A stretch of DNA of 64,000 bases, taken from Microbacterium esteraromaticum. GTDB taxonomy: Bacteria; Actinomycetota; Actinomycetes; Actinomycetales; Microbacteriaceae. Position 1 is the stretch's first letter, and each line of letters begins with the position of its first letter. The notes beneath the pieces were generated by a model. The model was not told the DNA's origin. It made no database searches and worked only from the letters and a program-made list of their open reading frames with translations. The DNA lies in assembly GCF_016907315.1 (NCBI RefSeq), contig NZ_JAFBBS010000001.1, positions 310,001-374,000 on the forward strand, written 5' to 3'. This document shows positions 1-64,000 of this stretch, piece by piece. The position numbers and the translations under genes were made by a program.

Positions 1-1037
1 TGCTCGTCGTCGAAGCGTCCCGTCGCGCTCGCGTGACCGGCGCCGGCGATGTCGCCGGTCTGGATCTCGAGGTTCGGGATCGAGTCGGCGCGGGCGCCCT
101 CGGTGAGCACGAGGTTGCGGTTCGCCTCGTACGAGTCGGTGCCGGTGGCATCCGGTCCGATCAGCACGTCGCCGATCCACACGCTGTGCGCGCTCTCACC
201 GTGCAGCGCGCCCTTGTAGAGCACGTCGCCGGTCGTGTGCGCGCCCTTGTGGTGCAGGTAGACCTGGCTCTCGAGGTGCTGGCCCGAATCCGCGAACGAC
301 AGACCGTACAGGTAGCCGTGCGAACCGGTGCCGGCGAGCTCGACGTTCGGGTTCACTCGGACGACGCCGCCGCCGAGGCTGACGACGATGTGGGTGAGCT
401 CGGCATCGCGGTCGACGCGAGCCTGGTGGGCGGCGGCGTGCACAGCATCGTCTTCCCAGCGCTGCACCGTCACGAGCTTCAGCTTCGCGCCGTCGCGCAC
501 GATGATCTCGACGTTCTGCGCGTACTCTGCCGTGCCGCTGTGCTGCAGCACGACCGTCGCCACGCTGTGGCGTCCCGCCTCGATCACGAGATGCGCATCG
601 GCTCGACCGCCGGTGCCGTCGATCGTGACGACGATCGGCTCGGCGACCTCTTCATCGGCGGGGATGCTCAGGTGCAGCGCCTCGCCGGCGCCCTGCCACG
701 CGACGGCCGAGACGACGTCCTCGGGGACGAAGAACTCGCCGCGAGGAGCCGTGCCGTGTGCGAGCGGCGTGCTGACGTACTGCTCGTGGCTGAAGGCGTA
801 GGTGACGCCCTCGCCCGCGTCAGCCGTCTCGAGGAGCGACTTCAGCTGTGCGATGGGCGTGTGCTTCCAGTTGACCTCGCGGCCCGTGGGGGCGCCGAAG
901 TCCTGAGGGTCGAACGACCGCGGCCGCTCGGAGCGGGTCTGCACCGGCACGAAGCCGGCGTCTGCGACCTGCGCGGCAGGGTCGATGTGCGCGTTCGTCT
1001 GCGGCGCCAGCTCGGGCGCCTGTGTGGGGGCCGTCAT
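1..1037 (-). CDS. sufD: Fe-S cluster assembly protein SufD (partial, C-terminus beyond window)
   Basis: SufD is a scaffold subunit of the cytosolic SufBC2D complex, which builds Fe-S clusters. The visible product (345 codons, beginning [20 protein letters not shown]) has the SufB/SufD right-handed beta-helix core, including a stretch reading DATGTDSYEANRNLVLTEGA near its end. The last part of the gene lies outside the window, so this is a truncation by the window edge, not a broken gene. Its ATG overlaps the sufB stop codon as ATGA, so the two are translationally coupled. sufC and the cysteine desulfurase would be expected next, off the edge. Confidence 0.93.
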   Translation of the reverse strand, partial: MTAPTQAPELAPQTNAHIDPAAQVADAGFVPVQTRSERPRSFDPQDFGAPTGREVNWKHTPIAQLKSLLETADAGEGVTYAFSHEQYVSTPLAHGTAPRGEFFVPEDVVSAVAWQGAGEALHLSIPADEEVAEPIVVTIDGTGGRADAHLVIEAGRHSVATVVLQHSGTAEYAQNVEIIVRDGAKLKLVTVQRWEDDAVHAAAHQARVDRDAELTHIVVSLGGGVVRVNPNVELAGTGSHGYLYGLSFADSGQHLESQVYLHHKGAHTTGDVLYKGALHGESAHSVWIGDVLIGPDATGTDSYEANRNLVLTEGARADSIPNLEIQTGDIAGAGHASATGRFDDE

Positions 1038-2455
1038 CAGCCGACCGATCCTTCCATGCCCATCTCGATGAGCTTGTTCAGTTCCATCGCGTACTCCATG
1101 GGCAGCTCGCGCGCGATCGGCTCGATGAACCCGCGCACGATCATCGCCATGGCCTCGGTCTCCTCGATGCCGCGGGACTGCAGATAGAAGAGCTGCTCCT
1201 CGCTGACCTTCGAGACCGTGGCCTCGTGGCCGAGCTGCACGTCGTCGACGCGGATGTCGATGGCCGGATACGTGTCGGAGCGCGACTGCGTGTCGACCAG
1301 CAGGGCATCGCACACCACCGAGTTGGCGGAGTGGTGCGCCGCCGCGTCCACGCGGACCTCGCCGCGGTAACCCGCACGACCGCCGCCACGGGCGATCGAC
1401 TTCGAGACGATCGACGACTGCGTGTACGGCGCCATGTGCACCATCTTCGCGCCGGCGTCCTGGTGCTGGCCGGGACCAGCGAACGCGACCGAGAGCGTCT
1501 CGCCCTTGGCGTGCTCGCCCATCAGGTAGATCGACGGGTACTTCATGGTCACCTTGGAGCCGATGTTGCCGTCGACCCACTCCATGGTCGCGCCCTCGTG
1601 GGCGACCGCGCGCTTGGTGACGAGGTTGTAGACGTTGCTCGACCAGTTCTGGATCGTGGTGTAGCGAACGCGGGCGTTCTTCTTCACGATGATCTCGACG
1701 ACGGCCGAGTGCAGCGAGTCCGACTTGTAGATCGGCGCGGTGCAGCCCTCGATGTAGTGCACGTAGCTGTCTTCATCGGCGATGATCAGCGTCCGCTCGA
1801 ACTGACCCATGTTCTCGGTGTTGATGCGGAAGTACGCCTGCAGCGGGATCTCGACGTGCACGCCCTTGGGCACGTACACGAACGACCCGCCCGACCACAC
1901 GGCGGTGTTCAGCGCTGCGAACTTGTTGTCTCCCGACGGGATGACGGTGCCGAAGTACTCCTCGAAGAACTCGGGGTGCTCGCGCAGCGCCGTGTCGGTG
2001 TCCATGAAGATGACACCCTGCTCCTCCAGGTCCTCGCGGATCTGGTGGTAGACGACCTCGGACTCGTACTGAGCCGCGACGCCGGCCACGAGACGCTGAC
2101 GCTCGGCTTCGGGGATGCCGAGTCGCTCGTAGGTGTTCTTGATGTCGTCGGGCAGGTCTTCCCAGCTCTGCGCCTGCTTCTCGGTGGAGCGCACGAAGTA
2201 CTTGATGTTGTCGAAGTCGATCTCGCTGAGGTCGGCGCCCCAGGTGGGCATCGGCTTGCGGTCGAAGAGCGACAGCCCCTTGAGGCGGGTCTTCAGCATC
2301 CACTCCGGCTCGCTCTTGAGAGCCGAGATGTCGCGCACGACGTCTTCAGACAGACCGCGACGCGCGCTGGCTCCGGCGGCATCCGCGTCGTGCCAGCCGA
2401 ACTCGTACACCCCCAGCCCTTCGAGTTCCGGGCGGTCGATCAGCACATCCGACAT
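1037..2455 (-). CDS. sufB: Fe-S cluster assembly protein SufB
   Basis: SufB (472 aa) is the main Fe-S scaffold of the SufBCD complex. The sequence has the family's [20 protein letters not shown] segment near the N-terminus and the [20 protein letters not shown] and [16 protein letters not shown] blocks in the C-terminal half. The length is that of an uninterrupted SufB; the intein found in mycobacterial SufB is absent. The ATG is preceded by GAGGAG at 8 nt. It heads the suf genes seen here and is transcribed divergently from ctaA, with a 240-bp shared upstream region. I see no SufR-type repressor gene next to it. Confidence 0.96.
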
Positions 2456-2695
2456 GACACACTCTCCTCAACACGGGCCCAGACGGTGTCATCCGCCCCG
2501 GCACACCGGTTCCCCGTCGAGTCTTCAGGGAATGGATGCCGCTGATGGGCCCTCATCTTCGGCGCAGGACTCGCGCCTAAACTGTCGGTGAGGGAATTCG
2601 CGCTGCGCGCAGCCCCTCACCACAATCCCGATTCTACAGGTTCCGCCTCGCGCGCGGGCCGCGCCCGCCTGTCGATTCCGCGAACCGGAGGCACC

Positions 2696-3838
2696 ATGAA
2701 CCACACCGCCGCCCCGGATATGATCCCGGGTCGCCACACCCGCAGTGACCGCTTCGGGTGGCTCCCGACGACGATCGACCGGCGACTGAGGATCTTCGCC
2801 TGGCTGTCGTTCCTCGCCGAGGTCATCATCATCGGCACCGGCGGCGCCGTGCGCCTGACCGGGTCCGGACTCGGATGCTCCGAGTGGCCGCTGTGCACGC
2901 CCGAGTCTCTCGTGCCGATCCTCGAGGTGCAGGGCCTGCACGGCGCGATCGAGTTCGGGAACCGGGTGATGACCGGGGTCGTGGGGCTGCTGGCGCTCGC
3001 GGTGCTGATGATCACGCTGCATGTCATCAGCGGCCGACGCCTGGTGGTACGGGCCCTCTGGTTCGCGCTCGGCGGCATCGTGCTCGGTGTGCTGGTCTAC
3101 ACGGCGACGGCCGTCATCGGCGTGCCAGGCGCCGACGGCCGGACGACCGCGGTGATCGCCGCGGCCTTCATGTCGGCGGCCCTGCTGCTCGCCGTGCTCG
3201 TCGGCGCCACCGATTCGCTGCGTCAGCCGACGCCCCGGAAGGATCTCGCCGTGCTCGCCTGGGTCGTGCTGGTCGGCGTGATGGCACAGGCCGTGGTCGG
3301 CGGTTTCGCGGTGATCAGCAACCTCAACGCCTTCGTCGTCGGCTTCCACTATGCGGTCTCACTGACCCTGGTGTGCGTCACAGCCCTGTTCCTCGTACGG
3401 CTCGACACGCCTGAAGCGCCGCAAGCGCCGGCCGTGCCGAGGTGGTTCTCCGTCCTCACGCACGTCACGGGCCTGGCTCTGGCGCTCACCATCGTCTTCG
3501 GGGTGCTGACGACCGGTTCCGGGCCGCACTCGGGCGACGAGGCCATCACACGTCAGGGCTTCGACGCGACGGTGCTCGCTCATGTGCACTCCTGGCCCGG
3601 ATACATCCTCGCTGCTCTGGTCGTGACTCTGCTCGTGACCGCCTGGGTGATGCGTCTGCGGCCGCGCACCTGGCTGCTCGTGCTGACCGCAGCGATCGCC
3701 GTGCAGGTGGGCGTCGGCGTGCTTCAGGCCCGCACCGGGCTGCCGCCCGTGCTCGTCGGCGTGCACATGGTGCTCGCAGCTCTCTCCGCCGCGACCTACG
3801 TGGTCGTCGTCACGAAGCTTAAGAAGCCAGTGGCCTGA
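2696..3838 (+). CDS. ctaA: Heme A synthase (COX15/CtaA family)
   Basis: CtaA oxidises the methyl group of heme O to the formyl group of heme A for aa3-type cytochrome oxidase, in the cytoplasmic membrane. The 380-residue product shows about eight hydrophobic segments, the GTGGAVRLTGSGLGCSEWPL signature with a Cys pair (C-x5-C) in the first external loop, and paired heme-ligand His regions (GLHGAIEFGNR, HVHSWPGY). I chose the ATG at 2696 because GGAGG lies 6 nt upstream; an open frame continues upstream but lacks family similarity. It converges on ctaB, the preceding step in heme A synthesis, across a shared terminator. Confidence 0.93.
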   Translation: MNHTAAPDMIPGRHTRSDRFGWLPTTIDRRLRIFAWLSFLAEVIIIGTGGAVRLTGSGLGCSEWPLCTPESLVPILEVQGLHGAIEFGNRVMTGVVGLLALAVLMITLHVISGRRLVVRALWFALGGIVLGVLVYTATAVIGVPGADGRTTAVIAAAFMSAALLLAVLVGATDSLRQPTPRKDLAVLAWVVLVGVMAQAVVGGFAVISNLNAFVVGFHYAVSLTLVCVTALFLVRLDTPEAPQAPAVPRWFSVLTHVTGLALALTIVFGVLTTGSGPHSGDEAITRQGFDATVLAHVHSWPGYILAALVVTLLVTAWVMRLRPRTWLLVLTAAIAVQVGVGVLQARTGLPPVLVGVHMVLAALSAATYVVVVTKLKKPVA

Positions 3839-3855
3839 GGCCCTCCCTCACCGCA

Positions 3856-3896
3856 CATGACAGTGGCCCCGCCGGATCGGCGGGGCCACTGTCATG
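3856..3896. terminator. Bidirectional hairpin terminator between ctaA and ctaB
   Basis: Perfect 19-bp inverted repeat (arms 3856-3874 and 3878-3896, loop GAT) in the 69-bp gap between two convergent genes. The GC-rich core GGCCCCGCCG pairs with CGGCGGGGCC. There is no real U-tract, as is common for actinobacterial terminators. The symmetry suits both strands. Confidence 0.8.
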
Positions 3897-3907
3897 AAGT
3901 CCGATGA

Positions 3908-4822
3908 TCAGAACGGCAGCAGCGGGTCGACCGCGACGGCGAGGAAGATCAGCGTCAGGTAGGTGATCGATGCGTGGAACACGCGCATCGGGCGCGCCTC
4001 GCCGCCGTGCACGGCGCGGTTGTACAGGCGGTGCGACTCGTAGATGAACCAGCCGCCGAAGACGAGCGCCGAGACGGTGTACACCAGACCCATCTGGGCG
4101 ACCGGCACGAGCAGCAGCGAGCAGGCGACGGTCGCCCACGCGTAGAGGATGACCTGCAGCCCGACCTGCGAGGCAGAGCGGGTCACCCCGAGCATCGGCA
4201 CGTCGACGTCGTCGTAGTCGTCCTTGTACTTCATCGACAGCGGCCAGTAGTGCGGGGGCGTCCACAGGAACACGAGCACGAACAGCACGAAGGGCGGCCA
4301 GTCCAGCGATCCCGTGACCGCGCTCCAGCCGATGAGCACGGGGAAGCATCCGGCGATGCCGCCCCACACGATGTTCTGCTCGGTGCGACGCTTGAGGATC
4401 ATCGTGTAGATCACGACGTAGAAGAAGATCGCGACGACCGAGAGCGTGGCTGCGAGCCAGTTGGTCGTGAGCAGAAGCCAGACGGTGGATGCCACGGCGA
4501 GCACCCAGGAGAAGACCAGGGCGCCCCGCGGCGACACCTCTCCCGTGACGAGCGGACGGTTCTCGGTGCGCTTCATGTGCACGTCGATGTCCCGGTCCAG
4601 GTACATGTTGAAGGATGCTGCGGATGAGGCGCTCATCGCACCGCCGATCACCGTCGCGATGACGAGCCAGATGTCGGGCATCCCGCCTTCGGCGAGGAAC
4701 ATCACCGGCACGGTGGAGACGAGCAGCAGCTCCAGCACACGGGGTTTGGTGAGGGCGATGTAACCGCGGATCCTCTGACCGAGCGAGTGATGAGTCGCGG
4801 CGGTCTGCGATGTCGTCGAGAT
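3908..4822 (-). CDS. ctaB: Protoheme IX farnesyltransferase (heme O synthase)
   Basis: UbiA-family membrane prenyltransferase that farnesylates heme B to heme O, the substrate of CtaA. The prenyl-diphosphate motif [11 protein letters not shown], followed by KRTENRPL, and a second acidic motif [12 protein letters not shown] are both present, with about nine membrane segments. Start choice is odd. A strong AAGGAGG (complement of 4831-4837) is followed after 8 nt by ATC (4822-4820), giving [20 protein letters not shown]. No ATG, GTG or TTG is in frame there. The only upstream in-frame GTG (4888) lies upstream of a good -10 hexamer (TAGACT, 4868-4863) and would not be transcribed. I favour an AUC start (304 aa); with GTG 4888 the protein would be 326 aa. 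Confidence 0.9.
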
Positions 4823-4830
4823 CGCGATCC

Positions 4831-4868
4831 CCTCCTTATGCGTGCATGGCGGACGTCGTCCCAGTCTA
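4831..4868 (-). promoter_or_regulatory. ctaB promoter -10 and Shine-Dalgarno
   Basis: On the minus strand, TAGACT (4868-4863) is a likely -10 box placing transcription start near 4856. AAGGAGG (4837-4831) is a near-perfect Shine-Dalgarno. Together they bracket where translation must begin and decide the start in favour of the ATC at 4822. No convincing -35 was found. Confidence 0.6.
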
Positions 4869-4997
4869 TGCCACTCGGCGTGTCGCACCGGGTGGCCCGA
4901 GAGTCCGCGGCGCAGTCGCTCCTCAACAGGCTGGAAAGCGATTTCCCTGACGCTGTGACCTCGCGCAACACACGCCGGACGACCGGGGGCACCCCGC

Positions 4998-5003
4998 TAT
5001 GCT
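4998..5003 (+). promoter_or_regulatory. Probable -10 box of the pentose-phosphate operon
   Basis: TATGCT at 4998-5003 is the best -10 match upstream of tkt and predicts a leader of about 95 nt before the GTG start, unlike the leaderless genes elsewhere in the window. No clear -35 is visible. Confidence 0.45.
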
Positions 5004-5104
5004 GAAACCCACTCGCGCACCCGCAGCTGTGCAGTTCCACTCCGTGACGACGCGGAAAGCGCAGGAATACGGGAGCCTCCGCAAGCGTCTGAAGGAGTAT
5101 GGCC

Positions 5105-7204
5105 GTGGCAGAACTTCACTGGGATGAGATCGACCGACGTGCGGTGGACACCGCCCGAGTGCTCGCGGCCGACGCCGTCGAGAAGGTCGGCAACGGTCAT
5201 CCCGGAACAGCGATGAGTCTCGCCCCTGCCGCGTACCTGCTGTACCAGCGCGTCATGCGTCATGATCCCGCCGACACCGACTGGCTCGGCCGCGACCGTT
5301 TCATCCTCTCGGTCGGCCACTCGTCGCTCACCCAGTACGTGCAGCTCTACCTCGGCGGCTTCGGACTCGAGCTCGAAGACCTGCAGTCGCTGCGCACCTG
5401 GGGATCGAAGACCCCTGGGCACCCCGAGTACGGTCACACGAAGGGCGTCGAGATCACCACCGGCCCCCTCGGCCAGGGCCTCGCCTCGGCCGTCGGCTTC
5501 GCCTACGCCGCGCGGTACGAGCGCGGTCTGTTCGACCCGGATGCCGCCCCGGGCACCAGCCCGTTCGACCACTTCGTCTACGTGATCGCGGGAGACGGCG
5601 ACCTCCAGGAGGGCGTCACCAGCGAAGCGTCGTCGCTCGCCGGGCACCAGCAGCTCGGCAACCTCATCGCCATCTACGACTCCAACCAGATCTCGATCGA
5701 GGACGACACCGACGTCGCGTTCACCGAGGATGTCGCCGCGCGCTACGAGGCCTATGGCTGGCATGTGCAGACCGTCGACTGGAAGAAGACCGGCGAGTAC
5801 GTCGAGGACGTGGCGGAGCTGCACGCCGCGATCGCCGCCGCGCAGGGCGAGCAGGCGAAGCCGTCGCTGATCATCCTGAGGACCATCATCGGCTGGCCGT
5901 CGCCCGGCAAGCAGAACACCGGCAAGATCCACGGCTCCGCGCTCGGCGCCGACGAGCTCGCCGCCACCAAGAAGGTGCTGGGCTTCGACCCCGAGCAGCA
6001 CTTCGTCGTCGCCGACGACATCATCGCGCACACCCGCAAGCTCGGTGAGCGCGCCGCCGAGGCACGTGCCGAATGGCAGAAGTCGTTCGATGCATGGGCC
6101 GAGGCGAACCCCGAGCGCAAAGCGCTGCTCGACCGTCTCGAGGCGCACGAGCTGCCCGAAGGCATCGCCGACGCGCTGCCGGTCTTCGAAGCAGGCAAGG
6201 ACGTCTCGACCCGCGCGGCCTCCGGCCAGGTCATCAACGCCCTCGCCGCAGAGCTCCCCGAGCTCTGGGGAGGTTCCGCCGACCTCGCGGAGTCGAATCT
6301 CACCACCATCAAGGACGCGCCGTCGTTCATCCCGGTCGAGTGGTCGACGCACGAGTGGAAGGGCAACCCCTACGGCCGCGTGCTGCACTTCGGCATCCGC
6401 GAGCACGCGATGGGCGCGATCGTCAACGGCATCGTCCTGCACGGACCGACCCGCGCGTTCGGCGGCACATTCCTCATCTTCAGCGACTACATGCGCCCCG
6501 CGGTGCGTCTGGCAGCGCTCATGAACGTGCCGAGCATCTTCGTCTGGACCCACGACTCCGTCGCTCTCGGCGAGGACGGCCCGACCCACCAGCCGATCGA
6601 GCAGCTCGCCTCCTTGCGTCTCATCCCCAACTTCACCGTCGTGCGCCCCGCCGACGCCAACGAGACCGCTGCCGCGTGGCTCGAGCTGCTGCGCCGCCAC
6701 GGCGGCCCCGCGGGAATCGCGCTGACGCGTCAGAACATCGCGGTGTTCGAGCGCGGCGACGGCGAGGCATCCGGTGACACCTTCGCCTCTGCAGCCCACA
6801 CGGCCAAGGGCGCATACGTGCTCGCAGAGGCGCCGGGCGGGACGCCCGACGTGATCCTCATCGCCACCGGCTCCGAGGTGCAGCTCGCCGTCGCCGCCCG
6901 CGAGACGCTGGCAGCCGAAGGTGTGAACGCCCGCGTGGTGTCCGCGCCGTCGCTGGAGTGGTTCGCCGAGCAGGACGAGGCGTACCGCGAGTCGGTGCTG
7001 CCGGCGTCGGTCACCGCCCGAGTCTCGGTCGAGGCCGGATCCGTCGCCAGCTGGCGCGGCATCGTCGGCGACCGCGGCCGCTCCGTCGGCATCGACCACT
7101 TCGGCGCGTCGGCCGACTACAAGACCCTGTTCGAGAAGTTCGGCGTCACCGCCGAGGCCGTCGTGGACGCCGCCCGCGAGACCATCGCCGCGTCAGCGCG
7201 CTGA
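5105..7204 (+). CDS. tkt: Transketolase
   Basis: Thiamine-diphosphate enzyme that moves two-carbon units between ketose and aldose phosphates in the non-oxidative pentose phosphate pathway. The full three-domain length is present, with [13 protein letters not shown] at the N-terminus, the TPP-binding [15 protein letters not shown] block and the [15 protein letters not shown] segment of the pyrimidine domain. GTG 5105 is preferred because GGAG (5094-5097) lies 7 nt upstream; the ATG at 5099 would be only 1 nt from it (699 versus 701 aa). It is the first gene of a six-gene operon whose downstream members overlap or nearly touch. Confidence 0.96.
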
Positions 7205-7230
7205 ACGACGCAGAAGGAGAACAAGACATC

Positions 7231-8343
7231 ATGAGCACCCCCACCGAGAACCTCGCACAGGCCGGCGTCAGCATCTGGCTCGACGACCTGTCCCGCACCC
7301 GCATCAGCACCGGAAATCTGCAGCAGCTGATCGAGAGCCGCAACGTCGTCGGCGTCACGACCAACCCGACCATCTTCGCGACAGCCCTGATGGACCAGAA
7401 CGACACCTCGTACGACGCGCAGACTCACGAGCTCGCCGTGGCAGGCGCCTCAGCGGAGGACGCCGTGTTCGCGGCCACCACGCAGGACGTCGCCGCCGCG
7501 CTCGACATCTTCCGTCCCGTGTGGGAGAAGACGAACCACGTCGACGGCCGCGTCTCGATCGAGGTGTCCCCCGACCTCGCGCACGACACCGAGGGAACCG
7601 TGGCCCAGGCCAAGCAGCTGTGGGAGAAGATCGACCGCCCCAACCTGCTGGTCAAGATCCCGGCCACGAAGGCCGGCCTTCCCGCCATCACCGAGGCGAT
7701 CGCAGCAGGCATCAGCGTGAACGTCACGCTCATCTTCAGCCTCGAGCGCTACAACGACGTCATCGACGCGTACCTCGCTGGTCTCGAGGGCGCCAAGGAG
7801 GCGGGCATCGACCTCTCGACGATCCACTCGGTCGCGTCGTTCTTCGTGTCGCGCGTCGACACCGAGACCGACAAGCGACTGGTCGAGATCGGCACCGACG
7901 AGGCCCTGGCGCTCAAGAGCAAGGCCGGTCTCGCCAACGCGCGCCTCGCCTATGAGCTCTTCGAGAAGAAGTTCGCCGAGAAGCGGGCGCAGGACCTCAT
8001 CGCCACTGGTGCCAACCTGCAGCGCCCGCTCTGGGCATCCACCGGCGTCAAGGACCCGAACCTCCCCGACACGCTCTACGTCACCCAGCTCGTCGCCCCC
8101 GGCGTCGTCAACACGATGCCCGAGAAGACGCTCGAGGCCACGTTCGACCACGGCGAGGTCACTGGGGACACGATCACCTCGACCTACGCCGAGTCGCACG
8201 AGGTCTTCGCCGGTCTCAAGGCCGTCGGCGTCGACTTCGACGACGTCACCCAGGTGCTCGAAGACGAGGGAGTCGCCAAGTTCATCGACTCGTGGCACGG
8301 TCTGCTCGCTCAGGTCGCAGAGGGCCTGGAAGCCGCACGATGA
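7231..8343 (+). CDS. tal: Transaldolase
   Basis: Transfers dihydroxyacetone units in the non-oxidative pentose phosphate pathway. The 370-residue product belongs to the longer actinobacterial/cyanobacterial transaldolase type. The Schiff-base lysine is expected at K142 in [21 protein letters not shown] near residue 41 is the other hallmark. ATG 7231 follows AGAAGGAGA at good spacing, 26 nt after tkt. Its TGA overlaps the pgi start (ATGA), so translation of the two is coupled. The frame is open upstream into tkt, but those codons are antiparallel noise without family similarity. Confidence 0.96.
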
Positions 8344-9938
8344 CCGTCTCGGTGCACGTGTCGCATGCGGCGCAGCCCGCCGTCGACCAGGTCGTCGCAA
8401 CGCTGGTCGGCGACCTCGTCGCGTCACGTGTCACCGCAGCGGACAGCGACCTCTGGGGTCCGGATGCCGCCGCCGAAGCAGCCATCAGACTCGGCTGGGT
8501 CGAGGCCGTCTCGAACTCGCGCCCGCTCGTCGCGGAGATCGTCGCGCTGCGCGATGACCTCCGCGCACGCGGAGTCGATCGCATCGTCCTCGCGGGCATG
8601 GGCGGATCCTCGCTCGCCCCCGAGGTCATCGCCAACACGGCGGGTGTGCCCCTGACGATCCTCGACAGCACCGCGCCCGCGCAGGTGCTGCGCGCGATAG
8701 ACGACGACCTCGCGCGCACGGCGCTGGTCGTGTCGTCGAAGTCCGGATCGACGATCGAGACCGACTCTCAGCGCCGCGCGTTCGAGGCCGCCTTCAGCGA
8801 CCTGGGAATCGACCCGGCAGAGCGCATCATCGTCGTCACCGATCCCGGCTCGCCGTTGGAGTCCTCGGCACGGGATGCCGGATACAGGGTCTTCACGGCC
8901 GACCCGAACGTCGGCGGACGGTACTCCGCACTCACCGCATTCGGGCTGGTACCCGCGGGCCTCGCCGGCGCCGACATCGGGGAGCTGCTCGACGAGGCAG
9001 AGGCCTCGCTGCTGCAGTTCGCCGTGGACTCCTCCGACAATCCGGCACTGCGGCTGGCAGCGGCGATCGTCGGCACCGCCCCCCGACACGACAAGCTCGG
9101 CCTGATCAGTGACGGCACCCACATCGAAGGACTGCCCGACTGGATCGAGCAGCTCGTCGCGGAGTCCACAGGCAAGGCGGGCACGGGAATCCTCCCCGTC
9201 GTGCTGCTGCCCGTCTCCCCCGAAGTCGACGCCCGGCCGGCCGACCTGCAGATCGTGCGTCTCGTCGACGACGCCGACGAGCTCCACCTGCGTCACCAGG
9301 GCGACATCCTCGTCAGCGGAACCCTCGGAGCGCAGTTCCTGCTCTGGGAGTATGCGACCGCGATCGCGGGTCACCTCCTGGGGATCAACCCGTTCGACCA
9401 GCCCGATGTCGAGGCAGCGAAGACCGCCGCGCGAGGCCTTCTCGACGCCAGACCCGAGGTCTCCGCGCCGGCGTTCATCGAGGAGGGCATCGAGGTGCGG
9501 GCATCCGACCCCGCTCTTCTCGCCGCCGGCACTCTCGCGGGCGTGCTCGATGCGCTCTGGGCCCGCCTCGGCGCCGACGGCTACGTCGCCATCCAGGCGT
9601 ACGTCGACCGCACCGGCGTTCCCCAGCTGCGGGGGCTGCGAGAGATGGTGGCGGCCGACTCGGGCCGGCCGACGACCTTCGGATGGGGCCCGCGCTTCCT
9701 GCACTCGACCGGCCAGTATCATAAGGGCGGCCCCGCGCAGGGCGTGTACCTGCAGATCACCGAGCGCACCGACGTCGATCTCGAGGTCCCCGGACGCCCG
9801 TTCACCTTCGGGCAGCTGATCGAGGCGCAGGCCGCGGGTGACGCGGCCGTGCTCTCGGGCCTGGGCCGTCCCGTCGTCACCTTGACCATCACAGATGCCG
9901 TGGATGACGTGCTGGCGCTCTTCGAAGCCGCCCAGTGA
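8340..9938 (+). CDS. pgi: Glucose-6-phosphate isomerase
   Basis: Interconverts glucose 6-phosphate and fructose 6-phosphate. The 532-residue product has the SIS-domain motif [13 protein letters not shown] near residue 128 and a C-terminal block [19 protein letters not shown]. It looks like the divergent actinobacterial form rather than the classic E. coli-type Pgi, whose signature patterns are not intact. Its position between tal and zwf ties glycolysis directly to both branches of the pentose phosphate pathway. The start is the ATG overlapping tal's stop by 4 bp. Confidence 0.92.
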
Positions 9939-9972
9939 GATCACCCGCACCACTTGGAGAACTCCCCCACCG

Positions 9973-11517
9973 ATGACTGCCCCCGTCTCCCGCGGACACA
10001 ACCCCCTCCGCGATCCCGATGATCGCCGTCTGAACCGCATCGCAGGGCCGAGTGCCCTTGTGATCTTCGGAGTGACCGGCGACCTGTCCCGCAAGAAGCT
10101 GATGCCGGCGGTCTACGACCTCGCCAATCGCGGCCTGCTGCCCCCCGGATTCGCTCTCGTCGGGTTCGCCCGGCGGGAATGGGAGGACCAGGACTTCGCC
10201 AAGGTCGTGTACGACGCCGTCCGCGAGCACGCCAGGACCGAGTTCCGCGAAGAGACGTGGCAGCAGCTGGTGCAGGGCATCCGCTTCGTGCAGGGCACCT
10301 TCGACGACGCCGACTCCTTCGCGCGTCTGCGCGAGACCATCGAGACGCTCGACGTCGAACGCGGCACCATGGGCAACCACGCCTTCTACCTCTCGATCCC
10401 CCCGAAGGACTTCCCCACGGTGGCGCGACAGCTGAAGGAATCCGGACTCGTCGGCGAGCACAGCGACGACGACAGCTGCTGGCGGCGCGTCGTGATCGAG
10501 AAGCCGTTCGGCGACGATCTCGAGTCGGCTCGAGCGCTGAACAGCGCGCTCGAGGTGGCCTTCCCCGCCGACTCGATCTTCCGCATCGACCACTACCTCG
10601 GCAAGGAGACGGTGCAGAACATCCTCGCGCTGCGCTTCGCCAACGAGCTGTACGAGCCGATCTGGAACCGCAATCACATCGACCACGTGCAGATCACCAT
10701 GGCCGAGGACATCGGCGTGGGCGGACGAGCCGGGTACTACGACGGCATCGGGGCCGCGCGCGACGTCATCCAGAACCACCTGCTGCAGCTTCTCGCCCTG
10801 ACCGCGATGGAGGAGCCGATCAGCCTCTCGGCCGAGCACCTGCGCGCCGAGAAGGAGAAGGTGCTCGGGGCCGTGCAGCTGCCAGACGACCTCTCGCTCG
10901 CCGCAGCGCGCGGCCAGTACGCCGGCGGATGGCAGGGCGGTGAGAAGGTGAACGGCTTCCTCGAAGAGGAGGGCATGAACCCGGAGTCGACCACCGAGAC
11001 GTACGCGGCTCTCAAGCTCGAGATCGCCACTCGCCGCTGGGCCGGCGTTCCGTTCTACCTGCGCACGGGCAAGCGCCTCGGGCGCCGGGTCACCGAGATC
11101 GCCGTCGTCTTCAAGCGCGCCCCGCAGCACCTCATGGGCCGCTCGTCCGAGCTCGGCCAGAACGCCCTGGTCATCCGCGTGCAGCCGAACGAGGGCGTCA
11201 CCATCCGGTTCGGCTCGAAGGTGCCCGGCGCAGGAGCCGAGGTGCGCGACGTGACCATGGACTTCGGCTACGGCCACGCGTTCACCGAGGCGAGCCCCGA
11301 GGCGTACGAGCGGCTCATTCTCGACGTCCTGCTGGGCGATCCCCCGCTGTTCCCTCGTCACGAGGAGGTCGAGCTGTCGTGGAAGATCCTCGACCCCATC
11401 GAGGAGTACTGGGCATCGCTCGACTCGCAGCCCGAGCAGTACGCACCAGGGTCCTGGGGGCCGGCGTCGGCCGATGACCTCCTCGCCCGCGACGGACGAG
11501 TCTGGAGACGCCCGTGA
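9973..11517 (+). CDS. zwf: Glucose-6-phosphate 1-dehydrogenase
   Basis: Oxidises glucose 6-phosphate to 6-phosphogluconolactone with reduction of NADP(+), the entry step of the oxidative pentose phosphate pathway. The 514-residue protein has the nucleotide-binding FGVTGDLSRKK (about residues 32-42), EKPFG (176-180) and the substrate-binding active-site RIDHYLGKE (204-212). ATG 9973 follows a GGAG 13 nt upstream, a loose spacing; no better in-frame start exists before the Rossmann motif. Its TGA overlaps the GTG of opcA. Confidence 0.96.
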   Translation: MTAPVSRGHNPLRDPDDRRLNRIAGPSALVIFGVTGDLSRKKLMPAVYDLANRGLLPPGFALVGFARREWEDQDFAKVVYDAVREHARTEFREETWQQLVQGIRFVQGTFDDADSFARLRETIETLDVERGTMGNHAFYLSIPPKDFPTVARQLKESGLVGEHSDDDSCWRRVVIEKPFGDDLESARALNSALEVAFPADSIFRIDHYLGKETVQNILALRFANELYEPIWNRNHIDHVQITMAEDIGVGGRAGYYDGIGAARDVIQNHLLQLLALTAMEEPISLSAEHLRAEKEKVLGAVQLPDDLSLAAARGQYAGGWQGGEKVNGFLEEEGMNPESTTETYAALKLEIATRRWAGVPFYLRTGKRLGRRVTEIAVVFKRAPQHLMGRSSELGQNALVIRVQPNEGVTIRFGSKVPGAGAEVRDVTMDFGYGHAFTEASPEAYERLILDVLLGDPPLFPRHEEVELSWKILDPIEEYWASLDSQPEQYAPGSWGPASADDLLARDGRVWRRP

Positions 11518-12449
11518 TCATCGACATCCCCGACACGACCGTCAGTCAGGTCGCCAAGCAGCTCGTGAAGGTGCGCGAAGAGGGCGGCGCCGTCGCCCTC
11601 GGTCGCGTTCTGACGCTCATCATCGCGGCCCGCAACGGCGTCGCTGAAGAGGCCATCGAGGCGGCCAACGACGCTTCCCGTGAGCACCCCATGCGCGTGA
11701 TCGTGCTGACCCTGGGCGACGGCGACGCTCGTCTCGACGCGCAGATCCGTGTCGGCGGGGACGCCGGTGCGAGCGAGGTCGTCGTGCTGCGTGCATACGG
11801 AGACGCCGCGAGTAACGCCGAGAGCCTGGTGACCGGTCTTCTTCTGCCCGATGCCCCGGTCGTCGCGTGGTGGCCGGATGAGGCGCCCCTCGACGCCGCC
11901 GACTCTCCGCTGGGCCGCATCGCGCAGCGCCGCATCACGGATGCCGCGACGTCACCCGACGTGCGCGACAGGCTCACTCTGCTGGGCAGCACGCATGCAC
12001 CGGGCGACACCGATCTCGCCTGGACGCGCCTCACGCACTGGCGTGAGCAGCTCGCTGCCGTTCTCGATCAGCCCCCGTTCGAGAGCGTGACGGCTGCCGA
12101 GGTCAGGGGCGCCGCGGCGTCGCCGTCGACCGCACTGCTGGCCGCGTGGCTGCAGATGGCTCTCGACGTGCCGGTGACCTGGTCGTACGAGAACCCCGAC
12201 GAGTGGCAGGAAGGCATCAAGTCGGTGCGACTGACGCGCGAGAGCGGCGACATCCTGCTCGAGCGTCCGTCGCCGAGCATCGCCGTGCTGACGCAGCCCG
12301 GTCAGCCCGATCACGAGCTGCACCTGCCACGGCGTACCCTGCGTGAGTGCCTCGCCGAGGAGCTGCGCCGCCTCGACGCCGATCTGCTCTATGGTCGAGT
12401 CATCACCGAGGGCTGGTCGCACCTCGGCCCGCCAGAGCAGAGAGCGTGA
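11514..12449 (+). CDS. opcA: Glucose-6-phosphate dehydrogenase assembly protein OpcA
   Basis: OpcA is the partner required for assembly or activation of glucose-6-phosphate dehydrogenase in actinobacteria and cyanobacteria. The 311-residue product starts at GTG 11514, overlapping zwf's stop as GTGA, which fits two subunits made together. Recognisable stretches include GRVLTLIIAARNGVAEEAIE and VVAWWPDEAP. There is no catalytic motif, as expected. The identification rests on position as well as sequence. Confidence 0.92.
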   Translation: MIIDIPDTTVSQVAKQLVKVREEGGAVALGRVLTLIIAARNGVAEEAIEAANDASREHPMRVIVLTLGDGDARLDAQIRVGGDAGASEVVVLRAYGDAASNAESLVTGLLLPDAPVVAWWPDEAPLDAADSPLGRIAQRRITDAATSPDVRDRLTLLGSTHAPGDTDLAWTRLTHWREQLAAVLDQPPFESVTAAEVRGAAASPSTALLAAWLQMALDVPVTWSYENPDEWQEGIKSVRLTRESGDILLERPSPSIAVLTQPGQPDHELHLPRRTLRECLAEELRRLDADLLYGRVITEGWSHLGPPEQRA

Positions 12450-12453
12450 TCGG

Positions 12454-13233
12454 ATGAAGGTGCAGGGGACGATGAAGTCCGTCGTCGTCGAGGAGACCCC
12501 CGAAACTCTCGCCTCGCGCGTAGCCGACCGCTTCATCACCCGGCTCCAGGCGCGAACCCGCAACGGGCGCCTGGCGCACGTCTGCCTGACGGGCGGGTCG
12601 ATGGGCGGCAAGGTGCTCGCAGCGACCGCACGCGATGCCCGCGCGGCCGATCTCGACTGGTCGCTTGTGCACTTCTGGTGGGGCGACGAGCGCTTCGTCG
12701 AGCGCGACGATCCCGATCGAAACTCGCTGCAGTCGCGCGCGGCCCTCCTCGACCACATCCCGGTGCCGGCCGAGAACATCCACGAGGTAGCAGCTCCGAG
12801 CGACGGTGTGACCCTCGACGAGGCCGCCGCGGCGTACGCAGCCGACCTGGCACGGTTCTCGAGCGACCACGGCGACTGGCCGTCGTTCGCGGTCTGCTTC
12901 CTCGGTGTCGGTCCCGACGGGCACATCGCATCGCTGTTCCCTGACCGCCCAGAGGTGACCGTCACCGACGTGGCCGCACTGCCCGTGCGCAACTCTCCCA
13001 AGCCACCGCCTGAGCGCGTCACCCTGACCCGCCCCGTGCTCAACTCGTCCAAGCGCGTCTGGCTCGTGCTGACGGGCGCAGACAAGGCATCCGCCCTGGG
13101 TCTTGCTCTCGCCGGAGCCAGCTACGCGAGCGTCCCCGCTGCAGGAGCGAAAGGTCGTCGTCGCACGATCTTCTTCGTCGACGAGGCCGCGGCGTCCGAG
13201 GTCTCGCCCGAGCTCATCGACCGGGACTACTGA
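12454..13233 (+). CDS. pgl: 6-phosphogluconolactonase
   Basis: Hydrolyses 6-phosphogluconolactone to 6-phosphogluconate, the step after Zwf. The NagB/Pgl-type fold is shown by VCLTGGSMGGKVLA, HFWWGDERFVERDDPDRN and FLGVGPDGHIASLFPDRP. The start is ambiguous: ATG 12454 (259 aa) or ATG 12472 (253 aa, MKSVVVEETPETLA), the latter being where family similarity begins and having GGGGA just upstream. This is the last gene of the operon. gnd (6-phosphogluconate dehydrogenase) is not in the cluster. Its tail overlaps the end of the opposite-strand DMT transporter gene by 7 bp. Confidence 0.93.
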   Translation: MKVQGTMKSVVVEETPETLASRVADRFITRLQARTRNGRLAHVCLTGGSMGGKVLAATARDARAADLDWSLVHFWWGDERFVERDDPDRNSLQSRAALLDHIPVPAENIHEVAAPSDGVTLDEAAAAYAADLARFSSDHGDWPSFAVCFLGVGPDGHIASLFPDRPEVTVTDVAALPVRNSPKPPPERVTLTRPVLNSSKRVWLVLTGADKASALGLALAGASYASVPAAGAKGRRRTIFFVDEAAASEVSPELIDRDY

Positions 13234-14213
13234 GCGGAGCCCGGCTCGCTGCCGCGTCGGATGCCGAGCTCCTGGCTGTCGCTGAGCACCTGCGGGTGGT
13301 AGCGCGCGAGCCCGAACACTCCCCAGATGGCGATCGCACCGGCCACGGCGAACAGCACGAGCACCCACACGGGCGCCGCAGCCGCCTCGCCGAGGACAAG
13401 AGCGCCGATGAGCACGGCGACGATCGGATCGACCACGGTGAGTCCGGCGATCACCAGGTCCGGCGGGCCGGAGCTGTATGCCGTCTGCACGAAGTAGGCG
13501 CCCACCGCGGCGGCCGCGATGAGGGCGATCACGCACACCACGGTCAGCCACTCGAAGTCGCCCGCCTGGATGCGGCTGATGACCGCCTTCGCAAGCGTGG
13601 CGACGAAACCGTAGAGGATGCCGGCTCCCGTGACGTAGAACAGCGCGCGCATGCGACGACGGAGGATGAGCCAGCAGGTGCCGAGAACGATGATCACGAC
13701 CAGAAGGATCGTCAGGATCATGAACAGGTCGTCGTTGCTGATCGGGCGCTCGGTCGCATAGAGCGCGGCGAGGATCACGAACAGGAAGATGCCGCCAAGG
13801 CACGCACCGATCGCGATCAACGACTGCCTGGTCGGGGTGTGCCCCGAGATGCGGGCGTTGAGCAGCGTCGTCACCACGAGCGCGATCGCGCCGAGCGGCT
13901 GCACGACGATCAGCGGAGCGATGGCGATCGCGCTGAGCTGGCACGCGATCGCGAGCCCCAACATGATCGTTCCGATGATCCACGAGGGTCTGGTGAGCAG
14001 CGCCCTGATCTGAGCGCCGCTGAGCCCGGTCGTGCCCTCGGTGCCGCTGAGCCGCTCGACCTTCTCGACCCCGCGATGCTGATACTGGGCGCCGAGCGAC
14101 ATGAAGACGGCGCCGGCCAGCGCGAGCGGGATTCCGAGCAGCAGAGCCGGGTTCTGGAAGACTCCGACCAGCTGATCGCTGACGTTCGCTGCGAACTCCA
14201 CCCCATGATGCAC
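13227..14213 (-). CDS. DMT-superfamily membrane transporter, substrate unknown
   Basis: A 328-residue integral membrane protein with nine or ten hydrophobic segments in two repeated halves, as in the drug/metabolite transporter superfamily (EamA-like halves; IAPLIVVQPLGAIALVVTTLLNA in the first, VIAGLTVVDPIVAVLIGALVLGE in the second). The substrate cannot be read from sequence. It starts at GTG 14213, 6 nt downstream of a TAGGGT -10 hexamer (14225-14220), so the mRNA is predicted leaderless. It is divergent from def, sharing one compact promoter region. Confidence 0.85.
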   Translation of the reverse strand: MHHGVEFAANVSDQLVGVFQNPALLLGIPLALAGAVFMSLGAQYQHRGVEKVERLSGTEGTTGLSGAQIRALLTRPSWIIGTIMLGLAIACQLSAIAIAPLIVVQPLGAIALVVTTLLNARISGHTPTRQSLIAIGACLGGIFLFVILAALYATERPISNDDLFMILTILLVVIIVLGTCWLILRRRMRALFYVTGAGILYGFVATLAKAVISRIQAGDFEWLTVVCVIALIAAAAVGAYFVQTAYSSGPPDLVIAGLTVVDPIVAVLIGALVLGEAAAAPVWVLVLFAVAGAIAIWGVFGLARYHPQVLSDSQELGIRRGSEPGSAQ

Positions 14214-14219
14214 CGTCTC

Positions 14220-14250
14220 ACCCTACCTGGCACCGCGCTCCCATTAGGGT
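14220..14250. promoter_or_regulatory. Symmetric divergent leaderless promoter (DMT transporter / def)
   Basis: The same -10 hexamer TAGGGT occurs on both strands facing outwards (minus 14225-14220, plus 14245-14250), 19 bp apart. Each ends exactly 6 nt before a GTG start codon (14213 minus; 14257 plus). Each promoter's expected -35 position falls on the other's -10. Confidence 0.7.
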
Positions 14251-14256
14251 TGTGGC

Positions 14257-14823
14257 GTGGCTGTTCTTCCGATCCGCATCATGGGTGACCCTGTCCTGCA
14301 CGCACGAGCGAGCGAGGTCGACGACGTGACCGACGAGATCCGCACCCTCGTCGCCGACATGTACCAGACCATGGACGTCGCGCCCGGCGTCGGCCTCGCG
14401 GCCCCCCAGGTCGGCGTGGGCCTTCGCATCTACGTGTACTCGTACGTCGATGACGATGACAACCCCTGGCGGGGCGAGATCATCAACCCCGTGCTCTGGA
14501 TCGCGCCGATCGAGCCGGGGTCGCCGGATCCCGACGAGGAGTCGGAAGGCTGCCTGTCGTTCCCCGGCGAGCGATTCGCCCTGCGCCGATCCGATCGCGT
14601 CCTGGTCACCGGGAGCGACCTCGAGGGGCGCGACGTGCGCATCGAGGTGGACGGCTGGCGTGCGCGCATCATGCAGCACGAGTTCGATCACCTCGACGGC
14701 ATTCTCTACGTCGATCGCCTTGACGACTCCGATTGGAAGACCGTTCAGAAGATCGCGCGCAAGCGCGGCTGGAACCGCGGCTCGCACAGCTGGATGCCAG
14801 GAGTCGACGACCTCGAGGGCTGA
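14257..14823 (+). CDS. def: Peptide deformylase
   Basis: Removes the formyl group from the N-terminal methionine of new proteins. All three motifs are intact in the 188-residue product: GVGLAAPQ (44-51), EGCLS with metal ligand C99, and QHEFDH with H141, E142 and H145. Length is normal for an actinobacterial type I deformylase. GTG 14257 lies 6 nt after TAGGGT (14245-14250), so it is predicted to be leaderless. Confidence 0.96.
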   Translation: MAVLPIRIMGDPVLHARASEVDDVTDEIRTLVADMYQTMDVAPGVGLAAPQVGVGLRIYVYSYVDDDDNPWRGEIINPVLWIAPIEPGSPDPDEESEGCLSFPGERFALRRSDRVLVTGSDLEGRDVRIEVDGWRARIMQHEFDHLDGILYVDRLDDSDWKTVQKIARKRGWNRGSHSWMPGVDDLEG

Positions 14824-14909
14824 CACCGACTTGCCGCGCGCCCTCGGGCGTCAGTACGGTCTGAGAGGCGGAATCCCGTCACCTCTCCCCTGCACTGGAG
14901 CGCTCTCCC

Positions 14910-15425
14910 ATGTCACTTCGCTCGTCCCTTCGCCCTCTCGCCCTCACCGGGTCGGCCCTCGCGGCCGCTGTGCTGCTCAGCGGCTGCAGCATCCCCGCCA
15001 ACGTCTTCAGCGGCGACGCTGAGCGCAATGAGAAGGGCGCTGTCACCGCCGACTCGAAGATCGACATCTTCGAGTTGAAGGTGGGTGACTGCAAGCTCGC
15101 CGACGACGCGTCGAGCACCGAGCTCAGCGACACCAACGTTGTGCCGTGCGATGACCCGCACGACGAGGAGATCTTCTACGAGTTCGACCTTCCCGAGGGC
15201 GATTTCCCTGCGGCCGATGTCGTGGAGAAGACCGTCTGGGAGACGTGCGATCCGCAGTTCGAGGCATTCGTCGGCCTCAGCGAGGCGGACTCGACGCTGA
15301 CCTACGCGTACTTCTCGCCCACCAAGGATGGCTGGGAGCAGCTCGACGACCGCACGATCCAGTGCGTGCTCTTCAGCGAGGAGGGCACTCCGCTCGAGGG
15401 GTCCGCCAAGGGCACCAAGATCTGA
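14910..15425 (+). CDS. Septum-formation-family lipoprotein
   Basis: A 171-residue exported lipoprotein. It has a basic N-terminus, a hydrophobic stretch and the lipobox VLLSGC with lipidated Cys at about residue 26. The mature part contains FELKVGDCKLAD, VVPCDDPHDEEIFYEFDLP and TIQCVLFS, the Cys spacing and VPCxxPHxxE pattern of the actinobacterial septum-formation domain (Septum_form type). The real function of that domain is poorly known. It is probably anchored to the outer face of the membrane. It follows def on the same strand after an 86-bp gap. Confidence 0.8.
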   Translation: MSLRSSLRPLALTGSALAAAVLLSGCSIPANVFSGDAERNEKGAVTADSKIDIFELKVGDCKLADDASSTELSDTNVVPCDDPHDEEIFYEFDLPEGDFPAADVVEKTVWETCDPQFEAFVGLSEADSTLTYAYFSPTKDGWEQLDDRTIQCVLFSEEGTPLEGSAKGTKI

Positions 15426-15563
15426 GCCGCACCGGCGCGCGGTCGCCGGGAATCACGGACGATCCGGTGTGTCGGGGCGCGAGCCTGCACCGACACACCG
15501 GATGCCGGGCATCCGGTCCGATGTCTCCGGCAGGCGCGCTCGGCAGCTCTGCGCGCATACGAC

Positions 15564-15590
15564 GAAACCCCGCCACGAGGGCGGGGTTTC
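15564..15590. terminator. Hairpin terminator between lipoprotein gene and tRNA-Asn
   Basis: 11-bp perfect stem (GAAACCCCGCC at 15564-15574 with its complement at 15580-15590, loop ACGAG). It lies 8 nt beyond the 3' end of tRNA-Asn on the minus strand and also downstream of the plus-strand lipoprotein gene. Confidence 0.75.
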
Positions 15591-15598
15591 GAGGGGAT

Positions 15599-15674
15599 TG
15601 GCTCCCCGGCTTGGACTCGAACCAAGAACCTGCCGGTTAACAGCCGGCTGCTCTGCCAATTGAGCTACCGAGGA
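15599..15674 (-). tRNA. tRNA-Asn (anticodon GTT)
   Basis: 76 nt including an encoded CCA. The acceptor stem TCCTCGG pairs with CCGGGGA (one T-G wobble), discriminator G. The D-loop contains AGCTCAATTGGCAGAGCA, and the T-arm GGTTCGAGTCC is present. The anticodon arm CCGGCTGTTAACCGG reads GTT, for asparagine. Confidence 0.96.
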
Positions 15675-15711
15675 TCATTCGGTCGCTGCCCGCTGCGCGG
15701 GCAACTCCCCC

Positions 15712-15717
15712 AGCTTA
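15712..15717 (-). promoter_or_regulatory. Probable extended -10 promoter of tRNA-Asn
   Basis: On the minus strand TGCTAAGCT gives an extended -10 (TGn-TANNNT), 38 bp upstream of the tRNA 5' end. The -35 is weak. Confidence 0.45.
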
Positions 15718-15769
15718 GCAAACTCCGCGGGCACTGCCGAACACGGACGGCACCCCGGGCGTGGCGCGG

Positions 15770-16546
15770 TCAGGGTGCCAGATCGGTCTCGGCGTTGGGT
15801 GCCCAGATCAGGTCAGACCCGATACCCCTGGCGACCACGTGGCCCGTCTTGAGCAACAGCGTCTCGGCGTCGAGCTCGCGGATGAAGGCGGCATCGTTCG
15901 TCACCAGCAGCGCCGCCATCGCGCGCTCGGTGCGGCGGCGGGTGATCGCGTCGAACACGACCGGCCGTACCTCCAGGTCGAGGTTCGAGAGGGGCTCGTC
16001 GGCGATCAGCACGTGCGGCTCGAGCATGAGAGCCCTGGCGATCGCGACGCGTTGCCGCATGCCCGCGCTCAGCTCGTACGGGAACTTCGATGCGAGGCCG
16101 AGCGGCAGGTGCAGCTCGTCGAGCAGAGACGCCACACGGATCGCCAGCGCCCTGCCGTTGACCTTCTTCTCGCGCGACGTGATGGGTTCCGAGATCGCCT
16201 CCCCGACGGTGAGCCGCGGTGGCAGCGATGCCCCCGCGCTCTGCGGGAGGTGACCGGTGAGCGCCGTGAGAGTGCGTCGCCTACGGCCGGGCCTGCGGAT
16301 GTTCACGCCGCAGACCGTCGCACGGCCGCCGGCGACCTTCAGTGACGCATCGCCCATGCCGGCGAGTGCAGTCACCAGGGTGGACTTGCCAGAGCCTGTG
16401 GCCCCGCCGATGCACATCAGCTCCCCGGGCTTGAGCGCGAAGGTGACGCCGTCGACCGCGCGGGTCGTCCCACCGTGACCGATCCTGTCGATGACCAGGT
16501 CGTGGCAGTCGATCGCGAACTCGCTGTCGGCAGGCATACCGTCCAT
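15770..16546 (-). CDS. Orphan ABC transporter ATP-binding protein with altered H-loop
   Basis: A 258-residue ABC ATPase of the oligopeptide/nickel (DppD/OppD-like) type. Walker A is GATGSGKS (48-55), the Q-loop Gln is near 102, the signature is ELSAGMRQR (158-166), Walker B is VLIADE (179-184) and the D-loop is SNLD. The switch histidine, normally in a T-H-D motif, is replaced: the sequence reads LLVTND with Asn at 217 (codon AAC). No permease or binding protein is adjacent, and it lies 26 nt downstream of dnaG in the dusB-dgt-dnaG operon. ATG 16537 is a possible alternative start with better spacing to GGCAGG. Partner and substrate are unknown. Confidence 0.85.
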   Translation of the reverse strand: MDGMPADSEFAIDCHDLVIDRIGHGGTTRAVDGVTFALKPGELMCIGGATGSGKSTLVTALAGMGDASLKVAGGRATVCGVNIRRPGRRRRTLTALTGHLPQSAGASLPPRLTVGEAISEPITSREKKVNGRALAIRVASLLDELHLPLGLASKFPYELSAGMRQRVAIARALMLEPHVLIADEPLSNLDLEVRPVVFDAITRRRTERAMAALLVTNDAAFIRELDAETLLLKTGHVVARGIGSDLIWAPNAETDLAP

Positions 16547-16572
16547 CCTGCCCGCTCAGCGCCCGAATGCGC

Positions 16573-18423
16573 TCAGGACTCGGCGAACCTGAGCCGCTCG
16601 GCGTCCACATCACGCAGCCGCATGCGCAGCGCACGCCCGCCGTCGGAGTCGGCGGGAACCCGCTGCACGGCACCAAGAAGCTCCTGCTTCTCGCGTTCGA
16701 TCGCCCTCAGGATCAGGCGGCGGCAGAGGTCGACGGACGAGGCGAGAGCACCTTCGTCGTCCCGGGCGGGGAACGGCATCATCAGCAGCTCGCCCGCGAG
16801 GCTTCGATACGGCTCGCGCACGGCATCCGCGGCAGCCGTCGCCCAGCCGACGCGGGTGCGGTCGGAGACGGATGCGACGGCGTCGCGCACAGCCTCCAGC
16901 GCCGGATGCCGGAAGGGCTCGTTCAGCGCGCGCGCCAGCGTCTGCTGGTCGAGGCGGTGTCCGTACTGCAGCACGCCCATCAGGGCGTCGCGCTCGAGCG
17001 CGACCTCGGGGGTACGCGGCAGGTCGGCCAGGCGCACGCGGCTGATCGCCTCCCCGCCGTCGGCGGGAGCGTTCTGCTGGCGCAGCACGGGCTGCTCGCG
17101 CTGGCCCTTCGCGGCTCGCTGCACCTGCTGGTGCACGGCGGTGGGATCCATGCCGAGCCGTCGTGCGAGCACGCGCTCATAGCCGGGGCGCAACAGCTCA
17201 TCGCGGATCTCGGCGACGATCGGAGCGGCTGCCCGCAGCGCGCCGACCTGGCCTTCCACGGTCGCGAGATCGTAGCCCGCGAGCTTGCGGTCGATCGCGA
17301 ACTCGAACATCGGCACCTTGGCGTCCATCAGACCCCGCACCGCGGCATCCCCCCGCTGCAGACGCAGATCGCAGGGGTCGAGTCCGTCCGGCGCGACGGC
17401 GACGAAGGTCTGCGCGGTGAAGCGCGAGTCCTCTGAGAACGCGCGCAGCGCGGCCTTCTGCCCCGCCTCGTCGCCGTCGAACGTGAAGACGACCTCGCCG
17501 GCGGCGGAGTCGTCGCCCATGACGCGCCGCAGCACCTTGATGTGCTCGGCCCCGAAGGCCGTACCGCAGGTGGCGATCGCGGTGGTCACACCCGCGAGGT
17601 GACAGGCCATCACGTCGGTGTATCCCTCGACGACGACGACGCGACGCGGGTCCCCCCTGCTGATGTCGCGCTTGGCCAGATCGAGGCCGTACAGCACCTG
17701 GGCCTTCTTGTAGATCGGCGTCTCGGGGGTGTTCAGGTACTTCGGGCCCTGATCGTCGTCGTACAGCTTGCGCGCGCCGAAGCCGATGGTCTGCCCTGTG
17801 ACGTCGCGGATCGGCCATACGACCCGGCCACGGAACCGGTCGTACACGCCCCGCTGGCCGGCCGAGACGAGGCCTGCGGCCGTGAGCTCCTCACGGGTGA
17901 ATCCCTTGGCGGTGAGGGCCTTCAGCATGTTGTCCCAGCCGCGTGGAGCGTACCCGACTCCGAAGTGCGCCGCGGCACCCGCGTCGAAACCGCGTTCGCC
18001 GAGGAAGCGTCTGGCGCTCTCGGCCTCAGGGCTGAGCAGCTGCGAACGGAAGTACTCACCCGCGGCCGTGTTCGCGGCATACAGCCGGCTGCGCCCGCTG
18101 GTCTCGGGGGCGGCGCCGCCGTCTTCGTAGTGCAGCGAGTAGCCCACGCGCGCCGCGAGTCGTTCGACCGCCTCCGTGAAGCTGACGTGGTCCATCTCGC
18201 GCAGGAACGAGTAGACGTCGCCCGAGGCCCCGCAGCCGAAGCAGTGGTAATAGCCGACCTGAGGCCTGACGTGGAAGCTCGGGCTCTTCTCGTCGTGGAA
18301 CGGGCACAGTCCCTTGAGCGATCCGACGCCCGCCGACTTCAGCGCGACGCGCTCACCGACGATGTCGGCGATGTTCGTGCGGGTCTTCACCTCTTCGACG
18401 TCTGCCTGCAGGATGCGGGGCAT
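16573..18423 (-). CDS. dnaG: DNA primase
   Basis: Synthesises RNA primers at the replication fork. The 616-residue product starts MPRILQADVEEVK. The CHC2 zinc finger ligands are C40, H43, C61 and C64 (GLCPFHDEKSPSFH ... YYHCFGCGASGD). The Toprim domain follows, with VVVVEGYTDVMA and FTFDGDEAGQKA, then a C-terminal helicase-binding region. The ATG overlaps the dgt stop codon (ATGA). The open frame upstream of this ATG is the overlapping dgt gene in another frame and is not part of primase. Confidence 0.96.
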   Translation of the reverse strand: MPRILQADVEEVKTRTNIADIVGERVALKSAGVGSLKGLCPFHDEKSPSFHVRPQVGYYHCFGCGASGDVYSFLREMDHVSFTEAVERLAARVGYSLHYEDGGAAPETSGRSRLYAANTAAGEYFRSQLLSPEAESARRFLGERGFDAGAAAHFGVGYAPRGWDNMLKALTAKGFTREELTAAGLVSAGQRGVYDRFRGRVVWPIRDVTGQTIGFGARKLYDDDQGPKYLNTPETPIYKKAQVLYGLDLAKRDISRGDPRRVVVVEGYTDVMACHLAGVTTAIATCGTAFGAEHIKVLRRVMGDDSAAGEVVFTFDGDEAGQKAALRAFSEDSRFTAQTFVAVAPDGLDPCDLRLQRGDAAVRGLMDAKVPMFEFAIDRKLAGYDLATVEGQVGALRAAAPIVAEIRDELLRPGYERVLARRLGMDPTAVHQQVQRAAKGQREQPVLRQQNAPADGGEAISRVRLADLPRTPEVALERDALMGVLQYGHRLDQQTLARALNEPFRHPALEAVRDAVASVSDRTRVGWATAAADAVREPYRSLAGELLMMPFPARDDEGALASSVDLCRRLILRAIEREKQELLGAVQRVPADSDGGRALRMRLRDVDAERLRFAES

Positions 18424-19799
18424 CAGAGCACCCCTTCGGCGACCACCCGGGATTCTGCGCGGCGCTGCACACCCGGACGCGCATGACGCGGACTCCAGAT
18501 GCCCACTTCGGCCGGATCGATCTCGCCGACCAGGCGGTTGTGCCAGTCCACGGCCGTCTGGTCCGTGAGGCTGGCGATCTGATCGACGACCACGCGGGCA
18601 CGCTGGGCGTCGGTGCCTGCGGCGAGGAAGTCCGCCGAGAACGCGGGCTCGAGCACGTCGGCGCCGGCCGACCACAGCGCGTCGGTCGACCAGAGGGCGT
18701 CGGCGAGGCGGTGCAGTACCCGACGCTGCTCTTTGTAGACGCCCTTCCTGGCGTCTATCGTCACGATCGCCTGCCCCATGATGCCCTTGAGCACGGCGAT
18801 CTCGGTCTCGACCTCGCGCGGGATGACGACGTGCGCGCTGTATCGGGCAAGGGTCTCGCCGGGGTACGCGGCTCTGGTCGCCGCGACCGAGCCGCGTGCG
18901 AAGCGGCCGATCATGTCGCTGGTCAGGTTCTTCAGGCGGGCGAGGTCGCGACGCGAACGGTCGAACGACCGCATCCACATCGTCTCGCGGGTGAGACGGT
19001 ACAGCGCGTCGGCCAGCTCATCGCGGGTGTAGTCATATCCGACCCACTGCTGGATGCGCCCGACGAGCGGATGGTGCTCGACCGGGTCCGAGAGCTGGGC
19101 GACATCGACGTAGCCGTTGACGATCGCGTCCTCGAAGTCGTGCACCGAGTAGGCGATGTCGACGGAGAGATCCATGATCTCGGCCTCGATGCAGCGCTCG
19201 CGGCCGGGTGCGCCCTCGCGCATCCATCGGAAGACCGGCTCGTCTTCAGGATAGACGCCGAACTTCAGGCGCCCTCCCGGGTCGGGCACGGGCTCGTCGA
19301 CCGTCCAGGGATACTTGCACGTCGCATCCAGGCTGGCTCGTGTGAGGTTCAGCCCGACGGAGTGATCGCCGTCGTCGAGCACCTTGGCCTCGAGGCGCGT
19401 CAGGATGCGCAGAGACTGGGCGTTGCCCTCGAAGCCGCCGATATCCTCCGCCCACTCGTTCAGCGCCCGCTCGCCGTTATGGCCGAACGGCGGATGCCCG
19501 AGGTCGTGGCTGAGGCAGGCCGTATCGACCACATCGGCCGAGACTCCCAGCGCGCTGGCCAGTTCACGGCCGACCTGGGCGACCTCGAGCGAGTGCGTGA
19601 GCCGGTTGCGGGCGAAGTCCGCTGTGCTGGCGGGGCTCAGCACCTGCGTTTTGGCAGCCAGACGGCGGAGGGCGGCCGAGTGCAGCACGCGTGCACGATC
19701 GCGTGAGAAGTCGTCTCTCTCGGAGCGATGGGTCTCGGCGAAGAAGCGTTCGGCGTCGTGGGCGCGGTAGCCGCGGGCGGGAGACGGGTCAGCCGCCAT
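18423..19799 (-). CDS. dgt: Deoxyguanosinetriphosphate triphosphohydrolase-like protein
   Basis: HD-domain enzyme that splits dNTPs into nucleoside and triphosphate. The 458-residue product has the metal-binding residues in RNRLTHSLEVAQVGRELA and CLSHDLGHPPFGHNGERAL. It belongs to the shorter dGTPase-like type common in actinobacteria rather than E. coli Dgt, so the preferred substrate is uncertain. It sits between dusB (whose 3' end overlaps its start by 11 bp) and dnaG, a gene order often seen in this phylum that links nucleotide-pool control to replication. Confidence 0.93.
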   Translation of the reverse strand: MAADPSPARGYRAHDAERFFAETHRSERDDFSRDRARVLHSAALRRLAAKTQVLSPASTADFARNRLTHSLEVAQVGRELASALGVSADVVDTACLSHDLGHPPFGHNGERALNEWAEDIGGFEGNAQSLRILTRLEAKVLDDGDHSVGLNLTRASLDATCKYPWTVDEPVPDPGGRLKFGVYPEDEPVFRWMREGAPGRERCIEAEIMDLSVDIAYSVHDFEDAIVNGYVDVAQLSDPVEHHPLVGRIQQWVGYDYTRDELADALYRLTRETMWMRSFDRSRRDLARLKNLTSDMIGRFARGSVAATRAAYPGETLARYSAHVVIPREVETEIAVLKGIMGQAIVTIDARKGVYKEQRRVLHRLADALWSTDALWSAGADVLEPAFSADFLAAGTDAQRARVVVDQIASLTDQTAVDWHNRLVGEIDPAEVGIWSPRHARPGVQRRAESRVVAEGVL

Positions 19800-20976
19800 C
19801 GTTCTCGGTCTCCGCTCCGCGCATCATGTCGCCGACGCCCTCACCGAGCTCGCGCGAGTCGAGCCAGCCTTCCGGCAGGGCCGTGCGCTTGGGCGAGCCG
19901 GCACGACCGCGCTGCCCCTCGGCACCCGCGCCCGGATAGGGCGCGTCGCCGATGGTGCCGAGCAGGTCGTCGATCTCCTGCAGCGTCGACGCCCGGGCGA
20001 GCGCCGCGCGCAGCTCGCCGCCGACCGGGTAGCCCTTGAAGTACCAGGCGACGTGCTTGCGGATGTCCTTGCAGCCTCGGTCCTCGTCCTCGAAGAACTC
20101 GACGAGCAGCTCGGCATGCCGTCGGAAGGCGTCCTTGACGAAACCGAGGGTCGCGTCGACGACCGGGCGCTGGCCGGCGGCGGAGGACTGAGGTCCGAGC
20201 GCTGCGGCGAGCTCGCCGAAGAGCCACGGGCGCCCCAGGCATCCGCGTCCGACGACGACGCCGTCGCAGCCGGTCTCGTCCATCATCCGCACGGCGTCGT
20301 CCGCCGACCAGATGTCACCGTTGCCCAGCACGGGGATGCTCGTCACGGCCTGCTTGAGCTCGCCGATGGCGCTCCAGTCGGCGTGCCCCGAGTAGTACTC
20401 CGACGCGGTGCGCGCGTGCAGGGCGACAGCGGCGGCACCGGCGTCCTCCGCGGCGCGACCGGCGTCGAGGAAGGTCAGATGGTCCTTGTTGATGCCTTTG
20501 CGCATCTTCACGGTGAGCGGCACGTCGCCCGCCGCGGTGACCGCGCGCTGCACGATCTCGGAGAACAGTCCGATCTTCCACGGCAGCGCCGCTCCCCCGC
20601 CCTTGCGCGTGACCTTGGGCACGGGGCAGCCGAAGTTCAGGTCGATGTGATCGGCCTTGTCCTCGGCCACGATGATGCCCACGGCCTCTGCGATCGTCGC
20701 TGGGTCGACACCGTACAGCTGGATCGATCGAGGTGTCTCGCTCTCGTGATGCTGGATGAGCCGCATCGTGATCGCGTTGCGCTCGACGAGAGCCCTCGAG
20801 GTGATCATCTCGCTGACGTAGAGACCTGCGCCGTACTCGCGGCAGAGCCGTCGGAACGCGGTGTTGGTGATGCCCGCCATCGGGGCGAGCACGACCGGGG
20901 TGTCGAGTTCGATCGGGCCGATGCGCAGCGCCGGAGTCGGAGCGGCTGCGATGGCGGAGTCAGTTACCAGAGTCAT
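19789..20976 (-). CDS. dusB: tRNA-dihydrouridine synthase (DusB type)
   Basis: FMN-dependent reduction of uridine to dihydrouridine in tRNA. The 395-residue product has the TIM-barrel start PVVLAPMAGITNTAFRRLC, the catalytic-cysteine loop DLNFGCPVPKVTRKGGGAAL, TVKMRKG and GNGDIWS, and the FMN phosphate site GVVVGRGCLGRPW. ATG 20976 is chosen because family similarity begins here and GGACAGGA precedes it; an open frame continues far upstream but runs antisense to the glutathione peroxidase gene. It is the first gene of the dusB-dgt-dnaG-ABC operon. Confidence 0.94.
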   Translation of the reverse strand: MTLVTDSAIAAAPTPALRIGPIELDTPVVLAPMAGITNTAFRRLCREYGAGLYVSEMITSRALVERNAITMRLIQHHESETPRSIQLYGVDPATIAEAVGIIVAEDKADHIDLNFGCPVPKVTRKGGGAALPWKIGLFSEIVQRAVTAAGDVPLTVKMRKGINKDHLTFLDAGRAAEDAGAAAVALHARTASEYYSGHADWSAIGELKQAVTSIPVLGNGDIWSADDAVRMMDETGCDGVVVGRGCLGRPWLFGELAAALGPQSSAAGQRPVVDATLGFVKDAFRRHAELLVEFFEDEDRGCKDIRKHVAWYFKGYPVGGELRAALARASTLQEIDDLLGTIGDAPYPGAGAEGQRGRAGSPKRTALPEGWLDSRELGEGVGDMMRGAETENDGG

Positions 20977-21024
20977 GTCCTGTCCATTCTCCCAGACACC
21001 GGCCGGGCGCGGGCGCAGCCGATC

Positions 21025-21030
21025 TAGGCT
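21025..21030 (+). promoter_or_regulatory. Leaderless -10 box for glutathione peroxidase
   Basis: TAGGCT ends 6 nt before ATG 21037, with no Shine-Dalgarno between. This predicts transcription starting at the ATG. Confidence 0.65.
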
Positions 21031-21036
21031 GTGCAC

Positions 21037-21540
21037 ATGACCGATCCGACCCTGCGACAGATCCCCTTCACCGACGCCACCGGCGCCGAGAAGACACTCG
21101 ACGACGTCGGTGCCGACGTCGTGCTGATCGTGAACGTCGCCTCGAAGTGCGGGCTCACACCGCAGTACACGCAGCTCGAGGAGCTGCAGCGCCGATTCGG
21201 GGAGCGAGGCTTCAGCGTGATCGGCTTCCCCTGCAACCAGTTCTTCGGGCAGGAGCCGGGTTCGCTGGACGAGATCCTGGAGTTCTGCTCCACCTCGTAC
21301 GGCGTGACGTTCCCCGTGAACGACAAGGTGAAGGTCAACGGGCGCAGCGCGCACGAGCTGTACAAGGCGCTGAAGCAGACCCCTGATGCCGCTGGAAGAG
21401 CCGGACGGGTGGAGTGGAACTTCGAGAAGTTCCTCGTCGACGCCGATGGCGCGGTGCAGCGATTCCGTCCGAAGCAGAAGCCGGACGACCCCGAGATCGT
21501 CGCCGCGATCGAGGCAGCGCTGGCAGACGTCGACCGCTGA
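21037..21540 (+). CDS. Glutathione peroxidase family protein (thioredoxin-type)
   Basis: Thiol peroxidase that reduces hydroperoxides. The peroxidatic residue is Cys (NVASKCGLTPQY), not selenocysteine, with the catalytic Gln and Trp in FPCNQFFGQEPG and VEWNFEKF. The extra Cys in FPCNQF is the resolving-cysteine position of thioredoxin-dependent family members, which suits an actinobacterium lacking glutathione. Length is 167 aa. ATG 21037 is chosen over GTG 21031 because the -10 hexamer at 21025-21030 leaves room only for a leaderless transcript at the ATG. Confidence 0.92.
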   Translation: MTDPTLRQIPFTDATGAEKTLDDVGADVVLIVNVASKCGLTPQYTQLEELQRRFGERGFSVIGFPCNQFFGQEPGSLDEILEFCSTSYGVTFPVNDKVKVNGRSAHELYKALKQTPDAAGRAGRVEWNFEKFLVDADGAVQRFRPKQKPDDPEIVAAIEAALADVDR

Positions 21541-21665
21541 CGCGAATCGTTCACCCCGACCCGCCCGGCCCCGGCGCGGCTCGTTCACCTCGCATTCTCC
21601 TCCTGGCCTCTCTGCGGCCCTAGGTTCTCGTGTCGGCGACACCGCCGACGAACGGAGAACCGAGA

Positions 21666-22874
21666 ATGACCGAACGACCGCCCCTCAGCCGCCGAACCGT
21701 CCTGACCGCAGGCGCGCTGGGCGCCGTCACCGCCGCCCTGCCCCTGAGCGCGGCCAACGCCGCAGCCGCGGCATCCACCTCCGGACCCGCCTCGGGCCGG
21801 CCAGGGCCGCGCGCGCCTCGTCTGCGCTTCCGCTCGGACCGCACGTTCAAGGTCGTGCAGTTCAACGACACGCAGGACGACGAGCGTACCGACCAGCGCA
21901 CGGTCGAGCTGATGGAGAAGACGCTCGACCAGGAGAAGCCCGACTTCGTCGTGATCAACGGAGACGTGATCACCGGCGGCTGCGAGACACGGCTGGCGGT
22001 GAAGCAGGCCATCAACAACGTCGTGTCGCCGATGGAGGCCAGACGGATCCCCTGGGCCGTCACCTACGGCAACCACGACGAGGATTCCCTTCCGCAGTCG
22101 GGCGTCGACGAAGCGGGGATGCTCGAGATCTACCGTTCGTACGACTTCAACGTCAACGCGGAGAGCACTCGAGGCCTCACCGGCACGAGCAACACGATCG
22201 TGCCGATCGCCTCGTCGTCGCGGAAGAACCGCGAGGCGTTCGCGCTGTGGCTGATCGACTCGGGCCGCTACGCACCGTCGAAGATCAACGGCCAGAACTT
22301 CGACGGCTACCCCACGTGGGACTGGCTGCGCATGGATCAGGTCAGCTGGTACCGGGAGCAGTCGCAGGGTCTGGAGAAGCGCCTGGGTCGCAAGCTGCCC
22401 GGCCTCATGTTCATCCACATCGCACTGTGGGAGCACCGGTTCATGTGGTGGGGCGGTGTCGACACGCGCACGGCCGCAGACGCCGCACGAGGCAAGGCAC
22501 GTCACGGCATCGTCGGCGAACGCAACGAAGACGAGTGCCCCGGTCCGTTCAACTCGGGCATGTTCAACGCGATCCTCGAACGGGGTGATGTCAAGGGCGT
22601 CTTCGTCGGCCACGATCACATCAACGACTATGTGGGCGACTACTACGGGGTGAAGCTCGGCTACGCGCCAGGCACCGGCTTCGGGGCGTACGGACTGGCC
22701 GGCGCCGAACGCAACCGCATGCGTGGCGGGCGCGTGTTCGAACTCACTGAGAACGGCGACGACGTCACGATCGAGACCCGGGTCGTCTACGCGCGCGATC
22801 TCGGCATCGACCTGACGGCGAACGACCAGCCGATGGAGCCGCGGCCGCTGCCTGCGAAGCAGCAGGCTCTCTGA
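21666..22874 (+). CDS. Tat-exported metallophosphoesterase
   Basis: A 402-residue calcineurin-like phosphoesterase. The N-terminus has a twin-arginine signal (LSRRTVLTAGALGAV, ending near SAANAAAAA), so it is exported folded. Metal-ligand motifs follow in order: KVVQFNDTQDD (first motif, Asn in place of the usual GDxH His), VVINGDVITG, VTYGNHDED, MFIHIALWEHR and FVGHDHINDY. The pattern resembles the DCR2/purple-acid-like phosphodiesterases, and the substrate is unknown. ATG 21666 follows GGAG. Transcription ends at a 28-bp perfect hairpin right after the stop. Confidence 0.87.
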   Translation: MTERPPLSRRTVLTAGALGAVTAALPLSAANAAAAASTSGPASGRPGPRAPRLRFRSDRTFKVVQFNDTQDDERTDQRTVELMEKTLDQEKPDFVVINGDVITGGCETRLAVKQAINNVVSPMEARRIPWAVTYGNHDEDSLPQSGVDEAGMLEIYRSYDFNVNAESTRGLTGTSNTIVPIASSSRKNREAFALWLIDSGRYAPSKINGQNFDGYPTWDWLRMDQVSWYREQSQGLEKRLGRKLPGLMFIHIALWEHRFMWWGGVDTRTAADAARGKARHGIVGERNEDECPGPFNSGMFNAILERGDVKGVFVGHDHINDYVGDYYGVKLGYAPGTGFGAYGLAGAERNRMRGGRVFELTENGDDVTIETRVVYARDLGIDLTANDQPMEPRPLPAKQQAL

Positions 22875-22877
22875 GCC

Positions 22878-22937
22878 GACCCGACGCAGACGAGGGGCCC
22901 GATCCGGCTGGATCGGGCCCCTCGTCTGCGTCGGGTC
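22878..22937. terminator. 28-bp perfect bidirectional terminator
   Basis: Arms 22878-22905 and 22910-22937 are perfectly complementary (28 bp, loop GGCT). It serves two convergent genes; its last bases form part of the stop codon of the minus-strand oxidoreductase gene. Confidence 0.85.
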
Positions 22938-23607
22938 AGTTCGCGGCGGCGGTCTTCTGCGTCCAGACGTCGCGGATGACGTTCTCGAACGCCTCCGGAG
23001 GCTGGGCTCCGCTGACGCCGTACTGCCCGTCGATCACGAAGAACGGCACGCCGTTGATGCCGTACGCGCGAGCCTGCGCCTGATCGGCGCGAACGGCATC
23101 GAGGTGCGCGTTCGTCTCGAGCGCGGTGCGCGCCTCATCCGCATCCAGCCCGACCTCCTCCGCCAGGGCGACGAGATCGTCGATGCGGCCGACGTGGCGG
23201 CCCTCGGTGAAGTACGCCGACATCAGGCGCTCCTCCATCTCGTGCTGAAGACCTTCGGCCTTCGCGAAGTGCAGCAGCTCGTGGGCCTTCACGGTGTTGG
23301 TGTGCTGCAGCAGGTCGAAGCGGTATTCCAGCCCTGCTCCGGATGCCACGTTCGTGACGTGCGCGAGCATCTGCTCGACCTGCTCGCGGGGCATGCCCTT
23401 GTGCCCGGCGAGGAAGTCGACCTCGTCGCCGTCGAAGTCGACGGGCGTGTCGGGTGAGAGCTCGAAGGAGTGGAAGGTGACGTTCACCTGCGGGGCGTCG
23501 TCGTCAGCCGAGGTGGCCGCGAGCCCCTTCTCGAGGTTGCGCTTGCCGATGTAGCACCAGGGGCAGGCGATGTCGGACCAGATGTCGATCGAGATGGGTT
23601 CAGTCAC
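22936..23607 (-). CDS. DsbA-family oxidoreductase (FrnE-like)
   Basis: A thioredoxin-fold protein with active-site CPWC in DIWSDIACPWCYIGKRNLEKGL, a long helical insertion, and the cis-Pro loop GINGVPFFVIDGQYGVSGAQ. This matches the cytosolic FrnE/DsbA-like family, which acts in disulfide isomerisation or polyketide-type oxidoreduction; no signal peptide is visible. GTG 23607 (223 aa, starting M-TEPISIDIW) is preferred over the upstream ATG 23625 because a weak -10 (TTGTAT) ends 6 nt before it. The stop codon lies within the terminator hairpin. Confidence 0.88.
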   Translation of the reverse strand: MTEPISIDIWSDIACPWCYIGKRNLEKGLAATSADDDAPQVNVTFHSFELSPDTPVDFDGDEVDFLAGHKGMPREQVEQMLAHVTNVASGAGLEYRFDLLQHTNTVKAHELLHFAKAEGLQHEMEERLMSAYFTEGRHVGRIDDLVALAEEVGLDADEARTALETNAHLDAVRADQAQARAYGINGVPFFVIDGQYGVSGAQPPEAFENVIRDVWTQKTAAAN

Positions 23608-23652
23608 AGTGACATACAACCGCATGCCCCCGTGCGCATATTCCCGTTCGGG

Positions 23653-23658
23653 TAGCCT
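23653..23658 (+). promoter_or_regulatory. Leaderless -10 box for the P-loop gene
   Basis: TAGCCT ends 6 nt before GTG 23665, and no Shine-Dalgarno is present. Confidence 0.6.
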
Positions 23659-23664
23659 TCTCGG

Positions 23665-24276
23665 GTGCTCACCGCAGTGGACCCTCTTCCGTTCCGTCCT
23701 TCACGGGTGCTGATCGCGGGCGTCACGGGCTCTGGCAAGACCACCCTCGCACGGCGTCTCGCCGCGGTATGGGGTCTTCGCCACGTCGAGATCGACGGGC
23801 TGTACCACGGCGCTGGGTGGAAGCCACGGCCCGACTTTCTCGACGATGTACGGGCCTTTGCTGCCGAGAGTCGCTGGGTGACCGAGTGGCAGTACACGAG
23901 CAAGGGCACCGACGAGATCCTCGCTCCCCGCGCGGAGGCGGTGCTCTGGCTCGACTACCCCTACCGGGTGGTGCGCTCGCGTCTCGTGCGCCGGACGGTG
24001 GCCCGCCAGGTGCTGCGGACCGAGCTCTGGAACGGCAACAGGGAGCGGGGGATCCTCAACATCTTCAACCGAGACGCCGAAGACAACATCCTGCTGTGGC
24101 AGACGCGGACTCTGCACAAGTGGACGGAGCGCATGCCTGAGGTCGAGGCGCGGTTCCCCCATCTGAGCATCGTGCGCTTCACCCACCCGCGGGAGACCGA
24201 GCGCTGGCTGAGCGCTCAGGTCGAGACGTCGGGAGAGTCGACCGCTCCCCCGAAGCGGCGGTCGCGCGACAAGTAG
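23665..24276 (+). CDS. P-loop NTPase, adenylate-kinase/FlaR-like
   Basis: A 203-residue protein with Walker [16 protein letters not shown] at residues 18-32, then [19 protein letters not shown] and a [15 protein letters not shown] block. This layout matches the small kinase-like family often labelled topology modulation protein (FlaR) or AAA family ATPase. The substrate is unknown. The 3' end overlaps the end of the opposite-strand uppS gene by 61 bp. Confidence 0.8.
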
Positions 24277-25019
24277 ATCTCGATCGCCCGCCACAGCTCC
24301 TCTCGGGAGAAGTCGGGCCACAGGGTGTCGAGGAACACCATCTCTGCGTAGGCGGCCTGCCAGAGCAGGAAGTTCGAGGTGCGCTGCTCGCCCGAGCTGC
24401 GCAGGAAGAGGTCGACATCGGGCATGTCCGGCACGTAGAGGTGCCTGCGGATCTGCTTCTCGGTGATGGCGCTGGGGCGCATCCGCCCCGCCTTCACCTC
24501 TTCGGCCATGGCGCGCATCGCGTCGACGAGCTCGACGCGGCCGCCATAGTTCACGCACATCGTGAGGGTGAGCACGTCGTTGTCTCTCGTGAGCTGCTCG
24601 GCGAACTGCAGCTCCTTGATGACCGATCCCCACAGACGCGGCTTGCGTCCGGCCCAGCGCACCCGCACGCCCCACTCGTTGAGCTGATCGCGGCGGCGGT
24701 GGAGCACGTCACGGTTGTAGCCCATGAGAAAGCGAACCTCTTCGGGCGAACGTGCCCAGTTCTCGGTCGAGAAGGCGTACACCGACAGGTGCTTGACCCC
24801 AGCCTGGATGGCGCCGGCGACGACGTCGAGCAGCACCTCTTCGCCGGCTTTGTGCCCCTCAATGCGGTTGAGGCCGCGACGGTTCGCCCAGCGTCCGTTG
24901 CCGTCCATCACTATCGCGACGTGCTCTGGTACCGCGGGGAACGCCGGCGGGGTCTTGCCCGTCCAGTCGAGCGGGCGGAACGGCACCGCATCCTTGTGCG
25001 TGTACGGCTTCGGGGTCAC
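24216..25019 (-). CDS. uppS: Isoprenyl (undecaprenyl) diphosphate synthase
   Basis: cis-Prenyltransferase that makes the polyprenyl carrier lipid for cell-wall synthesis. The catalytic Asp region [50 protein letters not shown] and the C-terminal [19 protein letters not shown] are all present in the 267-residue product. GTG 25019 overlaps the recO stop as GTGA, with GGAG just upstream, so the two are coupled. The chain length made (C50 or C55) cannot be read from sequence. Confidence 0.94.
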
Positions 25020-25759
25020 CGTGCTCCAATTCTCGGGGGGTGCGTGACGTGCTCGAGTGAGCGGATCCCGCGCTCGAGGTGCCACTGGGCGTACGCGGCG
25101 ATCGTGCCTGACGCGGCGGCGAGATCGGGCTGCGGTGCGGCGTCGACCGTCTCCCACTGGCCGCTCATCAGCGCTCGCAGCAGTCCGAGGGTCGACGGCG
25201 AGATGCGGGGACTGCCGGCCGGCGCGCACGAATCGCACACCGATCCCCCGAGCTGCGCGCCGAAGTGCCGGTGCGGACCGGGCGCTCCGCAGCGGGCGCA
25301 GTCGTCGAGTGCGGGAGCCCAGCCCGACAGGGCCATGACGCGCAGGAGGTAGGAGTCCAGGATGCTGCGAGCAGCGTGCTCACCGCGCGACAGCGAGCGC
25401 AGGCCGCCCACGAGCAGCAGGTACTGCTCGGCCGTCGCCTCTGCCTCGTTGAGCCGGTCGGCCGTCTCGACCATCGCACTGGCCGCCGTGAAGCGTTCGT
25501 AGTCGACCGCGATGTCGGCGCCGTACGCGCCGAGGGAATCGGCCTGCTGCACGATGTCGAGGGTGCGGCCCTTGTACATCTGCACGTCGGCGACCATGAA
25601 CGGCTCGAGCCGTGAGCCGAACTTCGACGAGGTGCGCCGCACGCCCTTCGCGACCGCACGGATCTTGCCGTTGCGCCGCGAGAGCATCGTGACGATGCGA
25701 TCTGCTTCACCCAGCTTGTGGGTGCGCAGGATCACCGCTTCGTCTCGGTAGGTGGGCAC
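25016..25759 (-). CDS. recO: DNA repair protein RecO
   Basis: Loads RecA onto SSB-coated DNA in the RecFOR pathway. The 247-residue product has the N-terminal OB-fold ([23 protein letters not shown]) and a C-terminal zinc site, CARCGAPG ... CDSCAP. GTG 25759 is 6 nt downstream of GATAAT (25771-25766), so it is leaderless. Divergent from the TRIC channel gene, with 36 bp between start codons. Translationally coupled to uppS. Confidence 0.94.
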
Positions 25760-25765
25760 TCAACG

Positions 25766-25789
25766 ATTATCTCCCGGGCACGAGAGAAT
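25766..25789. promoter_or_regulatory. Compact divergent leaderless promoter (recO / TRIC channel)
   Basis: Opposed -10 hexamers GATAAT (minus, 25771-25766) and GAGAAT (plus, 25784-25789), 12 bp apart. Each ends 6 nt before a GTG start (25759 minus, 25796 plus). The two elements differ at one position. Confidence 0.65.
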
Positions 25790-25795
25790 GGACGG

Positions 25796-26482
25796 GTGAC
25801 GGAACCGCTCTTCACCATCCCGCTCTGGGCCGATCTTCTCGGTGTCGGGCTCGGCGGCATCCAGGGGGCGATGTTCGCCTCCGGCTTCCAGGGCCAGCGC
25901 CGCCTCGACTGGCTCGGCGTCGCGATCATCGGCATCATGATCGGCATGGGCGGCGGTCTCATCCGCGACCTGCTGATCGGCCAGCCGCCGGCGACGCTGC
26001 AGAACGACTGGTATCTCATCACCGCGGGCGGTGCGGCACTGTTCGGGATGCTGCTCGCCGGCGTCTTCAACCGGATCAACACGTTCATCGTGGTGCTCGA
26101 CGCGGCCGTGATCGGCATGTTCGGGGCCTTCGGCGTCAGCAAGGCGCTCGGGTTCGGCATCCCGCCGGTACCGGCTGTGTTCATCGGCGTATGCGCCGCC
26201 GTGGGCGGCGGCGTGCTGCGCGACGTGCTCATGGGTCTGCCGGTCGCGATCATGCACGTCGGTTCGCTGTACGCCGTGGCGGCCGGGGTCGGATGCACGG
26301 CGATCGTCATCATGCACGCCTTCGGCGTCCCGATCGCCCTCGCCGCCGTCATCGGCATCGTGGTCACCGCGGTGATCCGCGTGCTCGCGGTGATCTTCGA
26401 CGTCTCCCTCCCCGAGCAGCGCCGGCTCTACCGCCGCAAGGTCGCCACCGAGACGGGGATGATTCCGATCATCAAGCCGTGA
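25796..26482 (+). CDS. TRIC-type cation channel (UPF0126 family membrane protein)
   Basis: A 228-residue membrane protein of seven hydrophobic segments arranged as two repeats. Each repeat carries the glycine-rich arginine motif: GMGGGLIRDLLIG in the first, AVGGGVLRDVLMG in the second. Prokaryotic members of this family form trimeric potassium channels (TRIC); many are still named UPF0126. GTG 25796 is used as a leaderless start. The C-terminal basic tail EQRRLYRRKVATETG is cytosolic. Confidence 0.88.
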   Translation: MTEPLFTIPLWADLLGVGLGGIQGAMFASGFQGQRRLDWLGVAIIGIMIGMGGGLIRDLLIGQPPATLQNDWYLITAGGAALFGMLLAGVFNRINTFIVVLDAAVIGMFGAFGVSKALGFGIPPVPAVFIGVCAAVGGGVLRDVLMGLPVAIMHVGSLYAVAAGVGCTAIVIMHAFGVPIALAAVIGIVVTAVIRVLAVIFDVSLPEQRRLYRRKVATETGMIPIIKP

Positions 26483-26488
26483 GGCAGC

Positions 26489-27223
26489 TCAGCGCGACGA
26501 GCCGTCTCCCTGTTCGATGATCGGCGCCAGCCCGTCGAGCACGCGTTCCAGGCCGAAGCGCCACGCGGCATCAGCGTCGTAGGCGCCATCGAGCTCGGCA
26601 CCCACCGCGGCGCCGACGCGCTGGGCGAGCGGATGCCTCTCGCCCAGGTGCCCAGCCAGCGGCATGGCGACCCGCTCCCAGTCCAGCGCGCCGGCGCTCT
26701 GCGCTTCACGACGCCGCAGAGCGCCGGCCCTGGCGAAGTCGAGGACGAAAGACAGCGCCGCGTCACGCCGGAGGTCGTCGAGCCGCAGACCGTCGAAGAC
26801 CGCCAGCTCACGGTCGTACTTCGCAATCGTCCCCGGGCCGAGCACCAGTCGCGGGTCGTGCACCTCGAGCAGCCAGGGCCGCGCGCACAGCAGGTCGCGA
26901 TTGCGGTCGGCGAGATCTCGCACTCGTTCACGCCACGTCGACGGATCGCCGCTGCAATCGGGGGCGGGCATTCGGGTGTGTGCGAGGTCAGCCATAAGCA
27001 CGAGCAGGTCTTCACGGCTGTTCACGTAGGTGTACACAGCCATCGGCGTCAGGCCGAGCCGCTGCGCCAGCGCCCGCACCGTCAGCGCCGAGAGGCCCGA
27101 CTCATCGGCCAGGGCGATCGCGGTCGAGACCACCTCGCGCGGCGTCGTTCGCCGGCGCGGGCCGCGACGAGCTGCGCCGGCGTCGGACTCGTCGCTCCAC
27201 AGAAGATCGATCAGATCCGGCAT
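26489..27223 (-). CDS. TetR-family transcriptional regulator
   Basis: A 244-residue repressor with an N-terminal helix-turn-helix (REVVSTAIALADESGLSALTVRALAQRLGLTPMAVYTYVNSREDLL) and a larger C-terminal domain resembling the TetR class-type ligand-binding domain. ATG 27223 follows GGAGG at 9 nt. It is divergent from the VOC protein gene; the 65-bp gap holds an AT-rich palindrome that is a likely operator. The effector is unknown. Confidence 0.88.
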   Translation of the reverse strand: MPDLIDLLWSDESDAGAARRGPRRRTTPREVVSTAIALADESGLSALTVRALAQRLGLTPMAVYTYVNSREDLLVLMADLAHTRMPAPDCSGDPSTWRERVRDLADRNRDLLCARPWLLEVHDPRLVLGPGTIAKYDRELAVFDGLRLDDLRRDAALSFVLDFARAGALRRREAQSAGALDWERVAMPLAGHLGERHPLAQRVGAAVGAELDGAYDADAAWRFGLERVLDGLAPIIEQGDGSSR

Positions 27224-27256
27224 CGGGGAATACCTCCTCACGTCATTCACTTACTC

Positions 27257-27269
27257 TATACGCTGTATA
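27257..27269. promoter_or_regulatory. Candidate TetR operator palindrome
   Basis: TATAC-GCT-GTATA inverted repeat in the divergent gap between the TetR gene and the VOC gene, in a strikingly AT-rich patch for this genome (followed by TATAAAAAAC). It also overlaps any -10 element for the VOC gene. Confidence 0.6.
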
Positions 27270-27288
27270 AAAAACAATGGGAGGCTTC

Positions 27289-27669
27289 ATGAACATCACC
27301 CGCACCGCGATCTCACTCAACGTCGCCGACATCACGGCATCCGCGGCCTTCGCCACCACGCACTTCGGGTATCAGCAGGAGATGGCCGCCGACGGGTTCG
27401 TGTCGCTCACGCACCCGACCGGAGGAGGCAACATCATCTTCCTCGAGACGGGGCTGAGCACCTTCCGGCCGTCCGAGAACGCAGGGCCCGCAGGACAGGG
27501 GCTTCTGCTCGTGTTCGTGATCGACGACCTCGACGCTCAATACGCCCGCATCGCCGCCTCCGGGGCACGAGTGGTGACCGAACCCGAGACCGAGCCATGG
27601 GGCGAGCGCTACTGCCAGTTCGCCGACCCCAACGGCATCATCTGGCAGCTCGTCCAGTGGGTCGACTGA
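27289..27669 (+). CDS. VOC (glyoxalase/bleomycin-resistance fold) protein
   Basis: A 126-residue single VOC domain with the beta-alpha-beta-beta-beta repeats visible: ISLNVADITASAAFATTHFGY, VFVIDDLDAQYARIAASGARVV, YCQFADPNGIIWQLVQW. Such proteins bind a metal and act as dioxygenases, lyases or drug-binding proteins; the substrate is unknown. ATG 27289 follows GGGAGG at 5 nt. Divergent from a TetR regulator that probably controls it. Confidence 0.87.
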   Translation: MNITRTAISLNVADITASAAFATTHFGYQQEMAADGFVSLTHPTGGGNIIFLETGLSTFRPSENAGPAGQGLLLVFVIDDLDAQYARIAASGARVVTEPETEPWGERYCQFADPNGIIWQLVQWVD

Positions 27670-27692
27670 CCTCGTCGATCGGCCGACGCGAA

Positions 27693-27729
27693 CACGATGG
27701 CCCCGGGTTCACGACCCGGGGCCATCGTG
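27693..27729. terminator. Bidirectional terminator between VOC gene and leuA
   Basis: 16-bp perfect stem (27693-27708 with 27714-27729, loop TCACG) between convergent genes, 7 bp from the leuA stop. Confidence 0.82.
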
Positions 27730-27736
27730 GTGAACC

Positions 27737-29512
<1,776 letters not shown>

Positions 29513-29525
29513 TCAGATAACGTGC

Positions 29526-29582
29526 TCGGGCCAACACAAGCGCCGCGACGAGGAAGGCCCGATGATCAGGACTCGTCGCGGC
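29526..29582 (-). promoter_or_regulatory. LEU-type pseudoknot in the leuA leader
   Basis: Two interlocking arm pairs, listed in RNA order: A (29582-29572, GCCGCGACGAG), B (29562-29556, TCGGGCC), C (29552-29542, pairs perfectly with A, 11 bp), D (29532-29526, pairs perfectly with B, 7 bp). The A-C and B-D helices interlock as a pseudoknot and begin within the last codons of the leader peptide. A conserved pseudoknot called the LEU element is known upstream of actinobacterial leuA. Assignment to it is by position and topology only. Confidence 0.75.
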
Positions 29583-29613
29583 AGCTAAGAAGAAGCAGAC
29601 CGCCCAGAGGCAT
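29566..29613 (-). CDS. leuA leader peptide (15 aa, four consecutive Leu)
   Basis: ATG at 29613 opens a 15-codon frame reading MPLGGLLLLSCRDES followed by TGA. Five of 15 residues are Leu; three of the four in the run are CTT, a rare leucine codon in this GC-rich genome. The ATG lies 6 nt after the -10 hexamer TAGCAT, so the peptide would be translated from the first base of the mRNA. The distal codons form arm A of the downstream pseudoknot. Stalling at the Leu codons when charged tRNA-Leu is scarce would change which helices can form. No peptide-level evidence is available. Confidence 0.78.
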   Translation of the reverse strand: MPLGGLLLLSCRDES

Positions 29614-29619
29614 GCCTCG

Positions 29620-29625
29620 ATGCTA
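29620..29625 (-). promoter_or_regulatory. -10 box of leuA leader transcript
   Basis: TAGCAT on the minus strand, ending 6 nt before the leader peptide ATG. Transcription is predicted to start at that ATG. Confidence 0.65.
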
Positions 29626-29661
29626 GCACCTCGCTGAGCACAATGCTCACCCTGGCGCTCA

Positions 29662-30612
29662 TCACGGGATCAGCGCGATCTTCCCGCCCGGATGCCCCTC
29701 CGCGAGGAGCGCGAGCGCCTGCGGCGCCTGAGCAAGCGGATACTCATGCGCGACGGGAACGATGAGCTCGCCCCGTTCCGCCGCCTCGACGAGGCGGGTG
29801 CGCACGGCATCGCGGTATCTCGCGGTCGCGGGATCGGAGCCCGAGCTCGCCAGGAACCCGTGCTCGGCCGCCGAACCAGGGGCGGCGATCGTGACGATCC
29901 GCCTGCGGTCTGGCACAAGGGCGATCGACGCGTCCGTCGCCTCGGTCGTGCCAGCGGCATCGAGGGCCGCGTCGATGGCCCCGACCCCTGCATGTGCCAT
30001 CGCCTCGCGCACGTGCGATGCGAGCATCCCGTCGCCGTACTCGACGGGAATCCCGCCGAAGCGTCGCACCTCGTCGAAGCGGGCCCGGCTCGCCGTGCCG
30101 ATGATCCGGATGCCCTGCATCGCCGCCTGCTGAAGAACGCTCACTCCGACAGCACCGGATGCGGCGTGCAGCAGCAGCGTCTCGCCGCGCATCGCGCCGA
30201 CGGCGTGCAGCATCGCCGCTGCGGTGGTGCCTGCGAGCAGCAGGTTGGCCGCCTGCGCGTGACTCAGCGCGCGGGGTTTGCGCAGCACCTTCTGTGCCGG
30301 GACCGTGAGCTCTGAGGCGTACCCTCCACGCACGCGGAAAGCGATGACCTCATCGCCGACAGCGACCGGTCCGGTGACGATCTCGGTGCCAGGGCCGACA
30401 GCCGTCACGACGCCGGAGATCTCGTAGCCGATGGGAACGGGGAGCTCGACACCCGCGCGAGCGGTTGCGACATGCTTCGCGTCCGCCGGGTTGACCCCGG
30501 CCGCGTGCACGCGGATGGTCAGCTCGCCGGCGTCCGGAGCCGCGACATCGAAGGGCTCGAGACGCCACCCCTCAGGCGAACCCCACTCGTGGGCGACCCA
30601 GTGCTCGGCCAT
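29662..30612 (-). CDS. NADP-dependent quinone oxidoreductase-like protein
   Basis: A 316-residue medium-chain dehydrogenase/reductase of the quinone oxidoreductase branch. It has a GroES-like N-terminus (VHAAGVNPADAKHVATARAG, GYEISGVVTAVGPGT) without the zinc-binding Cys cluster, and a Rossmann domain (LLLHAASGAVGVSVLQQAAMQG). The substrate is unknown. ATG 30612 is 14 nt after the era stop, so it is probably the last gene of the hrcA-dnaJ-era operon. No functional link to its neighbours is evident. Confidence 0.87.
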   Translation of the reverse strand: MAEHWVAHEWGSPEGWRLEPFDVAAPDAGELTIRVHAAGVNPADAKHVATARAGVELPVPIGYEISGVVTAVGPGTEIVTGPVAVGDEVIAFRVRGGYASELTVPAQKVLRKPRALSHAQAANLLLAGTTAAAMLHAVGAMRGETLLLHAASGAVGVSVLQQAAMQGIRIIGTASRARFDEVRRFGGIPVEYGDGMLASHVREAMAHAGVGAIDAALDAAGTTEATDASIALVPDRRRIVTIAAPGSAAEHGFLASSGSDPATARYRDAVRTRLVEAAERGELIVPVAHEYPLAQAPQALALLAEGHPGGKIALIP

Positions 30613-30626
30613 CGTGGAGGCCGCCT

Positions 30627-31544
30627 TCAGAATCCGAGACGCCCGAGCTGCTTCGGGTCGCGCTGCCACTCCTTCGCGACCTTCACATGCAGCTTGAGGA
30701 ACACGCGGGTGCCCAGCAGCTCCTCTATGCCCTCGCGGGCCACGGCTCCCACGTCGCGCAGACGAGCGCCCTTGCGGCCGATGATGATCGCCTTCTGGCT
30801 GTCGCGCTCGACGACGATCGACGCATACACGTCGGTGAGATCGCTGTCCTCGCGAGGCGCGACGTCGTCGACCACGACGGCGATCGAGTGCGGCAGCTCG
30901 TCGCGCACGCCCTCGAGCGCCGCCTCGCGGATGATCTCCGCGATGCGATCCTCGTCGGACTCGTCGGTGACGATGCCGTCCTCGTAGAGACGGGGCCCGG
31001 TGGGCATGAGCTGCAGCATCTCGTCGGCGAGCACGTCGAGCTGCTCGCGGGTGAGGGCCGAGAGCGGGATGACCGCCGCCCAGTCCTCGCGCAGCGAGTC
31101 GACCTCCATGAGTCGCTCGATGATGGCGTCCTTGTCAGCCGCATCGGTCTTCGTGACGATCGCGACCTTCTTCGCGCGCGAGTATCCGTCGAGCGACGCC
31201 GCGATGCGGCGGTCGCCAGGGCCCACCTTCTCGGTCGCAGGAACGCAGAAGCCGATCACATCGACGTCGCCGAGCACCTGCTCGACCAGATCGTTGAGCC
31301 GCTCCCCGAGCAGCGTGCGCGGCTTGTGGATGCCAGGCGTGTCGACGATCACGAGCTGCCCGTCGGGGCGGTTCAGGATGCCCCGGATCGCGCGCCTCGT
31401 GGTCTGCGGCTTCTCACTCGTGATCGCGATCTTCTCGCCCACCAGCGCGTTCGTCAGCGTCGACTTGCCGACGTTCGGCCGTCCGACGAACGTCACGAAG
31501 CCGCTTCGCGTCTCGTGCCCTGCCATTCCGGTCTGCTCACTCAT
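30627..31544 (-). CDS. era: GTPase Era
   Basis: Essential GTPase for 16S rRNA and 30S subunit maturation. The 305-residue product has G1 GRPNVGKSTL, G2 within QTTRR, G3 DTPGIHKPR, G4 TKTD, and a C-terminal KH domain (SQKAIIIGRKGARLRDVG). ATG 31544 overlaps the 3' end of the upstream CBS-domain gene by 8 bp. The frame is open upstream inside that gene but lacks similarity. Its neighbours ybeY, phoH and rsmE also serve ribosomal RNA. Confidence 0.95.
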   Translation of the reverse strand: MSEQTGMAGHETRSGFVTFVGRPNVGKSTLTNALVGEKIAITSEKPQTTRRAIRGILNRPDGQLVIVDTPGIHKPRTLLGERLNDLVEQVLGDVDVIGFCVPATEKVGPGDRRIAASLDGYSRAKKVAIVTKTDAADKDAIIERLMEVDSLREDWAAVIPLSALTREQLDVLADEMLQLMPTGPRLYEDGIVTDESDEDRIAEIIREAALEGVRDELPHSIAVVVDDVAPREDSDLTDVYASIVVERDSQKAIIIGRKGARLRDVGAVAREGIEELLGTRVFLKLHVKVAKEWQRDPKQLGRLGF

Positions 31545-32829
31545 CGCCGTGTCCTCCATCGCCTTCATCGTCCCAGCCCTCGGGCGCTCGCTCCACGAAC
31601 ACCGTCGCGATCCCTCTTCCTCGTCCTCGGGACGCGCCGCCGGTGAGCACCAGGCCCTGCACCGTGGCGGTGACGCCAGGCTGCGGGATCTGCCCCAGAG
31701 CCTTGGCGAGCAGACCGCCGATGGAGTCGACGTCATCGTCTTCCAGCTCGAGCCCGAACAGGTCGCCGACATCCTCGAGGCCGAGGCGCGAGTTGACCCG
31801 ATACCGGCCGTCCGGCAGCTCGACGACCTCCGCAGGTCCGCGGTCGTACTCGTCGGCGATCTCGCCCACGAGTTCTTCGATGAGGTCTTCCAGCGTGACG
31901 AGCCCCGAGATGCCGCCGTGCTCGTCGATCACGATGCACACGTGCACCGCGTCGCGCTTCATCTGCTGCAGCAGCGTCTCGGCGCGCATCGACTCGGGCA
32001 CGTAGACCGCGGGCCTGGCGATCGGCCGCACCGGCCTGCCGCGCCACGCGCTCTCGTCGCGGTAGGCGAACTGCACCAGGTCCTTCAGATACAGCACGCC
32101 GACGACGTCGTCGGCATCGTCGTCGACCACGGGCATGCGCGAGACGCCCGTGCGCAGGAACAGCTCCATCGCCTCGGTCGTGGTGGCCTCGGCATCCACC
32201 GTCATCATCTCGGTGCGCGGCACCATGACGGCACGCACGAACTGGTCGGTGAAGTCGAACACAGAGTGGATCAGGTCGCGGTCGTCCTCTTCGATGAGCA
32301 GGTTCGACGCGGCCTCGTCGACCATGCTCAGCAACTGCTCCTCAGATGCGAAGCTGCTGCGTCCCGCACCGGGCGTGACCCGCTGACCGACCGAGACCAG
32401 CGCCTGTGCGAGCGGGCCGAGAAGGATGCGCATGCCGTGCACGACCGGCGCCCAGGCGCGGAGCATCGACGCGGCGTGCAGACGGCCGAACGAGCGAGGG
32501 CTGGCGCCGACGAGCACGAACGTGATGCCGGTCATCAGCACCGCGGCGGCAAGCATCGCCCACCAGATGCTGGGCAGCAGCGCGTCGAGCGCCACCGTCA
32601 CGAACACAGCCGCCGTGGTCTCCGACAGCACGCGCATGAACGCGACGGCGTTCACGTGCGGGGCGGGGTCGGCGGCGATCCGCGCGAGCGCGTCGGCGTT
32701 GCGTCCGTCGGCCGCCATGTTCTCGAGGTCACTGGTCGAGCTGACCGAGAACGCGGCGTCGACGGCGGCCATCAGACCGCCGAAGGCGACCAGCAGCACG
32801 GCCGCCGCGAGGAGTATCGCCGGGGTCAT
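31537..32829 (-). CDS. CNNM/HlyC-CorC family membrane protein with CBS pair
   Basis: A 430-residue protein: an N-terminal CNNM/DUF21 membrane domain (about four hydrophobic segments in residues 1-150), a CBS-domain pair (FVRAVMVPRTEMMTVDAEATTTEAMELFLRTGVSRMPVVDD; HVCIVIDEHGGISGLVTLEDLIEELVGEI), and a C-terminal CorC/HlyC transporter-associated domain. Homologues are implicated in magnesium/cobalt efflux; the label hemolysin is historical. It overlaps ybeY by 4 bp upstream and era by 8 bp downstream, matching the frequent ybeY-CorC-era order. Confidence 0.92.
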   Translation of the reverse strand: MTPAILLAAAVLLVAFGGLMAAVDAAFSVSSTSDLENMAADGRNADALARIAADPAPHVNAVAFMRVLSETTAAVFVTVALDALLPSIWWAMLAAAVLMTGITFVLVGASPRSFGRLHAASMLRAWAPVVHGMRILLGPLAQALVSVGQRVTPGAGRSSFASEEQLLSMVDEAASNLLIEEDDRDLIHSVFDFTDQFVRAVMVPRTEMMTVDAEATTTEAMELFLRTGVSRMPVVDDDADDVVGVLYLKDLVQFAYRDESAWRGRPVRPIARPAVYVPESMRAETLLQQMKRDAVHVCIVIDEHGGISGLVTLEDLIEELVGEIADEYDRGPAEVVELPDGRYRVNSRLGLEDVGDLFGLELEDDDVDSIGGLLAKALGQIPQPGVTATVQGLVLTGGASRGRGRGIATVFVERAPEGWDDEGDGGHGDE

Positions 32830-33284
32830 CGACCGCGTTCGGCGCGCGCGAAGCCCTCGATCAGCGACTTCTGCAGCCCGAACATCTCACGCTCCTCGTC
32901 GGGTTCAGCGTGGTCGAAGCCGAGCAGGTGCAGCAGGCCGTGCGTCGTGAGCAGGATGAGCTCATCCATCAGCGAGTGACCGGCGGTCTGCGCCTGCGCT
33001 TCGGCGACCTGCGGGCAGAGCACGATGTCGCCCAGCAGACCGGGAGCGGTGGGATTCTCGGCGCTGCCCGGTCGCAGCTCGTCCATCGGGAAGCTCAGCA
33101 CGTCGGTCGGCCCTGGTTCGTCCATCCACTGCACGTGCAGCGACTCCATGGCGCCCTCGTCGACCAGCACGATCGCGACCTCGGCGTCCGGGCTGACGTG
33201 CAGCTGGGCGAGGTTGAAGTCGGTGAGCCGCTGCAGCACGGTCTCGTCGACCGCGATCGCAGACTCGTTGTTGATCTCGATCAT
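32826..33284 (-). CDS. ybeY: Endoribonuclease YbeY (rRNA maturation factor)
   Basis: Metal-dependent RNase for 16S rRNA 3'-end maturation and ribosome quality control. The zinc motif HGLLHLLGFDHAEPDEE carries the three His ligands in the 152-residue product. The start ATG overlaps the phoH stop (ATGA), so the two are coupled. Confidence 0.95.
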   Translation of the reverse strand: MIEINNESAIAVDETVLQRLTDFNLAQLHVSPDAEVAIVLVDEGAMESLHVQWMDEPGPTDVLSFPMDELRPGSAENPTAPGLLGDIVLCPQVAEAQAQTAGHSLMDELILLTTHGLLHLLGFDHAEPDEEREMFGLQKSLIEGFARAERGR

Positions 33285-34402
33285 TTCAGGCCTCGCTTCG
33301 GCATACGGTCTCGGGGTTTCTGCGGCTGACCGCTGCGGCGCTCGGCACGGTTCGCGAACTGGTGCGCCTGCTCGCGCTCGACGCGCGCGGCCGTGCGCTG
33401 CTCGTCGTACTCGCTGTAGGCGTCGACGATGCGACCGACGAGGGAGTGGCGGACGACGTCATCGCTGGTGAGACGGGCGAAGTGGATGTCGTCGATGTCG
33501 CTGAGCACGCGCGTGACCAGGCGAAGGCCCGACGCACCCTGCGGCAGGTCGATCTGGGTGATGTCACCGGTGACGACCATCTTCGTGCCGAAGCCGAGGC
33601 GTGTCAGGAACATCTTCATCTGCTCGGGCGTGGTGTTCTGGGCCTCGTCGAGCACGACATACGAATCGTTGAGGGTGCGGCCGCGCATGTACGCGAGAGG
33701 GGCGACCTCGATGGTGCCCGTGGCCATCAGCCGCGGCACGACCTCGGGATCCATCATCTCGTTGAGCGCGTCGTAGAGCGGGCGCAGGTATGGATCGATC
33801 TTGTCGTTGAGCGACCCGGGCAGGAAGCCGAGCCGCTCCCCCGCCTCGACGGCGGGGCGGGTGAGGATGATGCGCTGCACCTCTTTGCGCTGCAGTGCCT
33901 GCACGGCCTTCGCCATCGCCAGGTAGGTCTTTCCTGTACCGGCTGGGCCGATGCCGAACACGATGGTGTTCTGCTCGATCGCGTCGACATATTCCTTCTG
34001 GCCGAGCGTCTTCGGACGGATGACCTTGCCGCGCGTCGAGAGGATGGCCTCGCCGAGCACCTCGCTCGGACGCGGCCCCTCGTCGCGACGCAGCATGCGC
34101 GCGGAGTGCTCGACATCGCTCGGCACGAGATCGTGCCCGGAGCGCGTCATCTCCATGAGCTCTTCGACGAGACGCCTGGCGGCGCCGACGTCTTCGGTCG
34201 ATCCGCCGAGAGTGATCTCGTTGCCCCTCACCAGCACCTGGACGCTCGGATGCTGCTTCTCGAGCATCTTCAGCAGCCGGTCCTGCGGGCCGAGCAACTG
34301 CACCATGGCGATACCGTCTGCGTAGATGCGCTCGGTGCGCTCGGGCTGCACGGGGAACTGGGGTGGTGCGCTCTCCGGGTGAGCGCTGTCGTCAGAAGCC
34401 AA
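33281..34402 (-). CDS. PhoH-like ATPase
   Basis: A 373-residue P-loop ATPase: Walker A GPAGTGKTYLAMAKAVQAL, Walker B region YVVLDEAQNTTPEQMKMFLTRLG, arginine-rich C-terminal tail, and an N-terminal KH-like region. PhoH-family proteins are thought to act with RNases and helicases in RNA metabolism. The name reflects an early phosphate-starvation link, and there is no phosphate-regulon context here. It follows the HIT gene with an 11-bp overlap and precedes ybeY, the usual arrangement. Confidence 0.92.
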   Translation of the reverse strand: MASDDSAHPESAPPQFPVQPERTERIYADGIAMVQLLGPQDRLLKMLEKQHPSVQVLVRGNEITLGGSTEDVGAARRLVEELMEMTRSGHDLVPSDVEHSARMLRRDEGPRPSEVLGEAILSTRGKVIRPKTLGQKEYVDAIEQNTIVFGIGPAGTGKTYLAMAKAVQALQRKEVQRIILTRPAVEAGERLGFLPGSLNDKIDPYLRPLYDALNEMMDPEVVPRLMATGTIEVAPLAYMRGRTLNDSYVVLDEAQNTTPEQMKMFLTRLGFGTKMVVTGDITQIDLPQGASGLRLVTRVLSDIDDIHFARLTSDDVVRHSLVGRIVDAYSEYDEQRTAARVEREQAHQFANRAERRSGQPQKPRDRMPKRGLK

Positions 34403-34739
34403 CGAGCTTGCCTTCCTCGATGTTGCCGAGCACGTGCGCGTGCACGTGGAAGACCGACTGCGCGGCGCTCGCGCCGTTGTTGAAGATCAGACGGTACTCG
34501 CCGTTGGCGTGCTCGGTGGCGATCTGCTTCGCGACGGCGACCATGTCTGCCATCAGCCCGGGGTCGCCGGCCGCCAGCTCGGTGACGTCGCGATACTGCT
34601 CGGTCTTGGGGATCACGAGCGCGTGCAGCGGCGCCTGCGGATTGATGTCGCGGATCGCGAAGACCCGGTCGGTCTCGGCGAGGATCTCGCCGGGGATCTC
34701 CCCGTTCAGGATGCGGGTGAAGATCGAGGGTTCGCTCAT
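34392..34739 (-). CDS. HIT-family nucleotide-binding hydrolase
   Basis: A 115-residue histidine-triad protein; the C-terminal HVHAHVLG motif supplies the catalytic His. The substrate is probably a nucleoside phosphoramidate or dinucleotide, as in the Hint branch. ATG 34739 is 7 nt after TAGACT (34752-34747), so the gene appears to have its own leaderless promoter inside the larger operon, right after the rsmE stop. Confidence 0.92.
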   Translation of the reverse strand: MSEPSIFTRILNGEIPGEILAETDRVFAIRDINPQAPLHALVIPKTEQYRDVTELAAGDPGLMADMVAVAKQIATEHANGEYRLIFNNGASAAQSVFHVHAHVLGNIEEGKLVGF

Positions 34740-34746
34740 GCCTGCA

Positions 34747-34752
34747 AGTCTA
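34747..34752 (-). promoter_or_regulatory. Internal leaderless -10 box for the HIT gene
   Basis: TAGACT on the minus strand ends 7 nt before ATG 34739 and lies just past the rsmE stop codon (34754). It could uncouple HIT-phoH-ybeY-era from heat-shock control. Confidence 0.55.
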
Positions 34753-34753
34753 T

Positions 34754-35482
34754 TCACCAGCGGCCGAGGTTGGCCGAGAGCACCGCGATCGCCGCGGGAC
34801 CGGCCGTCGACGTGCGCAGCACCGTGTCTCCGAGGCGCACGCGCTCGGCGCCTGCCGCCTCGAGCCGCTCGATCTCGTCTGGCGCGATCCCGCCCTCCGG
34901 ACCGACCACCAGCACCAGATCGCGCCCGTCGGGGCGGATGCCCGTGAGCGGCGTCTCTGTCCACGGGTCGAGGACGAGGAGGCGCGCGTGCGCCGCTCGT
35001 TCGGCCAGCTGAGCTGTCGAGTGCACCGGCGCGACCTCAGGGACCCAGGCGCGATGCGCCTGCTTGGCGGCCTCGCGCACGATGCTCGCCCAGCGCTCGC
35101 GGCCCTTGGCCGCTTTCGGCCCCTCCCAGCGCGATACGCTCCTGGCCGCCTGCCACGGCACGATCTCGTCGACGCCGAGCTCGCAGGCCGCCTGCACGGC
35201 CATCTCGTCCCGGTCCCCCTTGGCGAGCGCCTGCACGAGCACTATCCGCGTCTCGGGTCCGTCCTGCACGCGGCGCTCGGTGATCCGCACCGACACCTGG
35301 GACGCCGAGACGTCCTCCGCCGTACCCTCGAGCCACACGCCGCGGCCATCGCCGATGGTGACGGTCTCGCCCATGCGCACGCGGCGGACCACCGAGGCGT
35401 GCTTGGCCTCAGCGCCCGTCAGTCTCACGAGCTCGCCGACGGCGGCATCGGTGCAGTCGGGTACGACGAAGTGCAGGGCCAT
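34754..35482 (-). CDS. rsmE: 16S rRNA (uracil-1498-N3)-methyltransferase RsmE
   Basis: SPOUT-class methyltransferase for m3U1498 of 16S rRNA. The 242-residue product has an N-terminal PUA-like domain (LTGAEAKHASVVRRVRMGETVTIGDGRG) and the knotted SAM site VLVVGPEGGIAPDEIERLEAAGAERVRLGDTVLRTSTA. ATG 35482 follows GGAG. It sits directly after dnaJ, a conserved neighbourhood in many Gram-positives. Confidence 0.95.
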   Translation of the reverse strand: MALHFVVPDCTDAAVGELVRLTGAEAKHASVVRRVRMGETVTIGDGRGVWLEGTAEDVSASQVSVRITERRVQDGPETRIVLVQALAKGDRDEMAVQAACELGVDEIVPWQAARSVSRWEGPKAAKGRERWASIVREAAKQAHRAWVPEVAPVHSTAQLAERAAHARLLVLDPWTETPLTGIRPDGRDLVLVVGPEGGIAPDEIERLEAAGAERVRLGDTVLRTSTAGPAAIAVLSANLGRW

Positions 35483-35511
35483 GGGGGCTCCGATCGGCTG
35501 GGGAAGGTCGG

Positions 35512-36618
35512 TCAGTGGCTGCGGAAGCGATCGCGCAGCTTCGAGAACAGCCCCTGCTGGAACTGAGCGAGCTTCGGCGCAGGCGCCTTGGCCTTCTTCG
35601 CGAAGTCCTCGATGAGCTTGCGCTGCGACCCGTCGAGCTTGGTGGGGGTGATGACCTGAACGCCCACCCGCAGGTCGCCGCGCTGCGATCCGCGCAGCGG
35701 GGTGATTCCCCGCCCGCCGATAGTGAGCACGTCGCCCGACTGCACGCCCGCACGAAGTTCGAGGTCGACGGTGCCGTCGAGTCCCTCGATGCTCGTCGTG
35801 GTGCCGAGGATGGCATCCGTCATCGACACCTCGAGCGTCGCGAGCAGGTCGTCGCCGTCGCGGCTGAAAACAGGATGCGGTGCGACCGAGACCTCCACGT
35901 ACAGGTCGCCGTTCGGGCCGCCGGCGCGGCCGACCTCGCCCGATCCGGGAAGCTGAAGGCGCAGACCCGTCTCGACGCCGGCGGGGATGTCGAGCGCCAC
36001 GGTGCGGCGCGAGCGAACCCGGCCCTGACCAGCGCACGAACCGCACGGGTTGGGGATGACGGTGCCGAAGCCCTCGCAACTGCCGCACGGCTGGGTCGTG
36101 ACCACGTTGCCGAGGAGGCTCCGCACCTGGCGCTGCACGTGACCGCTGCCACCGCAGACGTCGCAGGTGACCGGCGATGTTCCTGGCTGGCAGCAACTGC
36201 CCTGGCAGGTCTCGCAGAGCACCGCGGTGTCGACCTCGATGTCGCGGTGCACGCCGAACACGACGTCTCCGAGTTCGAGGTCGATGCGCACCAGGGCATC
36301 CTGCCCCCGCTCGCGACGCGAGCGAGGACGCGCCGAGCGGCCTCCCCCGGCCGCGCCGAAGAACGTCTCGAAGATGTCGCCGAAGCCGCCGAACCCTCCG
36401 AAGCCGCCGTTCTGGTCGCCGCCCATGTCGTACCGGCGGCGCGAGTCCTCGTCGCTCAGCACGTCGTAGGCGTGCGTGACGAGCTTGAACCGCTCTGCCG
36501 CGTCTTCTCCCGGGTTCACGTCCGGGTGCAGCTGCCGAGCGAGCTTGCGGTACGCCTTCTTGATCTCGTCCTGGGAAGCGTCTCTCGACACCCCGAGGAC
36601 CTCGTAGTGATCCGCCAC
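35512..36618 (-). CDS. dnaJ: Chaperone DnaJ
   Basis: DnaK co-chaperone. The 368-residue protein has a J domain ([28 protein letters not shown] in LHPDVN), a G/F-rich linker, four zinc-finger repeats and a C-terminal substrate domain. The first repeat reads CETCQGSC, with Cys where the CxxCxGxG motif has its last Gly; the other three ([24 protein letters not shown]) are normal. GTG 36618 is chosen because AAAGG is 5 nt upstream; GTG 36624 has no room for one. It follows hrcA in the same CIRCE-controlled operon. Confidence 0.94.
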
Positions 36619-36661
36619 GGTCACCTTTCTTCGTGTGCGTTCGTGTGTTCGACCGTCCGCA

Positions 36662-37696
36662 TCAGCGGGCGGCCTCGTCTTCTTCGAGCATCCGCGACAG
36701 GTAGCGGGCCACGGCCCGGGCTGCGGCGAGGTTGCTCGGATAGTCCATGCGGGTCGGTCCCATCACGCCGACACGCGCCGTGCCGCCGGGTGCGGCGTAG
36801 TTGCTCGCGACGATGGACGCCTCGCCGAGCCCGAACGGCGCGTTCTCGGTGCCGATGCTGGTGGCCAGGCCGTGCTCGTCGGTCACCATCTCGCTCATCA
36901 GGCGAAGAAGGGTCACCTGCTCCTCGATCGCCTCGAGCAGAGGGTGGATGCTGCCGCGGAAGTCCTGCTCGCGGCGCGCGAGGGTCGCCGCACCCGCCAT
37001 CACCAGCCTCTCCTGCCGGAACTCGGCCAGCTCCTCCGCGATCACGGCGGCGAGAGCGCCGAGGGCGGGCTGCAGACGCGCGCCCGTCTTCGGCTCGATC
37101 GCCGAAGCGATGCGCTCGGCGGCCTCGCCGACGGCGCGGCCGGTGATGAGCGCCGCCAGCTGCGCGCGGAGCACCGCCAGATCGGCATCGTCGATGTCTA
37201 TAGGCAGCGGTGAGATGCGCTGCGATACACCGCCCGCGTCGGTGACCAGCACCACGAGCACGCGGTTCGGCGCGAGGGCGACGAGCTCGACGTGGGTGAT
37301 GCTCGCCCGGGCGAACGACGGGTACTGCGCGAGCGCAACCTGACCCGTCAGCTGCGTGAGCACGCGCACGGTGCGCGCCATCAGGTCGTCGAGGTCGCTG
37401 GGTGCCGCCAGGAACGATTCGATGGCGGTGCGCTGCGGCGCCGACAGCGGACGCAGCTGAGCGAGGTGGTTGACGAAGACGCGATAGCCCTTGTCGGTCG
37501 GCACCCGGCCCGATGAGGTGTGCGGAGCCGTGATGAGCTCTTCGTCTTCGAGCTGGGCCATGTCGTTGCGGATCGTCGCCGCCGACACGCCGAACGCATG
37601 CCGCTCGACGATCGACTTGCTGCCGACCGGCTCGTGCGTGGCGACGTAGTCCTGCACGATCGCGCGGAGGACCTCCAGCCCTCGCTGTGTGACCAT
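36662..37696 (-). CDS. hrcA: Heat-inducible transcription repressor HrcA
   Basis: Repressor of class I heat-shock genes that binds CIRCE. The 344-residue product opens with a winged-helix domain ([51 protein letters not shown]). Adjacent ATGs at 37699 and 37696 both follow GGGAGGG; 37696 has the better spacing. A CIRCE element lies 13 nt upstream, so the gene is autoregulated along with dnaJ and probably the rest of the operon. Confidence 0.95.
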
Positions 37697-37708
37697 CATC
37701 CCTCCCGC

Positions 37709-37733
37709 TGGCACTCGAACGTTCCGAGTGCCA
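37709..37733. promoter_or_regulatory. CIRCE operator (HrcA binding site)
   Basis: Inverted repeat TGGCACTC-N9-GAGTGCCA (37709-37716 and 37726-37733). This is the CIRCE core GCACTC-N9-GAGTGC, with TTAG relaxed to TTGG. A -10 box TAGGAT (37739-37734) adjoins it, so bound HrcA would cover the transcription start. Confidence 0.9.
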
Positions 37734-37775
37734 ATCCTACCCTGGAGCGGCTGTGGCCGGAGCGGCGCGCGGCGA

Positions 37776-39002
37776 TCACTCGGTGAGCGCGCGCACGACG
37801 GCATCGGCCAGCAGCCGGCCGCGCAGCGTCAGCCGCACTCGGCGCTCTCGCAGCGCGGCGCTCGCGTCGGCGAGGCCGTCGGAGATGAGCTCGGCGACGC
37901 GGTCCCGACGGCTCTCTGCTATGTCGTCGATGGGCAGCCCCTCCGCTAGACGGCTCTGCAGCAGCACGCGCTCGAGGGTGCGCGCCTCGAGGTCGGGCCG
38001 CTCACGTCCCGCTGCGGGCGACTCGGCCAGCGCGAGCCGCTGCGCATAGGCGGCCGGATGCTTCACGTTCCACCACCGCAGCCCCGCGACATGGCTGTGC
38101 GCTCCGGGTCCGAATCCCCACCAGTCCGATCCGCGCCAGTACGCCAGATTGTGCCGCGAACGGTGATCGCCGCCGTCGGCGCGCGCCCAGTTGCTCACCT
38201 CGTACCAGTCGAAACCTGCCGCGCCCAGCCGCTGATCGGCTGCCTCGTACATGTCGGCCTGCAGATCGTCGTCGGGTGCAGCGACCTCGCCGCGACGGAT
38301 CTGCCTGGCGAGCTTGGTGCCGTCCTCGATGATCAGCGCATACGCCGAGATGTGGTCGGGTGCGAGTGCGAGCGCCGCGTCGAGCGACCGCTCCCAGTCG
38401 GCCAGCGACTCCCCCGGCGCGCCGTAGATGAGATCGACGCTGACGTCGAGCCCGCCGTCCCGAGCGGCATCGACGGCCGTGCGCACGTTCTCGGGACGAT
38501 GCGTGCGGTCGAGAGCGGCGAGCACGTGCGGCACGACCGATTGCATGCCGATCGAGAGGCGGGTCACACCGGCATCCACCAGCGTCCGCACGACCTCGGG
38601 CGTGACCGTGTCGGGGTTGGCCTCGACCGTCACCTCGGCGCCGTCACGGATGCCGAAGGCGGCCGTCGCCGCGGTGAGCATCCGGGCCAGATCACCGGCG
38701 GGCAGCAGAGTGGGTGTGCCTCCGCCGAAGAAGACGGTGTCGAGCGGACGGATGCCCCCGGCTTCGTCGAGCACATCGCGGGCGAGTGCGATCTCGCGGA
38801 TCAGCGTGTCGGCGTACTCGTCCTGCTTCGCGCCGCGCAGTTCGGTCGCCGTATAGGTGTTGAAGTCGCAGTAGCCGCAGCGCACGCGGCAGAACGGCAC
38901 GTGCAGATAAGCGGAGAAGGGCGCCGCAGCGTCGACGACGAGGTCTTCGGGAAGACGTCCGTGGGATGGGGCGGGGTCACCCAGCGGAAGAGCACCCGCC
39001 AT
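37776..39002 (-). CDS. hemW: Radical SAM heme chaperone HemW
   Basis: Coproporphyrinogen-III-oxidase-like radical SAM protein that delivers heme. The 408-residue product has the 4Fe-4S motif C38-x3-C42-x2-C45 (PFCRVRCGYCDF), then FFGGGTPTLLP, EANPDTVT, LSIGMQSV and the C-terminal HemN-like domain (SRHNLAYWRGSDWWGFGPGAHSH). Members of this type bind heme rather than acting as true HemN. ATG 39002 shares one base with the upstream DUF1990 stop (TGATG). Confidence 0.93.
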   Translation of the reverse strand: MAGALPLGDPAPSHGRLPEDLVVDAAAPFSAYLHVPFCRVRCGYCDFNTYTATELRGAKQDEYADTLIREIALARDVLDEAGGIRPLDTVFFGGGTPTLLPAGDLARMLTAATAAFGIRDGAEVTVEANPDTVTPEVVRTLVDAGVTRLSIGMQSVVPHVLAALDRTHRPENVRTAVDAARDGGLDVSVDLIYGAPGESLADWERSLDAALALAPDHISAYALIIEDGTKLARQIRRGEVAAPDDDLQADMYEAADQRLGAAGFDWYEVSNWARADGGDHRSRHNLAYWRGSDWWGFGPGAHSHVAGLRWWNVKHPAAYAQRLALAESPAAGRERPDLEARTLERVLLQSRLAEGLPIDDIAESRRDRVAELISDGLADASAALRERRVRLTLRGRLLADAVVRALTE

Positions 39003-39652
39003 CAGATCGGCGTCGCGTACAGCGGCGAGATGGCGCGCAGGTACAGCGCGAACAGCTCGCGGCGCCGGCGGCGCACCATGCCGGGAAGACGGTAGAGCAG
39101 AGCCACGGGCGCGTCGAAGGCACGCACCGTGAACCACACCTCGTCGGTGTCCTCGCGCCACTCGATGTCGAACGACTCCTCACCGCTGACCACCGAGCCG
39201 CCGACGGTGCCGAGCACGAAGCCGATACGACGATGCTCCTCGGTCACCGAGATGACCCGCAGCTCGGCATCCGCCCGCATGCCCTTCACTCGGCCGTGCA
39301 GCTTGAGCGTCATCCCCGGCGCGACGAAGGGCATGCCGTCGGCGGCGAAGCGCTGTTCGACCTGGGTGCGGTTCGGCGCGATGGGAGCACCCTCCGCATC
39401 GAAGCTGACGCCCGTGTACGCCGACCCGGCGGCGGGACGGACGTCGCGCAGCTCGAGGCCGGCGGCGCGCTGCGCCGTCCAGGACAGCAGGGCTTCACCC
39501 GCGGTGCGGAAGCGATCCTCGCCGCTGCCGAGACGCCACGAGTCCTCGGCCGGGATGCTGCGCTCCGGCGGATACTGCATGAGGTCGGGCGCATGGGTCG
39601 CACCCACCGCGGCATAGTCCACCGTGCCTTCTCGGAAAGTCCCGCGCCGCAT
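39002..39652 (-). CDS. DUF1990 family protein
   Basis: A 216-residue protein of unknown function matching the DUF1990 family: TVDYAAVGATHA, a central LELRDVRPAAGSAYTGVSF, and a C-terminal basic segment RLPGMVRRRRRELFALYLRAISPLY. No catalytic motif is evident. ATG 39652 lies 7 nt after TAGGCT (39665-39660), so it is predicted leaderless. Its stop overlaps the hemW start by one base, so the two are made together; a heme-related role is only a guess. Confidence 0.8.
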   Translation of the reverse strand: MRRGTFREGTVDYAAVGATHAPDLMQYPPERSIPAEDSWRLGSGEDRFRTAGEALLSWTAQRAAGLELRDVRPAAGSAYTGVSFDAEGAPIAPNRTQVEQRFAADGMPFVAPGMTLKLHGRVKGMRADAELRVISVTEEHRRIGFVLGTVGGSVVSGEESFDIEWREDTDEVWFTVRAFDAPVALLYRLPGMVRRRRRELFALYLRAISPLYATPI

Positions 39653-39659
39653 GATCTCC

Positions 39660-39665
39660 AGCCTA
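39660..39665 (-). promoter_or_regulatory. Leaderless -10 box for DUF1990-hemW
   Basis: TAGGCT on the minus strand, ending 7 nt before ATG 39652, in the 60-bp gap after lepA. Confidence 0.6.
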
Positions 39666-39694
39666 AGTGACCTGTCTGAACAGACTCCGAACGA

Positions 39695-39710
39695 CACCGC
39701 GTTCGCGGTG
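39695..39710 (-). terminator. Weak hairpin after lepA
   Basis: Six-base stem CACCGC/GCGGTG with loop GTTC, 2 bp past the lepA stop and upstream of the DUF1990 -10 box. It may partly terminate lepA transcription; the stem is short. Confidence 0.35.
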
Positions 39711-39712
39711 GA

Positions 39713-41563
<1,851 letters not shown>

Positions 41564-41596
41564 GTGGTCCTTGAGGCGTCCGAGAGGGTTCAGGCA

Positions 41597-41602
41597 AGTC
41601 TA
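41597..41602 (-). promoter_or_regulatory. lepA -10 box
   Basis: TAGACT on the minus strand, giving a transcription start near 41590. The lepA mRNA thus has a leader and Shine-Dalgarno, in contrast to the leaderless genes. Confidence 0.5.
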
Positions 41603-41815
41603 CGTTCAGGCGGGCGGATCACCCATTCGTGCAGACCGGTGATAGTCTCGCGAAGTTGCCCTGATGGCACTGGATGCCGTCGGTGACAAGACTCCGTCAC
41701 GGACCGCCCGTGTCTGACGGCGTTCGCTCCCCCGGGGGTGTGTTTGAATGCATCCCGACCCAGCGTTGCGTCGGCAGATCCCGAGCGCGTCTGTAAAAGA
41801 GAAAGACTCAACACC

Positions 41816-42799
41816 TTGATCAAGTATCTGTTGCGCCGCCTCATCGGGTGGGTGCTGATGATCGTCATCGCGACGAACATCACCTACTTCCTCGCGTGGC
41901 TGTATCTCGACCCAGAGAACAACTACTCCCAGCGCCGCCCGCCCATGTCGCCCGAGCAGATCGACGGTCTGCTCCGGCCGCGCAATCTGAGCGAGAACGT
42001 TCCGCTCGTGGAGCGCTGGTGGACCTGGCTCTCGAACATCGTCCTGCACTGGGACTGGGGCATGGGCCCCACCGGAGAGTCGGTCAACGAGCAGGTCGCC
42101 TACCGCGTCTGGGTCAGCGCGGAGCTCGTGCTCGGCGCGACGATCCTCACCACGGTCATCGGCATCGCGCTCGGCGTCTACACGGCGTCTCGCCAGTACA
42201 AGCTCGCCGACCGCATCGGCCAGGCGACCAGCATCGTGACGATGAACATCCCGACCGTCGTCGCCGGTTTCGGTCTCGTGCTGCTCGCGATCGGCTTCAA
42301 CAACTGGGTCGGCACCACCGTCTTCTACGTGGTCGGCTCATCGAGCAAGGGCGTCGAGGGCTTCTTCCCCGTTCTGATCGACGCGCTGCAGCATCTCGCA
42401 CTGCCGACCATCGGACTCGTGATCGTCGGATACGCGCAGATCCACTTCCTCCAGCGGTCGCTGCTGCTCGACAACATCAAGGCCGACTACGTGCGCACCG
42501 CTCGCGCCAAGGGCCTCACCAAGCAGCAGGCCATCCGCAAGCACGCCCTGCGCACCTCGCTGATCCCCGTCACCACCCAGGTCGCCTTCACCATCCCGCT
42601 GGTCTTCACCGGCGCGGTGATCACCGAGACGATCTTCAACTGGCGCGGTATGGGCAGCTACTTCATCACGACGCTGAACACGAACGACGTGCACGGCACG
42701 GTCGCCGTCGCCGCGTTCGGTGCCCTCATGACCGCCATCGGCGCCATCCTCGCCGATGCCATGGTCGTCATCCTCGATCCGAGAGTGCGGGTGAGCTGA
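41816..42799 (+). CDS. Oligopeptide-type ABC transporter permease (OppB-like)
   Basis: A 327-residue inner-membrane permease with six hydrophobic segments and the EAA-type loop DYVRTARAKGLTKQQAIRKHALR. It begins at TTG 41816 (IKYLLRRLIGWVLM follows); no ATG or GTG fits nearby, and the upstream GAGAAAG is a weak, distant Shine-Dalgarno. A -10-like TAGTCT (41643-41648) suggests a leader of about 160 nt. First gene of the importer operon; its stop overlaps the next start (TGATG). Confidence 0.92.
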   Translation: MIKYLLRRLIGWVLMIVIATNITYFLAWLYLDPENNYSQRRPPMSPEQIDGLLRPRNLSENVPLVERWWTWLSNIVLHWDWGMGPTGESVNEQVAYRVWVSAELVLGATILTTVIGIALGVYTASRQYKLADRIGQATSIVTMNIPTVVAGFGLVLLAIGFNNWVGTTVFYVVGSSSKGVEGFFPVLIDALQHLALPTIGLVIVGYAQIHFLQRSLLLDNIKADYVRTARAKGLTKQQAIRKHALRTSLIPVTTQVAFTIPLVFTGAVITETIFNWRGMGSYFITTLNTNDVHGTVAVAAFGALMTAIGAILADAMVVILDPRVRVS

Positions 42800-43710
42800 T
42801 GTCCTCCATCACCACGAATCCCCCGGCCGACGTCACACCCAAGGCACGCAAGCGCACGTCGATGCTGTCGCTGTACACACGGCGGTTCATGCGCAACCGC
42901 GGCGCTGTCATCGGCCTCGTCGTGCTCGCCCTGCTCGTGCTGTTCTCGGTCATCGGGCCGCTGATCTCGCCCTACGGCCCGGAAGACCTCGACTTCATGG
43001 CGCTGCGCACGCCACCGGACGCGACGCACTGGTTCGGCACGAACGGCTCGGGCAACGACAACTTCTACCAGGTGGCCACTGGCCTTCAGCGCTCGATGAT
43101 GATCGCGGCTGTGGTCTCGATCGGAACGACCGCACTGTCGGCCGTGATCGGAGCCACCGCTGCGTACTTCGGCGGCCCCTACGAGCGGATCATGCTCACG
43201 GTGATCCACTTCATGATGGTGATCCCGAACTTCCTCATCCTCGCGATGATCTCGAACGACGCGGGCGGAAACTGGATCGTCATCTCGCTGGTGATGATCT
43301 TCGTCGTCGGCTGGTTCATGCCGGCGCGGATCATCTGGACCCTGTCGCTCTCGATCCGCGAGCGGGAGTACATCCATGCCGCGCGCTACGCGGGCATCTC
43401 GGGCATCAAGATCGTGCTGCGGCACATGCTCCCGAACATCGGATCGCTTCTCGTCATCAACTTCACGATCGGGGTCGTGAACGCGGTCGTCACCGAGACG
43501 GCGCTGTCGTTCCTCGGTTTCGGCGTCAAGCTGCCGGACGTCTCCCTGGGTGCGCTCATCGGGTACGGCTCGAGCACGCTCGTCAGTGCACCGTGGCTGT
43601 TCTACTTCCCTGCTGCTGCGCTGACCCTGCTCACCGTGTCGATGGCGCTCATCGCCGACGGCCTGCGTGACGCCCTCGACCCGACTTCGGCGGCTGGAGG
43701 TCGCGCATGA
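42799..43710 (+). CDS. Oligopeptide-type ABC transporter permease (OppC-like)
   Basis: The second permease, 303 aa: an N-terminal OppC leader segment (RFMRNRGAVIGLVVLALLVLFSVIGPLISPYGP), six membrane segments in total, and the EAA loop EYIHAARYAGISGIKIVLRHMLPN. It pairs with the preceding OppB-like subunit to form the pore. The ATG overlaps oppB's stop, and the stop overlaps the ATPase start (ATGA). Confidence 0.92.
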   Translation: MSSITTNPPADVTPKARKRTSMLSLYTRRFMRNRGAVIGLVVLALLVLFSVIGPLISPYGPEDLDFMALRTPPDATHWFGTNGSGNDNFYQVATGLQRSMMIAAVVSIGTTALSAVIGATAAYFGGPYERIMLTVIHFMMVIPNFLILAMISNDAGGNWIVISLVMIFVVGWFMPARIIWTLSLSIREREYIHAARYAGISGIKIVLRHMLPNIGSLLVINFTIGVVNAVVTETALSFLGFGVKLPDVSLGALIGYGSSTLVSAPWLFYFPAAALTLLTVSMALIADGLRDALDPTSAAGGRA

Positions 43711-45632
43711 GTACTGTTCTTTCCGTTCGCGACCTCAAGGTCAGCTTCGCTTCCGAGGCCGGGCGCGTCGATGCCGTGCGCGGCGTCTCGTTCGACCTCG
43801 AGGCGGGCAAGACGCTCAGCATCGTCGGGGAGTCCGGATCAGGCAAGTCGGTCACGTCGCTGGCCATCATGGGCCTGCTCGACGAGAACGCCAAGGTCAC
43901 CGGGTCGATCATGTTCGACGGCCAGGAGCTCATCGGCAAGTCCGACAAGCAGCTCTCGGTCATCCGCGGCAACGGCATGGCGATGGTCTTCCAGGACCCT
44001 CTCACCTCGCTCACGCCGGTCTTCACGATCGGCGACCAGCTCATCGAGGCGCTGACCGTGCACCGCAGCCTGCCGAAGAAGGATGCCTGGAACCGTGCCG
44101 TCGAGCTGCTGACCCTGGTCGGCATCCCCGAGCCGGAGCGCCGCATGAAGTCGTTCCCGCACGAGTTCTCCGGCGGCATGCGCCAGCGCGTCGTCATCGC
44201 TATCGCGATGGCCAACAACCCGAAGCTGATCATCGCCGACGAGCCCACGACGGCCCTCGACGTGACGATCCAGGCGCAGATCCTCGAGCTCATGGACAAG
44301 GCTCAGGACGAGACCGGCGCAGCCATGATCATGATCACGCACGACATGGGCGTGGTGGCCAAGACCGCCGACGACGTGCTGGTGATGTACGCAGGCAAGC
44401 CCGTCGAGCACGCGCCCGTGCGCGAGCTGTTCTACCGCACGCGGATGCCCTACTCGATCGGCCTGCTCGGGGCGATCCCGCGGGTCGACAAGAGCGAGAA
44501 GGTGCCCCTGATCCCGATCAAGGGCAACCCGCCGCTGCTGATCGATCTGCCCGACGCCTGCCCGTTCGCCGCGCGCTGCCCGATCGCGATCGAGGCGTGC
44601 GTCCAGCGGGAGCCCGACCTCATGCCGATCGGCACCGACGGCGACGCGCCGCACACGGTGGCCTGCATCCGCGCTCACGAGATCGACGACGAGGGCAGGA
44701 TCGGCGGCCTGCCGGTGTACCCCGTTCCGGTCATCCCGGAGAGCACGCTGACCCGCATCCCGCGCGAGGAGCGTCCGATCACGCTCGAAGCGGTCAACCT
44801 GAAGAAGTCGTTCCCGCTGATGAAGGGCTCGTTCCTCAAGCGCAAGGTCGGCGAGGTCCAGGCGGTGAAGGGCATCAGCTTCGACATCCGCGAGGGCGAG
44901 ACGCTGGCGATCGTCGGCGAATCGGGCAGCGGCAAGACGACGACCCTGCTGCAGATCATGGATCTGGTGAAGCAGGAGGACGGCGACATCCGGATCACCG
45001 GCACCAGCGTCGCGGACATCCGCAACCGTGCTCAGGAGCGCAAGCTGCGCCGCGACCTGCAGATCGTCTTCCAGGATCCGATGGGCGCGCTCGACCCGCG
45101 TATGACGGTGTGGGACATCATCGCAGAGCCGATGCTGGCGATCGGGATGCCCAAGGCCGAGGTGTTCGATCGCGTGGAGGAGCTGATGGGGCTGGTCGGT
45201 CTCGACCCGGCGCACGTCGATCGCTTCCCGCAGGCGTTCTCGGGCGGTCAGCGTCAGCGCATCGGCATCGCCCGCGCGCTGTCGACGAACCCGAAGATCG
45301 TCGTACTCGACGAGCCCGTCTCGGCGCTCGACGTGTCGATCCAGGCCGGCGTCATCAACCTGCTCGACGAGCTCAAGGCGAAGCTCGGTCTCTCGTATCT
45401 GTTCGTCGCCCACGACCTCGCCGTGATCCGGCACATCGCCGATCGCGTCGCCGTCATGTACAAGGGCGCTTTCGTCGAGCAGGGGGATGTCGATCAGGTG
45501 TTCGACGACCCGCAGCACCCGTACACGAAGGCTCTGCTGTCGGCCATCCCGATCCCGGATCCTGACATCGAGCGCACACGCGAGCGCATCATCCTCCCCG
45601 TCGACGGGTTCGATGCGGTCGCCGCTTCCTGA
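43707..45632 (+). CDS. Fused dipeptide/oligopeptide ABC ATPase (OppD-OppF)
   Basis: One 641-residue chain carries both ATPases. Domain 1 (about 1-270): GESGSGKS, EFSGGMRQR, LIIADEPTTALD, MITHDMG, followed by the Cys-containing OppD tail CPFAARCPIAIEAC. Domain 2 (about 355-620): GESGSGKTT, FSGGQRQR, IVVLDEPVSALD, VAHDLA. All catalytic residues are intact in both halves, in contrast to the orphan ATPase at 15.8-16.5 kb. Fusion ensures 1:1 stoichiometry and is common in actinobacteria. Confidence 0.94.
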   Translation: MSTVLSVRDLKVSFASEAGRVDAVRGVSFDLEAGKTLSIVGESGSGKSVTSLAIMGLLDENAKVTGSIMFDGQELIGKSDKQLSVIRGNGMAMVFQDPLTSLTPVFTIGDQLIEALTVHRSLPKKDAWNRAVELLTLVGIPEPERRMKSFPHEFSGGMRQRVVIAIAMANNPKLIIADEPTTALDVTIQAQILELMDKAQDETGAAMIMITHDMGVVAKTADDVLVMYAGKPVEHAPVRELFYRTRMPYSIGLLGAIPRVDKSEKVPLIPIKGNPPLLIDLPDACPFAARCPIAIEACVQREPDLMPIGTDGDAPHTVACIRAHEIDDEGRIGGLPVYPVPVIPESTLTRIPREERPITLEAVNLKKSFPLMKGSFLKRKVGEVQAVKGISFDIREGETLAIVGESGSGKTTTLLQIMDLVKQEDGDIRITGTSVADIRNRAQERKLRRDLQIVFQDPMGALDPRMTVWDIIAEPMLAIGMPKAEVFDRVEELMGLVGLDPAHVDRFPQAFSGGQRQRIGIARALSTNPKIVVLDEPVSALDVSIQAGVINLLDELKAKLGLSYLFVAHDLAVIRHIADRVAVMYKGAFVEQGDVDQVFDDPQHPYTKALLSAIPIPDPDIERTRERIILPVDGFDAVAAS

Positions 45633-45749
45633 CTCGCGATCGATTATGCACAGTCCGATAACGAAACGGCTGTGGCGTCGAACCGCGTTGCAGGGGCGGA
45701 GTTAGTCTGCCCCTATCCCAAGAAAGGCCGACAGGCACTAAGGAGTACC

Positions 45750-47462
45750 ATGAAACGGCATCAGAAGCTGGTGGGCATCGCAGCCCTCAGTGGCGCCCTC
45801 GCACTCGTCATGAGCGGATGTGCGCCCGCGGGCAACGGCAACGGAACCGGCGACGAGGGCGACGCCCAGACCGTCACCGGTGCGGACTACAACCCGCAGC
45901 CGCGCGAGAACCTCAAGCAGGGTGGCGAGCTTCGCATCCCCGTCTCGAACATCGCCGAGCAGCTCAACTACTTCCACGGCGACGGCGACGCTCGCGTCAC
46001 CCAGATCGGCACGTGGTTCCGTCCCCAGATCCTGCTGATGAAGCCGGACGGAACGGTCTACAAGAACGACGCGTACCTCGACGAGTACAAGTTCGGCGTC
46101 GAGGACGGCAAGACCGTCCTGCACTTCAAGGTCAACGAGAAGGCTGTCTGGAACGACGGCACCCCGATCGACGTCTCGGCGTTCAAGGCGACCTGGCAGG
46201 CCCAGAGCGGCGAGAACGAGGAGTACCAGCCGAACTCCACCGATGGCTGGAAGGAGATCGAGTCCGTCGAGGCCGGCGAGAACGACCGCGACGTCATCGT
46301 CACCTTCAAGGGCGAGTTCGCCTGGCCCGAGATGGTCTACTCGCAGCTGCTGCACCCCGCTGTCGACACCCCCGAGAAGTTCAACACCGCGTTCCTCGGT
46401 GACTGGCACCCGGAGTGGGCAGCCGGCCCGTACACGATCAAGGAGTTCGACAAGACCGGTGGCGTCGTCACCCTCGAGCCGAACGACAAGTGGTGGGGCG
46501 AGAAGCCGCTGCTCGACGAGGTGAGCTTCATCCAGATGGAGCCGACCGCTGCCGTCAACGCTCTGCGCAACGGCGAGGTCGACATGGCCGAGACCGGCTC
46601 CGCCGAGCTGCTCGCGCAGGTCGAGGACCTCAAGGGCGTCAAGACCTACAAGGGTCAGGCCACCGCTAACGCGCTGTTCACCCTGAACGCCAAGTCGCCG
46701 GCGCTCGAGGACCTCGAGGTCCGCAAGGCCGTCATGACCGCGATCAACCTCGAAGAGGTCAAGAAGATCGTCTTCAACGGCCTGAACTACACCGAGGACC
46801 CGGCGGGCTCGCTCACGCTGTTCTCGTTCCAGCCGAACTACTCGAACTCGCTCGAGAAGGCCGGCCGCAAGGACGGCGACACCGAGGCTGCGAACAAGCT
46901 CCTCGACGAGGCCGGCTGGGTTGCCGGCGACGACGGCATCCGTGAGAAGGACGGCGAGCGGCTGAAGCTCGTCTTCCCCGTGCACAGCGACACCGAGACC
47001 GCCAAGGCTCGCTCGCTCGCCGTGCAGGCGCAGCTGAAGAAGGTCGGCGTCGAGGTCGAGGTGGACATGCGTCCGTCTGCAGACTTCGCCGAGGACTACA
47101 ACACCCAGAACGGTGACATCTTCTTCCTGAACTTCACCTCGTCCGACCCGTTCGGCGCGGCGTGGTTCTGCCAGCTGTACTGCCAGGGCGACAGCCTGAA
47201 CCTCACCGGCACCCAGACGCCGGAGATCGACAAGATGATCCACGAGGAGCTGGAGACCATCTCCGACCCCGAGAAGCAGACCATCAAGGCCATGGAGATG
47301 GAGGCCGAGATCATGTCGCAGACGTGGGGTCTGCTTCCCGCCTTCAACGGCCCGGAGATCTGGACCGTCAAGGAGGGTCTCGCCAACCTGACCCCCGAGC
47401 CCTACGTGGGCCTCGACCTCTTCGGCATCCAGCCGGTGGAGAACGTGGGTTACGAGAAGTGA
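45750..47462 (+). CDS. ABC transporter substrate-binding lipoprotein (OppA-like, family 5)
   Basis: A 570-residue extracytoplasmic binding protein: signal and lipobox LALVMSGC (Cys about residue 25), a short Gly/Asn-rich linker, then the solute-binding family 5 body (NEKAVWNDGTPIDVSAFKATW, AAGPYTIKEFDKTGGVVTLEPNDKWW, LNAKSPALEDLEVRKAVMTAINLE). The peptide or other ligand cannot be predicted. AAGGAG lies 4-5 nt before the ATG. A TAGTCT box (45703-45708) may give it its own promoter, which would suit the excess of binding protein usual in such systems. Confidence 0.93.
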   Translation: MKRHQKLVGIAALSGALALVMSGCAPAGNGNGTGDEGDAQTVTGADYNPQPRENLKQGGELRIPVSNIAEQLNYFHGDGDARVTQIGTWFRPQILLMKPDGTVYKNDAYLDEYKFGVEDGKTVLHFKVNEKAVWNDGTPIDVSAFKATWQAQSGENEEYQPNSTDGWKEIESVEAGENDRDVIVTFKGEFAWPEMVYSQLLHPAVDTPEKFNTAFLGDWHPEWAAGPYTIKEFDKTGGVVTLEPNDKWWGEKPLLDEVSFIQMEPTAAVNALRNGEVDMAETGSAELLAQVEDLKGVKTYKGQATANALFTLNAKSPALEDLEVRKAVMTAINLEEVKKIVFNGLNYTEDPAGSLTLFSFQPNYSNSLEKAGRKDGDTEAANKLLDEAGWVAGDDGIREKDGERLKLVFPVHSDTETAKARSLAVQAQLKKVGVEVEVDMRPSADFAEDYNTQNGDIFFLNFTSSDPFGAAWFCQLYCQGDSLNLTGTQTPEIDKMIHEELETISDPEKQTIKAMEMEAEIMSQTWGLLPAFNGPEIWTVKEGLANLTPEPYVGLDLFGIQPVENVGYEK

Positions 47463-47501
47463 TCTGACGGGTAGCTGAGCAGACCGCACAGCGCCCGACG
47501 A

Positions 47502-47542
47502 GCGGGGCCGGTGGATGATCCACCGGCCCCGCTTTCTTTCTT
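47502..47542 (+). terminator. Intrinsic terminator of the importer operon
   Basis: 14-bp perfect stem (47502-47515 / 47519-47532, loop TGA) followed by TTTCTTTCTT. This is the most classical terminator in the window. Its T-tract runs into the -10 box of the next gene. Confidence 0.9.
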
Positions 47543-47547
47543 ATGCT
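47542..47547 (+). promoter_or_regulatory. Leaderless -10 box for alpha/beta hydrolase
   Basis: TATGCT ends 6 nt before GTG 47554 and directly follows the T-tract of the preceding terminator. Confidence 0.65.
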
Positions 47548-47553
47548 GAACGT

Positions 47554-48282
47554 GTGAGCGTTCAGGTCGTCCTCGTGCACGGGATCCGCACGTCGGCGAC
47601 GATGTGGCGTTCGCAGCTCGAGTGGCTGGCCGAGAACGGGATCGCGGCGACTGCGGTCGATCTGCCCGCGCACGGCACGCGGATGGATGAGGACTTCACC
47701 CTGCATGAGGCTCTGCACACCATCGACGTCGCGGTGCGCAGAGCCGCTGCCGCCGGACCGGTGCTGCTCGTCGGCCATTCGATGGGCGGGCTGCTCTCCC
47801 TCGCCTATGCGGGCGGCGAGGACCCGCCGCCGATCGCGGGGATCGTCGCGGTGTCGTGCACCGCTCTTCCCCGCGGGCCGGCGCTGCGCGCGTACCGTGT
47901 GCTCGCCGGGGCGATGAACTCGCTCCCAGGGCGTGGGCAGTGGCTCACGGATCGGGTGCTCGCGGCGACGCTGCCTGTCGACACCCGCGGCGACTTCGCC
48001 GCGGGTGGGTACGCGTTCGACGCACAGGATGCCGCCCTGAGCAGCCTCGAGGCGCTCGACCTGTCGACCTCGCTCTCGCGCATCCGGGTTCCGCTCTGGT
48101 TCGTGAACGGGCAGTTCGACCAGCTGAGAGTGAATGAGGGGCTGTTCCAGCGTCTTGCGCCGCATGCCGAGCTGATCGTCGTGCCACGGGCGTCGCACCT
48201 GGTGACGGCGATGCGCCCGTCCGTCTTCAACGCGGTGCTGCGAGTGGCGACGGCGGTCGTTGATGCACAGGGGCGGACGTGA
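47554..48282 (+). CDS. Alpha/beta-fold hydrolase
   Basis: A 242-residue hydrolase. The oxyanion region VVLVHGIRTSATMW is followed by the nucleophile elbow GHSMGG (Ser about residue 85), a probable acid in GQFDQLR and the catalytic His in RASHLV near the C-terminus. It could be an esterase, lipase or peptidase-like enzyme; the substrate is unknown. GTG 47554 is a leaderless start. It stands alone between the importer operon and rpsT. Confidence 0.9.
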   Translation: MSVQVVLVHGIRTSATMWRSQLEWLAENGIAATAVDLPAHGTRMDEDFTLHEALHTIDVAVRRAAAAGPVLLVGHSMGGLLSLAYAGGEDPPPIAGIVAVSCTALPRGPALRAYRVLAGAMNSLPGRGQWLTDRVLAATLPVDTRGDFAAGGYAFDAQDAALSSLEALDLSTSLSRIRVPLWFVNGQFDQLRVNEGLFQRLAPHAELIVVPRASHLVTAMRPSVFNAVLRVATAVVDAQGRT

Positions 48283-48335
48283 GCGAGGGCCGGCACGCTG
48301 ATGAGGCGGGGTCCGCACCTGGTCCCGGCTGCTGG

Positions 48336-48341
48336 TAGTAT
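48336..48341 (+). promoter_or_regulatory. Probable rpsT -10 box
   Basis: TAGTAT upstream of rpsT, predicting a leader of about 95 nt, long enough to hold autoregulatory structure. No good -35 is seen. Confidence 0.5.
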
Positions 48342-48443
48342 TGTTTCTTGGCTTGCGTGTGGGTTCGTCCCTCACGACCGCTGTGCGACGTCCCTCTACC
48401 GTCGGCAGCATCCGATTCCCATCCAGACAGAAAGTGTCCACAC

Positions 48444-48704
48444 GTGGCAAACATCAAGTCGCAGATCAAGCGCAACAAGACCAACCTGAAGGCTCAGGAG
48501 CGCAACCGCGCCGTCAAGAGCGAGCTGAAGACGCTGGTCCGCAAGACCCGCCAGGCCATCGCCGCCGGCGACAAGGAGGCCGCAGAGGGCGCCCTCAAGG
48601 TCGCTTCCGTGAAGCTCGACAAGGCCGTCAGCAAGGGCGTCGTGCACAAGAACCAGGCGAAGAACCGCAAGTCGGCCATCGCCAAGCAGGTCGCCGCGCT
48701 CTGA
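48444..48704 (+). CDS. rpsT: 30S ribosomal protein S20
   Basis: An 86-residue basic helical protein binding 16S rRNA ([20 protein letters not shown], then [21 protein letters not shown]). The start is GTG 48444, preceded by GAAAG at some distance; similarity begins exactly here. Single-gene unit with its own promoter and a UUCG-capped terminator. Confidence 0.97.
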
Positions 48705-48722
48705 GCTGAAGCATCCTGCTCT

Positions 48723-48754
48723 GAAGGCCCGTCCCGTTCGCGGGGCGGGCCTTC
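48723..48754. terminator. UUCG-tetraloop terminator between rpsT and holA
   Basis: 14-bp stem (48723-48736 / 48741-48754, one G-T pair) closed by a C(TTCG)G tetraloop, an exceptionally stable loop. It lies between convergent genes. Confidence 0.85.
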
Positions 48755-48766
48755 TGCTGTGTCAGG

Positions 48767-49813
48767 TCAGTGAGAGGCGGTGAAGGCGTCTCGGGTGGCG
48801 ACGACCGTCACCATGCGCTCGAGGGCGAAGATCGGGTCGCGTGCGGCGCCCTTGACCTCGGCATCGGCGCGGGCCGTCGCCTGGATCGCCATGCCGAGCG
48901 AGCGCTCGTTCCACCCTGCGAGATCTTTGCGGGCGCGATCCACCTGCCAGTCCTTCATACCCAGCTGCTGCGCGAGCTGACGGCTGGGCTCGCGCCGGCC
49001 GGCGACGCGCGCCATGGTGCGCAGCTTCATGGCGAAGGCGGCGACCATGGGCACGGGGTCGGCTCCGGATGCCAGAGCGTGACGCAGTGCGACGAGAGCC
49101 TCGCCGTAACGACCGGCGATGGCGGTGTCTGCGACGACGAACGCCGATACCTCGACCCGGCCGCCGTAGTACTTGCTGATGACGTCATCCGTGATGTCGC
49201 CCTCGACGTCGCCGATCAGCTGCTGACACGCAGCAGCGAGCTCGGTGAGGTCATCGGCGAAGGCCGAGACGAGCGCACGCAGGGCGGTCGGCTGGATGCG
49301 CTTCTTCACGGACTTGAACTCGCCCGCGGCGAAGTCGACGCGGTCGGAGTCTCGTTTGACGGCGGCGCAGGGGATCTCGATGCCGCCGCCGGTGCCGGCG
49401 CGCACCGCGTCGAGCAGCTTCTTGCCGCGCACGGTCGCTCCGGTGTGGCGGAGGATCACCGTCGCACCCTCCTGCGGTGCCTCGAGGTAGCGAACAGCCT
49501 CCTGGAGGAAAGCGTCAGTGCACTTCTCGACCCCTGCCACGCGAACGAGACGGGGCTCGCCGAACAGTGAGGGCGAGGTGAGCCCGAGCAGGCTGCCGGC
49601 GGAATAGTCATCAGCTCGGATGTCGCTCACTTCGAGCGCGGGATCTTCCGCACGCAGGTAGTCGCGCACACCGGCGATCGCACGCTCGGCCAGCACCTCT
49701 TCAGGACCCGACACGAGCACGATCGGAGCGGGTCGCGGCTCACGCCACGACACCTGCGGGATCTTGGCGCCCTTCGCGGCCGTGCTGCGTGCCGAAGAAC
49801 GAGGAGCTGCCAT
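48767..49813 (-). CDS. holA: DNA polymerase III subunit delta
   Basis: Clamp-loader subunit that opens the beta clamp. The 348-residue product shows the delta-family layout: IVLVSGPEEVLAERAIAGVRDYLR, PSLFGEPRLVRVAGVEKC, and the C-terminal helical collar RQLAQQLGMKDWQVDRARKDLAGW. ATG 49813 is 6 nt after TAGGCT (49825-49820), so it is leaderless and can be expressed apart from comEA-comEC, which it follows on the same strand. Confidence 0.93.
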   Translation of the reverse strand: MAAPRSSARSTAAKGAKIPQVSWREPRPAPIVLVSGPEEVLAERAIAGVRDYLRAEDPALEVSDIRADDYSAGSLLGLTSPSLFGEPRLVRVAGVEKCTDAFLQEAVRYLEAPQEGATVILRHTGATVRGKKLLDAVRAGTGGGIEIPCAAVKRDSDRVDFAAGEFKSVKKRIQPTALRALVSAFADDLTELAAACQQLIGDVEGDITDDVISKYYGGRVEVSAFVVADTAIAGRYGEALVALRHALASGADPVPMVAAFAMKLRTMARVAGRREPSRQLAQQLGMKDWQVDRARKDLAGWNERSLGMAIQATARADAEVKGAARDPIFALERMVTVVATRDAFTASH

Positions 49814-49819
49814 GCTCTC

Positions 49820-49825
49820 AGCCTA
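49820..49825 (-). promoter_or_regulatory. Leaderless -10 box for holA
   Basis: TAGGCT on the minus strand, ending 6 nt before ATG 49813, in the 29-bp gap after comEC. Confidence 0.65.
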
Positions 49826-49842
49826 CCGGCGGGTGCCGACCT

Positions 49843-52101
49843 TCACTCCTGGTGCTCGGTCCACACGGCGAGCCGACCGTCGTGCCCGCCCACCAGCACA
49901 AGCCCTCGCCGGTCGGTGCGCAGCGCCCGAGAGCCCGCAGCCTCGAGCAGCGAGAGAGTCTCCTTGCGCGGATGCCCGTAGTCGTTCCCCTCTCCGACGC
50001 TGATCAGCGCCACCGGCGCCGCGACCTCGGCGTACAGCGCCGGCTCCTGGTCACGACTGCCGTGGTGCGCGACCTTCACGACCGCATAGCGGTCGTTCAC
50101 ACGTCCGCTCGACAGCAGCTGCCGCTGAGGAGCCGCAGAGAGGTCGCCGAGCATCAGCATCCGCGGGACTCCCCCGCCGGCGATGTCGACGACGAGACTC
50201 GCGTCGTTGCCGCTCGGAAACGCCGCTGAGTCCGGCGGCGGCCAGACTATCCGCCATCGGGCCGCACCCAGCGACCCGTGTGTGCCGACAGCCCCCTCCC
50301 GGAGCACCGCGCCTGCCGCCGCCAGCTCGTCCAGGATCCTCTGATCGGCGGGTTCGGCGACCGGTCCGTGCAGCACCGTCGCGACCCTTCCCGCGAGCGA
50401 TGTCGCCGCGCCGACGTGATCGAGGTCGAAGTGGGTGAGCACGAGCAGGTCGATCTGCTCGGTGCCGGTCTGGGCGAGACAGCGACCGAGGGCGTCGGGA
50501 TCAGCACCCGTGTCGACCAAGGCCGTGTGGCCATCCGATCTGATCAGCACCGCATCGCCCTGCCCGATGTCGCAGGCGGCGATCGACCATTCCCCTGGCG
50601 CCGTCATGGATGCGAGAGGCCCGGTGAGCAGCATCCGTGCCGCCGATACGGCCAGGGCGATGACGACCACCGCGGCGGCGGCGAGATGCAGCCGTCGCGA
50701 ACGAGGTCGGACGAGCACGAGCGTGACCGCGGTGCTCAGCAGCGCGACCACGAACGCCGTCACAGGACCAGCCGGCACAGCCGCTGTCGCGCCGGGGAGG
50801 CCTGCGGTCACGGTCGCCGTCGTCTGGATCCAGGCCGCGGGGAGCCACGCGGCCGCGGCGAGCAGATCCGCCAGCGCGGGCAGAGGTGCCGCCAGGCACG
50901 CGAGAAGCCCGATGACCGTCGCGATGGGTGCGGCGGGCGCCGCGAGAAGATTGGCGATCACTCCGACGATCGATTGCGTCTCGGAGAACAGTGCGACGAT
51001 CGGACCGCACACGAGCTGCGCTGCGAGCGGCACCGACAGCGCCAGCGCGAGCGGCCGGGGCATCCACCTGACGAGCCCGCGCAGCAGCGGCCTCGACAGC
51101 ACGAGCAGCGCGGCGGTCGCCGCCGCCGAGAGCGCGAAACCCGGTGCGGCGGCCAGCCACGGGTCGACGATCAGCAGCCCGCAGACCGCCAGCGACAGCA
51201 TCGGCAGTCCCGCGCTCGGACGACCGAGCAGCACCGCGAGCATGGCGAGCGACGCCATGACCGACGCGCGCACGACGCTCGGCTCCGGCGTGACGAGCAC
51301 GACGAATGCCCCCAGTGCGAGCAGCGACAGGGCGACACGCAGAAAGAGTCCGCCGGCGCACAGCGACACGAGCCAGAAGACGGCTGCGACGACGATCGCG
51401 CAGTTCGCGCCGCTGACGGCAGTGAGGTGGCTGAGGCCGGATGCCAGCATCGCCGCGCTCACGTCTGGAGGCACGGCTCTCGTGTCGCCCACGGCGAGAC
51501 CGGGCAGAAGTCCGGCGCCGGGTTCGGGCAGTGCCCCGGCGCGCTCGATGAAGCCCTCACGCACCCCGGCAGCGACGGCGAAGATACCGGTCGCCGGTCG
51601 AGCCACCTCCGCACGGGAACCGAATACGACCAGCACGACACGCTCGCCGGCATCCGTGCGCTTGCCCTGCCCTGTGACGCGAAGGACAGCACCGAGGTCC
51701 GCGCCGTCGATCGGGTCGACTCCGACGCGAACCGGCGCGCTGATCCGCTGATGCTGCGCCGGCGGCCCGATCTCGAGTGTCTGCGCGTCGAACCACAGCC
51801 GGCCGTCACGGCCCGCGGACGCCGAGGAGGTGACCTCCACCAGAGCCTCGATCACGTGTCCGTCCTGTGCGGCAAGGATCTCTCGCGCCGGCTGCGCCGC
51901 TGCGACGGTGGCTGCGAGCCCCGCGGCGCACAGCAGTCCGAGCACGACGAGGCCCGCACCGCGCCGCCGCAGAGCCACTACGAGCACGGCGCCGGCGATG
52001 CCTGCGCCGCTCGCGGGGACGGCGAGGCCAGGCACATGGACCAGAAGCAAAGCGATGCTCCACAGCGCCACCGCCAGCAGGGCGGTGCGCAGGTCTCTCA
52101 C
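49843..52101 (-). CDS. comEC: ComEC/Rec2 family DNA-uptake channel
   Basis: A 752-residue membrane protein with an N-terminal OB-like soluble segment, a central Competence domain with ten or more hydrophobic segments (VSGANCAIVVAAVFW, RASVMASLAMLAVLLGRPS), and a C-terminal metallo-beta-lactamase domain (VLTHFDLDHVGAA, with HxDxDH; VKVAHHGSRDQ). The ComEC channel brings single-stranded DNA across the membrane in natural transformation. The GTG overlaps comEA's stop (GTGA). Confidence 0.93.
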   Translation of the reverse strand: MRDLRTALLAVALWSIALLLVHVPGLAVPASGAGIAGAVLVVALRRRGAGLVVLGLLCAAGLAATVAAAQPAREILAAQDGHVIEALVEVTSSASAGRDGRLWFDAQTLEIGPPAQHQRISAPVRVGVDPIDGADLGAVLRVTGQGKRTDAGERVVLVVFGSRAEVARPATGIFAVAAGVREGFIERAGALPEPGAGLLPGLAVGDTRAVPPDVSAAMLASGLSHLTAVSGANCAIVVAAVFWLVSLCAGGLFLRVALSLLALGAFVVLVTPEPSVVRASVMASLAMLAVLLGRPSAGLPMLSLAVCGLLIVDPWLAAAPGFALSAAATAALLVLSRPLLRGLVRWMPRPLALALSVPLAAQLVCGPIVALFSETQSIVGVIANLLAAPAAPIATVIGLLACLAAPLPALADLLAAAAWLPAAWIQTTATVTAGLPGATAAVPAGPVTAFVVALLSTAVTLVLVRPRSRRLHLAAAAVVVIALAVSAARMLLTGPLASMTAPGEWSIAACDIGQGDAVLIRSDGHTALVDTGADPDALGRCLAQTGTEQIDLLVLTHFDLDHVGAATSLAGRVATVLHGPVAEPADQRILDELAAAGAVLREGAVGTHGSLGAARWRIVWPPPDSAAFPSGNDASLVVDIAGGGVPRMLMLGDLSAAPQRQLLSSGRVNDRYAVVKVAHHGSRDQEPALYAEVAAPVALISVGEGNDYGHPRKETLSLLEAAGSRALRTDRRGLVLVGGHDGRLAVWTEHQE

Positions 52102-52745
52102 ACCCTCACCTTCTCGCGCACACCGGCGAGCAGCTTCTCGCCGATACCGGGCACGGCCAGCAGATCGTCGACGGAGCGGAACCCGCCGTTCTCATCACGC
52201 CAGTCGATGATCCGCTGAGCGAGGGCGGGACCGATTCTCGGCAGGGTCTCCAGTGCCGCGGTGTCAGCGGTGTTCAGGTTCACAACGCCATCGCTGTCGG
52301 GACCGGCACCTGCCGCTCCGGCAGCTCCTTGCGCCGGCTCAGCGCCGATCTTCGGTACGACGACCTGCTCGCCGTCGCTCAGCGGCCGAGCCAGATTCAC
52401 CGCCTGGAGGTCGGCGCTCTCGAGCGTGCCGCCGGCCGCGGCCAATGCGTCCACGAGCCGGGCCTCGGGATCGACGACGTACAGCCCCGGCGCGGTGACC
52501 TCGCCGAGCACGTGTACGTACAGCCCATCGGCGGGCGCGACCCCGGATGCCTCGCCTTCTGGGAATGACGTCGACGAGCCGTCATCGAACGCGATGCTCT
52601 CGACCGGTGCACCCTGCCCGCGCAGGATGCCCCACCCGACCGCGACCGAGAGCACCACCAGCCCCAGCGTCACGGCGGCGCCCACGCCCAGTCTGAGGCG
52701 CGAGCGCGCGCCGAGACGCGACTCTGCGGGTTCGTCAGCTGGCAC
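52098..52745 (-). CDS. comEA: ComEA-type helix-hairpin-helix DNA-binding protein
   Basis: A 215-residue protein: one membrane segment (VGAAVTLGLVVLSVAVGWGI), a SLBB-like domain (YVHVLGEVTAPGLYVVDPEARLVDALAAAGG), and a C-terminal helix-hairpin-helix pair (VNLNTADTAALETLPRIGPALAQRIIDWRDENGGFRSVDDLLAVPGIGEKLL). It is the expected DNA receptor for ComEC. GTG 52745 is 6 nt after TAGCGT, so it is leaderless. Confidence 0.93.
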   Translation of the reverse strand: MPADEPAESRLGARSRLRLGVGAAVTLGLVVLSVAVGWGILRGQGAPVESIAFDDGSSTSFPEGEASGVAPADGLYVHVLGEVTAPGLYVVDPEARLVDALAAAGGTLESADLQAVNLARPLSDGEQVVVPKIGAEPAQGAAGAAGAGPDSDGVVNLNTADTAALETLPRIGPALAQRIIDWRDENGGFRSVDDLLAVPGIGEKLLAGVREKVRV

Positions 52746-52751
52746 CCTGCA

Positions 52752-52757
52752 ACGCTA
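52752..52757 (-). promoter_or_regulatory. Leaderless -10 box for comEA-comEC
   Basis: TAGCGT on the minus strand, ending 6 nt before GTG 52745. Confidence 0.6.
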
Positions 52758-52924
52758 GGCCGCACTTCGCATCGCGCCGGGCGCGGATCCCACTGCGTGT
52801 GGACAACTCACCAGCGCCGATGGCTGTGCAGAACCGGGGCATCTAGCGCGCGCCGTTCCATAGGGGGCGATCATCCGCCGCATGGCCGGAGAACCGACCA
52901 CGCGGCGGGCGTCCGCTGAGCCCG

Positions 52925-55417
52925 TCAGCCCTTGACGGCGAAGTTGACGATCTTCGGCGCGCGGACGATCACGCGCACGATCTCCTTGCCCTCGAGAGCG
53001 CGCTGCACCTTCTCGTCGGCGCGTGCCGCGGCCTCGAGGTCTGCGTCGGAGATGTCGGCTGCGACGTCGAGGGTCGCGCGGACCTTGCCGTTGACCTGAA
53101 CCGCGACGGTCGCCGTGGCCTGCACCAGCAGGGCAGGGTCAGCATCCGGCCACTGCACGGCGCTCACCGACGGCTCGTGGCCGAGTCGTGCCCACATCTC
53201 CTCCCCGGTGTGCGGGGAGATGAGCTCGATGATCATCGCCACCGTCTCGGCGGCCTCGCGCACCGCAGAGTCGGCGGCGCCTGCACCGGTGTCGATCGTC
53301 TTGCGGATGCCGTTCACGAGCTCCATCAGACGGGCGACGAGCACGTTGAACTTGGTCTGCTCGACCAGTGACGGCGCATCGGCCAGCAGACGGTGGGTGA
53401 TGCGACGCAGGGTCACGTCACCGGCATCGGGAGTCGTGCCTGGCTCGCTCGCGACCTCGTCCGCGACGCGCAGCGCACGCGAGAGGAACTTCTGTGCGCC
53501 CGACAGCGAGACGCCGTTCCACTCCTTGTCGTCCTCAACCGGGCCGGCGAACGCCAGCCCCAGGCGCAGCGCGTCGGCGCCGTACTGCCCGAGAAGGTCG
53601 GACAGCTCGACGAGATTGCCCTTGCTCTTCGACATCTTCGCGCCGTCCATGATGACCATGCCCTGGTTCACCAGGTTCGAGAACGGCTCCTCGAAGTCGA
53701 TCAGACCGAGGTCGAACAGCACCTTGGTGATGAAGCGGGCGTACAGCAGGTGCAGGATCGCGTGCTCGACACCGCCGAAGTAGCCGTCGATCGGAGCCCA
53801 CCGCTTCGCCTGCTCGGGGTCGAAGGCGAACTCGTCGCTGTTCGGCGACAGGAACCGCAGGAAGTACCACGAGCTGTCGACGAAGGTGTCCATCGTGTCG
53901 GCGTCACGCAGAGCGGGCTCGCCAGAAGCCGGATCGATCGTGCGCACCCACGACTCGGCCGCGCCCAGGGGCGACGAGCCCTTGGGGCGCAGGTCGAGAC
54001 CGTCGACGCTCGGCAGCTTCACGGGCAGGCGGTCCTCGCGCACCGGCACGACGCTGCCGTCGTCCAGGTGGAGCATCGGGATCGGGGTGCCCCAGAAGCG
54101 CTGACGCGAGATCAGCCAGTCGCGCAGGCGGTAGTTCTTCGCGGCGCGGCCGGTGCCCGCCTCGCTCAGCTTCTCGACCGTGCGGGCGATGGCCTCGTTC
54201 TTCTCGAGGCCGTCGAGCTCACCCGAACCCGTCATGCGGCCGTTGCCGATCAGAGCGACGCCGGTGATCGCAGGGTCGAGCTCAGCCAGGTCCTCACCCT
54301 CGTTCGCCCCGCCAGCGACGGTCGTGTCGAGCACGACCCGGATCGGCAGATCGAAGGCGCGGGCGAAGTCGAGGTCGCGCTGGTCGTGCGCCGGCACGGC
54401 CATCACGGCACCGTGACCGTAGTCGGCCAGGACGTAGTCGGCGGCCCAGATCGGCATCCGCCCGCCGTTCACCGGGTTGATCGCAAAGCGCTCGAGGAAC
54501 ACGCCCGTCTTCGGACGGTCGGTCGACTGCCGCTCGATCTCGCTCTGCTTCTGCACCGTCTCGAGGTAGCCCTGGAAGCGCTCGCGCACCTCGGACGACG
54601 CTCCGGATGCCAGCTCCGCCGCCAGGTCGGAGTCAGGGGCGATCACGAAGAACGTCGCGCCGTGCAGGGTGTCGGGGCGCGTCGTGAAGACTGTGACGGG
54701 CTCGTCGCGACCCTCGATCAGGAAGTCGACGTCGGCTCCCGTCGATCGGCCGATCCAGTTCCGCTGCATCTGCAGCACCTTGTGCGGCCAGTGGCCTTCG
54801 AGGGTGTCGAGGTCATCGAGCAGACGGTCGGCGTATTCGGTGATCTTGAAGTACCACTGCGTCAGCTTCTTCTTGACGACCTCGGCGCCGCACCGCTCGC
54901 ATCGGCCGTCGACGACCTGCTCGTTGGCCAGCACCGTCTGGTCGTTCGGGCACCAGTTCACGGCGCTCTTCTTGCGGTACGCGAGACCGCGTTCGTACAG
55001 CTTCAGGAACAGCCACTGGTTCCAGCGGTAGTACTCGGGGTCGGAGGTGTGCAGCACGCGCGACCAGTCGTACGACATGCCGTAGCCGCGGAAGCCGGCC
55101 TTGTGCTGGTCGATGTTCTTGTAGGTCCACTCACGCGGGTCAGCGCCGCGCTTGATGGCCGCGTTCTCAGCGGGCAGGCCGAACGAGTCCCAGCCGATCG
55201 GGTTGAGCACGTTGTGGCCGCGGTGACGCCAGTACCGCGCGACGATGTCGGGGTACAGGTAGTTGATGGCGTGCCCCATGTGCAGATCGCCCGACGGGTA
55301 CGGGAACATGCCGAGGATGTACTTGCGCGGCCTCTCGTCGTCGTCGCCGCCGGCCACGAACGTCTCATTGTCGGCCCAGTACTCCTGCCACTTGAGCTGG
55401 ATGTCATGTGCGGACAT
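52925..55417 (-). CDS. leuS: Leucyl-tRNA synthetase
   Basis: Class I synthetase of 830 residues. The HIGH motif is in the form HMGH ([17 protein letters not shown]); a zinc-ribbon CPNDQ...CERCG, the CP1 editing domain ([12 protein letters not shown]) and KMSKS ([12 protein letters not shown]) follow, with an anticodon-binding C-terminus. ATG 55417 is chosen as the start of similarity. A -10-like TACCCT (55512-55507) predicts a leader of about 83 nt, but I find no leucine leader peptide or T-box in it. The 179 bp between its 3' end and comEA hold no gene. Confidence 0.96.
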
Positions 55418-55529
55418 GACTTCAGTGGACTCGGCGTGCGACGCGTGCTCGGTCAAGGAAACGGCCAATCTGACGATGCGGGACAGCCCGGAAATCGGGT
55501 CCTTCCAGGGTATCGCGAGCCAGACGCGC

Positions 55530-56867
55530 CTAGGTAACCGGCAGCAGGTCCCGCCACGGCTGCGGCAGCTGCGCACCGAGGGCGGCGAGCGGCGCTCGCG
55601 CCTTCGTCGCGACCTCGGCAGCCTCGGCTTCCGGCTGCGACAGCCAGGTGATCCCGCCGCCGGCGCCCACGGATGCCGAGTCCGCGTCGACCACGATCGT
55701 GCGGATGACCATCGCCAGGTCGACGCGTCCGTCGAGGCCGACGTGTCCGAAGCATCCGGAGTAGATGCCGCGAGGCGCCCGCTCGAGGCGGTGCAGGATC
55801 GTCATCGCCGACAGCTTGGGCGCACCGGTCATGCTGCCCGCGGGGAAGGCGGCGTCGCACAGGTCGCCGAAGGTGACGCCCTCGCGCAGCCGAACGCTGA
55901 CCGTGCTGACAAGCTGATGGACCGCGGGATACGTCTCGACCTGCCAGAGCCTCTCGACGTCGACCGTGCCCGGGACGCCGACGTGCGACAGGTCGTTGCG
56001 CATGAGGTCGACGATCATGACGTTCTCCGCGCGCTCCTTGACATCGGCGCGCAGCTCATCGGCGAGCCGGGCGTCGTCCTCCGCCGTCGCACCGCGCGGC
56101 CGGGTCCCCTTGATGGGGCTCGTCGACGCCCGCCCGTCGCCTGTCGCGAGGAACTGCTCGGGGCTCGCGCTGAGCACGTGCTGCTCCCCCACCCGCAGGT
56201 AGCCGCCGTGATGAGCGGGCGTCGCCGCACGCAGTCGCCGGTAGACGGCGAAGGGATCACCGGGCCGCGCTGTCGTGAATCGCGTCGTGAGGCACAGCTG
56301 ATACGCGTCGCCGCGCCGGATCGCCGCCCTGCACTCCTCGACGAGTGCGGTGTACTCGGTCACCCCGTGCCTCGGGGTCGCGATCTGCGAGCCTGCGGGG
56401 TCTGCGGCGGGTTCGAGAGCAGAGGCGCTCATCGCCTCGCTCACGGTGCGCGCCCATGCGTCGATCTCGTCCGCAGGCGCGAGCGCATGCACCTCGCCCG
56501 TGGCATGGTCCACCGCAACCGCGCGGGCGACGGCGATCCAGGTCGGCGGCGCTGCGGTGCCGGCGACGGGCGCGCCGTTCGCCGCAGCGCCGTGCTCGTA
56601 CGGCAGCCAGCCGACCCAGCCGCCGAGGAACGGGATGGGCGACGTCTCCGCCGGTCTGCTCAGGTCGACGGCGCGCACCGCCCCGAGATCGAGCTCGGCG
56701 AGGCCCGTTCCGATGAGACTCCAGCCGACCTGCGGGTCGATGCCGGCATCCAGCCAGAAGACATCCCCCTCGCGGCCGAACAAGCGGGCGAACATCGTCT
56801 CGACGTCCGGATGCCGATCGTCGACGGCACGCGCGACGCGTGCGCTCAGCGGGAGTGGTGCGGGCAC
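55530..56867 (-). CDS. pabB: Aminodeoxychorismate synthase component I
   Basis: Chorismate-binding enzyme making 4-amino-4-deoxychorismate for folate. The lysine of [10 protein letters not shown] is diagnostic for PabB; anthranilate synthase TrpE has Ala there. Other motifs are [23 protein letters not shown] and [12 protein letters not shown]. No glutaminase (pabA) or lyase (pabC) gene lies nearby. GTG 56867 (445 aa) is preferred because TACGCT ends 6 nt upstream; the ATG at 56906 (458 aa) lies upstream of that box and would place the start inside the promoter of dedA. Confidence 0.88.
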
Positions 56868-56873
56868 CTTCAC

Positions 56874-56903
56874 AGCGTATGGCTCCGCGGCAGGCTTTAC
56901 GCT
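56874..56903. promoter_or_regulatory. Symmetric divergent leaderless promoter (pabB / dedA)
   Basis: Identical -10 hexamers TACGCT face outward on the two strands (minus 56879-56874; plus 56898-56903), 18 bp apart. Each ends 6 nt before a GTG (56867 minus; 56910 plus). Confidence 0.7.
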
Positions 56904-56909
56904 CATGGG

Positions 56910-57587
56910 GTGAACGACTTCGTGCTCTGGGTCATCGAGGCCGTGCAGGCCGTCGACCCGGTGCTGCGCACGGTGCTGGCGGGTGTGGCGATCATGCTCG
57001 AGACGAGCATCCTGATCGGCCTCGTCGTCCCCGGCGACACGGTCGTCCTCGTGGCGGCGATCGGCGTCGACGGCTGGGCAGAGGGCATCGCACTCGGCGT
57101 CACGGTGGTCATCGGCGCGCTGATCGGCGAGTCCATCGGCTTCTGGCTGGGCACCTGGGCAGGTCCGCACATCCGCGCCTCCTGGCTCGGGCGCCGGATC
57201 GGCGAGGAGCACTGGCAGCGCTCCGAGCGCTATCTTCGTCGCCGCGGCGGCGTCGCCATCTTCCTCTCCCGGTTCCTGCCGGTGCTGCACTCGCTCGTGC
57301 CGCTCACCGTGGGGATGAGCGGGTACGCGTACCGCCGGTTCATCGCCTGGACGCTGCCTGCGTGCGTGCTGTGGTCCGGTCTCTATGTCGGCCTCGCCGC
57401 CACCGCTGCCGGCAGCTACCACGAGCTCTCGGACCGAGTGCACTACGCCGGCTACCTGTTCGTCGGGGTCATCGTGGTGCTGCTGGTGGTGCTGCTCGTC
57501 GGCAAGAAGCTGCTCGCACGGCGCGAGGAGCGGCACATGCGCCATCCCGGCGAGGTGAACGAAGGCGAGCGGCACTCCGAAGGGTGA
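56910..57587 (+). CDS. DedA family membrane protein
   Basis: A 225-residue DedA/SNARE-associated-type membrane protein: a reentrant segment with GLVVPGDTVVLVAA, GALIGESIGFWLGTWAG, the conserved basic motif RGGVAIFLSRFLPVLHSLVPLTVGMSGYAYRRF, and a C-terminal basic tail. Family members move phospholipids or polyprenyl-phosphate carriers between membrane leaflets. Leaderless GTG start. It is followed 32 bp later by an APP1-type phosphatidate phosphatase gene, which suggests a lipid role. Confidence 0.9.
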   Translation: MNDFVLWVIEAVQAVDPVLRTVLAGVAIMLETSILIGLVVPGDTVVLVAAIGVDGWAEGIALGVTVVIGALIGESIGFWLGTWAGPHIRASWLGRRIGEEHWQRSERYLRRRGGVAIFLSRFLPVLHSLVPLTVGMSGYAYRRFIAWTLPACVLWSGLYVGLAATAAGSYHELSDRVHYAGYLFVGVIVVLLVVLLVGKKLLARREERHMRHPGEVNEGERHSEG

Positions 57588-57619
57588 CCCTGCAGCGCAA
57601 CCGTGAAAGACTGGTGACG

Positions 57620-58648
57620 ATGTCTCCTGCCTCACCGGCCAAGATCCACTGGTTCGCCCGACTCGAACACCGCGTCCACGTCTGGCGCGAGCGACGCGCT
57701 CGCCGACGGGGGCGTTCGGCGACCGCGGTGCCTTTCCCCGGCTACGGCAGCACCGCCGGCTGGGTCCGCGTCGTGGGTCGCGCGCTGATCGTGCCGGCGC
57801 CGCTGAAGAAGACCCGCGGCGAGGGCAGTGTCCGGGGCTGGCGCTCGTTCGTCAGTATCCCGGTCAGCTTCGCCTCCGTCGTCATCGAGATCGGCGGGCG
57901 GACGCACACGGTCGTCGCCGACCGCGGCGGCGTGATCGACACGGTGATCGACGCGGACCTCCCAGCGGGCTGGCAGACCTTCACGATGTCTGTCGAGGGA
58001 CAGAAGCCGCTCGAGGCCACCGCCTTCATCGTCGACGAGAACGTCGAGTTCGGCGTGGTGTCCGACGTGGACGACACCGTGATGGTCACGGCGCTGCCGA
58101 GGCCGTTCATCGCCGCATGGAACTCGTTCGTGGTCGACGAGCACGCCCGCACGCCGGTGCCCGGCATGGCGGTGCTGCTCGAGCAGCTGCGGCGCGACAA
58201 CCCCGGCTCGCCGATGATCTACCTCTCGACCGGAGCGTGGAATGTCGCGCCGACCCTGCGGCGCTTCCTCAGCCGTCACCTCTTCCCGGCCGGCGCCATG
58301 CTGCTCACCGACTGGGGCCCCACGCACGACCGCTGGTTCCGCAGTGGCCAGGCGCACAAGACGAGCAACCTCCGCCGCCTGGCGCAGGAGTTCCCGAACG
58401 TCAGGTGGCTGCTGATCGGAGACGACGGACAGCACGACGAGGCGATCTACTCGCAGTTCCAGGAGGAGCATCCCTCATCGGTCGCCGCGGTGGCGATCCG
58501 CCGCCTGCTGCCGGCCGAGGCGGTGCTGGCCGGCGGTCGTGCGTCAGGTGAGCACGCCGACGGGGACGTTCCGTGGGTGAGCGCCGAGGACGGCGCCGGC
58601 CTGCGCGAGCGGCTCACCGAGGTCGGCATCCTCAACGACCCGTCATGA
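57620..58648 (+). CDS. APP1-type phosphatidate phosphatase domain protein
   Basis: A 342-residue protein with the catalytic APP1 (DUF2183) domain: GVVSDVDDTVMVTALPRPF (DxDxT), PMIYLSTGAWNVAPTLRRFL, MLLTDWGPT and WLLIGDDGQHDEAIY. The yeast namesake dephosphorylates phosphatidate. The N-terminal half has a positively charged segment (RRARRRGRS) and a beta-rich region, without a clear signal peptide. The stop overlaps the next gene's ATG by 4 bp. Confidence 0.88.
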   Translation: MSPASPAKIHWFARLEHRVHVWRERRARRRGRSATAVPFPGYGSTAGWVRVVGRALIVPAPLKKTRGEGSVRGWRSFVSIPVSFASVVIEIGGRTHTVVADRGGVIDTVIDADLPAGWQTFTMSVEGQKPLEATAFIVDENVEFGVVSDVDDTVMVTALPRPFIAAWNSFVVDEHARTPVPGMAVLLEQLRRDNPGSPMIYLSTGAWNVAPTLRRFLSRHLFPAGAMLLTDWGPTHDRWFRSGQAHKTSNLRRLAQEFPNVRWLLIGDDGQHDEAIYSQFQEEHPSSVAAVAIRRLLPAEAVLAGGRASGEHADGDVPWVSAEDGAGLRERLTEVGILNDPS

Positions 58649-59520
58649 TGACTCTGTCGCGCGCCGAATGGTCGGCTCGTGCTGAGGCGCATTCCGAGCG
58701 AGCCGACGCTCTGACGGCTGCGCACCGCAAGCGTCAGCAGCGCGGCGAGAAGCATCCGGTCGAGGACTTCCTCTTCACCTATTACTCGTACAAGCCCGCG
58801 CAGCTGCGCAGGTGGCATCCCGGTGCGGGGGTAACGCTTCACGACGCCGCCGAGCGAGCCGGCTGGCGGTGGTACTCGCCCGGCCCCCATTCCGGTGACG
58901 TCGTTCCCGATGCGGAGATGTTCCGCGCAGAGAAGCCGCAGCTCGCCTCGCTCATCGAGCGCATGCTGCGGCTGACGGCTGCACGCCCCGGTCAGTTCGG
59001 ATGCTTCGGACTGCACGAATGGGCGATGGTCTATCGCACCGAGGAGCACCGGCATGCCGTTCCCCTGCGGCTGGGCAGCGCTGGTACGGATGCGGTCGTC
59101 GAGGACGGCGACCTGCGATGCACGCATTTCGATGCCTTCCGCTTCTTCACCGACGACGCGGCGCCCCGCAACCGGCTGCCCCTGAGTCGTGAGAGCCAGC
59201 CCGATCTCGAGCAGCCCGGATGCCTCCATGCGGGCATGGACGTGTACAAGTGGGCCATCAAGCTGGGTCCGCTGGTACCGGGTGAGCTCATGCTCGACGC
59301 CTTCGAGCTCGCCTCCGACATCCGCCGTCTCGACATGGAGGCCGCGCCCTACGATCTGTCGGAGTGGGGTGTTCGGCCGGTGCGGATCGAGACCGCGGAG
59401 GGCAAGGCCGAGTACGTGCGCCGGCAGCGGGTATTCGCTGAGCGGGGTAACGCTCTGCGTCACGCCATACTCGACGCCTGGCTCGGGGTGCCACTCGCCG
59501 CGGAGTCGGCGGCGAGCTGA
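58645..59520 (+). CDS. Conserved actinobacterial protein, often labelled 3-methyladenine DNA glycosylase
   Basis: A 291-residue soluble protein with conserved-looking blocks GEKHPVEDFLFTYYSYKPAQLRRWHPG, GCFGLHEWAMVYRT, CTHFDAFRFFTDDA and GCLHAGMDVYKWAIKLGPLVPGEL. I recall similar proteins named 3-methyladenine DNA glycosylase, but I see no helix-hairpin-helix or Asp motif of AlkA/Tag, nor the Mpg fold's motifs, so the name may be a transferred label. Conserved His, Glu and Asp residues suggest an enzyme. ATG 58645 overlaps the APP1 stop, so the two are coupled. Its 3' end overlaps the opposite gene by 61 bp. Confidence 0.7.
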   Translation: MMTLSRAEWSARAEAHSERADALTAAHRKRQQRGEKHPVEDFLFTYYSYKPAQLRRWHPGAGVTLHDAAERAGWRWYSPGPHSGDVVPDAEMFRAEKPQLASLIERMLRLTAARPGQFGCFGLHEWAMVYRTEEHRHAVPLRLGSAGTDAVVEDGDLRCTHFDAFRFFTDDAAPRNRLPLSRESQPDLEQPGCLHAGMDVYKWAIKLGPLVPGELMLDAFELASDIRRLDMEAAPYDLSEWGVRPVRIETAEGKAEYVRRQRVFAERGNALRHAILDAWLGVPLAAESAAS

Positions 59521-60560
59521 GAGAGCTGCCGGCGCACACCGGTCGCTGCAATGCGCCCGGCGCGGTTGGCTCCGATCGTGCTCGCTGAGGGCCCGTAGCC
59601 GACGAGCTGGATGCGGGGATCGGCCACCGCGGTCGTGCCGCGCCCGCCACGATCGAGCTGGATGCCGCCTCGCGGGCCGCGCAGACGAAGCGGGGCGAGG
59701 TGGGCGATCGCGGGCCGGAACCCGGTTGCCCAGACGATGATGTCGACAGCTTCGAAGGACCCGTCCGCCCACCGCACGCCGTCGGGCTCGATCGACGAGA
59801 ACATCGGGCGTCGTGCCGCGTACGCCCCGAGCCGCTCGGCTTCCCGCTCCTGCGGACGCAGCATCAGTCCTGTGACGCTGACGACGCTCTCGGGCGGCAG
59901 GCCCTGAGCGACTCTCTGCTCGACCAGGGCGACCGCAGCGGCCCCCGCCTCGGGCGTGAAGTCGTCGGTTCGCCAGACCGGCGGCCTGCGGGTCACCCAC
60001 ACCGTGTCGGCGATCGGGGCGAGCGCACCGAGGAACTGCACGGCGGATGCGCCGCCGCCGACGACCAGCACCCGCTTGCCGCGGAAGTGCTCGGGTCCCG
60101 GATAGTCGACGGTGTGCAGCTGCTCACCGACGAAGGTCTCCATGCCCGGGTAGTGCGGCACGAATGGCTGGGTCCAGGTGCCCGTCGCGTTGACGAGGGT
60201 GCGACTGCGCCAGGACCGCTCCCCCGCCCGGACCACCAGGATGCCGTCGTCGTCGCGCACGTCGTCGACGTGGACAGGACGGATCACGGGCAGGTCATGC
60301 TCTCGTTCGTATGCAGCGAACGTCTGCGGCACGGCGATGTTCGCTCGGGCATCGTCATGCACGGGCGCGTCGTCGCCGGGCAGCTCGGCGACGCGATGCA
60401 CATCGCGCATGGTCAGGGCATCCCACCGGTGCTGCCAGGCCCCGCCCGGGTGCACGTTCGCGTCGAGTACGACGTGCTCGACGCCGAGCCGCTGCAGGTG
60501 GTACGACGCAGAGAGGCCCGCCTGGCCAGCTCCGATCACGACGCTGTCGAGAATGCTCAC
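59460..60560 (-). CDS. FAD-dependent NAD(P)-binding oxidoreductase (flavin monooxygenase-like)
   Basis: A 366-residue two-dinucleotide-binding-domain protein: FAD site VVIGAGQAGLSASYHLQRLG at the N-terminus and NADP site VLVVGGGASAVQFLGAL mid-way, with WATGFRPA near the end. It resembles putative flavoprotein monooxygenases linked to potassium transport or baeyer-villiger-like chemistry; the substrate is unknown. GTG 60560 fits the beginning of similarity; GTG 60581 and ATG 60575 are alternatives with no better ribosome site. Confidence 0.85.
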   Translation of the reverse strand: MSILDSVVIGAGQAGLSASYHLQRLGVEHVVLDANVHPGGAWQHRWDALTMRDVHRVAELPGDDAPVHDDARANIAVPQTFAAYEREHDLPVIRPVHVDDVRDDDGILVVRAGERSWRSRTLVNATGTWTQPFVPHYPGMETFVGEQLHTVDYPGPEHFRGKRVLVVGGGASAVQFLGALAPIADTVWVTRRPPVWRTDDFTPEAGAAAVALVEQRVAQGLPPESVVSVTGLMLRPQEREAERLGAYAARRPMFSSIEPDGVRWADGSFEAVDIIVWATGFRPAIAHLAPLRLRGPRGGIQLDRGGRGTTAVADPRIQLVGYGPSASTIGANRAGRIAATGVRRQLSQLAADSAASGTPSQASSMA

Positions 60561-60685
60561 ACCCGTGCACAACATCTGCACAGGCGCCGTTGTTCCTGCT
60601 TGCTACCCTGGTTCTGAAGCGACCGGCGGGACGACCCGGCGGAGAGATCACAGGTGGGGACGGCCCCGCAGATTCGGTTCGCACC

Positions 60686-61825
60686 GTGACCCGCTCAGAC
60701 CTCCTCCGCTCCGTCCTCACTCGCAGCGCCATCGTGCGTCTCGTGCTCGGCTGGGGCTCATTCGTCCTCCTGCTGGCCCTCGGGCCGCTGCTGTCAGGGC
60801 CATTGCCGACGATCATGCTCTGGCTGGCGCTGGCGGCCATCGTCGCGGTGATCGTCGTCTGCGCATTCGGCGTGGTCATCGAGGCCGAGCATCTGGCGCA
60901 TCGCCTCGGTGATCCGTACGGCACCCTCGTGCTGACGCTGTCTATCGCCGCGATCGAGGTGATCCTCATCGCCGCCGTGATGCTCGGGCCCGGTGAGCAT
61001 CAGACGATCGCGAGGGACTCGGTGATGGCCGTGTCGATGATCATCATGAATCTGGTCATCGGCGTCGCGCTCATCGCCGGCGGACTGCGTCACTCCGAGC
61101 CCAGGGCGAATCGGACGGGCGTCTCGACGTACCTCGGCATGCTCATCGTGCTGCTCGCGGTGGCCTTCGCGTTCCCGGCGTTCCTCGGTGACGGCGGCGC
61201 CTATGCCCCCGCCGCAGCGGTGGCGATGATCGTGCTCGTCGTGCTGCTCTACGCGTTCTTCCTGCTGCGTCAGATGGGCGCACAGAAGACGGATTTCCAG
61301 GAGGTGGACGACAGCCGGGATGCCCGTGGCGATGGCACCCGCACCTCCGCGGTGGCCGTGATGGTCGAGCACCGCGCGGAGCTCATCGCCCGCGCCCTGC
61401 TTCTGCTCGCCCTCGTGCTGCCGATCGTGCTGCTCTCGCACGACATGGCGACGCTGCTCGACGATGGGTTGGGGAGACTCGGAGCGCCGGTGGCACTGTC
61501 GGGCATCCTCATCGCGATGATCGTGTTCCTGCCCGAGACGATCACCACCGTGCGGGCGGCGCTGGGCGGCGAGATGCAGCGGGTCAGCAATCTGTGCCAC
61601 GGTGCCCTGGTCTCGACCGCCGGGCTTACGATCCCCGCGGTGCTCACGATCGGCCTGCTGACCGGGCAGACCGTGCTGCTCGCCGAGAGCCCGGGGAATC
61701 TGCTGCTGCTGGGCCTCACCCTGCTGCTGACGATGTCCACCTTCAGCGCGCGGCGCCTGAACCCGTTGCACGGCGCCACGCATCTGCTGCTCTTCGTGCT
61801 CTACGTGTTCAGTGTGTTCGCATAG
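60686..61825 (+). CDS. Calcium/cation:proton antiporter (ChaA/CAX-like)
   Basis: A 379-residue CaCA-superfamily membrane antiporter with about eleven hydrophobic segments in two halves. The alpha-repeat acidic motifs are GTLVLTLSIAAIEVILIAAVM and ILIAMIVFLPETITTVRAALGGEMQRVSN, each with the conserved Glu. A charged cytosolic loop (QEVDDSRDARGDGTR) divides the halves. GTG 60686 is the only in-frame start before the first membrane segment; TACCCT (60604-60609) may be the -10. Confidence 0.88.
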   Translation: MTRSDLLRSVLTRSAIVRLVLGWGSFVLLLALGPLLSGPLPTIMLWLALAAIVAVIVVCAFGVVIEAEHLAHRLGDPYGTLVLTLSIAAIEVILIAAVMLGPGEHQTIARDSVMAVSMIIMNLVIGVALIAGGLRHSEPRANRTGVSTYLGMLIVLLAVAFAFPAFLGDGGAYAPAAAVAMIVLVVLLYAFFLLRQMGAQKTDFQEVDDSRDARGDGTRTSAVAVMVEHRAELIARALLLLALVLPIVLLSHDMATLLDDGLGRLGAPVALSGILIAMIVFLPETITTVRAALGGEMQRVSNLCHGALVSTAGLTIPAVLTIGLLTGQTVLLAESPGNLLLLGLTLLLTMSTFSARRLNPLHGATHLLLFVLYVFSVFA

Positions 61826-61926
61826 CGGCGGCGCCCAGGCATCCGGGAGCAGACGTCGTGCGCTCTGGAGAGCCTCTGGTGAGCCGACGGACGTGGAGGC
61901 CTTCAGCGGTGCGCGGCGGGAAGGCT

Positions 61927-61973
61927 GAGAGCCTGTTCTCGGGCGGAGCGGATCCAACCGAGAACAGGCTCTC
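61927..61973. repeat. 16-bp inverted repeat between antiporter and M14 genes
   Basis: Perfect 16-bp arms (61927-61942 and 61958-61973) with a 15-nt loop, between convergent genes and without a T-tract. It is most likely a bidirectional terminator. The 177-bp gap holds no other visible feature. Confidence 0.7.
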
Positions 61974-62002
61974 CAATGGGGAACTCCAACGGCGTCGAGG
62001 AA

Positions 62003-63190
62003 TCAGTCGCGCGGGAACGGCTCGCGCGTCGGAATGTCCTCATAGTCTTCGGGGTCGAGGTTGTCGATGCTGCCGTCAACGACCGCGTCGACGAGGCCCA
62101 TGAGACCGGTTTCGACCTGCTTGACCAGCTTGCCGCTGGACTTCGTGCCGTCGTACTGTGTCTGGCTCGAGGTCTCGAAGAGGACCGTCGCGCTGCCACG
62201 CAGAGCGAACGAGCCGAGAGCAGTGCCGGGGAGGTTTGTGTCCTGCGGGTACAGCGTCACGTTGCCGAAGCCTGACTCGCCGCGGTTCTGCAGAGCGTTG
62301 TACACAGCGACGTTTGCGCGACGCGAGTGATCGTAATCGAACTTGGGCCAGTCGCCGAACGCGGTCGGGTCGGCGATGAAGCGGCCCGAGATCGACAGGA
62401 ATGAACGCTCTCCTGTGGCGGAGTCCAGGTAGCAGTTGCCCTGGTTATGCAGGTCCACGAAGTAGTCGACGGTGCCGAACTCACCTTCGAGGTCGCGATA
62501 CAGGTCGCGCACGAGCTGGGTCTCGGGGTTGATGTACCAGCCAGTGCCGGCGCTCGTACCAGGGAAGTCCGCGGGGTTCGGAACATAGTCGAGGTCGGGG
62601 TTGAAGTCGCGGTTCATGTCGAAGCCGCCGACGCGCGAGTTGTAGTTCCACGAGGGCTGCGCACCTGCGAGCTGGGGGAAGTCAGCGACGACCTCGTCCC
62701 ACGAGTGCTGGTTCTGACGCGTGTCGTTCTCGCCGCCGTCGACGTTCATACGCGGGATCGTGACGATCGTGACCGCATCGCGCAGCTGCTGGGCGGCGCG
62801 CGTGTTGCTGCCCCAGTCAGCGAGCAGGTTGAGCAGCGCCTCGGTGCCGTGGTTCTCGTTGCCGTGGATCTGCGACTCGATGAAGATGACGGTGTCGCCA
62901 TGGCCGACGCGCGCGGTGTAGATGTCGGTTCCATTGCCCGTCTGACCGAGGACGTCGACCGCGACGGTGCCGTTGGTCGTGTGCTCGATCTTGTCGAGAG
63001 CCTTCGTCAGCTGCGCGTGGTTGACGAAGCCGTCGATGTTGTTGCTGGCTTCTGTGCCGCAGTGTGCGTTCGCGGGCGGTCCTGCGTAGGCCGGGGCTGT
63101 GGCCAGAAACAGGCTGCCGACCATGGCCGTAGCGCTGGCGATAGCGAGGACTTTGCCGCGAGTTCTCTTCGTGGGACGTGATTCGATCAT
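62003..63190 (-). CDS. Secreted M14-family zinc carboxypeptidase
   Basis: A 395-residue exported peptidase. Basic N-terminus (ESRPTKRTRGK), hydrophobic segment, and predicted cleavage after AYA-36. Zinc ligands: H109 and E112 (QIHGNENHG) and H248 (VDLHNQGN); the general-base Glu is E339 (VLFETSSQ). RMNVDGGE, NYNSRVGGFDMNRDFNPD and the Tyr-containing C-terminal part fit the family. No cell-wall anchor is visible. AAGGAGAG precedes ATG 63190 at good spacing. Likely digests extracellular peptides, which the importer at 41.8-47.5 kb could use (inference). Confidence 0.92.
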   Translation of the reverse strand: MIESRPTKRTRGKVLAIASATAMVGSLFLATAPAYAGPPANAHCGTEASNNIDGFVNHAQLTKALDKIEHTTNGTVAVDVLGQTGNGTDIYTARVGHGDTVIFIESQIHGNENHGTEALLNLLADWGSNTRAAQQLRDAVTIVTIPRMNVDGGENDTRQNQHSWDEVVADFPQLAGAQPSWNYNSRVGGFDMNRDFNPDLDYVPNPADFPGTSAGTGWYINPETQLVRDLYRDLEGEFGTVDYFVDLHNQGNCYLDSATGERSFLSISGRFIADPTAFGDWPKFDYDHSRRANVAVYNALQNRGESGFGNVTLYPQDTNLPGTALGSFALRGSATVLFETSSQTQYDGTKSSGKLVKQVETGLMGLVDAVVDGSIDNLDPEDYEDIPTREPFPRD

Positions 63191-63425
63191 TGAATCTCTC
63201 CTTCTGAGTTCGGTAACTGACCGTCACACGGTTTGTGGAGAAAGCGCAAGCCTGTCTGCGGAAATGACCTATTTCTCGTGTTCGACCTACATGAAGTCGG
63301 CGACACGCGCTCGAGTGCAGGGATCTTCCTGTGGATCTCCGCCACGATGGGGCGTTTGGGCATCGCCAGACTGTCTACCGGGGTCAACGAGGCGTGCACC
63401 GCCGACCGGAGCGCCAAACGAAGAA

Positions 63426-63445
63426 CTCCCCGCCGAGGCGGGGAG
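63426..63445 (-). terminator. Terminator of tRNA-Ala
   Basis: 8-bp GC-rich stem CTCCCCGC/GCGGGGAG with loop CGAG, 6 nt past the encoded CCA. The 260 bp between the M14 gene and the tRNA hold nothing else I can support. Confidence 0.7.
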
Positions 63446-63451
63446 CTATCT

Positions 63452-63527
63452 TGGTGGACCTGAGGGGACTCGAACCCCTGACCCCCTGCATGCCATGCAG
63501 GTGCGCTACCAGCTGCGCCACAGGCCC
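63452..63527 (-). tRNA. tRNA-Ala (anticodon GGC)
   Basis: 76 nt with encoded CCA. Acceptor GGGCCTG pairs with CAGGTCC (one G-T), discriminator A. The anticodon arm CCTGC-ATGGCAT-GCAGG reads GGC. The T-arm GGGGTTCGAGTCCCC is intact. Confidence 0.96.
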
Positions 63528-63560
63528 ATCTTCGCTGCCGAACTCGGCAACCTGATCAGC

Positions 63561-63588
63561 ATACTACGTACCGGCGGGCGACAGCCAA
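63561..63588 (-). promoter_or_regulatory. tRNA-Ala promoter
   Basis: -35 TTGGCT (63588-63583), 16-bp spacer, -10 TAGTAT (63566-63561), with a predicted start about 27 nt upstream of the mature tRNA. The best full -35/-10 pair in the window. Confidence 0.65.
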
Positions 63589-63719
63589 ATCGCCCGTGCC
63601 GGTCGGGAGTGTCGGCTACTCCTCGGTCGACGCGGCGTCAAGAGCCTGCGGTGCGCGCCGCACGCGAGCTAGATTCACGGCACCCGGCTCGCATCGAGTC
63701 GACGAGCAGAGGAGCGATC

Positions 63720-63926
63720 ATGACCAACCCCACCCCCAACATGCTTCCCGAAGATCCCGACCTCGAAGAAGACGACGCGGGCCTGCCGACCAGGGAGATC
63801 GACGGCGAGGTCGAGATCGATCCGGACGCCGATCCGGATCAGGTCGACAGCATCGACGCCGATCGCCTGGCCTCCGGTGCAGAGGAAGAAGACGACGCAT
63901 GGGCGGGCGACAAGCGCATCGACTGA
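63720..63926 (+). CDS. Small acidic hypothetical protein
   Basis: A 68-residue protein with 16 Asp and 9 Glu (37 percent acidic) against 4 Lys/Arg; likely disordered (EDPDLEEDD, DPDADPDQVDSIDAD). No family recognised and no membrane segment or signal. AGAGGAG stands 7 nt before the ATG, which supports it as a real gene. It is flanked by tRNA-Ala and a convergent partial gene. A role as a nucleic-acid mimic or a chaperone-like tail is possible but unsupported. Confidence 0.7.
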   Translation: MTNPTPNMLPEDPDLEEDDAGLPTREIDGEVEIDPDADPDQVDSIDADRLASGAEEEDDAWAGDKRID

Positions 63927-63928
63927 CG

Positions 63929-64000
63929 TCAGCTGATCGCGAGGGGCCCCTCGAGAGCGTACGAGATATCGGCGACCTCGAAGCCGATCGCCCGGTTCAA
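63929..64000 (-). CDS. C-terminal end of probable GNAT acetyltransferase (partial)
   Basis: The last 23 codons of a minus-strand gene entering from the right edge, ending at TGA 63931-63929. The tail reads LNRAIGFEVADISYALEG; N-x-A-x-GFE is the usual C-terminal end of GNAT N-acetyltransferases. Too little is visible for more. Confidence 0.5.
   Translation of the reverse strand: MNRAIGFEVADISYALEGPLAIS

Follow-up and report, generated by a model that had tools for sequence, protein, structure and literature searches.

A LEU element with a leucine-codon leader upstream of leuA in Microbacterium esteraromaticum, and its relatives in Actinomycetes, as candidate ribosome-sensed attenuators

Results

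A leucine-run leader and two interlocked helices lie upstream of leuA

The window, that is, the whole stretch of 64,000 nucleotides analysed here, carries leuA on its minus strand, preceded by a short leader frame that runs into a pseudoknot (Table 1). The nearest named leuA loci, among the best 80 of 593 matches, came from Microbacterium. A preliminary description of this DNA had listed a TAGCAT -10 box, a gap of 6 nt and a 15-codon Leu leader frame, and all three were read directly from the sequence, with 6 nt between TAGCAT and the leader ATG. The conserved spacing of this box in relatives suggested that the leader is probably leaderless. A scan of positions 29400-29750 found no two-hexamer sigma-70 promoter, -35 element included, so the promoter call rests on the -10 box with its extended TG. 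The same scan returned no intrinsic terminator (hairpin followed by a U-tract), in agreement with the earlier statement that the leader lacks a U-rich terminator. The CTT codons had been called rare, and CTT is indeed absent among the 46 leucine codons of leuA in the window; under standard wobble rules, CTT and the common CTC share one tRNA.

Table 1 Features of the leuA leader region in the window and the second element of the same genome
Feature	Position	Strand	Basis or context
-10 box TAGCAT	29620..29625	-	Read directly; TG in extended -10 position (TGC-TAGCAT)
Leader ORF, 15 codons, MPLGGLLLLSCRDES + TGA, probably leaderless	29566..29613	-	Sequence; Leu-run leaders in relatives
Leader start codon ATG	29613-29611	-	
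Leader stop codon TGA	29568-29566	-	
Presumed sensor codons CTG CTT CTT CTT (Leu 6-9), forming most of the P1 5' arm as well	29587..29598	-	Conserved final CTT; paired in the MFE fold
Pseudoknot arm A, last leader codons	29572..29583	-	Pairing with C, shuffles, alignment
Pseudoknot arm B	29556..29562	-	Pairing with D, swap and permutation tests
Pseudoknot arm C, partner of A	29541..29552	-	RNAalifold prediction with compensatory changes
Pseudoknot arm D, partner of B	29526..29532	-	Pairing with B, swap and permutation tests
P1 3' arm AAGAGAAGCAGCC, overlapping the likely leuA ribosome-binding site	29498..29510	-	MFE fold, 13 pairs
leuA, 2-isopropylmalate synthase, 584 aa (ATG at 29491)	27737..29491	-	NCBIfam NF002991 / TIGR00970 above cut-off
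Second LEU element, leader MRRVVLLLSSRDGTSI, TAAACT box	L248 2168-2245 = G000:C1:3205167-3205244 (outside the window)		Upstream of leuCD

The leader is conserved across the class

Leaders were collected at 210 leuA loci, 110 from the family (30 plus the best 80 of 593 matches, including near-duplicates such as L008 and L054) and 100 from elsewhere in the class (102 matches were picked from the list and 100 were retrieved). A leader with a Leu run was present at 206 of them, confirming the earlier expectation that relatives would have Leu codons at this place; in the four loci that fell outside the leader search rule, the hairpin arms were still visible on inspection. The start codon, -10 box and reading frame were conserved across elements. 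A TAnnnT box stood 5-9 nt ahead of the start in 193/206 leaders and 10 nt ahead in the remaining 13, as compared with 9/1679 (5-9 nt) for other ATG or GTG codons in the same stretches; the choice among alternative leader starts favoured boxed starts in both the leuA and the leuC sets. The final Leu codon was CTT in 192 of the 206 leaders, CTC in 13 and CTG in one, whilst in 77 leuA genes, which served as the codon-usage reference, CTT made up 1.9% of 3414 Leu codons. The leader stop followed 3-10 codons past the Leu run.

Covariance model R1 matched 83/85 genomes of the family; the two without a match (G005 and G015) also had no leuA match. It matched 133/138 genomes of the class and 29/198 genomes of the phylum at E <= 0.01, the latter search using stricter filters with which weak matches may be lost. 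The only strong matches outside the class in the phylum set, in G608 and G529, were both upstream of leuA. Weak matches outside the class (L313-L317), with no leucine gene nearby, were taken as chance, as were weak matches L270, L271 and L328-L331. Searching Rfam 15 with a lax threshold over 28500-30500 gave six matches at E<=10, all far below the gathering score and none over 29498-29625, and four loci with other copies of the element gave nothing at gathering score. A plasmid search returned one Microbacterium record, under leuA.

The A-C and B-D helices are interlocked and covary at the class level

The preliminary description had placed the end of the leader in an interlocked pseudoknot made of an A-C helix of 11 bp and a B-D helix of 7 bp. 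This pairing was confirmed: A-C comprises 11 Watson-Crick pairs plus an outer U-G, B-D comprises 7 bp, and the 3' end of the pseudoknot lies 34 nt from leuA. None of 20 dinucleotide shuffles of the leader sequence in the window (locus L001) contained an equally good interlocked helix pair. Across the 206 leaders, no shuffle equalled the real sequence in 170 cases and at most one did so in 195. Folded as a nested structure, the 129-nt leader had an energy of -53.3 kcal/mol, against -42.3 +/- 3.8 for 200 shuffles (z -2.9), and 2/200 shuffles were as good. Arm A began 3 or 5 nt past the Leu run in 190/206 leuA elements, and A-C consisted of 10-13 contiguous pairs in 190/206.

Alignment A1 contained 93 sequences of canonical geometry, excluding 20 non-canonical loci and most family loci; since it was picked for this geometry, its covariation counts lean towards the structure. 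When no structure was supplied, RNAalifold predicted A-C from A1, with compensatory changes in 6/11 pairs. Over A-C plus B-D, double changes were found in 13/18 pairs (132 cells, as compared with 41.6 +/- 5.5 after shuffling), and sliding the partners by 1-3 columns lowered pairing from 86% to 40-66%. Paired cells amounted to 99% for A-C and 62-70% for B-D, the lower value being partly due to misalignment of D in some rows.

Exchanging arms between elements gave a comparison in which 193/206 elements were selected for A:C only and not for B-D. In the class set (86 elements), own A:C arms scored 30.7 and swapped arms 25.5, and B:D scored 18.3 as compared with 16.5 (top of 30 permutations, 16.9). 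Three of the four class-set controls were null; the fourth, C with the following stretch, scored 15.16 as compared with 14.57 (top of 30 permutations, 14.90). Because this control also passed all 30 permutations, small class-set excesses mean little. In the family set (107 elements), A:C scored 29.4 own and 27.5 swapped, and the B:D signal was weak (13.54 own, 13.12 swapped, 13.38 shuffled, top of 30 permutations 13.44). We also used elements outside the R1 training set, found by R1 or by R2, a model with the sensor codons removed. The B:D score was matched or beaten by 1/200 permutations in 30 leuC elements (L285, a leuC element with no 8-bp A:C, was excluded) and by 0/200 in 14 leuB elements, and the A:post and loop:C controls were null in both sets. 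By these comparisons, A-C and B-D covary at the class level; the covarying pairs whose absence would have counted against the preliminary description were present.

The Leu codons can pair with the leuA Shine-Dalgarno sequence

In the MFE fold, the Leu codons CTGCTTCTTCTT and the two G residues before them paired with AAGAGAAGCAGCC through three blocks of 2, 8 and 3 Watson-Crick pairs (13 in total), forming a base stem (P1) with a duplex energy of -20.6 kcal/mol. The end of the purine-rich AAGAGAAGCAGCC lies 6 nt ahead of the leuA start. The codons presumed to sense leucine can therefore, in the predicted fold, also cover the leuA ribosome-binding site. P1 is described in PMC1262725 and was overlooked in the preliminary description.

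Pairing between the Leu run and the stretch before the start was scored by group, with bulges allowed (Table 2). Complementarity exceeded that of shuffled sequences in every group, and codon choice lends moderate support to P1 near the window. In the class group, synonymous recodings paired slightly better than the real codons. In three groups, own pairings were nominally ahead of swapped ones, by roughly 1 kcal/mol. The gain was zero in Microbacterium-like loci (-13.50 own and -13.53 swapped), where no covariation was seen. One reading is that CUC and CUU codons mimic the 16S anti-Shine-Dalgarno sequence and would pair with most Shine-Dalgarno sequences. A cruder test in a 45-nt window around the leuA start gave equal own and swapped scores, and a gapless test placed 42/206 loci at the 5% level.

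Table 2 Pairing energies between the Leu run and the sequence ahead of the start codon (kcal/mol)
Group	Own	Synonymous recoding	Shuffled	Swapped	Loci beating 95% of recodings
Microbacterium-like leuA (30)	-13.5	-11.1	-10.0	-13.5	17/30
Other family leuA loci (79)	-12.8	-12.1	-10.5	-11.8	14
Class leuA loci (97)	-12.6	-13.0	-9.2	-11.5	7
leuC elements (30 of 31 entered, 5 skipped, 25 scored)	-11.6	-10.3	-8.6	-10.6	10/25

A second element precedes leuCD in the same genome

R1 detected a second LEU element in this genome, at 54.3 bits, upstream of leuC-leuD as assigned by NCBIfam; the remaining matches in the genome scored at most 23.3 bits. R2 recovered the same two elements, its third match scoring 24.1 bits. 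At least two R1 matches were present in 56/85 family genomes. We read 60 further regions, mostly second copies from genomes with multiple matches, together with a few single matches near a divergent leuA or outside the class. They lay upstream of leuC (30), the main leuA (6), a leuA paralogue 54-57% identical (6), a distant leuA 26-27% identical (3), leuB (8) or none of these (7); L255-L257 were left out of the analysis. The leuC leaders, including the one in this genome, had a TAnnnT box 4-9 nt ahead of the start in 31/31 cases and a final CTT in 31/31. In L306, L307 and L308 the element stands before a divergent LeuA-like gene with 26-27% identity to the window's leuA, indicating that it was kept despite the different enzyme type.

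leuB-type elements carry leucine, isoleucine and valine codons

Seventeen leuB-type elements, all from other families of the class, were read (L249, L250, L321-L325, L327, L332-L339 and L326). L326, whose leader (VGYSCDDEAPRTSTCRDGA) is degenerate and has no branched-chain run, was set aside, and the 16 other leaders resemble MRSVLVLIECRGEAY or MLWSVRILSCRDEAR. Leu, Ile and Val codons all occurred before the conserved CR/SR in 15/16 leuB-type leaders, as compared with 0/234 leuA and leuC leaders, a set that excludes three class leaders lacking the R motif (Fisher p 3e-23, overstated because the sequences are related). Either Ile or Val was found in the sensor window of 39/234 leuA and leuC leaders. 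The sensor codons therefore match the downstream genes on one scaffold, which speaks for sensing by a ribosome that translates the leader. The Val codon GTA occurred once in 14/16 leuB-type leaders and accounted for 1.9% of Val codons in 14 leuB genes; its use in the leaders might relate to slow decoding or to pairing of the RNA.

ilvE followed leuB in 16/17 stretches (L332 was the exception), and some stretches had a citramalate synthase gene further downstream. Between the element and leuB, 16/17 stretches (L249, L250, L321, L323-L327 and L332-L339) contained a small ORF with a shared core such as AxQEAMDRRDNGG or RSLDLRD...RPDDN. Five of these ORFs gave no NCBIfam match and a single weak Pfam match below cut-off; two longer members had many homologues, of which the named ones were annotated as hypothetical or uncharacterized protein. 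The small ORF adjoins the element and may be its direct target. In L249, a G+C-rich hairpin of 13 pairs with a loop of 5 and no U-tract lies at 2131-2161, between the small ORF and leuB, and is a possible terminator.

Discussion

The LEU element was described upstream of leuA in most Actinobacteria studied as a Leu-run ORF, a pseudoknot, a base stem that involves the Shine-Dalgarno sequence, and an alternative hairpin on that stem; one copy lay in a Bifidobacterium transposase gene, and the mode of regulation was left unsolved, a bound protein being favoured (Seliverstov et al. 2005, PMC1262725). The window shares four of these traits: it has a Leu-run ORF before leuA in an actinobacterium, two interlocked helices, and a base stem between Leu codons and the Shine-Dalgarno sequence. 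The identity with the LEU element put forward in the preliminary description was borne out by leader, pseudoknot and position. The window thus holds a new, well-formed LEU element, in a species that is new to the set of PMC1262725. Whereas the text of that paper has LEU only before leuA and one transposase gene, we also found it before leuCD of the same genome and before leuA paralogues and, in other genomes, as a Leu/Ile/Val version before a small ORF, leuB and ilvE. No report of leuC or leuB leaders of LEU type was found in searches of open-access papers, and the wider targets and the codon swap go beyond what was found in print.

Leaders of this kind have been noted in other genera. According to the available part of PMC8079986, S. 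lividans leuL1 (MRFGLLLLSCRGEGL) is leaderless and has no typical terminator; it shares LLLLSCR with the window leader, differs in its peptide ends, and is presented there with no mention of a pseudoknot. Corynebacterium leuL is mentioned in PMC4046766, PMC5784534, PMC6892785, PMC3890552 and PMC8709942, where Neshat et al. 2014 is cited. In PMC8709942 and PMC5784534, leuL of C. glutamicum and C. diphtheriae has, like the window leader, four consecutive Leu codons before leuA but a different peptide tail, LLLLRRGGSQ; the transcription start site of C. diphtheriae leuL was not assignable (PMC5784534). The ilvB-II motif of Corynebacterium (PMC10272879) also has its sensor codons within a leader ORF. 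It is a trp-type transcription attenuator with predicted terminator and antiterminator stems, whereas no terminator was found for the window element.

We consider it somewhat better than an even bet that the LEU element is a ribosome-sensed translational attenuator of leuA. Transcription would start at the leader ATG, and a ribosome would load at once on a transcript that begins with the leader. When leucine is plentiful, this ribosome would pass the Leu codons and exit at the TGA; the freed Leu codons would pair with the leuA Shine-Dalgarno sequence to form P1, whose two ends would be held together by the A-C/B-D pseudoknot, and little leuA would be translated. Under a shortage of charged tRNA-Leu, the ribosome would stall on the Leu codons and block P1, so that the ribosome-binding site would presumably open and leuA would be made; this direction of control is itself inferred. 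Since no terminator was found and the Leu codons are able to pair with the Shine-Dalgarno sequence, translational attenuation is the simplest account. In its favour are the parts themselves, their conservation and covariation, the missing terminator and the match between sensor codons and downstream genes. Against it are the weak covariation of P1, the lack of a -35 element in the scan and the behaviour of Leu-codon mutants as cited in PMC1262725. From Craster 1999, as cited there, some leader mutations of S. coelicolor leuA had effects inconsistent with classical attenuation, and a later passage of PMC1262725 says that Leu-codon mutations had no influence on regulation. Changed Leu codons would break the sensor and the stem together, which might explain these odd results.

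The leading competitor, to which we assign a distinctly smaller chance, is transcription attenuation, in which the leader ribosome would determine whether RNA polymerase halts ahead of leuA, the stop being brought about by Rho or by a stable, U-tract-free A-C hairpin. C. glutamicum leuL has been discussed in these terms in PMC6892785, PMC4046766 and PMC8709942, and the first two report that leuA and leuL were up after 5 min of total starvation; an untranslated leuA could itself expose RNA to Rho. This account has to contend with the lack of an intrinsic terminator in 29400-29750 and of a conserved U-tract in relatives, where the stretch from leader stop to leuA had at most 4 T per 8 nt in 138/206 loci and at least 5 in 68, counted without requiring a hairpin. 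The S. lividans authors likewise report no typical terminator (PMC8079986).

The pseudoknot might instead act as a roadblock 3-5 nt past the last Leu codon, sharpening the stall or causing recoding, rather than as a scaffold that closes P1. The short distance from the Leu run to arm A and the 10-13 contiguous A-C pairs, each seen in 190/206 elements, would suit such a role, yet the leader stop comes 3-10 codons past the Leu run and a roadblock alone leaves the effect on leuA unexplained; we regard this as improbable. Fainter still is the case for a regulatory protein bound to the pseudoknot, with the leader ORF secondary. Orthologues of ML1624, which have a DEAD-box domain, were proposed for this in 2005, and PMC1262725 argued for protein binding from phylogenetic patterns and the reported null effect of Leu-codon mutations; conservation of the structure across the class also agrees with it. 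Protein binding would not call for sensor codons that change with the genes behind them while the scaffold stays the same, and the leader has retained its -10 box, start codon and frame.

Returning to ribosome-sensed translational attenuation, its extension to the whole set of targets seems to us evenly poised. LEU would then be a leaderless attenuator of translation that can be reprogrammed and that acts throughout the branched-chain pathway in Actinomycetes. The same scaffold would bear Leu codons when it stands before leuA, a leuA paralogue or leuCD, and a mix of Val, Ile and Leu codons when the next gene encodes the conserved small protein, with leuB and ilvE behind it. In the form with Leu codons, CUC and CUU would double as an anti-Shine-Dalgarno sequence, shutting off the following gene except when a starved ribosome occupies them. 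The LEU elements form a family without an Rfam 15 match. Their natural swap of sensor codons on one scaffold makes ribosome sensing directly testable for a mechanism left open in 2005, and leuCD, leuB-ilvE and the conserved small protein as targets would outline a branched-chain amino acid regulon.
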